A stretch of 64,000 nt of DNA from Lutibacter sp. Its GTDB lineage: Bacteria > Bacteroidota > Bacteroidia > Flavobacteriales > Flavobacteriaceae. The notes below the pieces were generated by a model. That model made no database searches. It was not told the DNA's origin and was given only the letters and a program-made list of their open reading frames with translations. This document shows positions 1-64,000 of the stretch, piece after piece. The stretch is from positions 1 to 64,000 of the forward strand of contig NZ_JAUYUD010000105.1 of assembly GCF_030692605.1 (NCBI RefSeq). Direction: 5' to 3'. The position numbers were made by a program, and so were the translations under genes. How positions within the stretch are numbered: position 1 is the first letter of the stretch; every line of letters begins with the position of its first letter.

Positions 1-122
1 ATTGGATAAATGAAAAAACTCAAATCCAAAATGCAAGTAAAGTCAGGTCGTTTAAAGGTTTAATTGTACATATATTTGGAAAACTTGCTGCTTGTTTTTT
101 AAAGCCAATTGTTAACCCTTAA
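1..122 (+). CDS. C-terminal end of a CDS entering from the left edge (…GLIVHIFGKLAACFLKPIVNP*), product unknown
   Basis: Frame 3 is open from the window edge to a TAA at 120-122; convergent with the next gene. Confidence 0.45.
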   Translation, partial: WINEKTQIQNASKVRSFKGLIVHIFGKLAACFLKPIVNP

Positions 123-131
123 TTCGCATTA

Positions 132-1178
132 TTAATTAAAAGGTAATGATAAATTTTGATTTAATATTCTAATTAATTTGTTTAAATCCTTTTTGGTGTG
201 ATTAGCCGTAATAACTATTCTATTAATTTTGTTTTTTGAAGTTGGGTATTTAAAACTTGTTATCACAATATTTTTTTCTAGTAAAACATTAAATAACCTA
301 TCATTTTTACAATATATAACAGGATAATTTATGTTGAATAAAAGCCCTTTTTTTTGTATTAAATTTTTATGTATGAACTCTAAATTTTGTTTTAATTTTT
401 CCCTTTTGTGTTCATATAATTTATATGCTTGTGAAAAAGTTTCGATATAAGCTGGATTTGCTCCAGATGCCGTAATAAAGAAGGATGTTTTTTTTATTTC
501 TTTAATAAATTTTTTGTCACTTGCAATTATTCCGCCAGATAATCCTAGGCCTTTTCCTAAAGATGAAACTAAAATTTTTCTATAAAATTTTTTTTCACCT
601 TGTATGGAACTAAAAATTCCACAACCCTGTTTTCCAATAATACCCAAACTATGAGATTCATCTATAACCAATGTTATTTTTTTGGTTGGTGAAATAAGCT
701 CTAAAAAATCGAAAGATGTTGTGGTTACTTCCGTAGATAAAATTGCGTCAGCTGTTATAACAACTTCTTCAACTATATTATTTAGTAAGGCATCGTCTAA
801 TTTTCCATGAATAAATAAGGGTTTACTATTTGTACAAATAATAGCTGGATGTGATTTTGGATAATGATATAAATTTTTTATGTTTTTAGATAAATAATCT
901 ACAGTTAATCTTCCAGCCAACATACCAGATGATACTGTTATGGCAGCTTCAGAACCTATAAAAAGAGAGAATTCTTTCTCTGCTTTTTTATAAACCGATA
1001 ATTTTACATTAGATCTGCGAGAACTTCCGCAAAAAGTTCCCCATTTTTTAATATTATTACTTATTAATTTTTGAAATTTCCTCTCGCTAGCCAATCCTAA
1101 ATAAGAAGTTCCTCCAAAATATAAATATTCAATATCATTTACCTTAATTATTCTATCAGGAAAATTTTCAACATTCAT
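132..1178 (-). CDS. Aminotransferase class I/II-fold PLP-dependent enzyme, alpha-oxoamine synthase-like (BioF/KBL family)
   Basis: DESHSLGIIGKQGCGIF and SSLGKGLGLSGG motifs typical of the AOS family. Confidence 0.8.
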   Translation of the reverse strand: MNVENFPDRIIKVNDIEYLYFGGTSYLGLASERKFQKLISNNIKKWGTFCGSSRRSNVKLSVYKKAEKEFSLFIGSEAAITVSSGMLAGRLTVDYLSKNIKNLYHYPKSHPAIICTNSKPLFIHGKLDDALLNNIVEEVVITADAILSTEVTTTSFDFLELISPTKKITLVIDESHSLGIIGKQGCGIFSSIQGEKKFYRKILVSSLGKGLGLSGGIIASDKKFIKEIKKTSFFITASGANPAYIETFSQAYKLYEHKREKLKQNLEFIHKNLIQKKGLLFNINYPVIYCKNDRLFNVLLEKNIVITSFKYPTSKNKINRIVITANHTKKDLNKLIRILNQNLSLPFN

Positions 1179-1184
1179 TAGCCA

Positions 1185-2195
1185 TTAAATTAAGGAAACC
1201 CCAGTACCATTTAGTTTACTATAACTTACTATACCGTTTTCAATAGTTACCCCAGTTGCTATGTCTTTAGCTAATAACAGTGCACCATCCATATCTACAT
1301 AATCTAATATTGGTAATAAGTGAGCAATTGCTGAAATTCCAACAGACGATTCTGTCATGCAGCCAACCATAGTTTTCATTCCAAGTTCTTTCGCATGCAA
1401 TAACATTCTTTTACCAGATGTTAAGCCACCACATTTTACTAATTTTACGTTAACCCCATGAAAATGATGGTGACATTTTGCTACATCTTCTTCAATTTGG
1501 CAAGATTCATCTGCAATAATTGGTAATACAGAGTTTAAAAAAACAAAACGTTGCCCATCCCAGTCATCTGCATTTAATGGCTGCTCTATAAATTCAACCC
1601 CCAATTTTTTCAACTCAACCGCATTGTTAATCGTTTCGTTAACACTCCAACCGCAATTGGCATCTACCCTAAAAATAGCATTAGTATGTTTACGTAGTTC
1701 TTTTATTATTTTAATGTCATCATTAGTTCCTAATTTAACTTTATAAATAGGCCAAGGTTTCTCATTTAGTTTTTCAATCATTTTGTCAATTGAATCAATC
1801 CCAATAGTATAATCAGTAAGTGGATTATTGGATGTTTGTAATCTCCAAAATTCATATAATTTCAATCCCTTTTTACGTGTAAATAAATCATTATAAGCTA
1901 TGTCCAAAGCGCATAGGGCAAACATGTTCTTTTTAAAATAAGGATGTAATTTTTGCCAAAAGTCTTCAGGAGAACAATGGTTAGAATCTTCAATTACCGA
2001 TTGGACTTTAATGATGTCATCAATCATTTTTTGAACAGTTATTTCATAATATGGATTGGATGTTGCTTCGCCATAACCTATAAAACCATTATCGTGCAAC
2101 TCAACAATTAAAGTAGGTTGTACATTATAAGATTCTCTTGAAATGGTAAACGTGTGTTGTAATTTTAACTCGTATGGTTTTAAGACTATTTTCAT
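1185..2195 (-). CDS. Dipeptide epimerase (L-Ala-D/L-Glu epimerase-like), enolase superfamily
   Basis: KVKLG, FRVDANCGW, EQPL, ADES and VNVKLVKCGG motifs of the muconate-lactonizing/dipeptide epimerase subgroup. Confidence 0.88.
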   Translation of the reverse strand: MKIVLKPYELKLQHTFTISRESYNVQPTLIVELHDNGFIGYGEATSNPYYEITVQKMIDDIIKVQSVIEDSNHCSPEDFWQKLHPYFKKNMFALCALDIAYNDLFTRKKGLKLYEFWRLQTSNNPLTDYTIGIDSIDKMIEKLNEKPWPIYKVKLGTNDDIKIIKELRKHTNAIFRVDANCGWSVNETINNAVELKKLGVEFIEQPLNADDWDGQRFVFLNSVLPIIADESCQIEEDVAKCHHHFHGVNVKLVKCGGLTSGKRMLLHAKELGMKTMVGCMTESSVGISAIAHLLPILDYVDMDGALLLAKDIATGVTIENGIVSYSKLNGTGVSLI

Positions 2196-2410
2196 AAAAA
2201 TTGATTAAGCAATAAAAGTACTAAAAAATGAATATTTTACACTTAAATATTTATGAAATAACTTAGTATACCTTTTTGACATTTTTTTAAATGTTATTAC
2301 AAATTTTAACCCGTTTAAGGTTCAAACATTTTAATGAAATGATATAGAAAATTAAACACCTTTTTAAAACTATTGCTTATTTTTACCACTATAATTAGTT
2401 ATAATTTTTA

Positions 2411-4804
2411 ATGCTTTTTAAAAAATACATACTGTTATTAACGCTTCTAACTTTCTTTTTTTTAGGACCTAAAAGTTGGTCTCAACTTAATATTACTGTT
2501 AATGGTGATCAAACTTATTGCCCAACAACAGAATTAAAAGTTGTGCAATCTTTTAATATTCTTGATCCAAGTAATACGGCAATTTTTGAGATTTCAATAC
2601 AAATTTCTACGGGATATGTGCAAGGTGAAGATGTGTTGATTTTTAAAAATCCTACTTCACATCCAAATATAACACTAGTTCCTTTTTCAGTATCACAAGG
2701 AAAATTAATTTTAAAATGGTCTGGAACCCCAGCAACAAATTATTCCGATTTAATAGCTGCGGTAAACGATGTAGTTTATAAAAGCAATGGTTTAAATCCA
2801 TCTGGAGTTCGTTTATTTTCTATAACCATTGGTTCAGCAATTAGTTATTTACCATTAACAGACCATTATTACGAATATGTACAAAATATTGGAATCACTT
2901 GGAACGCTGCTAAAATTGCTGCAGAAAATCGTACTTATTTTGGGTTAAAAGGATATTTAGCTACTATTACCACGGCGCAAGAAGCTCAATTATCTGGTGA
3001 ACAAGCGGCGGGTGCAGGATGGATTGGTGGTAGCGATGCCGAAACAGAAGGTGTTTGGAAATGGGTTACAGGACCCGAAACTGGTACTATTTTCTGGAAT
3101 GGTGGAATTGGCGGATCTACTCCAAATTTTGCTTTTTGGAATTCAAATGAACCCAATAATTTAGGAGATGAAGATTATGCCCATGTTACAGCACCTGGCG
3201 TAGGGATAAGAGGTTCTTGGAACGACTTAACCAATAATGGTAGCACCTCAGGTGATTATCAGCCAAAAGGGTACATTGTTGAATATGGGGGAACAATTGG
3301 CGATCCTGTTATAAATATTTCAGGTAGTTCAAAAATCACCAATCCAAAAATTAATTCATATACCGAAAATACAGTATGTGCTTCAGGGAGAGTTACTCTT
3401 ACAGCAACTCCATCTATAGGAACTATTGTTTGGTTTAGTAATTTAACAGGTGGTGCTCCACTATTTTCGGGTAACACCTTTACAACACCTATCATAAATT
3501 CAACAACTACGTATTATGCTTTAGCATCTGTAAATGGCTGTTTATCGGGGTCCAGAACACCAATAACAGCTATGGTTACCATACCTCCAACTATTACATC
3601 GGTTAGTAATAAAACCATTTGCGAATCTGGAAGTGCCATACTAACTGCCCAAGCATCTAATGGAACCATTTTTTGGTATGCAAACGCAATAGGTGGTACG
3701 CCTTTAGGAAGTGGTCTAAGTTTTACAACACCAACTCTGAGTATTACTACAACGTATTATGTTGAAGCTGTAATTAATGGTTGTGTTTCAACCACCAGAA
3801 CCGCAGTTATTGCCACGGTACAAAAAACGAATGCCCCAACAACTGTTAATCCTATTCAGGTGTTTTGTGAAGGTGAAAATGCCAGTATTCAGCAAATTAC
3901 AATTAATGGGAGCAATATTATTTGGTATGCTTCAGCAAATGGAGGAACTGCTTTAAATTCATCCGAAAAATTAAAAACTGGAACAACATATTATGCTTCT
4001 CAAACTGTTGCAGGTTGCGAAAGCATAGTAAGACTTCCTGTTCAAATAATTATAAACCCTAGCCCTATTTTTAAAGTTAATTCATCGGCCTTTTTATGCA
4101 AAAATATTGGAGAAGTTCTTTTAACGACATTTAATGCTTTAGAAAATTACACTTATCAATGGTTTAATCAAACAAACACTTTAATTGGCACTCAGCCATT
4201 TTTAACCGTTACAAATGGCGGAACTTTTACCGTGATTGCAACCAATAGTTTAAATTGTAAATCGGTTCCAAAACAAATTACAGTATCTGAATCTGAAATA
4301 GCACTTCTAACTAGTAATTTAGTTTCTATTAATACTGATTCTGAAAACAATATTGTTACTATTTTAAATGGAAATACTTTAGGAATAGGTGATTATGAAT
4401 TTAGTATCGATAATCCTTTAAATTATCAAGATGAACCTGTTTTTAATAATGTTTTTCCTGGTGAACACATTATTTATGTAAATGATAAAAATAAATGTGG
4501 GGCAACAAGTTTAAAATTTTCTGTTTTGGGTTTCCCAAAATTTTTTACTCCAAATAACGATGGTTTCAACGATTTTTGGCAAATAAAAGGGCTTTCTTCT
4601 TCGTATAATGCTATTAGCCCACTTTATATTTTTAATAGATTTGGAAAATTAATTGCAACACAAGACTTAACATCTAAAGGGTGGAATGGTGTTTTTAATG
4701 GGGTCGAATTACCTTCAGATGATTATTGGTATACGGTTCAGTTAGAAGATTCTGATGGCAATGCAAAAGTTTATACTGGTCATTTTAGTTTAATAAGAAG
4801 GTAA
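2411..4804 (+). CDS. T9SS type B sorting domain protein with C-type lectin-like domain and tandem Ig-like domains
   Basis: Signal peptide; lectin-like WIGGSDAETEG…FAFWNSNEPNN; three Ig-like repeats (…WFSNLTGGAPLFSGNTFTTP…); CTD FFTPNNDGFNDFWQIKG…. Confidence 0.9.
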   Translation: MLFKKYILLLTLLTFFFLGPKSWSQLNITVNGDQTYCPTTELKVVQSFNILDPSNTAIFEISIQISTGYVQGEDVLIFKNPTSHPNITLVPFSVSQGKLILKWSGTPATNYSDLIAAVNDVVYKSNGLNPSGVRLFSITIGSAISYLPLTDHYYEYVQNIGITWNAAKIAAENRTYFGLKGYLATITTAQEAQLSGEQAAGAGWIGGSDAETEGVWKWVTGPETGTIFWNGGIGGSTPNFAFWNSNEPNNLGDEDYAHVTAPGVGIRGSWNDLTNNGSTSGDYQPKGYIVEYGGTIGDPVINISGSSKITNPKINSYTENTVCASGRVTLTATPSIGTIVWFSNLTGGAPLFSGNTFTTPIINSTTTYYALASVNGCLSGSRTPITAMVTIPPTITSVSNKTICESGSAILTAQASNGTIFWYANAIGGTPLGSGLSFTTPTLSITTTYYVEAVINGCVSTTRTAVIATVQKTNAPTTVNPIQVFCEGENASIQQITINGSNIIWYASANGGTALNSSEKLKTGTTYYASQTVAGCESIVRLPVQIIINPSPIFKVNSSAFLCKNIGEVLLTTFNALENYTYQWFNQTNTLIGTQPFLTVTNGGTFTVIATNSLNCKSVPKQITVSESEIALLTSNLVSINTDSENNIVTILNGNTLGIGDYEFSIDNPLNYQDEPVFNNVFPGEHIIYVNDKNKCGATSLKFSVLGFPKFFTPNNDGFNDFWQIKGLSSSYNAISPLYIFNRFGKLIATQDLTSKGWNGVFNGVELPSDDYWYTVQLEDSDGNAKVYTGHFSLIRR

Positions 4805-4805
4805 C

Positions 4806-5615
4806 TTAAAACAGCTCTCTCAGTATTTTAGACACTCCATCTTTTTTATTAGATTCTGTTATTCTATCAGCAATTTTAAGTACTTCTTTGTTTGCATTTG
4901 CAACAGCAACGCCAAGCCCAACCGCTTTTAACATTTCAATATCGTTGTAATTATCGCCAAAAGCTATTACACTTTTTATAGAAATTGCTGGATAATAATT
5001 TTCTAATAACCATTCAATCGCTGTTTTTTTTGAGATGGATTTGTGAGAAATTTCAATATATGTTGATTTAGAACGGTATAAAATAATTTCGCTAGAATAC
5101 TTTTCTTTTAAGAATTTATATAAAACATCTATCTCCATTTTATCTCCCATGCACATAATTTTATGTGCTCCTTTTCCTTCTTTTTCCCATTGATATAAAA
5201 CCTCGGTGTTCGATTTTACGATGGGTTTAACTTTGGTATTGTTTACCTCTCTTTTTGCCCAATAATCCATAGAAGGAACATACCATTCATTAAAATGATA
5301 TAAACTTAAATGGATGGATGTTTTTTTGCACACATCAATTATGGCAGAAAGTACCATATTTGAAATAATGGTAGATTGTAAAACAGTTCCATCAACTATT
5401 ACCAAGCCACCATTATAAGCAATTAACGGAGTTGTAGTGTTTTTAAATTGCTGCTGTAAGTGCACCATTGCAGCAGGCATACGAGAAGAAATAAGTACAA
5501 AAGGGATAGGAGAAATACGCTGTACTTCGGCAATTGTGAATTCAGATAATTCTCTATTCTTATTTAAAAGTGTACCATCAATATCGGAACAAACTAATTT
5601 GTAAGTCATCTTCAT
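4806..5615 (-). CDS. Cof-type HAD-IIB family hydrolase
   Basis: CSDIDGTLLN; AFGDNYNDIEMLKAVGLGVAVANA. Confidence 0.92.
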   Translation of the reverse strand: MKMTYKLVCSDIDGTLLNKNRELSEFTIAEVQRISPIPFVLISSRMPAAMVHLQQQFKNTTTPLIAYNGGLVIVDGTVLQSTIISNMVLSAIIDVCKKTSIHLSLYHFNEWYVPSMDYWAKREVNNTKVKPIVKSNTEVLYQWEKEGKGAHKIMCMGDKMEIDVLYKFLKEKYSSEIILYRSKSTYIEISHKSISKKTAIEWLLENYYPAISIKSVIAFGDNYNDIEMLKAVGLGVAVANANKEVLKIADRITESNKKDGVSKILRELF

Positions 5616-5628
5616 TTTTTTTCAAGCG

Positions 5629-5636
5629 CAAAAGTA
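5629..5636 (-). promoter_or_regulatory. TAnnTTTG -7 box (TACTTTTG) for the Cof-type hydrolase
   Basis: Exact match to the Bacteroidota -7 consensus upstream of the start codon. Confidence 0.6.
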
Positions 5637-5721
5637 AGCAATTCAATACAAGTAGTTCTATTCAATTTAAAAGACCAATTTCCTTCTTTTTAGGCAAAAA
5701 GTCAAATCAAAACATTTAACC

Positions 5722-5729
5722 TACCTTTG
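5722..5729 (+). promoter_or_regulatory. TAnnTTTG -7 box (TACCTTTG) for the RhlE-like helicase
   Basis: Located 18 nt before ATG 5748; overlaps the TTG start of the ORF-track model. Confidence 0.65.
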
Positions 5730-5747
5730 CCCCCTTATTTTAAACAC

Positions 5748-7034
5748 ATGACATTTACACAATTAGGTATTATAGAGCCAATCCTTAAAGCGCTTAAAGA
5801 CGAAGGTTATACACATCCAACACCAATTCAAGCCCAATCGATACCCATTTTATTAAAAGGAAACGATTTGCTTGGTTGTGCACAAACTGGTACAGGTAAA
5901 ACTGCAGCTTTTACAATTCCTATTTTACAACACTTATATTTAAATAATTCAGGACCCAGAGGATATCGAAAAATTAAAACACTTATTGTAACACCAACAA
6001 GAGAGTTAGCGATACAAATTGCCGATAACATTACGCAATATGCAAAATACACCGATTTAAAAAATGTGGTGATTTTTGGAGGTGTAAAACAAGGTGGACA
6101 AACAGATTCTTTGCGAAGAGGTACCGATATTTTAGTAGCTACACCAGGCAGATTGCTAGATTTAATCGCTCAAGGATTTATCACTTTAAAAGACATCGAA
6201 TTTTTTGTGTTAGATGAAGCCGACCAAATGTTGGATATGGGTTTTATACACGATATAAAAAAAATAATTGCAAAATTACCTTCAAAAAGGCAATCGTTAT
6301 TCTTTTCTGCTACTATGCCATCATCTATCATTGAATTGTCGGGTAAAATACTTGGTAACTACGAACAAGTTACGGTAAAACCAGAACAACCAACTGCCGA
6401 TAAAATTGAACAAGCCATTTATTTTGTGAGCAAGAATAACAAACCAAAATTATTGGTTCATATAATTAATGAAAATCCAACTTCATCGGTATTAGTTTTT
6501 TCACGAACCAAACATGGTGCCGATAAAATTGTAAAATTTTTAGATAAATCTCATATTAAATCTGCAGCCATACATGGAAATAAATCACAAGGAGCCAGAC
6601 AGCGTGCATTGGGTAATTTTAAAGATGGCGTTTCCAATATTTTAATTGCTACAGATATTGCTGCAAGAGGTATAGATATTGACGAATTATCGTTGGTAAT
6701 TAACTTTGATTTGCCAAATATTTCTGAAACATACGTGCATCGTATTGGAAGAACTGGGCGTGCAAAAGCTAGTGGAATAGCTCTTTCATTTTGTGATTTA
6801 GAAGAAAGAGCGTATTTAAAAGATATTCAGAAATTAATTAGACAAGATATTCCAGTAGTTGAAAATCATCCTTTTTTAGTGGATGAAACAGAAATAATTC
6901 CTGCCACCGAAAAACTTTCAAAAAATCAAAAGAAAAAGAAAAAACCACATCTTACCCATCATAAACCTAAAGAAAAAGAAACTACAGGGGAACAAAAGCA
7001 CAGAAAACCATTTTCAAATAGACGTAGGTACTAA
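5748..7034 (+). CDS. DEAD/DEAH box RNA helicase (RhlE-like); start moved to ATG 5748
   Basis: [29 protein letters not shown] motifs; basic C-terminal tail. Confidence 0.93.
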
Positions 7035-7184
7035 ATTAATTACATCAAATAATTTAAATTAGCAATAAACATTTTCCACTTTTCATTTTAATTAAGCAAC
7101 TATATTTAAGTATATTTGATTGAGAAATCAGATGCCAATTTGTATTTCTTAATTTGTATTTTTATAACGAAATAACTGTAAAAA

Positions 7185-8795
7185 ATGAAAAAAATTAGTG
7201 TTCTATTAATCGGTTTGATCTTATTCTCTTGTGGTAAAAATTCATTGAATGAAACTGAGGCGCTTGAAAGCTTTTCTGAAAAAGACATTGAAAAACATGT
7301 TAAAATTTTAGCTTCAGACGATTTTATGGGTAGAAATCCTTTTACTGAGGGTGAAACAAAAACCATTAATTATTTAAAAGATGAATTTACAAAACTTGGT
7401 CTAAATAGTTTTTTTCAAGAAGTTCCTTTAATTCAGGTAACAGGTGAACCGAGCGATAAATTAATTATAAAAAAAGGAAACACGAATTTAACCTTAGCAT
7501 TAAATAATGACTTTGTTATTTTTTCAAGAGTTCAAAAAGAAATTGTTGGGATTGATGGTTCCGAATTAGTTTTTGCTGGTTATGGTATTGTGGCTCCTGA
7601 GTATAATTGGAATGACTATAAAGATATTGACGTAAAAGGTAAAACAGTTGTTGTTTTGGTAAATGATCCTGGAATTATAACTGGAAATAAAGACTTTTTT
7701 AAAGGAAATACCATGACTTATTATGGTAGATGGACGTACAAATACGAAGAAGCGGCAAGACAAGGAGCAAAAGATTGTATAATAATTCATGACGATAAAG
7801 GAGCTGGGTATAATTTTAGTGTCGTACGTAATGGGGCTACTTTCTCAAAATTGTATTTACAAAGTGAAAATGGATATAAAGAACGCTGTGAAATTGAAGG
7901 TTGGATTACTACTGAAGCAGCAAAAAAACTTGTTTCTTTTTGTGGATTTGATTCTAAAATAATTGAAAAAGCAGCAACTCTAGATCATAAATCGACCTCA
8001 TTGGGAGCAACTGCTACCACTTTTATTAAACAATCATTTGTTTCAAAAACTTCTAATAATGTATTTGGATATTTAGAAGGAACAGACAAAAAAGACGAAT
8101 TGATAGTTATTTCTGCACATTGGGATTGTTTTGGTATTGGTCCAAAAGTTAATGGAGATTCCATATACAATGGAGCTATTGACAATGGAACTTCACTTGC
8201 TTGGATGCTTGAAACTGCAGAAGCTTTTACAAAATTAAAGAAAAAACAATCGAGATCTATTTTGTTTTTTGCACCAACTGCAGAAGAAGCTGGTCTTTTA
8301 GGCTCTTCTTATTACACCGAAAATCCGATTTATCCATTGGCAAAAACTATTGCAGTAATTAACAACGATTTAATGTTTCCTTATGGCAAAACAAAGGATG
8401 TTATGGTAACTGGTTATGGCCAATCTGATTTGGACGATTTATTAGAAATAGAAGCTAAAAAACAAGATCGATATTTGTTGCCAGATCCAAATTCACATAC
8501 TGGAATGTTTTTTAGGTCTGACCATTTTAGTTTTGCAAAAGAAGGAGTTCCAGCTTTATTTGCAAGAAGTTATCATGACCATTATGAAAAAGGAAAAGAA
8601 TGGATGCGCGCTAAAGAAAAAGAATACCTTTCAGATAAATATCATAAAACTACTGATGAATTTGAAGAAGATTGGGATTTATCTGGGGTTGTTTTAGACA
8701 GCCAATTATTATTTAATTTAACCTATAACTTATCCAATTCTAATACCTATCCTAAATGGAAAGAAAGTTCAGAATTTAAGAATGTGAAAAGGTAA
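7185..8795 (+). CDS. M28 family metallopeptidase (lipoprotein)
   Basis: Lipobox LILFSCG; PA-like domain; ISAHWDCFG, APTAEEAGLLGS. Confidence 0.88.
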   Translation: MKKISVLLIGLILFSCGKNSLNETEALESFSEKDIEKHVKILASDDFMGRNPFTEGETKTINYLKDEFTKLGLNSFFQEVPLIQVTGEPSDKLIIKKGNTNLTLALNNDFVIFSRVQKEIVGIDGSELVFAGYGIVAPEYNWNDYKDIDVKGKTVVVLVNDPGIITGNKDFFKGNTMTYYGRWTYKYEEAARQGAKDCIIIHDDKGAGYNFSVVRNGATFSKLYLQSENGYKERCEIEGWITTEAAKKLVSFCGFDSKIIEKAATLDHKSTSLGATATTFIKQSFVSKTSNNVFGYLEGTDKKDELIVISAHWDCFGIGPKVNGDSIYNGAIDNGTSLAWMLETAEAFTKLKKKQSRSILFFAPTAEEAGLLGSSYYTENPIYPLAKTIAVINNDLMFPYGKTKDVMVTGYGQSDLDDLLEIEAKKQDRYLLPDPNSHTGMFFRSDHFSFAKEGVPALFARSYHDHYEKGKEWMRAKEKEYLSDKYHKTTDEFEEDWDLSGVVLDSQLLFNLTYNLSNSNTYPKWKESSEFKNVKR

Positions 8796-8808
8796 ATAAA
8801 ATTCGATT

Positions 8809-8881
8809 TGTCAAACTATGCTTGTCGAAGTTGATGCTGATTATGAATTAAATAATATATTTCAACAGACTCAATATGACA
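8809..8881. repeat. Degenerate inverted repeat, REP-like intergenic element
   Basis: Arms TGTCAAACTATGCTTGTCGAAG (8809-8830) and TTTCAACAGACTCAATATGACA (8860-8881) are imperfectly complementary. Confidence 0.5.
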
Positions 8882-8914
8882 CTAGATTTTACCTTATAAA
8901 CAGCTTCGTATAGC

Positions 8915-9643
8915 TTATTTATTTCGAACGTAAATTAATTTAAAACGCCCACTTGTACTATCTCGTTGATCAATTTCAAATTGTTTTAGCGATTTAAACA
9001 GTGGTGTTAATTTTTCAAATCCAAAATTACGAGCATCAAAATTGGGTTGTTTTTTTAAAATTAATGAGCCTACATCTCCCATAAAAGCCCAGCCGTCGTC
9101 ATCAGCGGCATCAGAAACTGAATTTCTTAGTAACTGAATTACTTTTGGTGTAATTTTATCCAAACTTACTTTTTTCTGTGTTCTAATTCCGTCATGATTA
9201 TCGTCTTCGGTTTCTAAAATTTCTAAATAAATAAATTTATCACAAGCCACAATAAATGGGTTCGGAGTTTTCTTTTCTCCAATACCATAAACCACTAATC
9301 CGGCTTCTCTAAGTCGTGTTGCTAATTTAGTGAAATCACTATCTGATGAAACCAAACAAAAACCATCTACTTTTTCAGAATATAGAATATCCATAGCGTC
9401 AATAATCATTGCAGAATCTGTTGCATTCTTACCTGTGGTATAACCATATTGTTGAATTGGTGTAATGGCATTTTCTAACAAAATATTTTTCCATTTAGAC
9501 AAATAAGGATTCGTCCAATCACCATAAATACGTTTTATTGTTGGAGTTCCATATTTGGTAATTTCCTCCATCATTTCTTTAATGTATTTTGAGGGAATAT
9601 TATCACCATCAATAAGCACTGCTAATTTTATATCTTTTATCAT
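8915..9643 (-). CDS. NYN domain protein with C-terminal OST-HTH/LOTUS-like domain
   Basis: LIDGDNIPSKYI, SSDSDFTKLATRLREAGLVVYGIGEKKTP; C-terminal helical domain. Confidence 0.88.
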   Translation of the reverse strand: MIKDIKLAVLIDGDNIPSKYIKEMMEEITKYGTPTIKRIYGDWTNPYLSKWKNILLENAITPIQQYGYTTGKNATDSAMIIDAMDILYSEKVDGFCLVSSDSDFTKLATRLREAGLVVYGIGEKKTPNPFIVACDKFIYLEILETEDDNHDGIRTQKKVSLDKITPKVIQLLRNSVSDAADDDGWAFMGDVGSLILKKQPNFDARNFGFEKLTPLFKSLKQFEIDQRDSTSGRFKLIYVRNK

Positions 9644-9755
9644 ATTTTTTAATCTAATTTATAAAGATACAGAAAAAGTGAATACTTTATAATCCACAAA
9701 CTGATAATAGGTATCTTTAATGAATTAATTTTCTAATCAGACCACCATCAATAAT

Positions 9756-10223
9756 ATGCCAAGAATACTAAGAACAAATTCTGAAAACAACGATTTTATT
9801 GCGCTTGTAAAACAGCTCGATGCAGATTTAGCCATAAGAGATGGAGATGACCATTCTTTTTATGCTCAGTTTAACAAAATTGATACAATTAAGAACGTTA
9901 TTGTGCTTTATGAAAATGGAAAAGCAGTTGGTTGTGGTGCTCTCAAAGAGTTTGACTCCTATACTATGGAAATAAAACGAATGTATACCATTTCCGATAA
10001 AAGAGGTGAAGGAATTGCATCCAAAATTTTAAATGAATTAGAGTGTTGGGCGACTGAGTTAAAATATTCAACTTGTATTTTGGAAACAGGATTTAAACAA
10101 CCTGAAGCCATTAGTTTATATAAAAAAAATGGATACCATATAATTTCTAATTATGGTCAATATGCTGGTATTGAAAATAGTGTGTGTTTTCAAAAGGTAT
10201 TAAATAGTTTGAAAATAAGTTAA
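9756..10223 (+). CDS. GNAT family N-acetyltransferase
   Basis: VGCGALKEFDSYTMEIKRMYTISDKRGEGIASKILNELE. Confidence 0.88.
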   Translation: MPRILRTNSENNDFIALVKQLDADLAIRDGDDHSFYAQFNKIDTIKNVIVLYENGKAVGCGALKEFDSYTMEIKRMYTISDKRGEGIASKILNELECWATELKYSTCILETGFKQPEAISLYKKNGYHIISNYGQYAGIENSVCFQKVLNSLKIS

Positions 10224-10295
10224 TATTCTAATTAAAATCATTAAAATTGTAATTAAAAATACCTGATAAAAGACCAACCTTTAATTATTTCTATT

Positions 10296-11180
10296 ATGAA
10301 AAAACTAAAAAAAGAAGACATTAAACAAGAAGTTTTTGATTTATACGACGATTATGCTCATAGTAAAATTGATAGAAGAATATTTATTGAGAAACTATCG
10401 CTTTATGCAATTGGCGGAATTACCCTTCCATCACTTCTCAGTTTTATAATGCCAAACTATAAGAATGCTATTGTTAAACAAACCGATCCTAGATTAGAAA
10501 CTGCATACATAACATATAATTCACCTAACGGAGGAGGAAATATTCGAGGTCTTTTAGCTAAACCTTTGGATGTTAAAAATAAATTACCAGGAATTATTGT
10601 TGTTCATGAAAATAGAGGACTTAACCCGTATATTGAAGATGTTGGTCGAAGAGCTGCTTTAGAAGGTTTTATTACTCTTTCACCCGATGCTCTAACGCCA
10701 CTTGGTGGTTACCCAGGAAATGATGACGATGGAAGGGAATTACAAAGAAAAAGGGATCGTAATGAAATGCTGGAAGACTTTATTGCTGCATACGAATACC
10801 TTAAATCTCATAAGGATTGTAATGGGAAAATAGGTGTTGTAGGTTTTTGCTTTGGAGGTTGGATTGCAAACATGATGGCGGTAAAAGTTCCTACTCTAGG
10901 TGCTGCGGTACCATTTTATGGCGGACAACCAACAAGTGAGGAAGCCGCTCAAATAAAGGCCCCATTAATGCTTCAGTTTGCCGGGTTAGATACCCGAGTA
11001 AATGAAGGATGGCTCGCTTTTGAAGAAGTGCTTAAAGCACATAAAAAAGAATATATTGTTCATTTTTACCCTGAAGTAAATCACGGTTTTCATAATAACA
11101 CAACACCGAGGTTCGATGAACCTGCTGCAACTTTAGCCTGGGACCGCACCATCACTTTTTTTAAGAATAAATTGAAATAA
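10296..11180 (+). CDS. Dienelactone hydrolase family protein
   Basis: VVHENRGLNPYIEDVGRR, GFCFGGWIANMMA, HGFHNNT. Confidence 0.92.
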   Translation: MKKLKKEDIKQEVFDLYDDYAHSKIDRRIFIEKLSLYAIGGITLPSLLSFIMPNYKNAIVKQTDPRLETAYITYNSPNGGGNIRGLLAKPLDVKNKLPGIIVVHENRGLNPYIEDVGRRAALEGFITLSPDALTPLGGYPGNDDDGRELQRKRDRNEMLEDFIAAYEYLKSHKDCNGKIGVVGFCFGGWIANMMAVKVPTLGAAVPFYGGQPTSEEAAQIKAPLMLQFAGLDTRVNEGWLAFEEVLKAHKKEYIVHFYPEVNHGFHNNTTPRFDEPAATLAWDRTITFFKNKLK

Positions 11181-11215
11181 ATTCATTTGATTTAAAATAG
11201 AAATCGGTTAGAATT

Positions 11216-11794
11216 ATGGAACTTAAAATCATTCCTTCGGAGAATTATAAAATAAATAAATGGTCTGGAGGAACCACAAAACAGCTTTTCATTTATCCAC
11301 AAACATCCGATTATAAATCTCAAAATTTCGATTTTAGATTAAGTACCGCCACTGTTGAAACCGAAATATCAGAATTTACGTTGTTGCCAAAAATTTCAAG
11401 AAAATTGATGGTTTTGGAAGGAGAAATCGTGATTAATCATGAAAATAAATATTCAAAACAACTTAATAAATTTGATGTTGATACTTTTGAGGGAGATTGG
11501 AAAACAACTTCAATTGGTACTTGCACCGACTTTAATTTAATGACAACTAAAAATACAACTGGAGAATTATCTTCTGTAATAATAAATAAAAAACAAAAAT
11601 TAGATTTTCAACTTGAAAGTAATTGGGAATGGTATTTTGTTTATGTTTTTAAAGGAAAGGTACGGATTCTTATAAATAAAGATCTTCAAATTATTAAAGA
11701 AGGAGATGTATTGGTAATTGAAAAACCCTTAAATTTATTTCTACAAATTTTGAGTATTGAAAATTGCGAATTAGTAGTTGTCAAGATTCTCTAA
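11216..11794 (+). CDS. HutD family protein
   Basis: NKWSGGTTKQLFIYP…FDFRLSTATVE. Confidence 0.85.
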   Translation: MELKIIPSENYKINKWSGGTTKQLFIYPQTSDYKSQNFDFRLSTATVETEISEFTLLPKISRKLMVLEGEIVINHENKYSKQLNKFDVDTFEGDWKTTSIGTCTDFNLMTTKNTTGELSSVIINKKQKLDFQLESNWEWYFVYVFKGKVRILINKDLQIIKEGDVLVIEKPLNLFLQILSIENCELVVVKIL

Positions 11795-11820
11795 AATCAT
11801 CAATATAAAAATAGTATTCA

Positions 11821-13467
11821 ATGAAAAATCTAATTTTAGTCTTATTATTCTTAACGGCTGCTTGTAAACCTGTTCAAAAAACGGTTATTCCTCCATGGGT
11901 TTCCAATGATGAAACTGAAGAATTGGTAGAAAGTTCTACGCATGAGGCTAAAAATATGAGATTTAAACTTATCCAATCGAAAATTTTGGATAAAAATGAT
12001 ATTTGGAAAAATATAGAAACTCAAATAGCTGATTTTAAGATAGAAGATTACCAAAGGTTAAAATCTTTCATTTTAGAACAGGATATACCAACAATTCAAG
12101 CACATATTAAATCTGGTGTTCTTACATATAAGCATTTAACTCAATGGTACTTGTTTAGAATTGTAAAATTTGAAAACGACAAAAATAAAACTCTGAATAA
12201 CATTATTGCTGTTAACCCTAACGCTGTTAATGAAGCCATAAAAAGAGACAAAAACAAATCAGCACAAAATCATCCTATTTTCGGGATGCCTATCATCATA
12301 AAAGATAATATTAATATGGCAGGTTTGCCAACAACTGCTGGAACACATTTATTAAGAAACAATAGAACAACATCAAATGCTTTTATTATAGATAGAATAA
12401 AAGAAAAAGGTGGTATTATTTTGGCAAAGTCTAATTTAAGTGAATGGGCTAATTACCTTTGTTCAGGATGCCCTAATGGATACAGTGCCGCTGGTGGTCA
12501 AACATTAAATCCCTATGCTAGAAAATTATTTGACACTGGAGGATCAAGCTCTGGAAGTGGCTCAACAATGGCTGCCAATTATGCTACAGCATCAGTTGGA
12601 ACAGAAACCTCTGGCTCTATTCTTTCTCCGTCAAGTGCCAATTCCATAGTAGGCCTTAAACCAACAACTGGTTTATTAAGTAGAAACGGAATTGTTCCAT
12701 TATCAAGTACTTTAGATACGCCTGGACCTATGACAAGAAACGTAATTGATTCAGCAATTCTTCTTTCTGCAATGAGTGGTGAAGATCCTGAAGATGCTGC
12801 AACTAAGAACAATCCAAAAGGTAAAAATTATTTGGAAGAATTAAAAAATGGAAGCCTAAAAGGAGTTCGGTTTGGTGTAAATAAAAGTTTGTTAAAAGAT
12901 TCAATATATATGCTGAATATTGAAAAAATAATTGCTTTAGGTGGTATCGCAATCGAATTTGAACCTGAGCAAATAAACTTTGATGGTTTTGGTGCTTTAC
13001 TTAATGCCGACATGAAAATTGATCTTCCAAAATATTTAAATAAATATGCTTCGAATGAAATAAAACTTTTTTCAATAGCTGATATAGTTGATTACAACAA
13101 GAAAGATTCGTTGCTAAAAATTCCATATGGACAAGCGCGTTTTGAAGGGATTTTGGCTGAAAAAATTAATGATGAAGATTTAAGTCTATTAAAAATAAGA
13201 CTGCATGAAGAAAGTGTTTCCTTTTTTGAAAAACCATTGGTTCAATTTAATTTAGATGTGATTTTATCTATAAATAACAGAAATGCAGGTTATGCTGCAG
13301 CGGCCAATTACCCTTGCATTACAATTCCAATGGGATATGAAAAAACAGGAAAACCAATAGGTATTACAATTATAGGTAGACCATATGAGGAAGATAAAAT
13401 TTTGAAAATTGGGTATGCTTTTGAACAAGCAACAAAATATAGAAAATTACCAGAAAACTATAACTAA
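11821..13467 (+). CDS. Amidase (amidase signature family), lipoprotein
   Basis: FDTGGSSSGSGSTMAANYATASVGTETSGSI signature; N-terminal lipobox. Confidence 0.92.
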   Translation: MKNLILVLLFLTAACKPVQKTVIPPWVSNDETEELVESSTHEAKNMRFKLIQSKILDKNDIWKNIETQIADFKIEDYQRLKSFILEQDIPTIQAHIKSGVLTYKHLTQWYLFRIVKFENDKNKTLNNIIAVNPNAVNEAIKRDKNKSAQNHPIFGMPIIIKDNINMAGLPTTAGTHLLRNNRTTSNAFIIDRIKEKGGIILAKSNLSEWANYLCSGCPNGYSAAGGQTLNPYARKLFDTGGSSSGSGSTMAANYATASVGTETSGSILSPSSANSIVGLKPTTGLLSRNGIVPLSSTLDTPGPMTRNVIDSAILLSAMSGEDPEDAATKNNPKGKNYLEELKNGSLKGVRFGVNKSLLKDSIYMLNIEKIIALGGIAIEFEPEQINFDGFGALLNADMKIDLPKYLNKYASNEIKLFSIADIVDYNKKDSLLKIPYGQARFEGILAEKINDEDLSLLKIRLHEESVSFFEKPLVQFNLDVILSINNRNAGYAAAANYPCITIPMGYEKTGKPIGITIIGRPYEEDKILKIGYAFEQATKYRKLPENYN

Positions 13468-13520
13468 TTTGAAATGAATTGAAATAGAAATTGGGAATTA
13501 ATTTTTTCTAAAATAAAAAG

Positions 13521-13548
13521 TTGATTTATCAATATTATCTTATTTTTG
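13521..13548 (+). promoter_or_regulatory. Promoter: TTG-N17-TATTTTTG, upstream of the VF530-like gene
   Basis: TTG at 13521-13523 and TATTTTTG at 13541-13548, 8 nt before ATG 13557. Confidence 0.65.
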
Positions 13549-13556
13549 CTGAATCT

Positions 13557-13790
13557 ATGACCGAAGAAACCAATATAAAACCACAATCTAACGATCCTTT
13601 GCACGGAGTAAAGTTAGCAGAAATAATGCAATACCTAGTATCTATATATGGTTGGGAAGAACTTGGTGCAACTATTAAAATAAATTGTTTTTTAAGTAAT
13701 CCTTCTATAAATTCTAGTCTTAAATTTCTTAGAAAAACACCTTGGGCAAGAGCCAAAGTTGAAGCGTTATATTTGAAATCAATTTCTTGA
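13557..13790 (+). CDS. VF530 family (DUF2132) small DNA-binding-like protein; start moved to ATG 13557
   Basis: NDPLHGVKLAEIMQYLVSIYGWEELGATIKINCFLSNPSINSSLKFLRKTPWARAKVE. Confidence 0.85.
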   Translation: MTEETNIKPQSNDPLHGVKLAEIMQYLVSIYGWEELGATIKINCFLSNPSINSSLKFLRKTPWARAKVEALYLKSIS

Positions 13791-13894
13791 AAACAAGCTA
13801 TTTATTAAATATTCTTTAACATTTAACCTCTTTTTTTAAAATTCTAATTTGATTATTTCTGCCTATATTCGCGTTATCGTTGAACAACTTTTTT

Positions 13895-14956
13895 ATGTCT
13901 AGATTTAAAAAATTTGAAAATAATTATACCGTTACATTATTTTCATTGATTCTATTAATTTTTATTGGTTATTTAGATTACCTTATAGGTTCAGAAGTCT
14001 CGCTTTTAATAGCATATTTAATACCAATTATTTTAATCTCACAATACCGTAATTCTCAAATAAAGTTGTTATTTATTAATGCGCTATTTGCATCGATAAT
14101 TTGGTTTATCGTTGATAATAATTTACGGCATTATACTAATTTATTTAATCCGATTTGGAATGCTTTTGTGAGGTTTTCAATTTTTATGATTATTGGTCTT
14201 TTAATTCTATCCCTTAAAGAAAAATACAAAAAGGTAATCCAATTAAATGAGGATTTAAAAAATATAAATGAAGAGAAAAATAAATTTATAGGGATAACAG
14301 CGCATGATTTAAGAAATCCAATAGGTGCTATTTTCTCATTTTCTAATTTGTTATTAGAAAATTATTCTAAGGAAATTGATGGGAGGGGTATAAAAATGCT
14401 AACTTATATTAAAGACTTAAGTAATAACTCTCTCCTTTTGCTTCATGATTTATTAGACGTTTCAAAAATTGAATCTGGCACCATTAACCTATGTTTAAAA
14501 AATGAAAATTATATAGCTTTTATTAATGAACAGATAAATTTGAATTTAATAATTGCCAAAAAAAAAGACATTAATATTAAACTTGATGCTAATGAAAGTG
14601 AAATTAATTTTGAATTTGACAAAAATTATTTAAGTACCGTAATTAATAACTTGCTTACAAACGCTATTAAGTTTTCTTATCAAAACAGTGAAATTATTAT
14701 TAAAATTTCAAAAACAAATAATCAAACAATCAAGACTGAAATTATTGATGAAGGACAAGGAATTCCAGAAAATGAACAATCTAAATTGTTTAATTATTTT
14801 CAAAAAACAAGTATTCAGCCCACAAATGGTGAAGTAAGTACCGGTTTAGGACTCGCCATTTCAAAAAAAATTGTAACTCAACATAAAGGGATTATTGGAG
14901 TTAGTAGTGAATTTGGTAAAGGCTCTAATTTCTATTTTGAATTACCCCTAAACTAA
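13895..14956 (+). CDS. Sensor histidine kinase with N-terminal transmembrane region
   Basis: TAHDLRNPIGAIFSF H-box; NLLTNAIKFS N-box; DEGQGIPE; GLGLAISKKIV. Confidence 0.92.
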   Translation: MSRFKKFENNYTVTLFSLILLIFIGYLDYLIGSEVSLLIAYLIPIILISQYRNSQIKLLFINALFASIIWFIVDNNLRHYTNLFNPIWNAFVRFSIFMIIGLLILSLKEKYKKVIQLNEDLKNINEEKNKFIGITAHDLRNPIGAIFSFSNLLLENYSKEIDGRGIKMLTYIKDLSNNSLLLLHDLLDVSKIESGTINLCLKNENYIAFINEQINLNLIIAKKKDINIKLDANESEINFEFDKNYLSTVINNLLTNAIKFSYQNSEIIIKISKTNNQTIKTEIIDEGQGIPENEQSKLFNYFQKTSIQPTNGEVSTGLGLAISKKIVTQHKGIIGVSSEFGKGSNFYFELPLN

Positions 14957-15002
14957 TAATAGCTCCGTTTTGCTATCCTAAATAAGTGCATCTAAATAAT
15001 TG

Positions 15003-15010
15003 TACCTTTG
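15003..15010 (+). promoter_or_regulatory. TAnnTTTG -7 box (TACCTTTG) for the second DEAD-box helicase
   Basis: Exact consensus 26 nt before ATG 15037. Confidence 0.6.
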
Positions 15011-15036
15011 CAAAAATCTTGTTTTAAACAAAAAAT

Positions 15037-16275
15037 ATGCAATTCAAAGACTTACAGCTAAATAAACCTATTTTAAAAGCACTTTTAGAAGAAGGATATG
15101 AATTTCCAACTCCGGTTCAGAATCAAACTATTCCATTGGTATTAGCTAAAAAAGATGTAATTACCACTGCTCAAACAGGAACAGGAAAAACAGCCGCTTT
15201 TGCATTACCTATTTTACAAATGTTATTTGATAAGCAAGATTCAGGAAAAAAAGGAAAAAAAATAAAAGCTTTAATTGTGAGTCCAACTAGAGAGTTGGCC
15301 ATACAAATTCAGGAAAGTTTTAAAGTTTACGGTAAATATATTAATCTAAGAACAACCGTTGTTTATGGAGGAACTTCCATTGAACCTCAAAAAGATGTAT
15401 TAACAAAAGGGGTTGATATTTTAGTAGCAACACCGGGTAGACTATTAGATTTACACAAACAAGATTTTATTAATTTAGACTATATAGAAACTTTAGTGCT
15501 TGATGAAGCAGATTTAATGCTGGATATGGGTTTTATAGATGATGTTAAAAAAATTGAACGATTGTGTCCAAAAAACAAACAAATCTTATTGTTTTCAGCT
15601 ACTATTCCAGCAAAAGTAGTTGAACTTGCAAATACCATTTTAAAAGATCCTGAAACGGTGAATGCAACACCATCATCGTCAGCCGCTCAAAACGTAAATC
15701 AATTATTGTTTTATGTAGGTAAACAAAATAAAATGGAATTGTGTTTGCATTTATTAAGAAATACTATTAATGGAAATATTTTAATATTTAGACGAACCAA
15801 AATGGGGATTTCGAAATTAGAAAAAATGTTGAAAAGCAATGGTTATAAAATAGATAGTATTCATGGCGATAAAACTCAAAACGACCGTGAAAATGCACTG
15901 GAAAACTTTAAAGAAGGTAAAATTAATATTTTAATTGCAACCGATGTTGCTGCTCGTGGAATTGATATAGACAATTTAGATGCCGTAATAAATTTCGATA
16001 TACCTAGTATTTCTGAAACCTATATTCATCGAATTGGGAGAACCGGTAGGGCTGGTAATTCTGGAGAAGCATATTCATTCTGTTCAGCCGACGAAAAACC
16101 ATATATCAAGGGTATTCAACAATTAATAAATACGGTAATTCCTATTGAAGAAAATCACCCTTTTGTCTTAGATCCTAAAGCAAAACGTGAAATTCATAAA
16201 ACACCTGGGAAAAGTAAAAATAAACCAGGACGTAAATCTGAAGCTTCAAAAAAAAATAAAAAACGTTGGTACTAA
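15037..16275 (+). CDS. DEAD/DEAH box RNA helicase (RhlE-like paralog)
   Basis: [43 protein letters not shown]. Confidence 0.93.
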   Translation: MQFKDLQLNKPILKALLEEGYEFPTPVQNQTIPLVLAKKDVITTAQTGTGKTAAFALPILQMLFDKQDSGKKGKKIKALIVSPTRELAIQIQESFKVYGKYINLRTTVVYGGTSIEPQKDVLTKGVDILVATPGRLLDLHKQDFINLDYIETLVLDEADLMLDMGFIDDVKKIERLCPKNKQILLFSATIPAKVVELANTILKDPETVNATPSSSAAQNVNQLLFYVGKQNKMELCLHLLRNTINGNILIFRRTKMGISKLEKMLKSNGYKIDSIHGDKTQNDRENALENFKEGKINILIATDVAARGIDIDNLDAVINFDIPSISETYIHRIGRTGRAGNSGEAYSFCSADEKPYIKGIQQLINTVIPIEENHPFVLDPKAKREIHKTPGKSKNKPGRKSEASKKNKKRWY

Positions 16276-16288
16276 AAATTAATTAATT

Positions 16289-17158
16289 ATGAAAAATTTA
16301 TTAGCTGTTATATTTTTAAGTTGCTACACCATTTTTAATGGATTTTCGCAAACAGGAAAGGTGTTTGATAACTTAACAATGAAAAGTGAAATTTTAAAAA
16401 GTGAACGCAAATTTGCGGTATATTTGCCGCCTGATTATGAAACTTCAACAAGAAGTTATCCAGTTCTATACTTATTACACGGAATGGGAGATGACCAAAC
16501 AGGATGGATACAATTTGGTGAAATTTTACGCATTACAGACAAATCTATTTTAGACGGAACTGCTACTTCAATGATTATTGTAATGCCCGATGCAAATACA
16601 ACTCGGATTGGATATTTTAATTCTATTCATGGAGATTGGAACTACGAAGATTTCTTTTTTGAAGAGTTAATGCCACATGTGGAGAAAAAATATCGTATTA
16701 AAAGTGAAAAACGTTTTAGAGCTATTGCCGGACTTTCAATGGGTGGTGGTGGTTCATTTATGTATGCAATGCATCGCCCTGAATTATTTTCATCTGCCTG
16801 TCCGTTAAGTGCTTACGCTGGACCATTAACCATTGATGACACTAGAGAGGTTTTAGCAAAATATTTTAATACTACTAACTATGATGAATCTAAATTAAAA
16901 CCATATTTTGAAAACCACAATGCTGTTTCATTGATTGAAAAAATGGAAGTAGAAAAACTTAAATCTATTCGTTGGTATATTGATTGCGGTGATGATGATT
17001 TCTTATATGAAGGAAATAGTTTGGTTCATATTGCCATGCGAAAAAAAGAGATTCCGCATGAGTATCGGGTTAGAAATGGAGCACATACTTGGACTTATTG
17101 GCGAGAATCGTTGCCAGAAGTTTTGTCTTTTATTTCAGAAACTTTTCATCAACATTAA
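16289..17158 (+). CDS. Secreted esterase D-like alpha/beta hydrolase
   Basis: Signal peptide; YPVLYLLHGMGDDQTGW; AGLSMGGGGSFMYA. Confidence 0.88.
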   Translation: MKNLLAVIFLSCYTIFNGFSQTGKVFDNLTMKSEILKSERKFAVYLPPDYETSTRSYPVLYLLHGMGDDQTGWIQFGEILRITDKSILDGTATSMIIVMPDANTTRIGYFNSIHGDWNYEDFFFEELMPHVEKKYRIKSEKRFRAIAGLSMGGGGSFMYAMHRPELFSSACPLSAYAGPLTIDDTREVLAKYFNTTNYDESKLKPYFENHNAVSLIEKMEVEKLKSIRWYIDCGDDDFLYEGNSLVHIAMRKKEIPHEYRVRNGAHTWTYWRESLPEVLSFISETFHQH

Positions 17159-17203
17159 ATAAAATAAACCTTGATCTTGTTTCAGCTTGAACCTTTATTC
17201 TTT

Positions 17204-18112
17204 TTACCAATTACTTTGCTCTTCTGCAGATAAAAAAGTCCAAGCAACAACTCGAGTAACTTTATTACCATGATGCATTGGAATAGTTTTAATTTCGGTT
17301 GCTCCTAATTTTTTTAAGGAAGCATACATACTTTCAGCATTTTCTTTTTTGGAAACCAAGGTTGTATACCAAAAACAGTTTGTTTTAAACATGGAACTTT
17401 CATATAAATACGTATGAATAAATGCTTTTTCACCGCCTTTATACCATAATTCTTGTTGTTTTCCACTAAAATTTCGAGTTTTAGCATCATTCCCTAAACC
17501 TTCCAATTTTCGAGCATTTGCTTCCATAGCTTCCTCTTGTGAACCATAAAAAGGAGGATTACACATAGCTGAAGAAAACTTACTATCTCTTTTAACTATT
17601 CCTTTTAGCATTTGAGTTGAATCTGGCTGATTTTTTAATTGAATAAAATCAGACAGGTTATTCTTTTTAATAATCTTTTCGGCTCTATCCAACGATTTTT
17701 TATCAATATCAGTGGCTATAAAACTCCAACCATAAACGGCGTTTCCTAATAAAGGATAGATACAATTTGCACCTGTACCTATATCTAAAACAGAAATATT
17801 TTTAGTAATTCCAGAATTGGCCAATAAGTCTGCTAAATAATGAATATAGTCCACTCTTCCAGGAATTGGAGGACACAAATTATCGTCTGGAAAATCCCAA
17901 AATGAAATATTATAATACTTAAACAACAATGCAGTATTTAATGCTTTTACGGCTTTTGGATCCGCAAAATTAATAGTTTCAGTAGTATACTTATTTACAA
18001 ATACAAATTCCTTTAATAATGGGTATACTTCAATCAGCTCAGTAAAATGATATCCATTTTGATGAATATTTTTTGGATGCAGTTGTTGACCATTGTTACT
18101 TTTATTTCCCAT
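17204..18112 (-). CDS. rlmF: 23S rRNA (adenine(1618)-N(6))-methyltransferase RlmF
   Basis: LDIGTGANCIYPLLG; MCNPPFYGSQEEA; WTFL C-terminus. Confidence 0.93.
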   Translation of the reverse strand: MGNKSNNGQQLHPKNIHQNGYHFTELIEVYPLLKEFVFVNKYTTETINFADPKAVKALNTALLFKYYNISFWDFPDDNLCPPIPGRVDYIHYLADLLANSGITKNISVLDIGTGANCIYPLLGNAVYGWSFIATDIDKKSLDRAEKIIKKNNLSDFIQLKNQPDSTQMLKGIVKRDSKFSSAMCNPPFYGSQEEAMEANARKLEGLGNDAKTRNFSGKQQELWYKGGEKAFIHTYLYESSMFKTNCFWYTTLVSKKENAESMYASLKKLGATEIKTIPMHHGNKVTRVVAWTFLSAEEQSNW

Positions 18113-18153
18113 AATATGTAAAAGTACTAAATTTTATATTTAACATAATTTTA

Positions 18154-18189
18154 TATTCACAAAATGAATGATCATTCATTTTGTGAATA
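18154..18189. promoter_or_regulatory. 36-bp perfect palindrome, putative TetR-family operator
   Basis: TATTCACAAAATGAATGA|TCATTCATTTTGTGAATA, checked base by base as self-complementary. Confidence 0.85.
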
Positions 18190-18197
18190 ATTTTATA

Positions 18198-18205
18198 TAT
18201 ATTTG
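18198..18205 (+). promoter_or_regulatory. TAnnTTTG -7 box (TATATTTG) of the TetR gene
   Basis: Starts 9 bp after the palindrome ends; 22 nt before ATG 18228. Confidence 0.6.
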
Positions 18206-18227
18206 CCACGGTAATTAAAATAAATTA

Positions 18228-18806
18228 ATGGCTATTCGACAAAAATGTGATAAAAAACGCTTTGCTTTATTAAACGCAACGCTTCATTTAGTTAACAATC
18301 AAGGATTTCACGACGCGCCTATGTCTAAAATTGCAAAAATGGCCGAAGTGTCTCCTGCAACTATTTATATTTATTTTGAAAACAAACAAGATTTAATCAA
18401 TCAGTTATATTTAGAAATGAAAGCATCATTTAGTGCTTTTGCTTTCAATAATTATAACGAAGAAACCTGTGTAATGGAAAGCTTTAAACAGATATGGTTT
18501 AACATTGCTAACTTTAAACTAAATAAAGTTGAAGAAGCTAATTTTTTATCACAGTGTGACAACACGCCTATGATTGATGATGCCATTAAACGTGAAGGGT
18601 TAAAACATTTACAACCACTACTCGATTTATGGGAAAGAGGGAAAGAGGAAAGTGTTATTAAACCCATTTCGCCCTATTTATTGTATGCATTTACAATTTA
18701 TCCACTGGCATTTTTAACAAATAAACAATATAAAACTAGCTGTGAGTTAAATCAGGAAAAATTAAATGACGCTTTTCAAGCCGCTTGGGATAGTATAAAA
18801 CTATAA
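18228..18806 (+). CDS. TetR/AcrR family transcriptional regulator
   Basis: N-terminal HTH FHDAPMSKIAKMAEVSPATIYIYFENKQDLINQLY. Confidence 0.92.
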   Translation: MAIRQKCDKKRFALLNATLHLVNNQGFHDAPMSKIAKMAEVSPATIYIYFENKQDLINQLYLEMKASFSAFAFNNYNEETCVMESFKQIWFNIANFKLNKVEEANFLSQCDNTPMIDDAIKREGLKHLQPLLDLWERGKEESVIKPISPYLLYAFTIYPLAFLTNKQYKTSCELNQEKLNDAFQAAWDSIKL

Positions 18807-18809
18807 GAT

Positions 18810-19475
18810 ATGGAAAAAACTGCTATTATTTTGGGAGCAACCGGATTAACTGGCTCAATTCTTTTAGAAAAATTACTAAAAGATGAACGATACAAAACCA
18901 TCAAATTATTTTCGCGAAAAAAAATAGATGGATTGCCTTTAAAAGTGATTCAGTACACAGAGGATATTATAAATTTAGAAACCTTTAAAAGCTATTTTAA
19001 AGCCGATGAGGTGTTTTGTTGCATAGGTACAACTGCTAAAAAAACACCTGATAAAACAATTTATAAAAATATAGATTATGGAATTCCTGTAGCTGCGGCA
19101 AAGTTGGCTAAAGCAAATAATATCAGCACTTTTATAGTAGTTTCGGCTTTGGGTGCCAATGTAAAAAGCAGTATTTTTTATAACAAAACTAAAGGTGAAA
19201 TGGAACGTGATGTGTTACAACAAAACATTAAAAACACTTACATTTTGCAACCATCCATTATTGGAGGAAATAGAACCGAAACCAGAATTGCAGAAAAAAT
19301 AGGATTGACAATTTTTAAATTTATTCAACTTTTATTTATTGGGAAATTGAAGAAATACCGAATAATAGAAGCCGAAACAATTGCGCAAGCAATGGTGAAT
19401 TTAACAAATACTAAGCCTTCAAAAGAAAATAGAATTACATCAGATAAAATTAAAGAAATCGTAAAAAATAAGTAA
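18810..19475 (+). CDS. NAD(P)H-binding Rossmann-fold oxidoreductase
   Basis: IILGATGLTGSILLEKLL; FIVVSALGAN; YNKTKGEME. Confidence 0.85.
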   Translation: MEKTAIILGATGLTGSILLEKLLKDERYKTIKLFSRKKIDGLPLKVIQYTEDIINLETFKSYFKADEVFCCIGTTAKKTPDKTIYKNIDYGIPVAAAKLAKANNISTFIVVSALGANVKSSIFYNKTKGEMERDVLQQNIKNTYILQPSIIGGNRTETRIAEKIGLTIFKFIQLLFIGKLKKYRIIEAETIAQAMVNLTNTKPSKENRITSDKIKEIVKNK

Positions 19476-19496
19476 CTAAAAGTATAAATTAAAAAT

Positions 19497-20129
19497 ATGG
19501 AATTATTAGACAAATTAAATTGGAGATATGCCGCAAAAGCAATGAATGGTGAAAAAGTATCTCAAGAAAAAATTGACAATATTATTGAGGCTGCTCGTCT
19601 GGCTCCAACCTCAAGTGGTTTGCAACCTTTTGAAATAATTGTGGTAAAAAACCAAGCAACTAAAGAAGCTATTAGACCTGTGGCTTGGAATCAATCTATG
19701 ATTACAGATTGTTCTCATTTATTGGTATTTGCCGCTTGGGATACTTATACTGAAGACAGAATTAATAAAATGTTTGATTTAACAAATGAGGTTCGCGGTT
19801 TTAAAAACGAAGGTTGGGAAAATTACCGTCAAATTTTACTGAGCAATTATCCACAAAAAAATGCTGAAGAAAACTTTAATCACGCTGCAAGACAAGCCTA
19901 TATTGCGTTTAGTGCTGCTATAATTGCTGCAGCTTATGAAGGTGTTGATACAACACCAATTGAAGGATTTGATCCAGCTGCAGTTGATAAAATTTTAGGT
20001 TTACGTGAAAAAGGGTTGAGAAGTTGTGTCCTGCTTCCAATTGGGTACAGAGATACTGAAATAGACTGGTTAGTTAACCTTAAAAAGGTAAGAAAATCTA
20101 CAGAAGATTTAGTAACAGTTGTTGAATAA
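19497..20129 (+). CDS. NAD(P)H-dependent oxidoreductase, nitroreductase family
   Basis: RYAAKAMNG…IIEAARLAPTSSGLQPFEIIVV. Confidence 0.9.
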   Translation: MELLDKLNWRYAAKAMNGEKVSQEKIDNIIEAARLAPTSSGLQPFEIIVVKNQATKEAIRPVAWNQSMITDCSHLLVFAAWDTYTEDRINKMFDLTNEVRGFKNEGWENYRQILLSNYPQKNAEENFNHAARQAYIAFSAAIIAAAYEGVDTTPIEGFDPAAVDKILGLREKGLRSCVLLPIGYRDTEIDWLVNLKKVRKSTEDLVTVVE

Positions 20130-20142
20130 AAATTTAAACCAT

Positions 20143-21303
20143 ATGAATAATTTTCAATTTAAAAATCCGACTAAAATTCTTTTCAGAAAAGGTCAAATTG
20201 AAAATCTTTCAAAAGAAATTCCTGAAAACGCAAAAGTTTTACTACTTTATGGTGGAGGAAGCATCAAATCTAATGGAATTTACAATCAAATTAAAAAAGC
20301 AATTTCATCTTTTGATATTGTCGAATTTGGTGGCATTCCTGCCAATCCTGAATATGCTGTTTTAATAGACGCTTTAAAAATAATAAAAGATAAAAACATT
20401 ACTTTTTTGTTAGCTGTTGGTGGTGGTTCTGTAATTGATGGAACTAAATTTTTAGCGGCGGCAGCTTTATTCGATGGAAATTCTCCTTGGGATATTTTAT
20501 CAAAAAACATAAGAACACAAAAAGGTATGCCTTTTGGAACTGTACTTACGTTACCAGCAACAGGTTCAGAAATGAACTCTGGAGCTGCAATTACACGCAG
20601 AGAAACCAAAGAAAAATTAGTTATGGGCGGTCCGGGATTGTTTCCTGTGTTTTCTATATTAGATCCAGAAGTTGTAAAATCGATTCCTCAACATCAAATT
20701 TCAAATGGATTAGCAGATGCCTTTACTCATGTTTTAGAACAATACATGACCTATTCAGTAGATGCAAAATTACAAGATAGATTAGCTGAAAGCGTAATGC
20801 AAACATTAGTTGAAGTTGCCCCTGCAATTTTAAAAGATACGTCTGATTACAAAGCTTCATCAAACTTTATGTGGAGTTGTACCTTGGCTTTAAACGGATT
20901 AATTCAACAAGGTGTTCCTTCAGATTGGGCAATTCACATGATGGGGCACGAATTAACAGCCTTGTTTAGAATAGACCATGCTAGAACTTTGGTAATTATT
21001 GCCGGAAGTCATTACACCTATAACCTTGCAACTAAAAAAGAAAAGTTGGCACAATATGCCACAAGGGTTTGGAATGTTTCCGAAGGTTCTGTTGAAGAAA
21101 AAGCATTGATTGGCATCAAAAAAACAACTGAGTTTTTTCAATCTTTAGGTATTAAAACCAGGTTATCAGAATATACAGATGATTACAAAGGCACAGCTCA
21201 AATAATTTCAAAACGATTTACTGAAAGAGGCTGGTTAGGTTTAGGGGAACATGGAAAAGTTACACCAAGCGATGTTGAAAAAATTGTTGAAATGAGTTAT
21301 TAA
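20143..21303 (+). CDS. Iron-containing alcohol dehydrogenase (YqhD/BDH-like); start moved to ATG 20143
   Basis: LLAVGGGSVIDGTKF; LPATGSEMNSGAAI; DWAIHMMGHELTALFRIDHARTL. Confidence 0.92.
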   Translation: MNNFQFKNPTKILFRKGQIENLSKEIPENAKVLLLYGGGSIKSNGIYNQIKKAISSFDIVEFGGIPANPEYAVLIDALKIIKDKNITFLLAVGGGSVIDGTKFLAAAALFDGNSPWDILSKNIRTQKGMPFGTVLTLPATGSEMNSGAAITRRETKEKLVMGGPGLFPVFSILDPEVVKSIPQHQISNGLADAFTHVLEQYMTYSVDAKLQDRLAESVMQTLVEVAPAILKDTSDYKASSNFMWSCTLALNGLIQQGVPSDWAIHMMGHELTALFRIDHARTLVIIAGSHYTYNLATKKEKLAQYATRVWNVSEGSVEEKALIGIKKTTEFFQSLGIKTRLSEYTDDYKGTAQIISKRFTERGWLGLGEHGKVTPSDVEKIVEMSY

Positions 21304-21320
21304 AAAATAAGCCAACTTCA

Positions 21321-21367
21321 AAAAAAGAGGACAAAATTCAACTTAGCGAATTTTGTCCTCTTTTTTT
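21321..21367 (+). terminator. Intrinsic terminator, 19-bp perfect stem
   Basis: AAAAAAGAGGACAAAATTC-aacttagc-GAATTTTGTCCTCTTTTTTT just after the ADH stop. Confidence 0.92.
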
Positions 21368-21593
21368 GAATAAAATATCAATAATTAGTACTTAAAATAA
21401 TCCTAATAAAAATCAAATACACATAACCTCTTAATTTCGTGATGTTTATGTTTTGATTTATTCTGTCCTTTTTTGAATTATGATTATCATATAGATTTAT
21501 TAAATAATTAAGTTAAACGAACTTCTGCGTAAAATTCTTCATGTCTTAAAAAAAATAATCTACAGATTTAGTTTAGCATAAAATATTTAAAAT

Positions 21594-21758
21594 ATGGAAT
21601 TCATCGATAAAAATTACAAGGATTTAATTGCATTTACAATCATAATCATTTGTTTAATAGCGTTAATTTTTAAGAATAAACAATCAACTGGCTTATCACA
21701 AACCCTAACTTATATAATTACAAGTTGTTTAGGTTTTTTATTTAGGGGTAGCTTATGA
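21594..21758 (+). CDS. Possible 54-aa small membrane protein (MEFIDKNYKDLIAFTIIIICLIALIFKNKQSTGLSQTLTYIITSCLGFLFRGSL)
   Basis: ATG-to-TGA ORF below the track length cutoff; hydrophobic segment(s). Confidence 0.35.
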   Translation: MEFIDKNYKDLIAFTIIIICLIALIFKNKQSTGLSQTLTYIITSCLGFLFRGSL

Positions 21759-21763
21759 ATAAC

Positions 21764-21928
21764 CTACTTCTTCCCTCCAACAACAATAACAAACTCACCT
21801 TTTGGATCTTTTTTTGTAAAGTGTTCTATAAGTTCTGCAACAGAACCTCTAATGGTTTCTTCATATAGTTTGGTGAGTTTTTGAGAAACTTTTTGTAAAG
21901 CTTCTATTCTATTTATCAAACTATTCAT
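21764..21928 (-). pseudogene. 54-aa chimeric mini-ORF whose last ~41 aa duplicate the RsmI C-terminus
   Basis: MNSLINRIEALQKVSQKLTKLYEETIRGSVAELIEHFTKKDPKGEFVIVVGGKK* versus RsmI …VSRELTKLYEETVRGTVAELIEYFTKKDPKGEFVVVVGGKK*; reading frame intact. Confidence 0.8.
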
Positions 21929-22046
21929 ACGTGAAAAATTTATCCATAACCTATTCGAGCTTAAAAAATGTATTATTTTATGCTTAATTATTTAAAAAAG
22001 AAGGTTGAATATTTTTATCCATAAAAAAAATAGAGACATCGGTTAT

Positions 22047-23030
22047 TTACCACAAATGATGCACTTCCTTTTTTATGTATTTTTTATAAATGGCATTTAC
22101 TTTTTCCACATCACTTTCTAAAAGAGGGGTTGCGGAAAATGTGTCTAAATTAGACAGCAATTGGGAAACGCTTGAAGCTCCCGGAATAATGCAACTTACC
22201 TCCTCAAAAGCCAAAATCCACTGCAATGCTTTGTGCACCAAGTTTTGATCTTTAAAAATATGTTTCAATTCTTCTACCGCTTGTAAACCAAGGTCAAAAT
22301 CAATTCCCGAAAAAGTTTCTCCTTTGTCAAAAACTTCGCCTTTTCTATTAAAAAATCGGTGGTCTTCTTCAGAAAAAGTAGAATTTTTACCAAATTTACC
22401 CGTTAACAAGCCACTTGCTAGGGGTACACGTGCAATAATACCCACATCTTTGGCTTTTGCTTCCCTAAAAAATAATTCGCTTGATCGCTGACGAAACATA
22501 TTAAAAATAATTTGAACCGTACTAACGCCCGGATATTCAATCGCTTTTAAAGCTTCCTCCACATTTGCCACACTTACACCATAGTTTCTAATTTTTCCTT
22601 CTTTGGTAAGAACCTCAAATAACTCGAAAATCTCTGGACGATAATATACCTCTGTTGGTGGGCAATGCAACTGAATTAAATCTATACGCTCTACCCCAAG
22701 ATTAGATAAACTGTTTTCTACAAATTTTCTTAAAACTGCCGGTTGGTAAGCAGAACTCACATGCGGATCTAAGAATCTGCCACATTTAGTGGCAATATAA
22801 ACCTCTTCCTTCCTTGAACGTACTACTTTACCCACGATTTTTTCGCTTAGTCCGTCGCTATATACATCAGCAGTATCTAAAAAATTAACTCCGTTGTCAA
22901 TGGCAATATTAATAATTTCTTCTGCATTTTTTTGATTGAATTCACTTCCCCATTTTCCTCCAACCTGCCATGTACCTAAGCTAATTTCTGAAACTTTGAG
23001 CCCTGTTTTTCCTAATATTCTATAATTCAT
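22047..23030 (-). CDS. Aldo/keto reductase
   Basis: MNYRILGKTGLKVSEISLGTWQVGGKWG; DTADVYSDGLSE; IIPGASS. Confidence 0.93.
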   Translation of the reverse strand: MNYRILGKTGLKVSEISLGTWQVGGKWGSEFNQKNAEEIINIAIDNGVNFLDTADVYSDGLSEKIVGKVVRSRKEEVYIATKCGRFLDPHVSSAYQPAVLRKFVENSLSNLGVERIDLIQLHCPPTEVYYRPEIFELFEVLTKEGKIRNYGVSVANVEEALKAIEYPGVSTVQIIFNMFRQRSSELFFREAKAKDVGIIARVPLASGLLTGKFGKNSTFSEEDHRFFNRKGEVFDKGETFSGIDFDLGLQAVEELKHIFKDQNLVHKALQWILAFEEVSCIIPGASSVSQLLSNLDTFSATPLLESDVEKVNAIYKKYIKKEVHHLW

Positions 23031-23048
23031 CTTTAAAAAATTTAATTA

Positions 23049-23723
23049 TTATTTCTTTCCTCCAACTACAACTACAAATTCACCTTTTGGATCTTTTTTT
23101 GTAAAGTACTCTATAAGTTCTGCAACAGTTCCTCTAACCGTTTCTTCATATAGTTTGGTGAGTTCTCGTGAAACTGAAATGGGTCTGTCTTCTCCAAAAT
23201 ATTCACCAAAATTGGTAAGTGTTTTTAGCAATTTATGTGGAGATTCATAAAAAATCATTGTTCTGGTTTCTTCTGCTAAATAAGTCAATCTAGTCTGCCT
23301 GCCTTTTTTTACTGGTAAAAATCCTTCAAAAACAAATTTATCATTTGGCAATCCGCTATTTACAAGTGCTGGAACAAATGCGGTTGCACCTGGTAAACAT
23401 TCAATTTCAACATCATTTTCTATACAAGCACGTGTTAATAAAAAGCCTGGATCAGAAATTGCAGGTGTCCCTGCATCAGAAATTAGAGCAATTGAATCTC
23501 CATTTTTAATTCGTTGAACAATATTAGCAACCGTTTTATGCTCATTATGCATATGATGGCTGTACATATGAGTTGAAATTTCAAAATGCTTTAATAATTT
23601 ACCACTTGTACGCGTGTCTTCAGCTAAAATTAAATCAACTTCTTTTAAAACTCGAACAGCTCTAAAAGTCATATCTTCTAAATTTCCGATGGGCGTTGGT
23701 ACTAAATATAGTTTTGAATCCAA
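23049..23723 (-). CDS. rsmI: 16S rRNA (cytidine(1402)-2'-O)-methyltransferase RsmI; probable TTG start (LDSKLYLVPTPIGNLED…)
   Basis: VPTPIGNLEDMT; ISDAGTPAISDPGF; TMIFYESPHKL; the track's longer N-terminus reads through low-complexity DNA upstream. Confidence 0.92.
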   Translation of the reverse strand: MDSKLYLVPTPIGNLEDMTFRAVRVLKEVDLILAEDTRTSGKLLKHFEISTHMYSHHMHNEHKTVANIVQRIKNGDSIALISDAGTPAISDPGFLLTRACIENDVEIECLPGATAFVPALVNSGLPNDKFVFEGFLPVKKGRQTRLTYLAEETRTMIFYESPHKLLKTLTNFGEYFGEDRPISVSRELTKLYEETVRGTVAELIEYFTKKDPKGEFVVVVGGKK

Positions 23724-23741
23724 AGTTTTAAGTTTTAAGTT

Positions 23742-23749
23742 CAAAGTTA
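23742..23749 (-). promoter_or_regulatory. TAnnTTTG -7 box (TAACTTTG) for rsmI
   Basis: Lies inside the track's ORF extension, 18 nt upstream of TTG 23723. Confidence 0.5.
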
Positions 23750-23854
23750 CAAAGATTTTGATAAGATTTAATGTTTTGATTTTTAACAATAAGCGAGTTT
23801 GTTTAAATGAAGCCATTTAACTTTTGACTTTAAACCTTTTTAACTTTATAACTC

Positions 23855-23862
23855 TAATTTTG
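23855..23862 (+). promoter_or_regulatory. TAnnTTTG -7 box (TAATTTTG) driving the structured element at 23875
   Basis: Exact consensus; 12 nt before the first stem. Confidence 0.55.
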
Positions 23863-23874
23863 CGTTAAGGATTA

Positions 23875-23960
23875 AGGCTTTTGTTTGAGCTCCTTTTTGC
23901 TATTTTCAGCAAAAAAAGCGAGAGCCGAAAGCCTGACATTTGCATTTTCAAATGGAGCGC
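23875..23960 (+). ncRNA. Candidate structured ncRNA or leader upstream of aspS
   Basis: AGGCTTT/AAAGCCT outer stem (23875-23881/23928-23934); TTTTTGCT-attttc-AGCAAAAA hairpin (23894-23915); CATTTG-cattttC-type hairpin CATTTG/CAAATG (23937-23954). Confidence 0.5.
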
Positions 23961-24003
23961 CCAAAAAAAGAAGGATAACTTATAAAACTAGCTGCTAATT
24001 CAT

Positions 24004-24011
24004 TAAATTTG
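24004..24011 (+). promoter_or_regulatory. TAnnTTTG -7 box (TAAATTTG) for aspS
   Basis: Exact consensus 23 nt before ATG. Confidence 0.65.
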
Positions 24012-24034
24012 CACATTCTTATAAAAAAACAACC

Positions 24035-25783
24035 ATGTATAGAACACATTCAAACGGAGAATTAAGATTAGAAAATGTAGGTCAGGAAGTTACTTTGGCG
24101 GGTTGGGTGCAAAAAACACGCGATAAGGGTTTTATGATTTGGGTAGATTTGCGTGACCGATATGGGATTACACAACTTATTTTTGATGCAGACAGAACTT
24201 CAAAAGAAATGGTTGAAGAGGCTAAAACATTAGGTCGTGAATTTGTGATTCAGATAAAAGGTGAGGTTATAGAACGTGTTTCAAAAAACAAGAATATCCC
24301 AACTGGTGAAGTTGAAATTTTAGTAAAAGAATTGACTGTTTTAAATAAATCATTAGTTCCGCCTTTTACAATTGAAGATGATACTGATGGTGGTGACGAA
24401 TTACGAATGAAATATCGCTATTTAGATATTCGAAGAAATCCTGTTAGGGAGAATTTAATCTTCCGTCATAAAGTAGCAATGGAAACTCGTAAATACCTTT
24501 CTAATGAAGGTTTTATTGAAGTTGAAACACCCGTTTTAATTAAATCTACTCCTGAAGGAGCTCGTGATTTTGTGGTTCCAAGCAGAATGAATGCTGGTCA
24601 GTTTTATGCTTTACCACAATCGCCTCAAACTTTTAAGCAATTGTTAATGGTTGGTGGATTAGACAAGTATTTTCAAATTGTAAAATGCTTTAGAGATGAA
24701 GATTTACGTGCCGACAGACAACCAGAATTTACACAAATTGATTGTGAAATGGCATTTGTAGAACAAGAAGATGTTTTAAATGCATTTGAAGGCTTGACCC
24801 GTCATTTATTAAAAGAAATTAACGGTGTTGAGGTTACAAAATTCCCGCGGATGACCTATGATGAAGCGCTAAAAAAATACGGAAATGACAAACCAGATAT
24901 TCGCTTTGGAATGGAGTTTGGAGAATTAAATGATGTTGCTAAACATAAAGATTTTAGCGTTTTTAACAATGCTGAATTAGTTGTTGGAATTGCAGTTCCG
25001 GGTGGAAATATTTATACAAGAAAAGAAATTGATAACTTAATAGAATGGATTAAAAGACCACAAGTTGGTGCTGTTGGAATGGTGTATGTCCGTTGTAATG
25101 AAGATGGAACTTACAAATCATCTGTCGATAAATTTTATACAGAAGAAGATTTGGCTAAATGGGCTGAAATTACAGGAGCTAAAGCTGGCGATTTAATTTG
25201 TGTTTTATCTGGGAATACCGATAAAGTACGTACGCAATTAAGTATTTTACGTATGGAACTTGCAAATCGATTAGGCTTACGAAAACCAAATGAATTTGCG
25301 CCTTTATGGGTGGTAGATTTTCCATTATTAGAATGGGATGAAGATTCAAAACGTTTTCATGCAATGCATCATCCGTTTACTTCTCCAAAACCTGAAGATA
25401 TGGCCTTATTAAATACCGATCCTGCTAAAGTTAGAGCAAATGCGTATGATATGGTTTTAAATGGAAATGAAATTGGTGGTGGTTCTATTCGTATTCACGA
25501 TAAAAAAACACAAGCTTTAATGTTCGATCATTTAGGTTTTACGCCTGAACAAGCAAAAGATCAGTTTGGATTTTTAATGAATGCTTTTGAATTTGGAGCA
25601 CCTCCACATGGTGGATTAGCTTTTGGATTGGACAGGTTAGTAGCTATTTTAGGAGGACAAGAAACCATTCGTGATTTTATTGCGTTCCCAAAAAATAACA
25701 GTGGTAGAGATGTTATGATTGATGCTCCTTCAAAAATTGATGATGCGCAATTAAAAGAACTATGCTTAAAAATTGATTTATAA
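24035..25783 (+). CDS. aspS: Aspartate--tRNA ligase
   Basis: [11 protein letters not shown]…; [40 protein letters not shown]. Confidence 0.97.
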
Positions 25784-25961
25784 AAAACATTAAATAAAAA
25801 TTGGTATTCAATAAAGGCTCTCAATCATTCCTATTCTAAAATTATTTTGATGAGTGTCTTTTTAGGTGTTAAATTTTTAATTCTATATGCATTTAAAACG
25901 TAATTTTCACTTTTAAAAATAAAGATTTAAAATTTCTATAAAAAATTAAAATCCAAATAAA

Positions 25962-27731
25962 TTGAAAAGGGATTTCAAAGATTTTTTTAATATTAAGTTA
26001 CTTTATAAACTGGCCTTTTTATTAAGTCTATCTGGTCTATTTATTTTAATTTTCGATTTTGGTTTTGACCAACCAACAACTATACAAAATAAAATAAATG
26101 GCTTTTTTTTAACCGTTTTATGTATTGGGATATTTACAACCGTGTTACGATATCTTACACAGGGGAAAAATATAGAAGCAAAAGTGATTCTTTTTGACTC
26201 TTTAAGTATCATAATTACCCTTTTAGTTATTTATTTTCACTTCTTTTCAGAAGAAGCCTACCGCCAAGTAACATTTTTATATAGCGATAATTGGATAAAA
26301 ATTACCATTCTTCTAACTTTTATAAGAGAATTTTCAGAACAAAAAATTAATTATAAAAGAACATTGTTGAACCCAGCCCAACTTTTTATAATTAGTTTTC
26401 TTGGAATTATTTTTCTTGGAACATTATTACTAATGTTACCTAATGCAACTTTTAAGGGAATTTCTTTTTTAGACGCTTTATTCACTTCAACCAGTGCAGT
26501 ATGTGTAACAGGCCTTATTGTGGTAGACACTGGCACCTATTTCACACAATTTGGACAAACCATTATCTTAGTTTTAATTCAAGCTGGTGGTATTGGGATA
26601 CTTACTTTTGCAAGTTATTTTAGTTACTTTTTTAAAGGTGTCTCTTCCTATGAAAATCAATTGGTTTTAAGTGATTTAACAAATTCTGAAAAAATTGGTG
26701 AAGTTTTTAGTATTTTAAAAAAAATACTTATAATTACTTTTTCCATTGAAATACTAGGCGCATTTTTTATTTATTTTAGCTTAAATAACTCCTTATTACC
26801 AACATTTTTTGATCGAAGTTTCTTCGCTATTTTTCATTCAATTTCAGCTTTTTGTAATGCTGGTTTTTCAACGCTAACAGCAGGTCTTTATGAAACTGGT
26901 TTTAAGTTTAATTATGGGTTGCAATCAATTATCATTTTATTATTAACTATTGGTGGTTTGGGGTTTCCTATAATTGCAAATTTGATAAAATATTTAAAAT
27001 ACCATGTTGCAAATAAAATTTTAGACTTTAAAAAAAGTAAAATGCTATACAAACCATGGGTATTAAGTTTAAATAGTAGAATTACTTTAATAACCACATT
27101 TTCATTATTAATTTTAGGAACTGTTTTCTTTTATTTAAGTGAATATAACAATACACTTGTTGAGCATCAAGGAATTGGAAAATTTGTCACTGCTCTTTTT
27201 GGGTCTGCTACACCTAGGACAGCTGGGTTTAATACTATTGATATGAATGCCTTAAATATAGCAACTGTTATGATGACCATTTTACTTATGTGGATTGGTG
27301 CTTCGCCAGCTTCGACAGGAGGAGGAATAAAAACAAGTACTTTTGCAATAGCAATATTTAACTTTATTAGTCTTGCAAAAGGAAAATCAAGAATTGAAAT
27401 CTATCGTAGAGAAATTTCTGATATCTCTGTAAGACGAGCTTTCGCAACTATTATGTTATCGTTAATTGTGATAGGATTTGGAATTATTGCAATTTTAGTA
27501 TTTGATCCAGATAAAGAATTATTAGGTATTGCATTTGAGTGTTTTTCAGCATATAGTACTGTTGGGTTAAGTTTAGGGATTACTGCGAGTCTAAGTGCGC
27601 CTAGCAAATTGATAATTATTCTAATCATGTTTATTGGTAGGGTAAGTATGTTATCAATTCTAATAGCTATATTTAAAAAAGTAAAGCATAAAAATTACAA
27701 ATATCCAACGGAAGAGATAACCATAAATTAA
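25962..27731 (+). CDS. TrkH/KtrB family potassium uptake protein (TTG start)
   Basis: TSTSAVCVTGLIVVDTGTYFTQFGQ; ISAFCNAGFST; GATPRTAGFNTID-like SATPRTAGFN; GASPASTGGGIKTST selectivity motifs. Confidence 0.92.
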   Translation: MKRDFKDFFNIKLLYKLAFLLSLSGLFILIFDFGFDQPTTIQNKINGFFLTVLCIGIFTTVLRYLTQGKNIEAKVILFDSLSIIITLLVIYFHFFSEEAYRQVTFLYSDNWIKITILLTFIREFSEQKINYKRTLLNPAQLFIISFLGIIFLGTLLLMLPNATFKGISFLDALFTSTSAVCVTGLIVVDTGTYFTQFGQTIILVLIQAGGIGILTFASYFSYFFKGVSSYENQLVLSDLTNSEKIGEVFSILKKILIITFSIEILGAFFIYFSLNNSLLPTFFDRSFFAIFHSISAFCNAGFSTLTAGLYETGFKFNYGLQSIIILLLTIGGLGFPIIANLIKYLKYHVANKILDFKKSKMLYKPWVLSLNSRITLITTFSLLILGTVFFYLSEYNNTLVEHQGIGKFVTALFGSATPRTAGFNTIDMNALNIATVMMTILLMWIGASPASTGGGIKTSTFAIAIFNFISLAKGKSRIEIYRREISDISVRRAFATIMLSLIVIGFGIIAILVFDPDKELLGIAFECFSAYSTVGLSLGITASLSAPSKLIIILIMFIGRVSMLSILIAIFKKVKHKNYKYPTEEITIN

Positions 27732-27747
27732 TTTAAACAAACGCATT

Positions 27748-28434
27748 ATGAAATTTTTAATTATAGGCCTCGGAAATTTTGGCGCTTCACTTGCTGAAAA
27801 ATTAACAAATCAAGGTAATGAAGTAATTGGAATAGATTCTAGCATGATTAAAGTTGATGCATTAAGAGAAAAAATTTCTCATACTATTTGCATGAATGCT
27901 ACAGATGAGTTTACTGTATCGGGTTTACCATTAAAAGACACAGACGTTGTTATTGTTGCAATTGGTGAAGATCAAGGTGCAAATGTGATGGCTACAGCTT
28001 TATTTAAAAACTTAAAAGTTAAACGACTTATAAGCAGAGCTATTAACCCATTACATGAAATGGTTTTAAAAGCACTTGGTATTGATGAAATTGTACATCC
28101 AGAAGAAGAAACGGCGGAACGATGGTCAAAAAAGCTATGTTTAAAAGGAGTTATAGACTCTTTTGAGTTAAGTGACGATTTTAGCTTAGTAGAAGCAAAT
28201 GTTCCTGTAAGATATGTAGGTAGAAAAATTGAAGAATTAAATTTCAGACAAAAATATGCTCTATTAATTTTAACAACCATTAAAAAAACAGAAGTAATTG
28301 GTAAACTAGGAACCCATATCACTGAGAAAAAAGTGCAAGGAGTTGCCTCTGGCGAACTTATTTTAGAAAAAGATGAAATTATGGTAATTTATGGGGCTAA
28401 TAAAGACATCCAACGATTTTTAAAAAGTAATTAA
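27748..28434 (+). CDS. TrkA/KtrA family potassium uptake regulatory subunit
   Basis: FLIIGLGNFGASLAEKLTNQGNEVIGID; RCK-type organisation. Confidence 0.93.
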   Translation: MKFLIIGLGNFGASLAEKLTNQGNEVIGIDSSMIKVDALREKISHTICMNATDEFTVSGLPLKDTDVVIVAIGEDQGANVMATALFKNLKVKRLISRAINPLHEMVLKALGIDEIVHPEEETAERWSKKLCLKGVIDSFELSDDFSLVEANVPVRYVGRKIEELNFRQKYALLILTTIKKTEVIGKLGTHITEKKVQGVASGELILEKDEIMVIYGANKDIQRFLKSN

Positions 28435-28473
28435 TCATAACTTTTTCATTTACTAAATTAAATAATTAAGACA

Positions 28474-28629
28474 GTGCTAACCTCTAATAATTCTGATATA
28501 TTTAATTACGATTTTGATTGGTGGCAGCCAAGCAAGAATAAAATAATCGAAGGAATTAAAGACGAGTGTTGTGAAAAGTACAAGAAAAAAAAAGAAAAGC
28601 GTTGCAAAAATTGCCCAAATCGAACCTAG
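28474..28629 (+). CDS. 51-aa Cys-rich basic small protein (GTG start)
   Basis: VLTSNNSDIFNYDFDWWQPSKNKIIEGIKDECCEKYKKKKEKRCKNCPNRT*; missed by the length cutoff. Confidence 0.55.
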   Translation: MLTSNNSDIFNYDFDWWQPSKNKIIEGIKDECCEKYKKKKEKRCKNCPNRT

Positions 28630-28680
28630 AAAATAATAAATTTAGGTACTTTTACACTTTCTTTTTTTTATAAAAAATAA

Positions 28681-30471
28681 ATGCCAAACAAGTCAGAAGT
28701 TTTATTTCGTAAATTCTTAAAATGGAGATATCAACACATCTCTAACAAGCAATTTATCCATATTGCCAGCGCAGTTATTGGTTTGTTAGCCGGTCTTGGC
28801 GCGGTTGTATTAAAAAACTTTACCCACTTTATTCAAGAATTATTAGAAGGAAAATTTATAAAGGAAATTCATCATGCATTCTATTTTATTTTTCCAGTTT
28901 TTGGTTTGTTAATTGTTCTTCTAATAAAGAAATATATCATTCGTAAAAAAGTAGGTCACGGAATTCCTTCAACTTTATATGCTATTTCAAAACTTAAAGG
29001 AATTTTACCTAAGCATCAAATGTGGGCATCATTAATTACAGCACCTCTAACTGTTGGTTTCGGTGGTTCCGTAGGTTTGGAAGGGCCAACTGTTGCTACA
29101 GGTGCCGCCCTTGGATCAAATTTCGCGCGATTATTTCATTTAAATCAAACCACTAGAACATTACTAATTGGTGGTGCTGCTGCTGGTGCAATGTCCTCTA
29201 TTTTTAAAGCCCCAATTGCTGCAATTATTTTTGCTGTAGAGATTTTTAGCTTAGAACTCACTTTAGCATCAATGATTCCTCTATTATTGGCTTCAATTAC
29301 AGCTGTTTTAACATCTTATTTCTTTTTTGGAGATGAAGTATTACTTCATTTCATTTTACAGGATAAATTTGAATTCAGTGATGTGTCTTTTTATATTCTG
29401 TTAGGTGTTTTTTCGGCTGCTATTTCAATTTATTTTAGTAAAGTTTTTTTTGGTGTTGATTCGTTTTTTAAAAAATTTTCCAATATCTATAAGCGTTTGC
29501 TAATTGGAGGAATTTTACTTGGAATCATTATTTATTTTGTGCCACCTCTTTTTGGTGAAGGCTTTTCAACTATTAATAATGTATTAAAAGGAAATATAAC
29601 TGAAGTTGTTAGGAATAATATTTTCCAAAGTGCGGTTGATAATATTTTTATAATTATTGCACTGCTTATTGGATTAATTTTATTTAAAATTGTGGCAAGT
29701 TCAGTCACTTTTGGTGCTGGAGGTGTAGGTGGAATATTTGCACCAACCCTTTTTACCGGTAGTATTACTGGGTATGTTTTTGCTTTAATAATAAATACAA
29801 GTAACTTGTTTAACCATCAATTATCATTAACAAATTTCGCAATGGTTGGCATGGCAGGTTTAATGGCAGGAATTTTACATGCCCCTTTAACAGCTATATT
29901 TTTAATTGCCGAAATTACAGGAGGTTACGAATTATTTGTACCTTTAATGATTGTTGCTTCAATTTCATATATCATTACAAAAAAATACATTCCTCATAAT
30001 ATTTACCACAAACAATTAGCTGAAAAAGGACAATTATTGACTCATGATAAAGATAAAAATGTGTTGATGATGTTGGATTTAGACAAATTGATTGAAACGG
30101 ATTTTGTTCTGCTAAACCCTGAAATGACTTTAGGAGATGTAGTAACCAAAGCTGTTGCAAAATCTTCTAGGAATCATTTTCCTGTAATAAATGAAGAAAA
30201 TGAATTTTTAGGAATCCTTACTATCAATGATATTAGAAGTATTATGTTTAATCAAGAATTATATGAAACAATAAAAGTAGCAGATTTAATGCATGATGGT
30301 TCCGATATTATTTATTATGAAAAAGATTCGGCCGAAGCAATTTTAGAAAAATTTAAACGATGTTCTGCTTGGAATTTAGTGGTGTTAAAAGATGGTAAAT
30401 ACTTTGGATTTATTTCAAAATCTAGACTCTTGACAGCTTATCGAAGAAAATTGATTGATGTTACAGCTTAA
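28681..30471 (+). CDS. ClC-type chloride channel/transporter with C-terminal CBS domains
   Basis: GGSVGLEGPTVATGAALGS; AAGAMSSIFKAPIAAIIFAVEI; GAGGVGGIFAPTLFTG; C-terminal CBS pair. Confidence 0.94.
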   Translation: MPNKSEVLFRKFLKWRYQHISNKQFIHIASAVIGLLAGLGAVVLKNFTHFIQELLEGKFIKEIHHAFYFIFPVFGLLIVLLIKKYIIRKKVGHGIPSTLYAISKLKGILPKHQMWASLITAPLTVGFGGSVGLEGPTVATGAALGSNFARLFHLNQTTRTLLIGGAAAGAMSSIFKAPIAAIIFAVEIFSLELTLASMIPLLLASITAVLTSYFFFGDEVLLHFILQDKFEFSDVSFYILLGVFSAAISIYFSKVFFGVDSFFKKFSNIYKRLLIGGILLGIIIYFVPPLFGEGFSTINNVLKGNITEVVRNNIFQSAVDNIFIIIALLIGLILFKIVASSVTFGAGGVGGIFAPTLFTGSITGYVFALIINTSNLFNHQLSLTNFAMVGMAGLMAGILHAPLTAIFLIAEITGGYELFVPLMIVASISYIITKKYIPHNIYHKQLAEKGQLLTHDKDKNVLMMLDLDKLIETDFVLLNPEMTLGDVVTKAVAKSSRNHFPVINEENEFLGILTINDIRSIMFNQELYETIKVADLMHDGSDIIYYEKDSAEAILEKFKRCSAWNLVVLKDGKYFGFISKSRLLTAYRRKLIDVTA

Positions 30472-30495
30472 ATGTAATTTATAAAAATTTGAAAA

Positions 30496-30729
30496 ATGAA
30501 AAATATTATTATTATAATTTTGATAGTGGTTATTTCAACCCTTGTTTATGGTTTTTACATTAAATCAAACAGTGATCCAAACGGTGAAATAATAATAGGA
30601 ATTGCAGTGTTGTCTATCGCCTTTATTTTAATGCCGCTATTTATTTATCATAGATATAAAAACAAAAACATGAGCAATTTTAGGTTGGATAAATGGCTTG
30701 ACGAATTAAATAAAAATGAGAAAAAATAG
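30496..30729 (+). CDS. Small two-TM hypothetical protein
   Basis: 77-aa ORF with two hydrophobic helices, directly downstream of clc. Confidence 0.6.
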   Translation: MKNIIIIILIVVISTLVYGFYIKSNSDPNGEIIIGIAVLSIAFILMPLFIYHRYKNKNMSNFRLDKWLDELNKNEKK

Positions 30730-30770
30730 TTAACAGTATTTTAGTGTACAGTCGCAGTTTATAATTACAT

Positions 30771-30840
30771 TTTTCGCTAAAATATTCAACTTTTCGCTAA
30801 AAAACCATTGCCTATTTGCCTATTGCCTATTTGCCCAATG
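30771..30840. repeat. Short tandem-like repeats: 2x TTTTCGCTAAAA followed by ~4x GCCTATT units
   Basis: ttttcgctaaaatattcaacttttcgctaaaaaaccattgcctatttgcctattgcctatttgcccaatg. Confidence 0.6.
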
Positions 30841-30859
30841 ACTTTTACCTAAAAAAACA

Positions 30860-31309
30860 CTAATTCCAATTTCTTTTTTCAATAAAAAATCTTTTCATTA
30901 TTTCTGCACATTCTACTTCCAAAATTCCTCCTAAAACCACAGTTTTTGGATGCAAGGTTGTATTCAAAACATTAAAACCTCTTTTAAGTTCAGAAGCACC
31001 ATATACAATTTTACCTAATTGTGCCCAATAACTTGCACCAGCACACATCTGGCAAGGTTCTAGAGTAACATATAATGTGCATTCAATTAAATATTTGCCA
31101 CCTAAAAAATCAGCTGCGGCAGTAAATGCCTGCATTTCTGCATGTGCTGTAACATCTGTAAGGGTTTCTGTTAAATTATGAGCACGTGCAATAATTTGAT
31201 TATTCATAACAATAACTGCTCCAACCGGCACCTCATTTTTATCATAAGCCAATTGCGCTTCTTGCAATGCTTTTTTCATAAAATACGTGTCGTCAAAAGG
31301 ATTTATCAT
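30860..31309 (-). CDS. tadA: Nucleoside deaminase / tRNA adenosine(34) deaminase
   Basis: VPVGAVIVMNNQIIARAHN; TAHAEM; LEPCQMCAGA. Confidence 0.92.
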   Translation of the reverse strand: MINPFDDTYFMKKALQEAQLAYDKNEVPVGAVIVMNNQIIARAHNLTETLTDVTAHAEMQAFTAAADFLGGKYLIECTLYVTLEPCQMCAGASYWAQLGKIVYGASELKRGFNVLNTTLHPKTVVLGGILEVECAEIMKRFFIEKRNWN

Positions 31310-31313
31310 ACTT

Positions 31314-31321
31314 CAAAAGTA
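31314..31321 (-). promoter_or_regulatory. TAnnTTTG -7 box (TACTTTTG) for tadA
   Basis: 4 nt before the ATG. Confidence 0.6.
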
Positions 31322-31355
31322 ATTTTTTTTAATTCAACTAACAATTTAATTATTG

Positions 31356-31363
31356 TAGTTTTG
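31356..31363 (+). promoter_or_regulatory. TAnnTTTG -7 box (TAGTTTTG) for dxs
   Basis: 6 nt before ATG 31370. Confidence 0.6.
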
Positions 31364-31369
31364 TATACA

Positions 31370-33139
31370 ATGATTAAAAATTTGTTAGCACATATTAATA
31401 GTCCGAAAGATTTGCGCAAACTTTCAAAAACCCAACTCCCTCAGTTGGCGTTAGAATTGCGTAATTTTATTATAGATATTGTTGCAACAAAAGAAGGTCA
31501 TTTAGGCGCAAGTTTAGGTGTAGTTGAATTAACTATTGCGCTTCATTATGTATTTGACACTCCAAATGATTTATTGGTTTGGGACGTTGGTCACCAAGCA
31601 TACGGACATAAAATTTTAACCGAAAGAAAATCGGTTTTTCACACAAACCGACAGCTTAAAGGAGTTTCTGGTTTCCCAAAAATAAGTGAAAGCAAGTATG
31701 ATGCTTTTGGAACTGGGCATTCTTCAACCTCCATTTCTGCAACGTTAGGGATGGCTTTGGCTTCAAAAATTAAAGGTGATTTTAATAAACACCATATAGC
31801 AGTAATTGGAGATGCATCCATTGCCAGCGGCATGGCTTTTGAAGGTTTAAATCACGCTGGAGTAACCGATGCTAATTTATTAATAATTTTAAACGACAAT
31901 GCAATGGGGATTGATCCAAGTGTTGGTGCTTTAAAAAACTATTTTACAGACATTAAGGCTGGTAAAAAAGTTAGAAAAAACAATATTATTGAAGCCTTAA
32001 ATTTTAACTATTTTGGACCAATTGACGGACATAATATTGACGAGATTATTACTGAATTAGAACGATTAAAAACCATAAAAGGTCCTAAATTTTTACACAT
32101 TATAACCACCAAAGGCAAAGGATTAGAGCAGGCCGAACAAGATCAAGTCACTTACCACGCTCCAGGAAAATTTAATAAATTAACAGGTAATTTAATAGTA
32201 AAAGAAAAAAAAGAAGAGCCTCCAAAATATCAAGATGTTTTTGGAGAAACCTTGGTTGAATTGGCTAGATTGAATGACAAAATTGTTGGAATTACACCAG
32301 CAATGCCAACAGGTTGTTCTTTAAAATTAATGTTAGATGAAATACCTGAAAGGGCTTTTGATGTGGGTATTGCCGAACAACATGCGGTTACTTTAGCGGC
32401 AGGAATGGCAACGCAAGGTTTAATTCCGTTTTGTAATATTTATTCAACCTTTTTACAGCGCGCTTACGATCAAATAATTCATGATGTAGCCTTACAAAAT
32501 TTACCTGTGATTTTTTGCATAGATAGAGCTGGAATTGTTGGTGAAGATGGAGCAACACACCACGGAATTTTTGATATTGCCTATTTGAGATGTATACCTA
32601 ACTTGGTGATTTTTGCACCTTTAAATGAAGTTGAATTACGTAACATTATGTACACTGCACAATTGGAAATAGATTTTCCATTAGCCATTAGATACCCACG
32701 AGGAAGAGGAACTATTATAGATTGGAAACAGCCTTTTTATAAAATTGAGATTGGTAAAGGAAGTTGTATTGCCAAAGGTGATGAAATAGCTATTTTAAGT
32801 ATTGGCACAATAGGAAACAAAATAATTGAAATTCAAGAATATTTTCCAAAAAATAAAGTTGCTCATTACAGTATGAGATTTATAAAACCTATGGATGAAT
32901 CACTACTTCATACCATTTTTACCAATTTTAAAACTATTGTTACTATTGAAGATGGTACTGTTATTGGCGGATTTGGAAGTGCTATTCTAGAATTTGCATC
33001 AAAAAATAATTATACTAATTCTGTAAAAAACTTGGGTGTTCCTGATACTTTTATTGAACATGGCTCCATAGAAGAATTATGTGATACTGTTCATTTATCA
33101 AATCAAAAAATTCTAGAATTTATTGTTAACTTATCATAA
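31370..33139 (+). CDS. dxs: 1-deoxy-D-xylulose-5-phosphate synthase; start moved to ATG 31370
   Basis: VWDVGHQAYGHKILTER; FGTGHSSTSISATLG; GDASIASGMAFEGLNHAG; IDRAGIVGEDGATHHG. Confidence 0.95.
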   Translation: MIKNLLAHINSPKDLRKLSKTQLPQLALELRNFIIDIVATKEGHLGASLGVVELTIALHYVFDTPNDLLVWDVGHQAYGHKILTERKSVFHTNRQLKGVSGFPKISESKYDAFGTGHSSTSISATLGMALASKIKGDFNKHHIAVIGDASIASGMAFEGLNHAGVTDANLLIILNDNAMGIDPSVGALKNYFTDIKAGKKVRKNNIIEALNFNYFGPIDGHNIDEIITELERLKTIKGPKFLHIITTKGKGLEQAEQDQVTYHAPGKFNKLTGNLIVKEKKEEPPKYQDVFGETLVELARLNDKIVGITPAMPTGCSLKLMLDEIPERAFDVGIAEQHAVTLAAGMATQGLIPFCNIYSTFLQRAYDQIIHDVALQNLPVIFCIDRAGIVGEDGATHHGIFDIAYLRCIPNLVIFAPLNEVELRNIMYTAQLEIDFPLAIRYPRGRGTIIDWKQPFYKIEIGKGSCIAKGDEIAILSIGTIGNKIIEIQEYFPKNKVAHYSMRFIKPMDESLLHTIFTNFKTIVTIEDGTVIGGFGSAILEFASKNNYTNSVKNLGVPDTFIEHGSIEELCDTVHLSNQKILEFIVNLS

Positions 33140-33168
33140 AAAAACACTCATTAAAATAAGTGTTTTTT
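33139..33168. terminator. Bidirectional intrinsic terminator between dxs and ALDH
   Basis: AAAAAACACT-cattaaaata-AGTGTTTTTT. Confidence 0.85.
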
Positions 33169-33193
33169 ACAATTCTGTATTTTTAATTCAATT

Positions 33194-34747
33194 TTACAAA
33201 TCAAATTTAATTCCTTGTGCTAAAGGAAGTTCTGTTGTGTAATTAATGGTATTTGTTTGACGTCTCATATAAATTTTCCAAGCATCGGAGCCAGATTCTC
33301 GTCCGCCGCCAGTTTCTTTTTCACCACCAAAAGCGCCTCCAATTTCTGCGCCTGAAGTTCCAATATTTACATTAGCAATACCACAATCTGAACCTGCTTG
33401 AGACAAAAATTGTTCTGCTTCACGCAAATTATTAGTCATTATTGCAGATGATAATCCTTGAGCTACGCCATTCTGAATTTCAATGGCATTTGTAACATCT
33501 CCTGTATATTTCATTAAATACAAAATTGGTGCAAAAGTTTCATGTTGCACAATTTTAAAATCGTTTGATGCTTCAGCAATTGCCGGTTTTACATAACAAC
33601 CACTTTCATAACCAATTCCACTTAAAACACCTCCTTCAACTAAAACAGTGCCTCCTTCTTCAACAACTTTTGCTAATGCTTGTTCATACATTTTAACAGC
33701 ATCTTTATCAATTAAAGGCCCAACGTGATTGTTTTGATCCAACGGATTACCAATGCGCAATTGTTTGTATGCTGCAACTAAGGTGTTCTTTACTTTATCA
33801 TATATAGATTCATGAATAATTAATCTACGAGTAGAAGTGCATCGCTGTCCCGCGGTTCCTACAGCACCAAATATTGCTCCAATAATACTTATCTTAATAT
33901 CGGCGTCTGGTGTTATAATAATTGCATTGTTTCCTCCTAATTCTAATAAAGATCTTCCCAAACGTTCGGCTACTGTTTTAGCCACAATTTTTCCCATTCT
34001 GGTAGAACCTGTTGCTGAAATTAAAGGAATTCTTGGGTCGTTAGACATAAATTCCCCAACCTTATAATCACCGTTTACTATACAAGAAATTCCTTCTGGC
34101 AAATTATTTTCTTTTAATACTTCAGTCATAATATTTTGACAAGCAATGCTGCATAAAGGTGCTTTTTCTGATGCTTTCCAAACACAAACATCGCCACAAA
34201 TCCAAGCTAGTGCCGTATTCCAACTCCAAACAGCTACTGGAAAATTAAATGCAGAAATTATACCTACAATTCCTAACGGATGGTATTGCTCATACATTCT
34301 ATGACCAGGTCTTTCGGAATGCATTGTTAAGCCGTGTAATTGTCGAGAGAGTCCAACAGCAAAATCACAGATATCTATCATTTCTTGTACTTCGCCCAAC
34401 CCTTCTTGCAAGGATTTTCCCATTTCATATGAAACAAGTTCGCCTAAGGGTTGTTTTAAAGCTCTTAGTTTATCACCAAATTGTCTCACAATTTCTCCAC
34501 GCAAAGGGGCTGGCTTTAATCTCCAACTTTTATATGCAGTTTGAGCAGTTTCCATCACTTTTTCATAATCTTCTTTGGTTGTTGTGCTCACTTTTCCAAT
34601 TAACTTTCCATCAACAGGTGAATAAGATGCAATTACAGCGCCTTTTCCAAAACTATTAACTCCAGTTGAAGTGCCTTGATTTAACTCTTTTACTCCTAAA
34701 AGTTTTAGAGATTGCTGTATTTTTTGAGCTATTGTTGAAATTTCCAT
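33194..34747 (-). CDS. Aldehyde dehydrogenase family protein (ALDH7/AASADH-like)
   Basis: LLELGGNNAIIITPDAD; FGAVGTAGQRCTSTRRL; FGGEKETGGGRESGSDAWKIYMRRQTNTINY. Confidence 0.93.
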   Translation of the reverse strand: MEISTIAQKIQQSLKLLGVKELNQGTSTGVNSFGKGAVIASYSPVDGKLIGKVSTTTKEDYEKVMETAQTAYKSWRLKPAPLRGEIVRQFGDKLRALKQPLGELVSYEMGKSLQEGLGEVQEMIDICDFAVGLSRQLHGLTMHSERPGHRMYEQYHPLGIVGIISAFNFPVAVWSWNTALAWICGDVCVWKASEKAPLCSIACQNIMTEVLKENNLPEGISCIVNGDYKVGEFMSNDPRIPLISATGSTRMGKIVAKTVAERLGRSLLELGGNNAIIITPDADIKISIIGAIFGAVGTAGQRCTSTRRLIIHESIYDKVKNTLVAAYKQLRIGNPLDQNNHVGPLIDKDAVKMYEQALAKVVEEGGTVLVEGGVLSGIGYESGCYVKPAIAEASNDFKIVQHETFAPILYLMKYTGDVTNAIEIQNGVAQGLSSAIMTNNLREAEQFLSQAGSDCGIANVNIGTSGAEIGGAFGGEKETGGGRESGSDAWKIYMRRQTNTINYTTELPLAQGIKFDL

Positions 34748-34775
34748 AAGTTGATTTAATTTTAATTTGAAGAGA

Positions 34776-34783
34776 CAAAACTA
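34776..34783 (-). promoter_or_regulatory. TAnnTTTG -7 box (TAGTTTTG) for the ALDH gene
   Basis: Exact consensus 28 nt before ATG. Confidence 0.55.
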
Positions 34784-34807
34784 CGAATAATAATAACTAT
34801 AAAATGA

Positions 34808-34835
34808 AAAGCCATTTCAAATCTGAAATGGCTTT
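34808..34835 (-). terminator. Intrinsic terminator downstream of the sigma/OMP operon
   Basis: AAAGCCATTTC-aaatct-GAAATGGCTTT, 11-bp perfect stem. Confidence 0.8.
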
Positions 34836-34875
34836 CTTCATTCAATATTTGGTAACCAACCAAATAATAAACCAA

Positions 34876-36081
34876 CTAAAACTTATAATTTAAACCGGTA
34901 TAAACTCCTAAATAGTATGGCTGAAAACTTCCAGCATTTTTAGAAAAGGTATTTGTTTGAACTTTAAACATTGGTGAAATGTTTATGTATAAATTTTTAT
35001 GAATTAAATAATCTACATCAACTCCTATATTTCCACTAAAATTAACAGATCTTAAATTGTTTGAAGATCCTAAACTTTGAGAAAAACTATTTGTTTCTAT
35101 AATAACCTCATCATTATTAAGTAACAGGGTGCTAAAACCTCCAACTACATTTATGCCTAATTTACCATCATTAATACTGTATTTAACTTCAACAGGAATT
35201 TCAATGTATCCAAATACTTGGTTCATTCTTCCTACATTATCCAAGGTGCTCAACACTTCACCAAAAGCTTGTTTTGAAGCAATTTCATTTTTAGATTCTA
35301 ATGGAATAGCAGAAAGGTTAGAAAAACCAACAACACCATTACCTGAAACCACATAAATATTATTAGTGGTATATCCTAAACTAATTAAATTAACACCCGA
35401 TTGCAAACTAAATTTATCGCTAATTTGATATGCGAATTTTACTCCATATGAATAGGAGGTGTTTGAAGAAGTTGAATTATTTTTAAATTGCTCATCAACC
35501 CCAGATCCTCCACCAAAGGAATTAAAATAAATAGGTGCAAAAATAGTCGAAACTGTAAATTTATTTGAAGAAATTTGTTGATTTGAAATATGTTTTGCTT
35601 CCTTTTTAGCTGCAAAAAAAGTTTTTTTAGGAACAATTTCTTGCGTTTTAATAATTTTTTTATTACTCTTTAATTCAGCCTTAGATTCTGAAATAGGCTG
35701 ATCCTCTTTTCCAATTTGTTTCGCTATATTTTCAGTCTTTTTGTTTTTATCTAAGGTATTTATATCCTTTTTCGAATTTTCTTTTAAAGGAATCTTTTTA
35801 TTTTCAACATCCTTTGTTTCATTTTCTTTTGATTTTGAAACAATTGGTAATATTTTGGAAGTAAAAGTGCTGTTAGGTAATAAATAAATAGTACCAATAC
35901 CAAAAATCATAACAAAAACAGCAGCAATACTAGCAATTTTGAACCAAAAAGGTAATCCTCTTTTTACAACAGTAGGTTGTAATTGTTTTTCAATGGCATC
36001 CCAAGATTTATAAGGTGGCAAAACCTCATAATCTTTTAATCTTTCTTGAAAGATTCTATCTATGTTCTTAAAATTATTCAC
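34876..36081 (-). CDS. Inner-membrane TM helix plus C-terminal outer-membrane beta-barrel protein; candidate dual-membrane-spanning anti-sigma factor
   Basis: Soluble N-terminus; TM PFWFKIASIAAVFVMIFGIGTIYLL; ~110-aa Lys/Glu/Ser-rich linker; beta-barrel ending …YYLGVYTGLNYKF; lies 12 bp downstream of an ECF sigma gene. Confidence 0.75.
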   Translation of the reverse strand: MNNFKNIDRIFQERLKDYEVLPPYKSWDAIEKQLQPTVVKRGLPFWFKIASIAAVFVMIFGIGTIYLLPNSTFTSKILPIVSKSKENETKDVENKKIPLKENSKKDINTLDKNKKTENIAKQIGKEDQPISESKAELKSNKKIIKTQEIVPKKTFFAAKKEAKHISNQQISSNKFTVSTIFAPIYFNSFGGGSGVDEQFKNNSTSSNTSYSYGVKFAYQISDKFSLQSGVNLISLGYTTNNIYVVSGNGVVGFSNLSAIPLESKNEIASKQAFGEVLSTLDNVGRMNQVFGYIEIPVEVKYSINDGKLGINVVGGFSTLLLNNDEVIIETNSFSQSLGSSNNLRSVNFSGNIGVDVDYLIHKNLYINISPMFKVQTNTFSKNAGSFQPYYLGVYTGLNYKF

Positions 36082-36093
36082 CTTGTCTATTTC

Positions 36094-36633
36094 TTAAATC
36101 GACTGTTGTTTTTGTTGATATGCTTCAATTTTTTGCTTTAAAATTCCCCTAGCTCTTGCTAAATTAGATTTAGAAGTTCCTTCTGCGATTAAAAGCATAC
36201 TAGAAATTTCTTTGTGTGAATAACCATCTAAAACGTACATGTTAAAAACTAATCTGTACCTCTCTGGTAATTCATTAATTAGATTCAATAAAAAATCTAA
36301 AGAAATTTCAATATCATCGTCAACATCAACAATAACTTCGTCTGGTATATCCTCTGTTACAATATTTAAAACTCTCTTTTTTCTATACTTTAGCAAAATG
36401 GTGTTTACCATAACCCTTTTTAACCATCCCTCAAATGATCCCTTAAAATTAAACTGCCCAATTTTACTAAAAATGGTAATAAAACCATCTTGAAAATTAT
36501 CTTGAGCCTCTTGTTTATTTTTAGAATATTTAAGGCATATAGAAAATAACTTACCCGCAAAAAGCTGATAAATTTCTTCTTGTGCAACTCTGTCATTCTT
36601 TGCACATTTTTTTATGAGTTTATTTAAACCCAA
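36094..36633 (-). CDS. RNA polymerase sigma factor, sigma-70/ECF family
   Basis: FQDGFITIFSKIGQFNFKGSFEGWLKRVMVNTILLKYRKK; LPERYRLVFNMYVLDGYSHKEISSMLLIAEGTSKSNLARAR. Confidence 0.93.
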   Translation of the reverse strand: MGLNKLIKKCAKNDRVAQEEIYQLFAGKLFSICLKYSKNKQEAQDNFQDGFITIFSKIGQFNFKGSFEGWLKRVMVNTILLKYRKKRVLNIVTEDIPDEVIVDVDDDIEISLDFLLNLINELPERYRLVFNMYVLDGYSHKEISSMLLIAEGTSKSNLARARGILKQKIEAYQQKQQSI

Positions 36634-36695
36634 ATAGCTAGCTTTTAATTGTTAAATAGATACCATCAAAGACAATTGGTTGCGTAAATTTACAT

Positions 36696-36703
36696 TACTT
36701 TTG
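36696..36703 (+). promoter_or_regulatory. TAnnTTTG -7 box (TACTTTTG) for the LuxE-like gene
   Basis: Exact consensus 18 nt before ATG 36722; lies inside the track's upstream extension. Confidence 0.55.
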
Positions 36704-36721
36704 TATTGTTTCCCAATTTTT

Positions 36722-37702
36722 ATGAATAGAAATCGCATTTTTAATATTAGCAATCCTATTGAATTTGAGAATACTGCACTCGAAATATTCCAATTTCAAG
36801 CTAAAAACAATACTATTTACGCCTCTTTTATAACTCATTTAAAGCAAAACCCGACTAAAATAGACGCCTTTCACAAAATTCCGTTTTTACCCATTCAGTT
36901 TTTTAAATCGCACCGAATAATTGCTTCAAAAGATACTGTTCAGGAAGTTTTTTTAAGTAGCGGAACTACAGGAATGAAGCAAAGTAAGCATTTTGTTACG
37001 GATGTTTCTTTATATAAAGAAAGTTTTCAAAAAGGTTTTCAGCATTTTTATGGAAATATTGAAGATTATACCATTTTAGCCTTGTTACCTTCCTATTTTG
37101 AACGTAATGGGTCGTCTTTAATCTATATGGTAAATGATTTGATTCATCAATCAAAAAAACCAACAAGTGGATTTTACCTCAATAATTTAGATGAATTATT
37201 TAAAAATTTAACCGAATTAGATAAAAAAGGCGAAAAAACCCTGTTAATTGGAGTTTCATTTGCTTTGTTAGATTTGGTTGAAAAATATAAATTCAACCTA
37301 AAAAACACTATTGTTATGGAAACTGGTGGAATGAAAGGGAGAAGAAAAGAACTCATTAGAGAGGAATTACACCAAATTTTATGCGAAGGTTTTGGAATTT
37401 CTAACATTCATTCAGAATATGGAATGACCGAATTATTGAGTCAGGCATATTCTAAAGGTAATGGACTATTTTCCTGTCCGCCCTGGATGAAAATTTTAAC
37501 ACGAGATACTGAAGATGCCCTTACAATTTTACCAAATGGAAAATCGGGCGGAATTAATGTTATTGATTTAGCAAACATAAATTCTTGCTCATTTATTGCT
37601 ACCCAAGATTTAGGAAAAACATACCAAGACGGGACTTTTGAAGTGTTAGGCAGGTTTGATAACTCAGATATTAGAGGATGTAATTTAATGTTGTTGAAGT
37701 GA
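36722..37702 (+). CDS. LuxE-like acyl-protein synthetase / acyltransferase; start moved to ATG 36722
   Basis: PFLPIQFFKSHRI; FLSSGTTGMKQSKH; SEYGMTELLSQAY. Confidence 0.85.
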   Translation: MNRNRIFNISNPIEFENTALEIFQFQAKNNTIYASFITHLKQNPTKIDAFHKIPFLPIQFFKSHRIIASKDTVQEVFLSSGTTGMKQSKHFVTDVSLYKESFQKGFQHFYGNIEDYTILALLPSYFERNGSSLIYMVNDLIHQSKKPTSGFYLNNLDELFKNLTELDKKGEKTLLIGVSFALLDLVEKYKFNLKNTIVMETGGMKGRRKELIREELHQILCEGFGISNIHSEYGMTELLSQAYSKGNGLFSCPPWMKILTRDTEDALTILPNGKSGGINVIDLANINSCSFIATQDLGKTYQDGTFEVLGRFDNSDIRGCNLMLLK

Positions 37703-37838
37703 GTTTTAAAATTGAAAGTTTGAAGATTGAAAAGTCAAATGTTTAAGGCTACAATTACCAAATCAAACATTATTACAAACCTTTCGACTGTCACTCAAGA
37801 CAGGCTAAAAGGAGGCAATATCCTACTCTTAACAAAGT

Positions 37839-39125
37839 TTAAATAACTTTCAATAAAAAGTAACTTTTTTTACCGCGTTGCAATAACACAAATTTATCAG
37901 CTATTAAATCGGAAATGGTAATCACAAAATCTTCGGTTGCTTTTTCTTTATTAACTGAAATAGAATTTTCACTTAAAGCTCTTCGAACTTCTCCATTCGA
38001 TTTTAAGAAACCTGATTCAGAAAATGCAGACACAATTCCTAATCCGTTTTCAATAGCCGAACGCTCAATTTCCGCTTGAGGTACTCCATCAAAAACATCT
38101 AAAAAAGTTTGTTCATTCAAGCTTTTTAAATCTTCAGCCGTTGAATTTCCAAATAAAATACTGGAAGCTTTTATAGCATTATCATAGGCTTCAATTCCAT
38201 GGGTCATAATAGTCACTTCTTCACCAATTTTCTTTTGAAGTAACCGTAAATGTGGTGCTTGTTTGTGTTCAGCAATTAACACTTCAATAGTATCTTTATC
38301 TAAAAAAGTAAAAATTTTAATATAACTTTCAGCATCTTCATCTGATGAATTTAACCAATATTGATAATATTTATAAGGCGATGTTCTGTTGGAATCTAAC
38401 CATATGTTTCCTCCGGCAGATTTACCAAATTTAGATCCATCTGCCTTGGTAATTAATTTGCAGGTTATGGCATATGCTTTCCCTTGTACTTTTCTTCTAA
38501 CCAGTTCAGTTCCAGTAGTAATATTTCCCCATTGGTCTGAACCTCCCATTTGCAATACGCAATTTTTTTCTTTGTATAAATGTAAAAAATCGTATCCTTG
38601 AAATAATTGATACGTAAATTCAGTAAAACTCATTCCGTTTTGTGAATCGGAATCCAATCGGTTTTTAACCGAATCTTTTGCCATCATATAGTTAACAGTA
38701 ATGTGTTTTCCTATATCACGCACAAAATCGATTAATGAAATATCTTTCATCCAATCGTAATTATTAACTAATTGAGCCGCATTCTCAGAAGTACTGTCAA
38801 AATTTAAAAAACGAGCCAACTGTTCTTTTACACCAGCTACATTTTTGTTCAATGTTTCTTCATCCAATAAATTTCGTTCATCCGATTTTCCAGATGGATC
38901 ACCGACCATTCCAGTGGCTCCACCAACCAATGCAATTGGATTATGACCAGCTTTTTGAAAATGCATCAATAAAATAATAGGAACTAAACTTCCAATATGA
39001 AGAGAATCGGCGGTTGGATCAAATCCAATATAGCCTGTAGTTTTATGTTTTAATAAATATTCTTCAGTTTCAGGCATAATGTCATGTAACATTCCTCTCC
39101 AACGTAATTCTTCAACAAAATTCAT
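37839..39125 (-). CDS. tyrS: Tyrosine--tRNA ligase
   Basis: [49 protein letters not shown]. Confidence 0.97.
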
Positions 39126-39146
39126 TTTATGTTTTTAAAATTTTAG

Positions 39147-39154
39147 CAAAGATA
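39147..39154 (-). promoter_or_regulatory. TAnnTTTG -7 box (TATCTTTG) for tyrS
   Basis: Exact consensus 21 nt before ATG. Confidence 0.6.
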
Positions 39155-39234
39155 AAATTTTAGCTTAAAGGAAGCCATTTTAACTTTTAGTTTTTAAAGG
39201 TTAAAATGTAGAAACATTTTTTTACTTTCGTTTT

Positions 39235-40245
39235 ATGATATTAGTTACCGGCGGAACAGGTTTAGTTGGCTCTCATTTATTGTATCACCTTTCTTTGAAA
39301 AATGATACAATAAAAGCGTTACACAGAAAAAATAGCAATTTAATTGCTGTAAAAAAGGTATTTAAATACTATACCAATAATTATGAAGCCCTTTTTTCAA
39401 AAATAAAATGGGTTGAAGCTGACATTACCGATGTTTGTGCTCTTGAAGATGCTTTCGATAATATTACTGAGGTGTATCATTCGGCCGCATTGGTTTCTTT
39501 TAATCCAAAAGATTACAAGAAAATGCGAAAAATTAACATAGAAGGAACTTCCAATATTGTAAATTTTTGCATTGAAAAAAAAGTAAAAAAACTATGTTAT
39601 GTAAGCTCCATTGCCACTATTGAAAAAGCTGTAAATAAAACGATGATAGACGAAGAATGTGAATGGAGTTCGGAGAAAAATAATTATGGGTACGCTATTA
39701 CCAAATACGGAGCTGAAATGGAAGTTTGGCGTGCATCTCAAGAAGGTGTACCTGTTGTTATTGTAAATCCAGGTGTTATTTTTGGCGTAGGTTTTTGGAA
39801 TACAGGTTCTGGTGCCATTTTTAGCAAAATTCACAACGGACTTCCTTTTTATTCTGAAGGTGTTACGGGGTTTGTAGCTGTAAAAGATGTGGTAAATTGT
39901 ATGATTTTATTAATGAATTCTAAAATTATTAACCAACGATTTTTATTGGTTGCTGAAAACAAATCCTTTAAAGAAGTTTTTTCAGAAATTGCTCGTTGTT
40001 TTGGGAAAAAAGAACCTTCCATTAAAGTTACCCCTTTTATAGGTGAAATTGGTTGGCGATTGGGTTGGTTAAAATCTTTGATAACTGGAAAACCACCTGT
40101 TTTAACTAAACAAACAGCACATTCTATTAATAACAAACATTATTATAGTGCTCAAAAAATTAGTACGGCACTTAACTTTAAATTTGAGCCAGTTTCAGAA
40201 ACATTGAAACAAATATGTGATACTTATAAAAATGAAAATAGTTAA
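39235..40245 (+). CDS. NAD-dependent epimerase/dehydratase family protein
   Basis: ILVTGGTGLVGSHLLYHL; YVSSIATI; YAITKYGAE. Confidence 0.92.
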   Translation: MILVTGGTGLVGSHLLYHLSLKNDTIKALHRKNSNLIAVKKVFKYYTNNYEALFSKIKWVEADITDVCALEDAFDNITEVYHSAALVSFNPKDYKKMRKINIEGTSNIVNFCIEKKVKKLCYVSSIATIEKAVNKTMIDEECEWSSEKNNYGYAITKYGAEMEVWRASQEGVPVVIVNPGVIFGVGFWNTGSGAIFSKIHNGLPFYSEGVTGFVAVKDVVNCMILLMNSKIINQRFLLVAENKSFKEVFSEIARCFGKKEPSIKVTPFIGEIGWRLGWLKSLITGKPPVLTKQTAHSINNKHYYSAQKISTALNFKFEPVSETLKQICDTYKNENS

Positions 40246-40256
40246 GTGAAGAAATC

Positions 40257-40667
40257 TTATTCCATTTCTACATCCTCACCCCTTAAAATCCTTGGCTTAG
40301 AACCTCTATTTATTGAATCTGAAATTTTTCTTTCAAGATCATATTGCTCTTTTAACGCAGTTAATCTAGCTTCAACTCGTGCTAAAATCTCATCATAATC
40401 ATCAATTCTAGAGGTGTAGTAATAATTGCTTTCTTTAAATTGAGTACTATCAATATTGTATTTAGCAAATACTAACGGATAGTAATTTACAGCTCTTTGT
40501 AAATGTATATTTTTTATGTTTTCACCTGCATTTGCAATGTGCATATCCGTTAATAAATCAACCATTTTATTCTTTGATATAAGGTTGTCTGGTTTTTTAA
40601 TAATAGTATTACTAGTGCAAGAAACTAGCATTAAAACACCTAATAATATGCAAAAATATTTAATCAT
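40257..40667 (-). CDS. DUF4296 domain-containing lipoprotein
   Basis: Lipobox LMLVSC; KMVDLLTDMHIANA…Y…VFAKYNID. Confidence 0.85.
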   Translation of the reverse strand: MIKYFCILLGVLMLVSCTSNTIIKKPDNLISKNKMVDLLTDMHIANAGENIKNIHLQRAVNYYPLVFAKYNIDSTQFKESNYYYTSRIDDYDEILARVEARLTALKEQYDLERKISDSINRGSKPRILRGEDVEME

Positions 40668-42009
40668 TATTTCTGTTAAATAACAAACGTTTCCCTTTTA
40701 TAGTATCATTAAATTTACCTTTATTATAAATTAAATGACCATTTACAAAGGTATGGGTTATTTTTGAGTAAAAAGTAGTGCCTTCAAAAGGAGACCAGCC
40801 ACATTTATATAAAATATTTTCTTTAGTAACTGTCCAAGGCGATGCAATATCAACCAAAACCAAATCGGCATAATATCCTTTTTTAACAAAACCCCTTTTT
40901 TCTATTCTGAAAAGTTTAGCAGGATTATGGCACATTTTTTCAATTATTTTTTCAACTGAAATTTTGCCTTGTTGTTGTGCTTTTAACATAGCAGGTAGCG
41001 CATGCTGTACTAATGGGCCTCCGCTTGGTGCTTTCGTGTATACTTGCTCTTTTTCTTCTTTAGTATGTGGAGCATGGTCTGTTGCAATTACATCAATTCG
41101 ATCATCCAATAGCGCTTTCCATAATCCTTTTTGATCAAATACCGTTTTAATTGCTGGATTCCATTTAATTAAAGAGCCTTTTGTTTTATAATCTTCTTCA
41201 TTAAACAATAAATGATGCACACAAACCTCCGCCGTAATCATTTTCTTTTCAATTGGAAGTTTATTTGAAAATAGAGTAGTTTCTTTATCAGTTGACAAAT
41301 GAAAAACATGCAGTCTTGCTCCTGTTTTTTTTGCTAATTTAATTACCTTTGACGATGAAATATAACAGGCCTCAGCACTTCGTATTTTTGGATGACAATC
41401 CATTGGAATATCATCTCCATACTCTTTTTTATACTTTTCTAAATTATTTTTAATCGTTTCCTCATCTTCACAATGAACGGCAATCAACATTTTTGTTGAA
41501 GAAAATATTTTTTCCAAAACAGCTTCATTGTCCACCAACATATTTCCAGTTGAACTTCCTAGAAACAATTTGATACCTGCAACATTGGCTGGATTCGTTT
41601 TTAATAATTCTTCCAAATTATCATTGGTTCCACCAAACATAAACGAATAATTAGCATACGATGTTTTTGATGCTATTTCAAATTTATCTTCTAATAAGTC
41701 CTGGGTGGTAGCATTTGGATTGGTGTTAGGCATTTCGATAAAAGACGTAATTCCACCAGCAACAGCAGCTCTGCTTTCAGTTTCTATGGTAGCTTTATGT
41801 GTTAATCCAGGTTCTCTAAAATGAACTTGATCATCAATTATTCCAGGAATTAAGTATTTTCCCTCAGCATCAATAATGGTAGTATCTGCCGATTTTGAAC
41901 TTATTGACGAATCTATATCAATAATATATTCTCCTTCAATTAAAACGTCGCCCTCAAAAATTATTCCTTCGTTTACAATTTGGGCGTTTTTTATAAGTGT
42001 TAAACTCAT
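40660..42009 (-). CDS. pyrC: Dihydroorotase
   Basis: GIIDDQVHFREPGLTHKATIETESRAAVAGGITSFIEMPNTNP; DVIATDHAPHT. Confidence 0.94.
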   Translation of the reverse strand: MSLTLIKNAQIVNEGIIFEGDVLIEGEYIIDIDSSISSKSADTTIIDAEGKYLIPGIIDDQVHFREPGLTHKATIETESRAAVAGGITSFIEMPNTNPNATTQDLLEDKFEIASKTSYANYSFMFGGTNDNLEELLKTNPANVAGIKLFLGSSTGNMLVDNEAVLEKIFSSTKMLIAVHCEDEETIKNNLEKYKKEYGDDIPMDCHPKIRSAEACYISSSKVIKLAKKTGARLHVFHLSTDKETTLFSNKLPIEKKMITAEVCVHHLLFNEEDYKTKGSLIKWNPAIKTVFDQKGLWKALLDDRIDVIATDHAPHTKEEKEQVYTKAPSGGPLVQHALPAMLKAQQQGKISVEKIIEKMCHNPAKLFRIEKRGFVKKGYYADLVLVDIASPWTVTKENILYKCGWSPFEGTTFYSKITHTFVNGHLIYNKGKFNDTIKGKRLLFNRNND

Positions 42010-42037
42010 AGCTATTTAAACTTTTTTCCTTTTTTCT

Positions 42038-42757
42038 TTATTTGGGTAAACCCAAAACTCTCATTTTTATAACGCCAAAAACCGCTTCTGAAATTATAGA
42101 AGCACTCATTTTTGAAGTTCCCCTTTTTCGGTCTGTAAAAATAACCGATACTTCTTTATGTTTAAAATTTAGTTTCCATGATTTAAATTTCATTTCAATT
42201 TGAAATGCATATCCCACAAATTTAATTTTATCTAATGAAATGCATTCCAAAACTTTACGATGATAGCAAACAAAACCAGCGGTTGTGTCAAAGATAGGTA
42301 TTTGGGTAATAATTCTAACATATTTTGAAGCAAAATAGGATAAAAACAATCGTTTAAAATCCCAATTAACTACATTAATTTTATTATTTAAATACCTCGA
42401 CCCAATTGAAAAATCGGCTCCTTCAATAGAGCATGCATTATACAAATGAATTAAATCACTTGGGTCGTGTGAAAAATCGGCATCCATTTCAATTATATAT
42501 TCATAATTTCTCCCCAAAGCCCATTTAAAACCATGTATGTAAGCGGTACCTAATCCATTTTTTTCTTTTCTAACTTCAATAAATAAATTTGAAAATTCAT
42601 TTTGTAACTTTTTCACAATGGCTGCGGTTCCATCAGGAGAATTATCATCAACAACTAAAACATCAAAGGTCTTTTCTTGAGAAAATACAGCCCTTACAAT
42701 AGCTTCAATATTTTCTATTTCATTATAAGTTGGTATTATTACCAGTGTGTTTGACAT
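42038..42757 (-). CDS. Polyprenol monophosphomannose synthase-like GT2 glycosyltransferase
   Basis: VIIPTYNEIENIEAIVRAVF; VVDDNSPDGTA; IEMDADFSHDP. Confidence 0.92.
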   Translation of the reverse strand: MSNTLVIIPTYNEIENIEAIVRAVFSQEKTFDVLVVDDNSPDGTAAIVKKLQNEFSNLFIEVRKEKNGLGTAYIHGFKWALGRNYEYIIEMDADFSHDPSDLIHLYNACSIEGADFSIGSRYLNNKINVVNWDFKRLFLSYFASKYVRIITQIPIFDTTAGFVCYHRKVLECISLDKIKFVGYAFQIEMKFKSWKLNFKHKEVSVIFTDRKRGTSKMSASIISEAVFGVIKMRVLGLPK

Positions 42758-42774
42758 ACCTTAAAATTAGGGCG

Positions 42775-42782
42775 CAAAGATA
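42775..42782 (-). promoter_or_regulatory. TAnnTTTG -7 box (TATCTTTG) for the GT2 gene
   Basis: Exact consensus 17 nt before ATG. Confidence 0.55.
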
Positions 42783-42826
42783 CAATAATTTATTCCTAAA
42801 TTTACATTTTTAAAAGCTCCTGATAT

Positions 42827-43489
42827 ATGTTTGAAGCAAGTGAAATTACAACTATTAACAAAGACTGGATTACAGCTCTTTTTATAATTGTTATGCTTTT
42901 ATTAGCTTTTTTAAAATCGTTTTTTAATGAACGATTAAAACACACCTTTGTATTATTCTTTTCTAAAAAATACCTACATATTTACTATAACAAAGAGAAA
43001 AACATAACTTTTAATTTGTTTCAAATTCCGGCTTTTCTAATATTGGTTATTTCACTTTCTCTAGTAGTGTATTTGTCCAATTTCTATTTTTTAAAGTATG
43101 ATTATTTATTAAGCCCAAAAGGGTATTTCATAATATTTTCTGGTTTTACTTTGTACTTTATTTTTAAATTTTTAATCAATTTAATTATTGCGTTGTTATT
43201 TAATTTTAATTATGAAAAAAATAAATTGGCTTTTGATAAAATGAGTTATTTTAATAATGTTATTTTATGGATTCTACCAACCCTAATTTTGAGCGTTTAT
43301 TTTAAAAACTTTGAAGTTATTTTTCTTAACATAACTCTCATTATTTTAGCATTTACGCTTGCGCTTAGATATGCCCTATTTATAGCAAATAATAAAAATT
43401 TTATTTTAAGTCACTTGTTTTATTTTATTTTATACCTTTGCGCACTGGAAATAGCTCCATTAGTGATTATTTTTAAACTAACAATTTAA
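42827..43489 (+). CDS. DUF4271 domain-containing multi-pass membrane protein
   Basis: Size, TM organisation and linkage to hemD as seen in Bacteroidota. Confidence 0.75.
   Translation: MFEASEITTINKDWITALFIIVMLLLAFLKSFFNERLKHTFVLFFSKKYLHIYYNKEKNITFNLFQIPAFLILVISLSLVVYLSNFYFLKYDYLLSPKGYFIIFSGFTLYFIFKFLINLIIALLFNFNYEKNKLAFDKMSYFNNVILWILPTLILSVYFKNFEVIFLNITLIILAFTLALRYALFIANNKNFILSHLFYFILYLCALEIAPLVIIFKLTI
43433..43440 (+). promoter_or_regulatory. Possible internal -7 box (TACCTTTG) for hemD
   Basis: CTTG-N15-TACCTTTG inside the DUF4271 ORF, 65 nt before ATG 43506. Confidence 0.4.
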
Positions 43490-43505
43490 AGTACAATTGA
43501 AGTTT

Positions 43506-44252
43506 ATGAAAGTGAAAACAATCTTGGTTTCTCAGCCCGTACCTACAGCCGAAAACTCCCCGTATTTAGAATTATCAGAAAAACAAAAAATTAAAATTGA
43601 TTTTAGACCTTTTATACACGTTGAGGGTGTCTTAGCTAAAGATATTAGAGCTCAAAAAATTGATTTAAAAAATTTTACTGCAATTATTTTAAATAGCAGA
43701 AATGCCGTTGATCACTTTTTTAGAATTGCAGAAGAAATGAGATATGTTGTACCGGATTCTTTGAAATATTTTTGCGAATCTGAAGCTGTTGCTTTTTACT
43801 TACAGAAATACGTTGTTTACCGTAAAAGAAAAATATATGTTGGTGAACGCACTTTTGATGATTTAGTTAAAATTATTAAAAAACATAAGGATGAAACCTT
43901 TTTACTCCCTTCTTCCGATAAACTAAAAGAAACGGTTCCTGAAATTTTAAATGAAATTGGTATCAATTGGGTGAGAGGCATTTTCTACAAAACTGTTGTT
44001 AGTGATTTATCTGATTTAGGAAATGTGTTTTACGATATTTTAGTTTTCTTTAGTCCATCGGGAATTGATTCTTTATTTAAGAACTTTCCTGACTTTAAAC
44101 AAAACGATACTAGAATTGCTGTTTTTGGCAATTCTACCATTAAAGCTGCTACCGAGGCTGGATTAAAGTGTAATATTCAAGCACCTACACCTGAAACTCC
44201 TTCCATGACAATGGCTTTAGAAAAGTACATTCTTGAAGTAAATAAAAAATAA
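43506..44252 (+). CDS. hemD: Uroporphyrinogen-III synthase; start moved to ATG 43506
   Basis: ILVSQPVPTAENSPYLELSEKQKIKIDFRPFIHVEGV; AIILNSRNAVDHFFR; FFSPSGIDSLF. Confidence 0.9.
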   Translation: MKVKTILVSQPVPTAENSPYLELSEKQKIKIDFRPFIHVEGVLAKDIRAQKIDLKNFTAIILNSRNAVDHFFRIAEEMRYVVPDSLKYFCESEAVAFYLQKYVVYRKRKIYVGERTFDDLVKIIKKHKDETFLLPSSDKLKETVPEILNEIGINWVRGIFYKTVVSDLSDLGNVFYDILVFFSPSGIDSLFKNFPDFKQNDTRIAVFGNSTIKAATEAGLKCNIQAPTPETPSMTMALEKYILEVNKK

Positions 44253-44253
44253 A

Positions 44254-44276
44254 AAAAAACCGAGCTCGGTTTTTTT
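44254..44276. terminator. Bidirectional terminator between hemD and radA
   Basis: AAAAAAACCG-agct-CGGTTTTTTT. Confidence 0.8.
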
Positions 44277-45633
44277 ATGCAAATAAGTTTGCAATAAGGT
44301 CTTCTACTTTGGCAACTCTCAAAATTTTTATTGCAAAATTAGACTTGTTAATTTTATTGAATTTTGAAACAACAATCCTTTCAAAACCTAATTTTTCAGC
44401 TTCTAAAATACGCTGTTCAATTCTGTTTACTGGCCTCACCTCTCCTGCGAGTCCAATTTCTCCTGCAAAACAAATATTTTGAGCGATAGGTTCGTCTTCA
44501 TTTGAAGATAATATAGCGCTAATGACTGCTAAATCTATTGCAGGGTCATCGACTCTTATTCCACCAGCAATATTTAAAAAAACATCCTTGGCACCTAATT
44601 TAAAACCAGCTCTTTTTTCCAATACGGCTAAAAGCATATTCAACCGTTTTGTATCATATCCCGTTGAAGAACGCTGAGGAGTTCCATAAACGGCAGTACT
44701 CACCAAAGCTTGAACCTCTATCATTAATGGGCGCGCTCCTTCTAAAGTTGCTGCTATGGCGGTACCACTATAGTCTCCATCTTTTTGAGAAATTAATATT
44801 TCAGAAGGGTTTTCAACTTCTCGCAAACCTGTCCCTTGCATTTCATAAATACCTAGTTCAGAAGTAGAACCAAACCTGTTTTTTTGTGCTCTTAAAATAC
44901 GGTAGGTGTGATTTCGATCTCCTTCAAATTGCAACACCACATCAACCATGTGTTCTAGAATTTTTGGTCCAGCTATAGCGCCATCCTTTGTAATATGACC
45001 AATTAAAAGTACAGGTGTCGCAGTTTCCTTAGCAAATTTAATAAGTTCTGCAGTGGTTTCTCTTATTTGAGAAATTGAGCCTGGAGATGCATCAATATAA
45101 TCGGTATGTAGTGTTTGAATAGAATCAATTACAACAAGTTCTGGTTGCACTTGCTCAATTGCCTTAAAAATTAATTGGGTATTCGTTTCCGTTAAAATTA
45201 GACAATTATTGTTTTTGCTACTCAACCGTTCGGCTCGCATTTTAATTTGAGTCTGACTTTCTTCACCTGAGACATATAAAACTCTTTTAGGCACATCCAG
45301 TGCTATCTGCAATAATAAGGTAGATTTTCCAATCCCAGGTTCACCACCTAATAATAGCATAGAACCCCGGACTAGACCACCTCCTAAAACTCTATTAAAT
45401 TCGTTGTTTTTTGTGGCAATTCGATCCTCTTTATAAATGGTAATGTCATCAATTTTTAAGGGTTTATTAACCTTTTTGGGAGTGTTATTTTGTTTCCAAT
45501 TTCTTTTTTCTTCTTTCTGAATTATTTCCTCAACAATGGTGTTCCATTCATTGCAAGAAGAGCATTGCCCTAACCATTTAGCATATTGAGTTCCGCAATT
45601 TTGACAAAAAAAAGAAGTTTTTGTTTTGGTCAT
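44275..45633 (-). CDS. radA: DNA repair protein RadA
   Basis: FFCQNCGTQYAKWLGQCSSCNEWNT; LLGGEPGIGKSTLLLQ; KNRFGSTSELGIYEM. Confidence 0.96.
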   Translation of the reverse strand: MTKTKTSFFCQNCGTQYAKWLGQCSSCNEWNTIVEEIIQKEEKRNWKQNNTPKKVNKPLKIDDITIYKEDRIATKNNEFNRVLGGGLVRGSMLLLGGEPGIGKSTLLLQIALDVPKRVLYVSGEESQTQIKMRAERLSSKNNNCLILTETNTQLIFKAIEQVQPELVVIDSIQTLHTDYIDASPGSISQIRETTAELIKFAKETATPVLLIGHITKDGAIAGPKILEHMVDVVLQFEGDRNHTYRILRAQKNRFGSTSELGIYEMQGTGLREVENPSEILISQKDGDYSGTAIAATLEGARPLMIEVQALVSTAVYGTPQRSSTGYDTKRLNMLLAVLEKRAGFKLGAKDVFLNIAGGIRVDDPAIDLAVISAILSSNEDEPIAQNICFAGEIGLAGEVRPVNRIEQRILEAEKLGFERIVVSKFNKINKSNFAIKILRVAKVEDLIANLFA

Positions 45634-45746
45634 ATCTGTGCAATTCCAATTTTTAAAGTTTGCCTAATCTCGAATTCTATTCTCCTAATTTGAATAAATT
45701 CATTAAAAATAGCAACTAATTGTTAATTTTTATCAAATATAACCAA

Positions 45747-46718
45747 TTACTTTTTCTTATTATAGATAGGTAAAAATATTAAGGATAAACTCCCAAATAC
45801 GACAACCATAAGTGTTTGTGCTGTCCACATTATCCAACCAAAAGCGCGTGCTGCATTGTCATCTATTCGATATAAAATTAAGGCACTTGCAACTAAAACT
45901 GGGTAGGAACCCAATCCCCCGTTTGTTAAGGCCATACTAATAGCACCTAATACAAAACCAACAATAATGGCTGAAAGGGATAAGTTTGTTGTTTCGGGTA
46001 ATGCAAATGTTACCACATAAAACATAAGAAGGTACATTCCCCAAATGAAAAAAGTATGAAAAATAAATTTCCATTTTTTTTTCATTGTAATAATACTTTT
46101 TAAACCATCTATTAAACCATCAACAAATTTCATGGTTTTAATGATTAAAGGGATTTCTGATTTTTTTAAAAATCGATACGTAAAATAGCCCAATATGGGC
46201 AATACACCAAAAACAAATACTTTAGAATAAACACTGCTTTTTAAATTATCTGTAAAAATATAGCTAGCAATTAATTCTGTTTGCAAGTAAAATGCAAATC
46301 CAATTATTATTAACAACATAAATACATCAATAACTCTTTCAGCAAAAATGGTTCCTATTGCTTTTTCAAAAGGAATTTTATCGTATTTTTTAATACTTGC
46401 GGCTCTTGCAAATTCTCCAGAACGAGGAACAAACAAATTTAAAAGATGAGAAACTAAAACGGTCATTACACTGTTGGCAATGTTCAATTTGTAACCCATT
46501 GGTTCAAGTAAAAATTGCCATCGATAAGCACGAGATAAATGGCTTAAAATACCTAAAACCACTGATAGACCAACCCACCAATAATTTGCCGTTTTAAAGG
46601 AATTTTTAATTGATTCTATATCTGATGGTGAAAGTCTAGAAAAAGAATACCAAATTAAAAAAACTCCCAATGCAATTGGAAGTGATATAAAAATGGTTTT
46701 TTTTAATTTAAATGCCAA
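45747..46718 (-). CDS. Lysylphosphatidylglycerol synthase TM region / UPF0104 family protein
   Basis: SHLSRAYRWQFLLEPMGYKLN; RSGEFARAASI; FAERVIDVFML. Confidence 0.88.
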   Translation of the reverse strand: MAFKLKKTIFISLPIALGVFLIWYSFSRLSPSDIESIKNSFKTANYWWVGLSVVLGILSHLSRAYRWQFLLEPMGYKLNIANSVMTVLVSHLLNLFVPRSGEFARAASIKKYDKIPFEKAIGTIFAERVIDVFMLLIIIGFAFYLQTELIASYIFTDNLKSSVYSKVFVFGVLPILGYFTYRFLKKSEIPLIIKTMKFVDGLIDGLKSIITMKKKWKFIFHTFFIWGMYLLMFYVVTFALPETTNLSLSAIIVGFVLGAISMALTNGGLGSYPVLVASALILYRIDDNAARAFGWIMWTAQTLMVVVFGSLSLIFLPIYNKKK

Positions 46719-46719
46719 T

Positions 46720-47070
46720 TTAGGTTAATGAATTATCATTTTCATTAGGAAAAATAAGTGTTGGTATAAAAGTCTTCGCTTTTTCAAATTTCATAATTCC
46801 GTATGATATAATAATTATAATATCACCTTTTGCTACTTTTCTAGCAGCTGGACCATTTAAAGTTATTTCTCCACTTTTTCTTGGCCCTGGTATAACATAA
46901 GTTTCCAAACGTTCTCCATTGTTAATATTAACAACATGAACTTTTTCACCTTGAATTATATTAGCTGCATCCATTAAATCTTCATCTATTGTAATGCTTC
47001 CAATATACTGAAGATCGGCTCCAGTAACTTTAACTCTGTGAATTTTTGATTTTACAACTTGTATTCGCAT
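46720..47070 (-). CDS. panD: Aspartate 1-decarboxylase
   Basis: [32 protein letters not shown]; cleavage-site Ser in YIGSI. Confidence 0.95.
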
Positions 47071-47074
47071 GGCG

Positions 47075-47082
47075 CAAAAATA
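47075..47082 (-). promoter_or_regulatory. TAnnTTTG -7 box (TATTTTTG) for panD
   Basis: 4 nt before the ATG. Confidence 0.6.
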
Positions 47083-47108
47083 ATAATTTTGTGTTAAATA
47101 CTTAATAT

Positions 47109-47954
47109 TTATAAACTTATATTATCAATTAGTCTAATTTTTTCAGCAAATACAGCTATAAAAGCCCGGTATTTACTTTGTGCATTTTTTATACTGATTG
47201 ATTTTAAGTTGTTTTCATCAGCAATTTCAAAATATTCTAACTTCAATAATGAGTGATTTTCAAATTTCTTGTTCACCCATTCACAAACTTCAGCCGCACT
47301 TTTTGTGCCAAACTTAATTTTTACCTCCTTAAGGGTTTTATAAATAAATGGAGCTGCAGCTCTATGTTCTGGAGAAAGTCGCGTGTTTCTAGAACTCATG
47401 GCTAAGCCATCTTCTTCTCTATAAATTGGACAACCCACTATTTTAACAGGCAAATGGTGTTTTTCCACCATTTTTCTAATAATTTGTAATTGCTGAAAAT
47501 CCTTTTCTCCAAAGTAGGCACTATGTGGTTTTACAACCTCAAAGAGTCTTTTTACAATAGTTCCAACACCGTCAAAATGTCCGGTTCTAAATTTACCTTC
47601 CATTTCAAACTCGAGACCGTCAAACAGAAAAGGCTGAGAGGTAATGTTATTTTCATAAATTTCTTCAGCGGTGGGAGTAAAAACAATGTCGCAAAAAATT
47701 GATTTCAAAAAAGTTAAATCTTGGTCAATTGTTTTGGGATAATTCACTAAATCTTCGTTCTTATCAAACTGAGTTGGATTTACAAAAATGCTAGCAATTA
47801 CAAGGTCGTTTTCTCTTTTTGCTTTTTCAATTAATGACAAATGACCTTTATGCAAAGCTCCCATTGTTGGCACAAAACCAACAGTGATTCCTTTTTTTAA
47901 CGAGTTCAGTTTATCTTGAACCGATTTAATTTTAGCAAAAACTAACATAACCAA
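47109..47954 (-). CDS. panC: Pantoate--beta-alanine ligase
   Basis: [46 protein letters not shown]. Confidence 0.96.
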
Positions 47955-47979
47955 TTTGTAAATAAACGTTAAAAGCGTG

Positions 47980-47987
47980 CAAACTTA
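47980..47987 (-). promoter_or_regulatory. TAnnTTTG -7 box (TAAGTTTG) for panC
   Basis: Exact consensus upstream of panC. Confidence 0.5.
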
Positions 47988-48020
47988 CATCTTTCCAACT
48001 AATTTCTTCATTAATTTTCG

Positions 48021-48028
48021 TAATTTTG
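48021..48028 (+). promoter_or_regulatory. TAnnTTTG -7 box (TAATTTTG) for the glycogen synthase-like gene
   Basis: Exact consensus 28 nt before ATG. Confidence 0.55.
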
Positions 48029-48056
48029 CATATTCTTTATAATAAAGATCCGATAT

Positions 48057-48863
48057 ATGAAAGATAAAAGAGTATTGATTGTTTCTTCGGAAGTTGTACC
48101 TTATTTACCTGAAAATCAATTGTCAACCACTTCATTTGAAGCAGCCAAGTTGGTTCATGGAATTGGTGGACAAACAAGAATTTTTATGCCAAGATATGGT
48201 TTAATTAATGAAAGAAGACATCAATTACATGAAGTAATTCGGTTATCGGGTATGAATTTGGTAATTAATGACATGGATATGCCTTTAATTATAAAAGTAG
48301 CTTCAATACCGAAAGAAAGAATGCAAGTTTATTTTATTGATAATGATGATTATTTTAAAAGAAAAGCTCTTTATTCTGATGAAGAAGATAATTTGTTTAG
48401 TGATAATGACGAACGAGCAATCTTTTTTGCCAAAGGAGTGGTTGAAACTGTAAAAAAATTGAACTGGGCTCCAGATATAATTCATGTACACGGCTGGTTA
48501 GCATCTTTATTACCACTGTATATAAAGGAGTATTACAAAAACGATGCATTATTTACTGATAGTAAAATTATTACATCACTTTATAATTTTGGCTTTGAAG
48601 GCTCTTTAAATAATGATTTCCAGAACAAAATAAAATTTGACAATATTGACGAATCAAAAATTGATTTTATTTCTAACCCAACCTATATTAACATTCTAAA
48701 AAATGCCATAGAAAATTCCGATGCTGTAGTTATTTCTAGTGAAAAGATAAATCCTGAATTAGAAGATTTTTTAAGCAAAAGTAAGGTCCCAGTATTAAAT
48801 TATGCTTCTGAAGATAATTTTGCTGACGCTTATACAGAATTCTATAAAAACCAAATGTTATAG
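48057..48863 (+). CDS. Glycogen/starch synthase-like protein, GT5 N-terminal domain only
   Basis: VLIVSSEVVPYLPENQLS…; MPRYGLINERRHQLHEV; APDIIHVHGWLASLLPLYIK; no C-terminal GT1 domain. Confidence 0.85.
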   Translation: MKDKRVLIVSSEVVPYLPENQLSTTSFEAAKLVHGIGGQTRIFMPRYGLINERRHQLHEVIRLSGMNLVINDMDMPLIIKVASIPKERMQVYFIDNDDYFKRKALYSDEEDNLFSDNDERAIFFAKGVVETVKKLNWAPDIIHVHGWLASLLPLYIKEYYKNDALFTDSKIITSLYNFGFEGSLNNDFQNKIKFDNIDESKIDFISNPTYINILKNAIENSDAVVISSEKINPELEDFLSKSKVPVLNYASEDNFADAYTEFYKNQML

Positions 48864-48888
48864 TATTATTAAAAACATAAATTTATAT

Positions 48889-50421
48889 ATGACAACCAAA
48901 GTTGTAACAGTAATAAAATACTTAGGAATATTTATTGTCCTTGTTTTTTCGACCATATCTTGTGAAAAAGACATTGAAAGTATTGGTGTAAGCCTTATAG
49001 ATAATAACATCTTCACATCAAAAAAAACAGCATACGAAGTACTTACCTCAACTCAAAATATTGAAAGAGTTCCAACAAATGGGGCAGGTCAATATTTGTT
49101 GGGAGTTTATGCCGATAACGAATTTGGATCTTTAAAAGCGTCAATTGTTACGCAATTGAATGTGCCAGTTATTGGTACAAATTACACCTATGGGACCAAT
49201 GCAGGTATAGATTCGGTTATTGTGTCTATTCCATATCAAGTAACTAAAAAAGATAAATTGACCGACGGGAAACCTCAATTTTCAATCGATTCGATTATTG
49301 GAGATACAAACACAGAGTTTAAATTGAATGTTTATGAGTTAAATACTTTTTTAAATACTTTAGACCCTAATGATCCTACTAAATTTGCAATTTACTATTC
49401 TGATAAACAATTTCAAAAAGGGCCTACACCTCTTTATTCAGGGAATTTTAAAGTAAATCCAAACGATACCGTTTCATATATTAAAAGATATTTAGCAGAT
49501 GGTATTACTGTTTATAAAAAAGATACCATAAAAAATACAGACAAGAGTCCGAGTATAAAACTTCCTTTAAATGAAACGCTAATTAAACAACTTTTTATAG
49601 ATAATGCAAGTAGCTCAAATTTCGCATCTACAGAAAGTTTTCAAAGCTACTTTAGGGGCTTGTATATTGAAGCTTCAGTGTTAAATTCTGAAAAATCTCA
49701 TTTACTATCTTTAAACATTAGCAATGCAAAAATGACTATTTACTATTCTAACAATGCAGATGAAACAGCTGACGAAGATCTAAATGGAAATGGAACTAAA
49801 GGTGAACAAAACGTAAGGGTGAAACGTTCTTATGATTTTCTTTTTGGAACTATAAAAGCAAATGTTTTTGAAAGAAATTATTCTAATTCTAAACAAAGTG
49901 GGGCAGAAAGATTGTATGTTCAAGGAGCTGCTGGATCACTTGCTACCATTGACCTTTTTAATGGTGTTGATTTAACTGCAATACAAAATGCAAATAGGTT
50001 AATTACTGAGGCCAATCTTACCTTTTACGTAGATCAAAATGCTTCAAGTGCAATTGTGCCTGAACAATTAATTCTGTTTAATTACGACGAAAAAGTTCAT
50101 ATTCTTGATGTAATGACTGAAGGATTGTCTAAAGTGAGTGGTAAGTTAGTAAAAGATGCAGATGGGAAACCGTATAAATATGTGTTTAAAATAACCGATT
50201 ATATTTCTGAATTGTTAAAATCAAAAGATCCTATAAATTTAGTGAGGTTAGGTTTAAAAGTATATAATCCAAGTGATTTACCTGTAGATGTCACCGATAC
50301 TAAAGTGAAAGAAAATAGTTGGACCCCAAAAGGTGTTGTATTGTTTGGACATCATGCAAGTGCCGGAGATAAAAAACTGAAATTAGAAGTTTTATATTCG
50401 GAAATTAATATTAAGAACTAA
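48889..50421 (+). CDS. DUF4270 domain-containing lipoprotein; start moved to ATG 48889
   Basis: Lipobox STISC; EKDIESIGVSLIDNN; known flavobacterial position before glmS. Confidence 0.85.
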   Translation: MTTKVVTVIKYLGIFIVLVFSTISCEKDIESIGVSLIDNNIFTSKKTAYEVLTSTQNIERVPTNGAGQYLLGVYADNEFGSLKASIVTQLNVPVIGTNYTYGTNAGIDSVIVSIPYQVTKKDKLTDGKPQFSIDSIIGDTNTEFKLNVYELNTFLNTLDPNDPTKFAIYYSDKQFQKGPTPLYSGNFKVNPNDTVSYIKRYLADGITVYKKDTIKNTDKSPSIKLPLNETLIKQLFIDNASSSNFASTESFQSYFRGLYIEASVLNSEKSHLLSLNISNAKMTIYYSNNADETADEDLNGNGTKGEQNVRVKRSYDFLFGTIKANVFERNYSNSKQSGAERLYVQGAAGSLATIDLFNGVDLTAIQNANRLITEANLTFYVDQNASSAIVPEQLILFNYDEKVHILDVMTEGLSKVSGKLVKDADGKPYKYVFKITDYISELLKSKDPINLVRLGLKVYNPSDLPVDVTDTKVKENSWTPKGVVLFGHHASAGDKKLKLEVLYSEINIKN

Positions 50422-50433
50422 TATAAATTATTT

Positions 50434-52284
50434 ATGTGTGGGATTGTAGGTTATTTAGGTCCGAGAGAAGCATACCCAATTATTATTAATGGGCTACAGC
50501 GTTTAGAATATAGAGGGTACGATAGCGCTGGTGTTGTTTTAGCATCCAATAATACACTTAATGTTTATAAAACTAAAGGAAAAGTTGCCGACTTAAAAAA
50601 TATTGCCGATAATAATAACACCAAAGGTTTTTTAGGAATGGGACATACACGTTGGGCTACTCATGGTGTTCCAAACGATGTTAACTCTCACCCGCACGTA
50701 TCTAATTCTGGAAATTTAGTAATTGTTCACAATGGAATTATTGAAAATTATGACACCATTAAAAAGGAATTAATCAAAAGAGGATATGTTTTTCATAGTG
50801 ATACCGATACTGAGGTTCTCATTAATTTAATTGAAGAAGTAAAAATTAAAAACAATTGTAAATTAGGTAAAGCGGTACAATTGGCGTTAACCAACGTAGT
50901 TGGCGCATATGCCATCGCTGTTATTGATAATAATGATCCTAACACCCTTATTGTTGCACGGTTAGGGAGCCCCATTGCCATAGGGATTGGAGAAAATAAT
51001 TCAGAATTTTTTGTTGCTTCAGACGCTTCTCCCTTTATAGAATATACTAAAGACGCCATTTATTTGGAGGAAGAAGAATTAGCAATAATCAGACTAGGGA
51101 AAGATATAAATGTTAGAAAAATATACGATGATTCTGAAGTAGAAACTAACATTCAAGAGTTAAAATTAAATCTTGAACAAATTGAAAAAGGAGGTTACGA
51201 GCATTTTATGCTTAAAGAGATTCATGAACAACCTAAAGCAATTTTAGATACTTATAGAGGACGTTTATTAGCTGACCAAGGTATTATAAAAATGGGCAGT
51301 GTTGATAATCACATTGCTAAATTTTTAAATGCCAATAGAATTATTATTGTAGCCTGCGGTACCTCTTGGCACGCGGGTTTAGTAGCCGAATATTTATTTG
51401 AAGATTTAGCACGAATTCCAGTAGAAGTTGAATACGCTTCTGAATTTAGATATAGAAATCCTGTTATAAACAATAACGATATTATAATTGCAATTTCCCA
51501 ATCAGGTGAAACCGCCGATACATTAGCTGCTATTAAATTAGCAAAATCTAAAGGTGCCTTTGTGTTTGGAGTTTGTAATGTGGTTGGCTCATCTATAGCA
51601 AGAGAAACTGATACTGGGGCTTATACTCATGCTGGTCCCGAAATTGGAGTTGCTTCAACAAAAGCGTTCACAACCCAAATTACCGTATTGGCATTAATGG
51701 CTTTAAAATTAGGAAATTTAAAAGGGGAAATCTCAAATTCTAACTTGAACAATTATATTCAAGAAATGAGTTTAATTCCTTCTAAAGTTGAAGAAGCATT
51801 AAAAACAAATAATGAAATCGAAAAAATTGCGTCCATTTTTAAAGACGCTCCTAATTGCTTGTATCTAGGCAGAGGATATAGTTTTCCAGTTGCTTTAGAA
51901 GGAGCCCTAAAACTGAAAGAAATTTCGTACATACATGCAGAAGGATATCCAGCAGCAGAAATGAAACATGGGCCTATAGCACTTATAGATGAATCTATGC
52001 CAGTTGTTATTATTGCCACTAAAAGTGGTCATTATGATAAAGTTGTTAGTAATATACAAGAAATAAAATCTCGTAAAGGAAAAATAATTGCGGTTGTAAC
52101 TAAAGGCGACACTATTGTAAAGGAATTAGCTGATCATATAATAGAAGTGCCAGATACAGTTGAACCTTTTACACCGTTGTTAACTACCATACCATTACAA
52201 TTATTATCCTATCATATTGCAGTTATGAGAGGTTGTAATGTTGACCAACCAAGAAATTTAGCTAAATCTGTAACGGTGGAGTAG
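50434..52284 (+). CDS. glmS: Glutamine--fructose-6-phosphate transaminase (isomerizing)
   Basis: MCGIVGYLGPREAYPIIINGLQRLEYRGYDSAG; SIS domains; QPRNLAKSVTVE C-terminus. Confidence 0.97.
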   Translation: MCGIVGYLGPREAYPIIINGLQRLEYRGYDSAGVVLASNNTLNVYKTKGKVADLKNIADNNNTKGFLGMGHTRWATHGVPNDVNSHPHVSNSGNLVIVHNGIIENYDTIKKELIKRGYVFHSDTDTEVLINLIEEVKIKNNCKLGKAVQLALTNVVGAYAIAVIDNNDPNTLIVARLGSPIAIGIGENNSEFFVASDASPFIEYTKDAIYLEEEELAIIRLGKDINVRKIYDDSEVETNIQELKLNLEQIEKGGYEHFMLKEIHEQPKAILDTYRGRLLADQGIIKMGSVDNHIAKFLNANRIIIVACGTSWHAGLVAEYLFEDLARIPVEVEYASEFRYRNPVINNNDIIIAISQSGETADTLAAIKLAKSKGAFVFGVCNVVGSSIARETDTGAYTHAGPEIGVASTKAFTTQITVLALMALKLGNLKGEISNSNLNNYIQEMSLIPSKVEEALKTNNEIEKIASIFKDAPNCLYLGRGYSFPVALEGALKLKEISYIHAEGYPAAEMKHGPIALIDESMPVVIIATKSGHYDKVVSNIQEIKSRKGKIIAVVTKGDTIVKELADHIIEVPDTVEPFTPLLTTIPLQLLSYHIAVMRGCNVDQPRNLAKSVTVE

Positions 52285-52324
52285 TTTCAAACGGAAAAAT
52301 TGTATAATAAGATATTAAATTATC

Positions 52325-52906
52325 TTACGACATTTGAAACAAGTTTTGAATATTAGTAGCAAATAATTTAACGGCAATGGCTAATAAAACAACGCCGAAT
52401 ATTTTTCTAATAACACCAAGCCCTCCTTTTCCTAATACCTTTTCAATTTTTTTTGATGATTTTAAAACGGCATAAACAAAAAAAGTATTTATTATAATAG
52501 CTGCTACAATATTAATGGTTGCAAATTCAGCTCTAATGGCCAATAATGTTGTTAAAGTTCCAGCTCCCGCAATTAAAGGAAAGGCAATAGGAACTATGCT
52601 TGCAGTTTCGGGACTCTCATCCTTATACAGTTGAATTCCTAAAATCATTTCTAAGGCCAAAAAGAAAATAACCAAAGAACCGGCTACAGCAAAAGAATTA
52701 ATATCAATACCTATTAAATTTAACATTCTTTCACCTATAAAAAGAAATGCAATCATAATAATTGCTGAAACTATTGAAGCCTTTTCAGATTGAATGTGAC
52801 CAACTTTTGAACGCAATTCAATAATAATTGGAATAGATCCAATTATATCAATTACAGCAAACAAAATCATAGTTGCGGTAAATATTTCTTTAAAATTTAA
52901 AACCAT
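52325..52906 (-). CDS. MarC family protein
   Basis: FAVIDIIGSIPIIIEL; PIAFPLIAGAGTLTTLLAIRA. Confidence 0.92.
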   Translation of the reverse strand: MVLNFKEIFTATMILFAVIDIIGSIPIIIELRSKVGHIQSEKASIVSAIIMIAFLFIGERMLNLIGIDINSFAVAGSLVIFFLALEMILGIQLYKDESPETASIVPIAFPLIAGAGTLTTLLAIRAEFATINIVAAIIINTFFVYAVLKSSKKIEKVLGKGGLGVIRKIFGVVLLAIAVKLFATNIQNLFQMS

Positions 52907-52955
52907 TTTAGTTTTTTTTAACTATTTTTTTGATAAGAATCAATAAAGTATATTG

Positions 52956-52963
52956 CAAAAGTA
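52956..52963 (-). promoter_or_regulatory. TAnnTTTG -7 box (TACTTTTG) for marC
   Basis: Exact consensus upstream. Confidence 0.5.
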
Positions 52964-52979
52964 ATCTAAAAAATTAGCT

Positions 52980-52987
52980 TATTTTTG
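52980..52987 (+). promoter_or_regulatory. TAnnTTTG -7 box (TATTTTTG) for the DUF3109 gene
   Basis: 4 nt before ATG 52992. Confidence 0.6.
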
Positions 52988-52991
52988 CAAA

Positions 52992-53558
52992 ATGTTTCAA
53001 TTAGGAAAAACCATAGTTTCAGAAGATATTATAGAAAAGGAATTTGTCTGTAATTTATCTGCTTGCAAAGGCAAGTGTTGTATTGATGGAGAAGCAGGTG
53101 CGCCATTAGAAGAAAGTGAACTTAAAATTTTGATGGATATCTATCCAAAAGTAAAACCATTTTTAAGAAAAGAAGGAATTGCTGCCATAGAAGACCAAGG
53201 CTTATTCATTTTTAATGAAGGAGAATATGAAACACCTTTAATTGATGAAAAGGATTGTGCTTATGTGATTTTTGATGAAAAAAAAATAGCAAAATGCGGA
53301 ATTGAAGAGGCGTATAATAAAGGAAAAATAAAATGGAGAAAACCCATTTCATGTCATTTATATCCAATTAGAATTATGGAATACAGCGAATTTTCAGCAG
53401 TAAATTATCATAAATGGCCAATTTGTGATGACGCTTGTTCCTTGGGTGCAGCATTGCAAGTGCCTGTATATAAATTTGTGAAGGACGCTTTGATTAGGAA
53501 ATTTGGGAAGGATTGGTATATGGAATTGGAAAAGGTGGCTGAAAGTCATAATCAATAA
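52992..53558 (+). CDS. DUF3109 family protein (Cys-rich)
   Basis: EFVCNLSACKGKCCIDGEAGAPLEESE; CHLYPIRI. Confidence 0.9.
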   Translation: MFQLGKTIVSEDIIEKEFVCNLSACKGKCCIDGEAGAPLEESELKILMDIYPKVKPFLRKEGIAAIEDQGLFIFNEGEYETPLIDEKDCAYVIFDEKKIAKCGIEEAYNKGKIKWRKPISCHLYPIRIMEYSEFSAVNYHKWPICDDACSLGAALQVPVYKFVKDALIRKFGKDWYMELEKVAESHNQ

Positions 53559-53730
53559 AAAACTTACAAATAGTTTAAATTTTAAACTTCAATTAAGCGT
53601 TTTCCTGTGAACCTCAATAAATCAGGCTGGTTAGGGATTATTTAAAAACACAAACAATTGATTATCAGCTTTTAAGACTATTTAATCGTTTATGTAATAA
53701 CTCATAAAATGTTAAAAACTTACCTCTAAA

Positions 53731-53739
53731 TGTGAATAA
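53731..53739 (-). promoter_or_regulatory. Perfect DnaA-box match (TTATTCACA) upstream of nrdB
   Basis: TGTGAATAA on + strand; degenerate neighbours TGTTAAAAA at 53710 and TGTAATAAC nearby. Confidence 0.35.
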
Positions 53740-53838
53740 GTGACCTTTTTTTTTGGCTATTTTTTTTCAATCTTTGTTTCACTCGTTTTTACTCAAAAAA
53801 CAAACAATTTTTTAACTATCTAAAAAAACCAAAGATTA

Positions 53839-54810
53839 ATGTCGTTTATTGAACCCATTTTACAACCAAATAAAGATCGATTTGTTATTTTCCCAATACA
53901 ACATCAAGATATTTGGGAGTGGTACAAAAAACAAGAAGCTAGTATTTGGACAGCTGAAGAAATTGATTTACACCAAGATGTTAATGATTGGGAAAATAAA
54001 TTAAATGATGATGAGCGTTATTTTATCAAACACATTTTAGCTTTTTTTGCTGCTTCAGATGGTATTGTTAATGAAAATTTAGCTGAAAATTTTGTAAGTG
54101 AAGTGCAATATTCTGAAGCGAAATTCTTTTATGGATTTCAAATAATGATGGAAAATATTCATTCAGAAGTTTATTCATTATTAATTGATACATACGTTAA
54201 AAATGAACTTGAAAAAAATGAATTATTCAAAGCAATTGAAGTATTTCCTGCCATAAAATTAAAAGCCGATTGGGCTTTAAAATGGATTGACAGTCCAAGT
54301 TTTGCAGAGCGTTTAATCGCTTTCGCCGCTGTTGAAGGAATTTTTTTTTCAGGAAGTTTTTGCTCTATTTTTTGGTTGAAAAAACGTGGATTATTACCTG
54401 GTTTAACTTTTTCAAACGAGTTAATTTCTCGTGATGAAGGATTGCATTGTGATTTTGCAGTGCATTTACATAACAATCATATTGTAAATAAAGTTCCAAA
54501 AGAACGAATTACAGCCATTCTTGTTGATGCTTTAAACATTGAGCGTAAATTTATAACTGAATCATTACCCGTAAGTTTAATAGGCATGAATGCTAAATTA
54601 ATGACACAATATTTGGAATTTGTGACTGACAGATTATTAACTGAATTTGGTTGTGATAAAGTTTATAATTCATCAAATCCATTTGATTTTATGGAAATGA
54701 TTTCATTAGAAGGGAAAACAAATTTCTTTGAAAAACGGGTTTCAGAGTATCAAAAAGCAGGTGTAAAAAGCGGAGGTACAGGGAGCATTAGCTTTGACGC
54801 GGATTTTTAG
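53839..54810 (+). CDS. nrdB: Ribonucleoside-diphosphate reductase small chain (class Ia beta)
   Basis: [53 protein letters not shown]. Confidence 0.96.
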
Positions 54811-54819
54811 CAGAAAAAA

Positions 54820-55339
54820 GTTAAAAGTTATATGTTAATAGTTATATGTTGTTTATGTCTGAGTGTTATTGACCAAATTTGACTTAGTTTAAGGCTGATA
54901 ATTAATAAATGTGAAAAGAAATAATGAGTACTATTCATTCATTTGAGGAGCTAGAATGCTGGAAAGCGGCCAGAGAAATAAAATTATTTGTTTCAAAACA
55001 GGTTCTTAAAAAACTCCCAAAAGATGAGCAATATGATTTGATTAGTCAACTTCGACGTTCTTCACGTTCAATATCGGATAATATTGCTGAGGGTTTTGGA
55101 AGATATCATTTTCAGGAAAATATTCAATATTGCAGAGTGGGAAGAGGCTCTTTGCACGAATCTCTAAATCAAGTTATAACCGCTTTAGATGATAGTTATA
55201 TTGATGAATCTATTTTAACAGAATTTAGGGTTTTATTTTTTAAAACAAATTCGCTTTTAAACGGTTATATCAATTATCTGACGAAAATGAAATCAAATAA
55301 CAAATAACATTTAACGTATAACATATAACAACATTTAAC
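54820..55339. mobile_element. Putative IVS-like cassette: imperfect terminal inverted repeats enclosing a four-helix-bundle gene
   Basis: Left arm GTTAAAAGTTATATGTTAATAGTTATATGTTGTTTATG (from 54820); right-arm reverse complement GTTAAATGTTGTTATATGTTATACGTTAAATGTTATTTG (ends 55339). Confidence 0.55.
54924..55307 (+). CDS. Four helix bundle protein (S23/IVP family)
   Basis: FEELECWKAAREIKLFVSKQ…LPKDEQYDLISQLRRSSRSISDNIAEGFGRYHFQENIQYCRVGRGSLHESLNQV. Confidence 0.93.
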   Translation: MSTIHSFEELECWKAAREIKLFVSKQVLKKLPKDEQYDLISQLRRSSRSISDNIAEGFGRYHFQENIQYCRVGRGSLHESLNQVITALDDSYIDESILTEFRVLFFKTNSLLNGYINYLTKMKSNNK

Positions 55340-55365
55340 CCCTACTAACTAAATATATATATAAA

Positions 55366-57747
55366 ATGTACGTACTAAAAAGAGATGGGAAAAAAGAGCC
55401 AGTAATGTTCGATAAAATTACAGCTCGTGTAAGAAAAATGTGTTATGGTTTAAATAAGCTTGTTGACCCCGTTAAAGTGGCAATGAGAGTTATTGAAGGA
55501 TTGTATGATGGAGTAACAACATCTGAACTTGACAATTTAGCAGCTGAAATTGCTGCAACAATGACCGTTCAACATCCAGATTATGCTAAACTTGCAGCCC
55601 GTATTGCCGTTTCAAATTTACATAAAAACACAAAGAAAACGTTCTCTGAAGTTATGGAGGATTTATACAAGTATGTAAATCCTCGTACAGGAAAAAAAGC
55701 TCCTTTGTTATCTGATGAAACGTATAAAATTATCATGGATAATGCTGAAAAATTAGACTCAACGATTATATACAACAGGGATTTTAGCTACGATTATTTC
55801 GGATTTAAAACATTAGAACGTTCCTATTTGTTGAAAATAAATGGAGAAATTGCTGAACGACCTCAGCACATGTTAATGCGTGTTGCCATTGGAATTCATC
55901 AAGAAGATATTGACGAAGCTATTGAAACATACGAGTTAATGTCGAAAAAATTCTTTACACACGCCACTCCAACCCTTTTTAATGCAGGTACGCCAAAACC
56001 ACAAATGTCTTCATGTTTTTTATTACAAATTCAAGATGATAGCATTGAAGGAATTTATGACACGTTGAAACAAACTGCACAAATTTCTCAATCTGCTGGC
56101 GGGATAGGGTTATCAATTCATAATGTTCGTGCGACAGGTTCTTATATTAGAGGAACAAATGGCACGTCAAATGGAATTGTTCCTATGCTAAAAGTATTTA
56201 ATGATACAGCTCGTTACGTAGATCAAGGGGGCGGTAAACGAAAAGGTTCTTTTGCCATTTATATAGAACCCTGGCATGCCGATGTTTTCGACTTTTTAGA
56301 TTTACGTAAAAATACAGGTGCAGAAGAAAAACGTGCCAGAGATTTATTTTATGCGATGTGGATTCCCGATTTATTTATGAAACGCGTGGAGGAAAACGGG
56401 GACTGGACGTTGATGTGCCCCAATGAATGTCCGCATTTGTTTGATACCTATGGTGATGAATTTGAAAAGCTTTATACGGGCTATGAAAAAGTTGGGAAAG
56501 GACGTAAAACAATAAAAGCACGTTTGCTTTGGGAAAAAATATTGGAAGCCCAAATTGAAACCGGAAATCCGTATATGTTGTATAAAGATGCTGCCAACCG
56601 AAAATCCAATCAAAAGAATTTAGGAACCATCCGCTCTTCTAATTTATGCACAGAAATCATGGAATATACAGCAAAAGATGAAGTTGCGGTATGTAACTTG
56701 GCGTCTATTGCGCTGCCTATGTTTATTGAAGAAGATGAAAATGGAACCAAATTTTTTAATCACCAAAAACTTCATAAAATCACCAAAAAAATTACACGTA
56801 ATTTAGATACAGTTATTGACCGTAATTATTACCCTGTAAAAGAAGCCGAAAACTCAAACTTTCGGCATAGACCTATAGGACTTGGAGTTCAGGGTTTAGC
56901 AGATGCATTTATACTATTGCGTTTGCCTTTTACAAGTGACGAAGCAAAAGTATTAAATCAAGAAATTTTTGAAACTATTTATTTTGCGGCAGTAACTTCA
57001 TCAATGGAAATTGCGAAGGCAAAAGAACCATATTCAACATTTAAGGGTTCCCCAATGTCGCAAGGTGAATTTCAATTTAATATGTGGGGTGTTTCTGAAG
57101 ACGATTTAAGTGGAAGATGGGATTGGAAATCATTACGAAAAAACGTAGTTAAAAACGGCATAAGAAATTCATTATTAGTGGCACCAATGCCAACAGCATC
57201 TACTTCTCAAATTTTAGGGAATAATGAAGCTTTTGAGCCTTATACATCTAATATATATACCCGTAGGGTACTGAGCGGAGAATTTATTATTGTTAACAAA
57301 CATTTATTGGAAGATTTAGTTGAAAGAGGTTTGTGGAATAATGAAATGAAAGAAGAGATTATGAGGGCTAACGGATCTGTTCAACATATTGATATCATTC
57401 CACAAGAATTGAAAGAATTGTATAAAACCGTTTGGGAAATGAGCATGAAAGATATTATTGACATGTCTCGTCAGAGAGGCTATTTTATAGACCAATCACA
57501 ATCGCTAAACTTATTTATGCAAGATGCAAACTATTCCAAATTAACTTCAATGCATTTTTACGCTTGGAAAAGTGGCTTAAAGACTGGTATGTATTATTTG
57601 CGTACCAAAAGTGCTGTAAACGCCATTCAATTTACGGTATCAAATGCTAAAAAAGAGGAAGAGAAACCTTTAACACCAGAAGAATTGAAAGAGATGATAA
57701 TTGCTTCACAAAACAATCCGGATGATTGTGAAATGTGTGGTTCTTAA
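55366..57747 (+). CDS. nrdA: Ribonucleoside-diphosphate reductase subunit alpha
   Basis: [25 protein letters not shown]-cone; [43 protein letters not shown]-terminal DDCEMCGS. Confidence 0.97.
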
Positions 57748-57775
57748 ACAAAATATTAATCAAATAATTTTTCAT

Positions 57776-57807
57776 TTATAAAAAAAGGATGTTCCCTTTT
57801 TTTATAA
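57776..57807 (+). terminator. Intrinsic terminator after nrdA
   Basis: TTATAAAAAAAGG-atgttc-CCTTTTTTTATAA, 13-bp perfect stem. Confidence 0.85.
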
Positions 57808-57835
57808 TATTTGTATGTTTACTTGCTCTTAAATC

Positions 57836-59620
57836 ATGCTTTTTATGTTCAGAAAATTGTTTTTTGTTCTATTTTTAATATTGCTAGCAGTACTTCTCTA
57901 TTTCAATCCAAATTTTAAAACTATTGGTGCAGGCGTTGCCATTTTACTTTTTGGTATGATTATGCTTGAAGAAGGTTTTAAGGTTTTTACAAAAGGGTTT
58001 TTAAAAAATATTTTAAAAAAAGTAACCAATAAATTATATAAGAGCATTACAGTTGGAGCAATTGTTACTGCAATTTTAAATTCTAGTTCATTAGTTTCGG
58101 TCATCACTATTTCATTTATAAGTGCTGGTTTAATAAGTTTATCTGGTGGAATAGGTTTAATTTTTGGAGCGAATATTGGGTCAACGGCAACAGCTTGGTT
58201 AATTGCAGCTTTTGGGTTAAAAATAAATATTGCAACACTGGCAATGCCAATGTTGGTTTTCGGACTCATTTTTTCATTTCAAAAAAAGGAAGCTTTAAAA
58301 GGTTTAGGAAATGTTTTAGCTGGGTTGGGGTTCTTCTTTTTAGGAATTCACTTTATGAAAGAGGGTTTCGATGTTTTTAGTTACAATATCGATTTAACCC
58401 AATATGCAATAAAAGGCTTTTTAGGAATACTTGTTTATGCTGGTCTAGGTATTGTTATTACAACCATACTTCAATCAAGCGGTGCAACAATGGCTTTAAT
58501 ACTTACTGCTTTATCTGTTGAGCAAATAACGTATGAAAATGCCTTAGCATTAGCTATTGGAGCAAACATAGGTACAACAATAACTGCTGTTTTGGGATCA
58601 ATTAGCGCTAACGTTGCTGGAAGAAGATTAGCTACTGCTCATGTGATTTTTAATATTGTTACGGCAATTGTTGCTATTATATTTTTACCTCCAATTACGA
58701 ATTTAGTCAATTATTTAGCAATTATCTTCGGCATTTCAGAATCAGATTTTACCTTAAAACTTTCTTTATTTCATACTTTATTTAATGTTTTTGGAGTTTT
58801 AATAATGCTTCCTTTCATTAAAAAATTAGAAAATTTCTTGGTTAAATTTTTGAAAGAAAAAGTATCAAAAGATATTGATGAACCAAAGTTTTTAAATGAA
58901 GCCGTCTTAGAGTTTCCAAGTGCTACTATTCATGCTTTAACTGAAGAATCTAAATATCTCTATAAAAACGCAGTTTTTGAAATTGTTGCGCATGGATTAA
59001 ATATTCATAGAGATGATATAAAATCAAGTAAAAAGGTTGGTAAAATTGTGAAAAATTCTAACAATGATTTAAATGTGAATGTAACTGATTTATACTTAAA
59101 AAAAGTAAAAACTATTTATGGCGAAATTTTAAAATATGCTTCAACTGCTCAAAAAAATCAAAAGTTACCCGAAAAACTGAGTACTAGAATTGATGATATA
59201 AAAATTGCAAACAGAAAAATGGTTGAAACTATTAAAGATGTTAGGGAGCTTAACAAAAATATTACGCTAGCTCTAAATATTAAGAATAAGTATTTAATTA
59301 AAGAATACAATAATTTTAGAAAAAAGGTAATAAAAGTGCTTCGTATAATTTATTTATTTAGAACACAAGATGATGAAAAATATGGTTTAAAATTAGCTGA
59401 ATTAAAAAACGAGGCAAAAGAAAATATAAAACATTCTAATAAATCTATGGACAAATTAATTAGAGATGATTTGATAACGACTGAAATGGCTTCTTCGTTA
59501 TTTAATGATTACGCCAATGTAAATGATATGATTAAAAAATTAATTGAAGTGGCCGAAATTTTATATGACGATAAAGATTCATTATTTGAAAATAATAACT
59601 TTTCTGAGGATATTCTGTAA
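57836..59620 (+). CDS. Na/Pi cotransporter family protein with PhoU-like C-terminal domain
   Basis: NSSSLVSVITISFISAGLISLSGGIGLIFGANIGSTATAW and QSSGATMALILTALS…GANIGTTITAVLGSISANVAGRRLATAHVIFN repeats. Confidence 0.93.
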   Translation: MLFMFRKLFFVLFLILLAVLLYFNPNFKTIGAGVAILLFGMIMLEEGFKVFTKGFLKNILKKVTNKLYKSITVGAIVTAILNSSSLVSVITISFISAGLISLSGGIGLIFGANIGSTATAWLIAAFGLKINIATLAMPMLVFGLIFSFQKKEALKGLGNVLAGLGFFFLGIHFMKEGFDVFSYNIDLTQYAIKGFLGILVYAGLGIVITTILQSSGATMALILTALSVEQITYENALALAIGANIGTTITAVLGSISANVAGRRLATAHVIFNIVTAIVAIIFLPPITNLVNYLAIIFGISESDFTLKLSLFHTLFNVFGVLIMLPFIKKLENFLVKFLKEKVSKDIDEPKFLNEAVLEFPSATIHALTEESKYLYKNAVFEIVAHGLNIHRDDIKSSKKVGKIVKNSNNDLNVNVTDLYLKKVKTIYGEILKYASTAQKNQKLPEKLSTRIDDIKIANRKMVETIKDVRELNKNITLALNIKNKYLIKEYNNFRKKVIKVLRIIYLFRTQDDEKYGLKLAELKNEAKENIKHSNKSMDKLIRDDLITTEMASSLFNDYANVNDMIKKLIEVAEILYDDKDSLFENNNFSEDIL

Positions 59621-59622
59621 GC

Positions 59623-59751
59623 CATAAACGAGTTTTTAAAACTTTTGGAAATAAGTTCTACCAATTATTGACAGGCAATGAAACTGCTCTTTCTTCATTG
59701 CAAAATAAATTACCAATCGTTATTGATGATTATTTAAAACTCGCCATTTAA
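59623..59751 (+). pseudogene. C-terminal relic of a possible type II restriction endonuclease (Eco47II/Sau96I-like)
   Basis: Open frame HKRVFKTFGNKFYQLLTGNETALSSLQNKLPIVIDDYLKLAI*; resembles the KFYelvTG…AF..L…LP.vIeD C-terminal pattern recalled for this family; no start codon. Confidence 0.4.
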
Positions 59752-62700
59752 CCAACAGCCATCTTAGCTGAAACCTTCCAGAAATATGGAGGCATTGACT
59801 CATTCAATTCCCATTTTATGCTCATTGGTTTTGATCCATAGTGTTCCAATAGTTTAACTTCCCCTAAAAAAACTGAAGCCATCGTATTTCCATACTCATC
59901 TTCATTTTTCTCACGAACAAAAAGGAGTATTCTCTTTCCTTCATTTACATGATTGATATACGATAGCCCTTTTCCGCTTTCTAACTTGACGGAGTTTTGA
60001 GTTTGCCAATGAAAAAGATTTTCACTAATAGCAAAATCTTCGTATAAAGTTGTTGGGGAAAAATCTTTTTCTGATTTATTAAGTGTGATAAAAAGCAACT
60101 CGGTGTTTTTCTCTTTAGAGAGGGCTACACCTTCTCTAATTTCACTTTTCTTTTGAAATGTATGAAACCCAAAAGCCGATAAAATTTGCTCACGGGTATA
60201 TCTGCTGTGAAGTTTTAATGGTTGAGAATAAGGAAGCGAAATTTCTCTTTCAAGAAAATCAATTTTATCAATAAGCACTTCTAAAACTTCAATTATTTCA
60301 TCTATCAAAATTTTATTTTTCCCAATTGCATTTATACTTTCTTCTAAAGACTTAAAAAAACCCGCTGATTGCCAAACATCATAATGAAGCATTAAACACA
60401 TAGATTTTTCATCCTCACTAAGTTTGTTGAAACTAATATTGAAACCTTTTTTGGCTAGCGATAAAATAAAATTAAAATAAGAATTCGAATTGCTTGAAAG
60501 CCATTTCTTATTAATTGCTCTATAGATTTCAGCTTCATTTATTGTTGGATAATCTTCAATTTGTTCAGCTATAACGCATAGCCGTTTCCAATTTCCTTTC
60601 TTATAAATCAGCTGTAGTGGTATGTGATAAAAGGTTGAAAAATTTTTAAGCGTCAGCGGTAATGTAGTTTGGTATTTGTAATTTCGAATTTTATTGAGTA
60701 ATTGATTTTTATTGAGCAATGTTGCATTTCTAATGTTTTCAAGAATAAATCCTTTTGCTTTTTTCTCAAGAACAATTGAACATCCTAATGGCAAATGGGG
60801 AAAATCATCTTCAATCTCTTTTTGAATAGATGTATTCGTTTTTCCAACCAATGCTCTAAACTTACCTTCATAATCATATTCGGGTCGTGAGTTGCCGACG
60901 AAATCCAAGACGCTTAAACATTCTTTACCTTCTGCCAGTCTGAGACCTCTGCCTAGTTGTTGTAGAAAAATTGTTAAGCTCTCTGTAGGTCTTAAAAACA
61001 AAACTGTGTCAATATCTGGAATATCAATTCCTTCATTAAAAATATCAACAACAAAAAGGTAGTTGATCTCCCTACTTGAAAATTTATTTCTTAATTCATG
61101 TCTCAAATTATTTCTAGAGCTAACTAAATAATCTGCTTTTAAACCAGCAAGCAAAAATTTCTCTGCCATGAATTGTGCATGTTCTTGAGTAACACAAAAA
61201 CAAAGAGCTCTTACATCATTTATGTCATTTAAATATTTGTTGAGATTAGAAATAATATCTCCTGTTCTTTTATCATTTTGTGTATAAATTTTTGTTAGTT
61301 CACTTGGCAAGTATCTTCCATTTTGCCAAGTTACATTTGATAAATCAATACTGTCAGTAATCCCAAAATATTGAAAAGGGCAAAGAAGTTTTCTATTTAA
61401 GGCTTCTGGCAATCTTATTTCGGCAGCTATGGTATTACAGAAATCTTTTAAAATATCTTCTCCATCCATTCTTTCTGGTGTAGCTGTTAACCCTAAAATA
61501 ATTTCAGGTTGGAATCGGTTTAGTATTGGACGATAGCTTGAAGCAGCAATATGGTGGACTTCATCTACAATGATGAAATCATAAAATGATTCTGAAAGTT
61601 TCAGTGAATCAATTCTGTTATTCAGCGTCTGAACAGAAGCAAAAACACAATCATATTTTTCTGGTTCAATTCCATCAACCCACAATTCACCAAAATTATT
61701 ATCTCTCAAAATACCTTGAAAAGTTGCTTGAGCTTGTTGCAGTATTTCTTTTCGGTGAGCAACAAATAAAAGTTTTGCAGAGGGTTTTTTCTTTTTAAAA
61801 TTTTTGAAATCGAATCCTGAAATTACCGTTTTTCCTGTTCCAGTTGCGGCAACAATTAAATTTCTAAAACGGTTGTGAACTATTCTTTCTGCTTCTAACT
61901 TTTCTAAAATTTCTTCCTGAAACGGAAATGGTTTAATATCAAAATATGCAGCTGGATTATTTCTTTCAGAAATTCTTTCTTTCTTAAGTGCAACCCTTAA
62001 CTTTTCTGAGTCATGTGCTTTATCAAATAATTGAAATTCTTTGTCCTGCCAATACGTATCAAATGTCTTCTGAAATTTATCGATGATGTGTCCTACCTCT
62101 TTTGTTGTTACTTTTAAATTCCATTCCAACCCATTTGTAAGTGCAGAACGAGAGATGTTTGATGAACCAATATAGCCAGTATGAAATCCTGTATTTCTGT
62201 AAAATAAATATGCCTTTGCATGCAATCTCTCATTATCAGTATTGTATGACACTTTAATTTCAGTGTTCTTCAATCCAGACAAATATTCTACTGCTTTCAA
62301 ATCAGTAGCTCCCATGTAGGAAGTAGTAATCACTTTTAATTGCCCACCTCTTTCGGTAAATTCAAATAACTCTTTTTCAAAAATCCTTATTCCAGTCCAT
62401 TTAATAAAGGAAACAAGAAAATTAATTTTATCAGAAGAAAGAATTTCTTTTTTGATTTCGCTTTCAAGCGAAATCCCGGCATTGTTTCCAGTAAATAATT
62501 CACTTTGTGATAATCTGGTATAAGGAGTTATTTCTTTCAAATGTTTCTCAAAATCAGAAAACGTAGCATCAAGTTTCTTAAATATTGCAGAAAGAATTTT
62601 TGCTTCCGTAGTAATTAAATTCTCATCAAAATCTTCATCCTTCAACTCTGTTCTTAAAAGAGAAATAATTTTATTTGAAAGAACAATTTGTTTTTCAACA

Positions 62701-62888
62701 CTATCATCACCAGAAATCATGTTAAGTGCCAACCGAATTACTTCAATTAAATATTGCGATAAAACTTTTGCTGCTTCTCTCTTATCAATTTCACTTTCTT
62801 TTATATAAAATTTATCTTTATCCAATTCATTCAGTTTGGATAAAATCAATTTATTTATGAGCTGCTCATATAATCCGTTTTGAATCAT
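59748..62888 (-). CDS. SF2 DEAD/DEAH helicase with N-terminal PLD (HKD) nuclease-like domain and DUF3427-like C-terminus; candidate defence or restriction-associated protein
   Basis: PLD LHAKAYLFYRNTGFHTGYIGSSNISRSAL; Walker A VAATGTGKT; DEVHH; FLQQLGRGLRLAEGKE; C-terminal region with YTREQILSAFGFHT…REGV. Confidence 0.88.
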   Translation of the reverse strand: MIQNGLYEQLINKLILSKLNELDKDKFYIKESEIDKREAAKVLSQYLIEVIRLALNMISGDDSVEKQIVLSNKIISLLRTELKDEDFDENLITTEAKILSAIFKKLDATFSDFEKHLKEITPYTRLSQSELFTGNNAGISLESEIKKEILSSDKINFLVSFIKWTGIRIFEKELFEFTERGGQLKVITTSYMGATDLKAVEYLSGLKNTEIKVSYNTDNERLHAKAYLFYRNTGFHTGYIGSSNISRSALTNGLEWNLKVTTKEVGHIIDKFQKTFDTYWQDKEFQLFDKAHDSEKLRVALKKERISERNNPAAYFDIKPFPFQEEILEKLEAERIVHNRFRNLIVAATGTGKTVISGFDFKNFKKKKPSAKLLFVAHRKEILQQAQATFQGILRDNNFGELWVDGIEPEKYDCVFASVQTLNNRIDSLKLSESFYDFIIVDEVHHIAASSYRPILNRFQPEIILGLTATPERMDGEDILKDFCNTIAAEIRLPEALNRKLLCPFQYFGITDSIDLSNVTWQNGRYLPSELTKIYTQNDKRTGDIISNLNKYLNDINDVRALCFCVTQEHAQFMAEKFLLAGLKADYLVSSRNNLRHELRNKFSSREINYLFVVDIFNEGIDIPDIDTVLFLRPTESLTIFLQQLGRGLRLAEGKECLSVLDFVGNSRPEYDYEGKFRALVGKTNTSIQKEIEDDFPHLPLGCSIVLEKKAKGFILENIRNATLLNKNQLLNKIRNYKYQTTLPLTLKNFSTFYHIPLQLIYKKGNWKRLCVIAEQIEDYPTINEAEIYRAINKKWLSSNSNSYFNFILSLAKKGFNISFNKLSEDEKSMCLMLHYDVWQSAGFFKSLEESINAIGKNKILIDEIIEVLEVLIDKIDFLEREISLPYSQPLKLHSRYTREQILSAFGFHTFQKKSEIREGVALSKEKNTELLFITLNKSEKDFSPTTLYEDFAISENLFHWQTQNSVKLESGKGLSYINHVNEGKRILLFVREKNEDEYGNTMASVFLGEVKLLEHYGSKPMSIKWELNESMPPYFWKVSAKMAVG

Positions 62889-63018
62889 TTGATAATTATT
62901 TTGCTTTTTTCAAGCTAATTTAAGTAATTTTAAAATGAAAGCATTCATTTGCATAAAGCCGCTTAAAATGGGGTTTTTAGACGAGTGTAAAATCGGATTA
63001 ACTCATCAGCTTTTAAAC

Positions 63019-63615
63019 CTAAACCGTAAACTCCATTTTAAAATAATCATTTACATCAATAACCATCATTCCAGCTTCTTCAGCTGCTTGTATTCCAAGT
63101 ATTCCATCTTCAAAAACAACACAATCTTGAGATTTTACATTCATTAATTTAGCACATTTTAAAAAAGTTTCGGGATGTGGTTTAAAGTTTAAAACATCGT
63201 CTGCCGTTACAACAAAATCAAAATAGTGTCCCATTCCAAGTACTTCTAACGTTTTTTGAGCTCCTTTTTTGGTGCTCCCTGTGCCAATAGCCAGCGGTAA
63301 AATAGTATGGTATTTTCTTACAACATTTGTAACTACATCAATTTCTTGAGTTAAATGAACTCCTGATCTAAAATATTCCGATTTAATGGCTCCAACCTCA
63401 TTTGGTCTCATTTTTGTGCCAAACATTTCATTTAGTTTTTTAATAGTTGCTCCCTGTGGCATTCCTGTTAATTGCATAAACAGGTTAGCGCTAAAGTCAA
63501 TTCCGTATGGTAAAACGGCTTTTCTCCATGCTACAAAATGGTTTTGCATGGTGTTTGCTACGGTGCCATCTAAATCAAATATAAGTGCTTTCGCAGTTTT
63601 AGGTATTTCTATCAT
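63019..63615 (-). CDS. HAD family hydrolase, beta-phosphoglucomutase/YqaB-like
   Basis: ALIFDLDGTVANTMQNHFVAWR; FKPHPETFLKCAK; VVFEDGILGIQAAEEAGM. Confidence 0.92.
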   Translation of the reverse strand: MIEIPKTAKALIFDLDGTVANTMQNHFVAWRKAVLPYGIDFSANLFMQLTGMPQGATIKKLNEMFGTKMRPNEVGAIKSEYFRSGVHLTQEIDVVTNVVRKYHTILPLAIGTGSTKKGAQKTLEVLGMGHYFDFVVTADDVLNFKPHPETFLKCAKLMNVKSQDCVVFEDGILGIQAAEEAGMMVIDVNDYFKMEFTV

Positions 63616-63656
63616 TACTATATTTAAGTGAGCAAAAATAAGAATTATAAATTAGA

Positions 63657-64000
63657 TTAAACCGCTTCAAATAATTTCCCAGGCAATGGTTTTACTACTC
63701 CTTTCATTTCTAAATTAAACAATAAAGACGTCGTTTTATGAATTGGTAAATTGCATTGAATTGCTATAATATCCAGCAATTCTTTCCCGTTTTCTATTAA
63801 AAAATCATATATCTGTTGCTCCACTTCAGAAAGTTCAATAAATAATTGCTTTTGAATAACATTTGAAATTTTAGTGCCAACATTCCAATTTAGCATTTCA
63901 ATTAAATCTTTTGCATCTGTTAGTATTGCTGCTTTATTTCTTTTTATTAAATCGTTGCAGCCTTTGCTAAAATTATCGGAAGCTCTCCCTGGAACAGCAA
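63657..64000 (-). CDS. dprA: DNA-processing protein DprA, C-terminal part, truncated by the window edge
   Basis: Frame open to the window edge: AVPGRASDNFSKGCNDLIKRNKAAILTDAKDLIEMLNW… plus C-terminal winged helix; the 79-aa track ORF is only its tail. Confidence 0.88.
   Translation of the reverse strand, partial: AVPGRASDNFSKGCNDLIKRNKAAILTDAKDLIEMLNWNVGTKISNVIQKQLFIELSEVEQQIYDFLIENGKELLDIIAIQCNLPIHKTTSLLFNLEMKGVVKPLPGKLFEAV

Follow-up and report, generated by a model that had tools for sequence, protein, structure and literature searches.

The genes for the small and the large chain of ribonucleotide reductase, nrdB and nrdA, are separated in Lutibacter sp. by a short gene of the S23 (23S_rRNA_IVP) four-helix-bundle family lying between inverted repeats, and the locus raises the question of what this gene and its flanks are. 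The window (the whole stretch of DNA that was analysed, 64,000 nucleotides) contains the following features at this position.

53839..54810, forward strand: nrdB, ribonucleotide reductase small chain, the upstream cistron (PF00268, 366 bits)
54820..54854, forward strand: 5' arm, five contiguous heptamers (from the sequence; inverted repeat I1, arm score 35)
54924..55307, forward strand: S23 / 23S_rRNA_IVP four-helix-bundle gene, 127 aa (PF05635, 90.7 bits; TIGR02436, 78.3 bits)
55295..55339, forward strand: 3' arm, with the theme of the 5' arm in reverse complement (from the sequence; inverted repeats I1 and I6)
55366..57747, forward strand: nrdA, ribonucleotide reductase large chain, the downstream cistron (PF02867, 722 bits; PF00317; ATP-cone)

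We consider it probable that the segment 54820-55339 is a small mobile S23 cassette, an element of the kind known as intervening sequence (IVS) in rRNA genes that here occupies mRNA space between nrdB and nrdA, and that it works by the mechanism proposed below. An earlier, sequence-only reading had placed a 127-aa four-helix-bundle gene between the two cistrons, and the scores for PF05635 (against a cut-off of 33.8 bits) and TIGR02436 confirm this. Two relatives of the protein have solved structures, 2gsc and 2rld, each of which contains five chains. It is encoded by the sole ORF of at least 80 aa in the cassette, and no transposase, recombinase or reverse transcriptase (RT) is encoded there.

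The 5' arm begins 9 nt after the nrdB stop codon and reads directly as GTTAAAA GTTATAT GTTAATA GTTATAT GTTGTTT (54820-54854). The 3' arm reads AAATAAC AAATAAC ATTTAAC GTATAAC ATATAAC (55295-55329), followed by AAC and by ATTTAAC (55333-55339); it contains the stop codon of the S23 gene (55305-55307), and the nrdA start lies 26 nt past it. The ends of the element at 54820 and 55339 had been read correctly, and the inverted-repeat flanks are borne out by a complementarity of 82% over 28 nt (54827-54854 with 55302-55329), with a second inverted pair at 54841-54853 and 55327-55339. The description of the flanks as GTTATATGTT units stands with respect to the inverted repeats, but each arm is more aptly seen as a row of five heptamers whose theme is private to the copy, the 7-bp period being absent from that reading. 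The arm score of 35 compares with a 95th percentile of 26 and a maximum of 37 in 200 shuffles. Folding of the region as RNA, a check that had been proposed, gives a predicted structure in which the two arms pair and the S23 gene is enclosed in the loop (z -2.25; one shuffle in 100 did equally well). Taken alone, the arm pairing and the fold of this copy are modestly significant; at the level of the family the signal is overwhelming.

The same protein family is found in the rRNA IVS. In Coxiella the 23S rRNA IVS is 428 nt long and its S23 ORF follows up to three GACAGAT heptamers; their copy number differs among strains, RNase III cuts at the first repeat, and the ORF is considered to be unexpressed and decaying (PMC4990558). 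The suggestion of the sequence-only reading, that a dispersed IVS relative lies between nrdB and nrdA, is well supported: the protein family is shared with the 23S rRNA IVS, the ORF likewise lies between inverted arms, and heptamers occur in Coxiella too (PMC4990558). The rRNA IVS of Coxiella, Leptospira, Brucella and Haemophilus are likewise elements of about 430 nt in which inverted arms enclose a single PF05635 ORF, and in Coxiella the tandem heptamers are, according to the literature, located ahead of the S23 start codon (PMC4990558). In contrast, rRNA IVS lie within an rRNA helix, whereas the present element is located between two protein-coding cistrons; as it lies outside any rRNA gene, it is filed here as IVS-like rather than as an rRNA IVS. 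Excision by RNase III has been demonstrated for the rRNA IVS alone, and while the Coxiella ORF is thought to be decaying, the nrdB-nrdA S23 gene belongs to a family under purifying selection. None of 17 S23 loci, mostly from other phyla, was located in an rRNA gene, and the link to the rRNA IVS therefore rests on the literature. IVS encoding S23 were already known from rRNA genes; what seems to be the same kind of element is found here in ordinary operons.

For the family as a whole, we used a genus set of 38 genomes with about 150 PF05635 places, of which 103 full copies were analysed. The pairing of a copy's own arms, compared with swapped arms, exceeded the 95th percentile in 58 of the 103 copies and the 99th in 28. 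The 95th percentile was likewise exceeded in 21 of 30 cases from other families of the host's class, 35 of 57 from named Bacteroidota and 24 of 30 from other phyla, the latter set including Verrucomicrobia, Acidobacteria, Omnitrophota, candidate phyla, Gemmatimonadetes and Clostridia. Autocorrelation of the genus arms peaks at lag 7 (z 10.4 and 11.0) and is also high at lags 14 and 21, which is not the case for the controls. Strong inverted arms flank 110 of the 211 PF05635 genes considered, which come from many phyla, about half of the genes falling below the threshold; among ordinary genes the figure is 9 of 347 (2.6%). The 110 strong cases share one common motif, roughly AGTTNNN, with a period of 7 (log-likelihood gain 332 and 358; with period 8 the gain is 37 and 34, with period 6 it is 0); the composition of their 5' arms is 23% G and 7% C, and the median array length is 5.0 units. 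In many phyla, the arm theme differs between copies and agrees between the two arms of one copy.

The heptamers could in principle be products of generic slippage in intergenic regions, unlinked to S23, with S23 genes merely lying among them. Arrays without a gene are indeed frequent in the host genome (see below) and a unit length of 7 is common among bacterial simple repeats (Mrazek, as cited in PMC4679880), but the comparison of 2.6% of ordinary genes with 110 of 211 S23 genes refutes the strong form of this explanation, and arms that agree within a copy and not between copies, with a theme that travels with the protein, leave it with hardly any credibility. The arms are thus tied to the S23 family, and the case of random arms unlinked to four-helix-bundle genes, raised beforehand as a possible outcome, did not occur. 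G-U-compatible changes were not in excess among the arm mismatches (81 versus 100, p 0.18) and RNA pairing is therefore not favoured as the selected feature; wobble asymmetry as proof of RNA-level pairing was rejected on this negative test. Concerted evolution of the two arms in orthologous elements of the genus was not significant by site (13 versus 9 sites, p 0.45).

A search for further copies in the host genome, also suggested at the outset, finds comparable arms beside other PF05635 genes. Nine such genes are present, most of them with their own inverted arms, and the themes differ per copy (AGGCAAT, GATTGAC, TAGATTT, AAGCTAT, CAGTTTA, AAATAAC and others). In 421 kb of the host genome there are 17 tandem-like segments at lag 7, compared to 0 to 8 for other lags from 4 to 14, and about 12 of the 17 are gene-less heptamer arrays, some of which are hairpins. 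One gene-less array (AAGTTTT AAGTTTT AAGTTCA) is located at 23722-23847 of the window, near the start of a minus-strand ORF, with its inverted partner TAACTTTTGACTTTAAACCTTTTTAACTTT about 70 bp off. Another gene-less structure, a short hairpin with heptamer arms, occupies the nuoJ-nuoK gap of the host (L165, contig C97, about 8300-8392); the same gap holds full S23 cassettes in relatives (loci L106, L108, L112, L113 and L116), and the host hairpin looks like the scar of a cassette.

When the nrdB-nrdA spacing is compared among relatives, the gap is empty, or contains a gene-less GATTTAC or AATTACG hairpin, or contains a cassette. Empty sites thus exist, and the relatives do not all carry the gene at the same place without the repeats, which the sequence-only reading had named as evidence to the contrary. 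The cassettes of the host and of genome G006 are of one type, and that of G019 encodes an unrelated S23 protein (17% identity) between GATTTAC arms. G006 is located inside a well supported clade (100/99), the other members of which have a hairpin or nothing in the gap, and the host genome lies outside this clade. Despite a frameshift, the G006 S23 gene shares 90.6% identity with the host copy, against 84.0% for nrdB, an indication that the element was transferred. At no fewer than five sites, unrelated S23 lineages occupy the same position in different species. Conversely, similar S23 proteins at different sites carry similar arms (Mantel, 0 of 500 permutations), and high-copy genomes contain paralogues of about 80-84% identity at different sites, some sharing visible themes. 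In the gene-less nrdB-nrdA hairpins of relatives (loci L021, L025 and L027) a further repeat-like stretch, CCCTTTCCTT.GGAAAGGG..TGGGGATAGG, is present between the arms.

These patterns bear on the reading of S23 as an ordinary regulatory gene that is resident in the operon, with the arms acting as RNA control elements and the variation among relatives caused by gene loss. Its operon location and purifying selection would be expected for such a gene, as would the many sites common to several species. Unrelated S23 lineages at one site and related copies at different sites are, however, difficult to reconcile with a resident gene, as are an empty site with a target duplication (see below) and a frameshifted copy in G006 that is closer to the host than nrdB is, in an otherwise hairpin clade; we disfavour this reading and hold it to be quite improbable.

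The 103 copies of the genus represent 32 sites, all of which are intercistronic. The S23 gene is co-oriented with the downstream gene at 32 of 32 sites and with both neighbours at 30 of 32, compared to 73% and 55%, respectively, for ordinary host genes, and the copies with a broken reading frame are in the sense direction as well (11 of 11). In strong-arm copies, the start of the 5' arm typically coincides with the stop codon of the upstream gene (median -6 nt), and about 11 nt separate the end of the 3' arm from the next start. The S23 protein is under purifying selection, with a median dN/dS of 0.13 for the gene. Antisense copies do occur, namely two among the first six copies that were inspected on plasmids and some in other families of the class; sense orientation of S23 cassettes is not universal, and this is counted against the cassette model.

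The sense bias in the genus and the intercistronic sites within core operons would also suit a retroelement-like process, in which an RT supplied in trans copies the element RNA, S23 acts in an Avd-like manner and reinsertion occurs mostly in sense into transcribed operons. Avd of the diversity-generating retroelements, which works with a reverse transcriptase, is a four-helix-bundle protein homologous to PF05635 (PMC10053308). In contrast to the S23 cassette, which has no RT, Avd sits beside the RT with template and variable repeats; the sole RVT_1 match of the host is located on another contig (C17). RVT_1 is absent from six genomes of the genus with at least five S23 matches (G003, G019, G015, G014, G051 and G016), the number of S23 genes is not significantly correlated with that of RTs in the genus (p 0.11), and antisense copies are found in cyanobacteria, all of which makes this explanation improbable.

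Plasmid S23 genes of the cyanobacteria Nostoc, Anabaena and Pseudanabaena have TAGGGAG, GGTGACA and TAGCTTT arms. At one site, three plasmids have the cassette and six others, whose flanks are about 97-98% identical, lack it; the sequence of the empty site is AAAAAGTAATTAACAAATAAATATG, and in the filled site GTAAT is found on both sides of about 420 bp. This 5-bp target duplication is clean at this one cyanobacterial site, and elsewhere duplications are short or ambiguous. At the same junction, Brasilonema has a gene-less hairpin and another Nostoc a remnant of S23. Two adjacent gaps in a plasmid operon whose genes are only a few bases apart have gained cassettes; the flanking genes are intact, and the duplication is short or ambiguous. 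Related cyanobacterial copies are found at three sites, and for three pairs (L309/L321, L307/L323 and L308/L332) the divergence in the empty-site comparison is too high for exact ends. In Nostoc edaphicum, plasmid pNe_5 (L307) carries an antisense S23 cassette with TAGGGAG arms between nrdB and nrdA; this gene junction was apparently used independently in a second phylum.

The clean GTAAT duplication is what would be expected if the element were DNA transposon-like, with S23 binding the arms as double-stranded terminal repeats, a host or resident transposase acting in trans, a 5-bp duplication on insertion and the RNA folding incidental. Arm pairing without wobble excess and the antisense copies fit such an element too, and the number of Y1 transposases tracks that of S23 in the genus (Spearman 0.49, p 0.002). 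The cassette itself is nevertheless devoid of a transposase, four genomes lack a Y1 transposase despite 5-13 S23 matches (DDE transposases being outside this survey), the arms vary among copies, unlike terminal repeats for one transposase, and the sense bias in the genus is strong even in broken copies; we therefore regard a DNA transposon-like element as rather unlikely. Classical insertion sequences of the DDE or HUH type differ from the S23 cassette in having their own transposase. REP/RAYT and MITE-like elements resemble it as small intergenic inverted repeats, and in the 421 kb sampled gene-less S23 derivatives are at least as common as gene-bearing ones; the differences are that S23 arms are private heptamer arrays and that the cassette lacks an HUH or DDE transposase gene.

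Neither the ORFs of the cassette nor the RVT_1 and Y1 transposase counts in the genus identified a moving enzyme. A resident RT or Y1 transposase as the required mover was rejected, given S23-rich genomes that lack one or the other and G051, with five S23 matches, that lacks both. Carriage by phages was likewise rejected, as an S23 query against 50,697 phage records gave no match.

The data establish the anatomy of the element, its recurrence in many genomes and phyla, its gain, loss and movement, its insertion in gaps between cistrons and the purifying selection on its protein; for the mobile cassette that we favour, we propose the following mechanism, which is inferred. The cassette comprises one PF05635 gene, of a family known for pentamer rings, between inverted arms of about five heptamers each, and would be expressed with the host operon; its sense orientation at nrdB-nrdA may be due to this expression. 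The arms would pair in the transcript and, by analogy with the rRNA versions, be cut by RNase III, and intercistronic insertion would therefore be nearly harmless. Whether by such cutting the expression of nrdB might be uncoupled from that of nrdA, as the sequence-only reading had proposed, is a more speculative point. Avd is a pentamer. An S23-family protein of Xanthomonas forms a homopentamer ring (PMC4990558). A putative S23 pentamer could bind the heptamer arrays, with about five 7-nt units for five subunits, although this correspondence is a numerical match only. Bound S23 might mark or protect the nucleic acid of the element, which an enzyme provided in trans would then mobilise, in analogy with Avd, and the gene-less heptamer hairpins would be non-autonomous or decayed derivatives of the cassette.

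Heptamer repeats have been described independently of S23. The STRR sequences of cyanobacteria consist of 7-bp units and form intergenic hairpins, for example between hupS and hupL (PMC2670836), and the TAACTGA repeats also have 7-bp units (MacGregor, 2015; PMC4679880). TAACTGA reads TCAGTTA on the opposite strand, which fits the S23-arm motif AGTTNNN. Both repeat types share with S23 arms the 7-bp intergenic units, and a Nostoc plasmid S23 gene has TAGGGAG arms, but the descriptions of STRR and TAACTGA concern repeats with no S23 gene. Neither 23S, intervening sequences nor four-helix genes are mentioned in the paper on TAACTGA (PMC4679880), and in the open-access texts on TAACTGA and STRR a link to S23 is absent (PMC4679880; PMC2670836), so that an earlier description elsewhere is possible.

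PF05635 is present in 95 of 119 sampled genomes of the host's class and is among its most widespread families of unknown function. PF05635 genes as cargo of heptamer-armed cassettes join three puzzles that were previously handled separately: the rRNA IVS, the heptamer repeats known from cyanobacteria and from other bacteria, and the orphan genes for four-helix bundles that lie in operons and cas loci. Tentatively, and with less confidence than we have in the reading of the nrdB-nrdA locus, we suggest a bacteria-wide mobile element with one gene and no recombinase, whose pentameric ring might read about five private heptamers, which would enter stop-start gaps of operons with a target duplication and which could have seeded rRNA IVS and STRR-type hairpins. 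If true, the rRNA IVS and the unexplained STRR-type hairpins would share one origin in S23 elements.

In Flavobacterium columnare, a four-helix-bundle gene between gmk and nadD, listed within a phage region (PMC5524665 Table 5), looks like another intercistronic S23 cassette. S23 cassettes are also found in plasmid cas operons of cyanobacteria (L306, L311 and L325), twice as cas6-S23-cas4 and once as cas10-S23-cmr3, and these could be the reason why 23S_rRNA_IVP has been described in the literature as CRISPR-associated.
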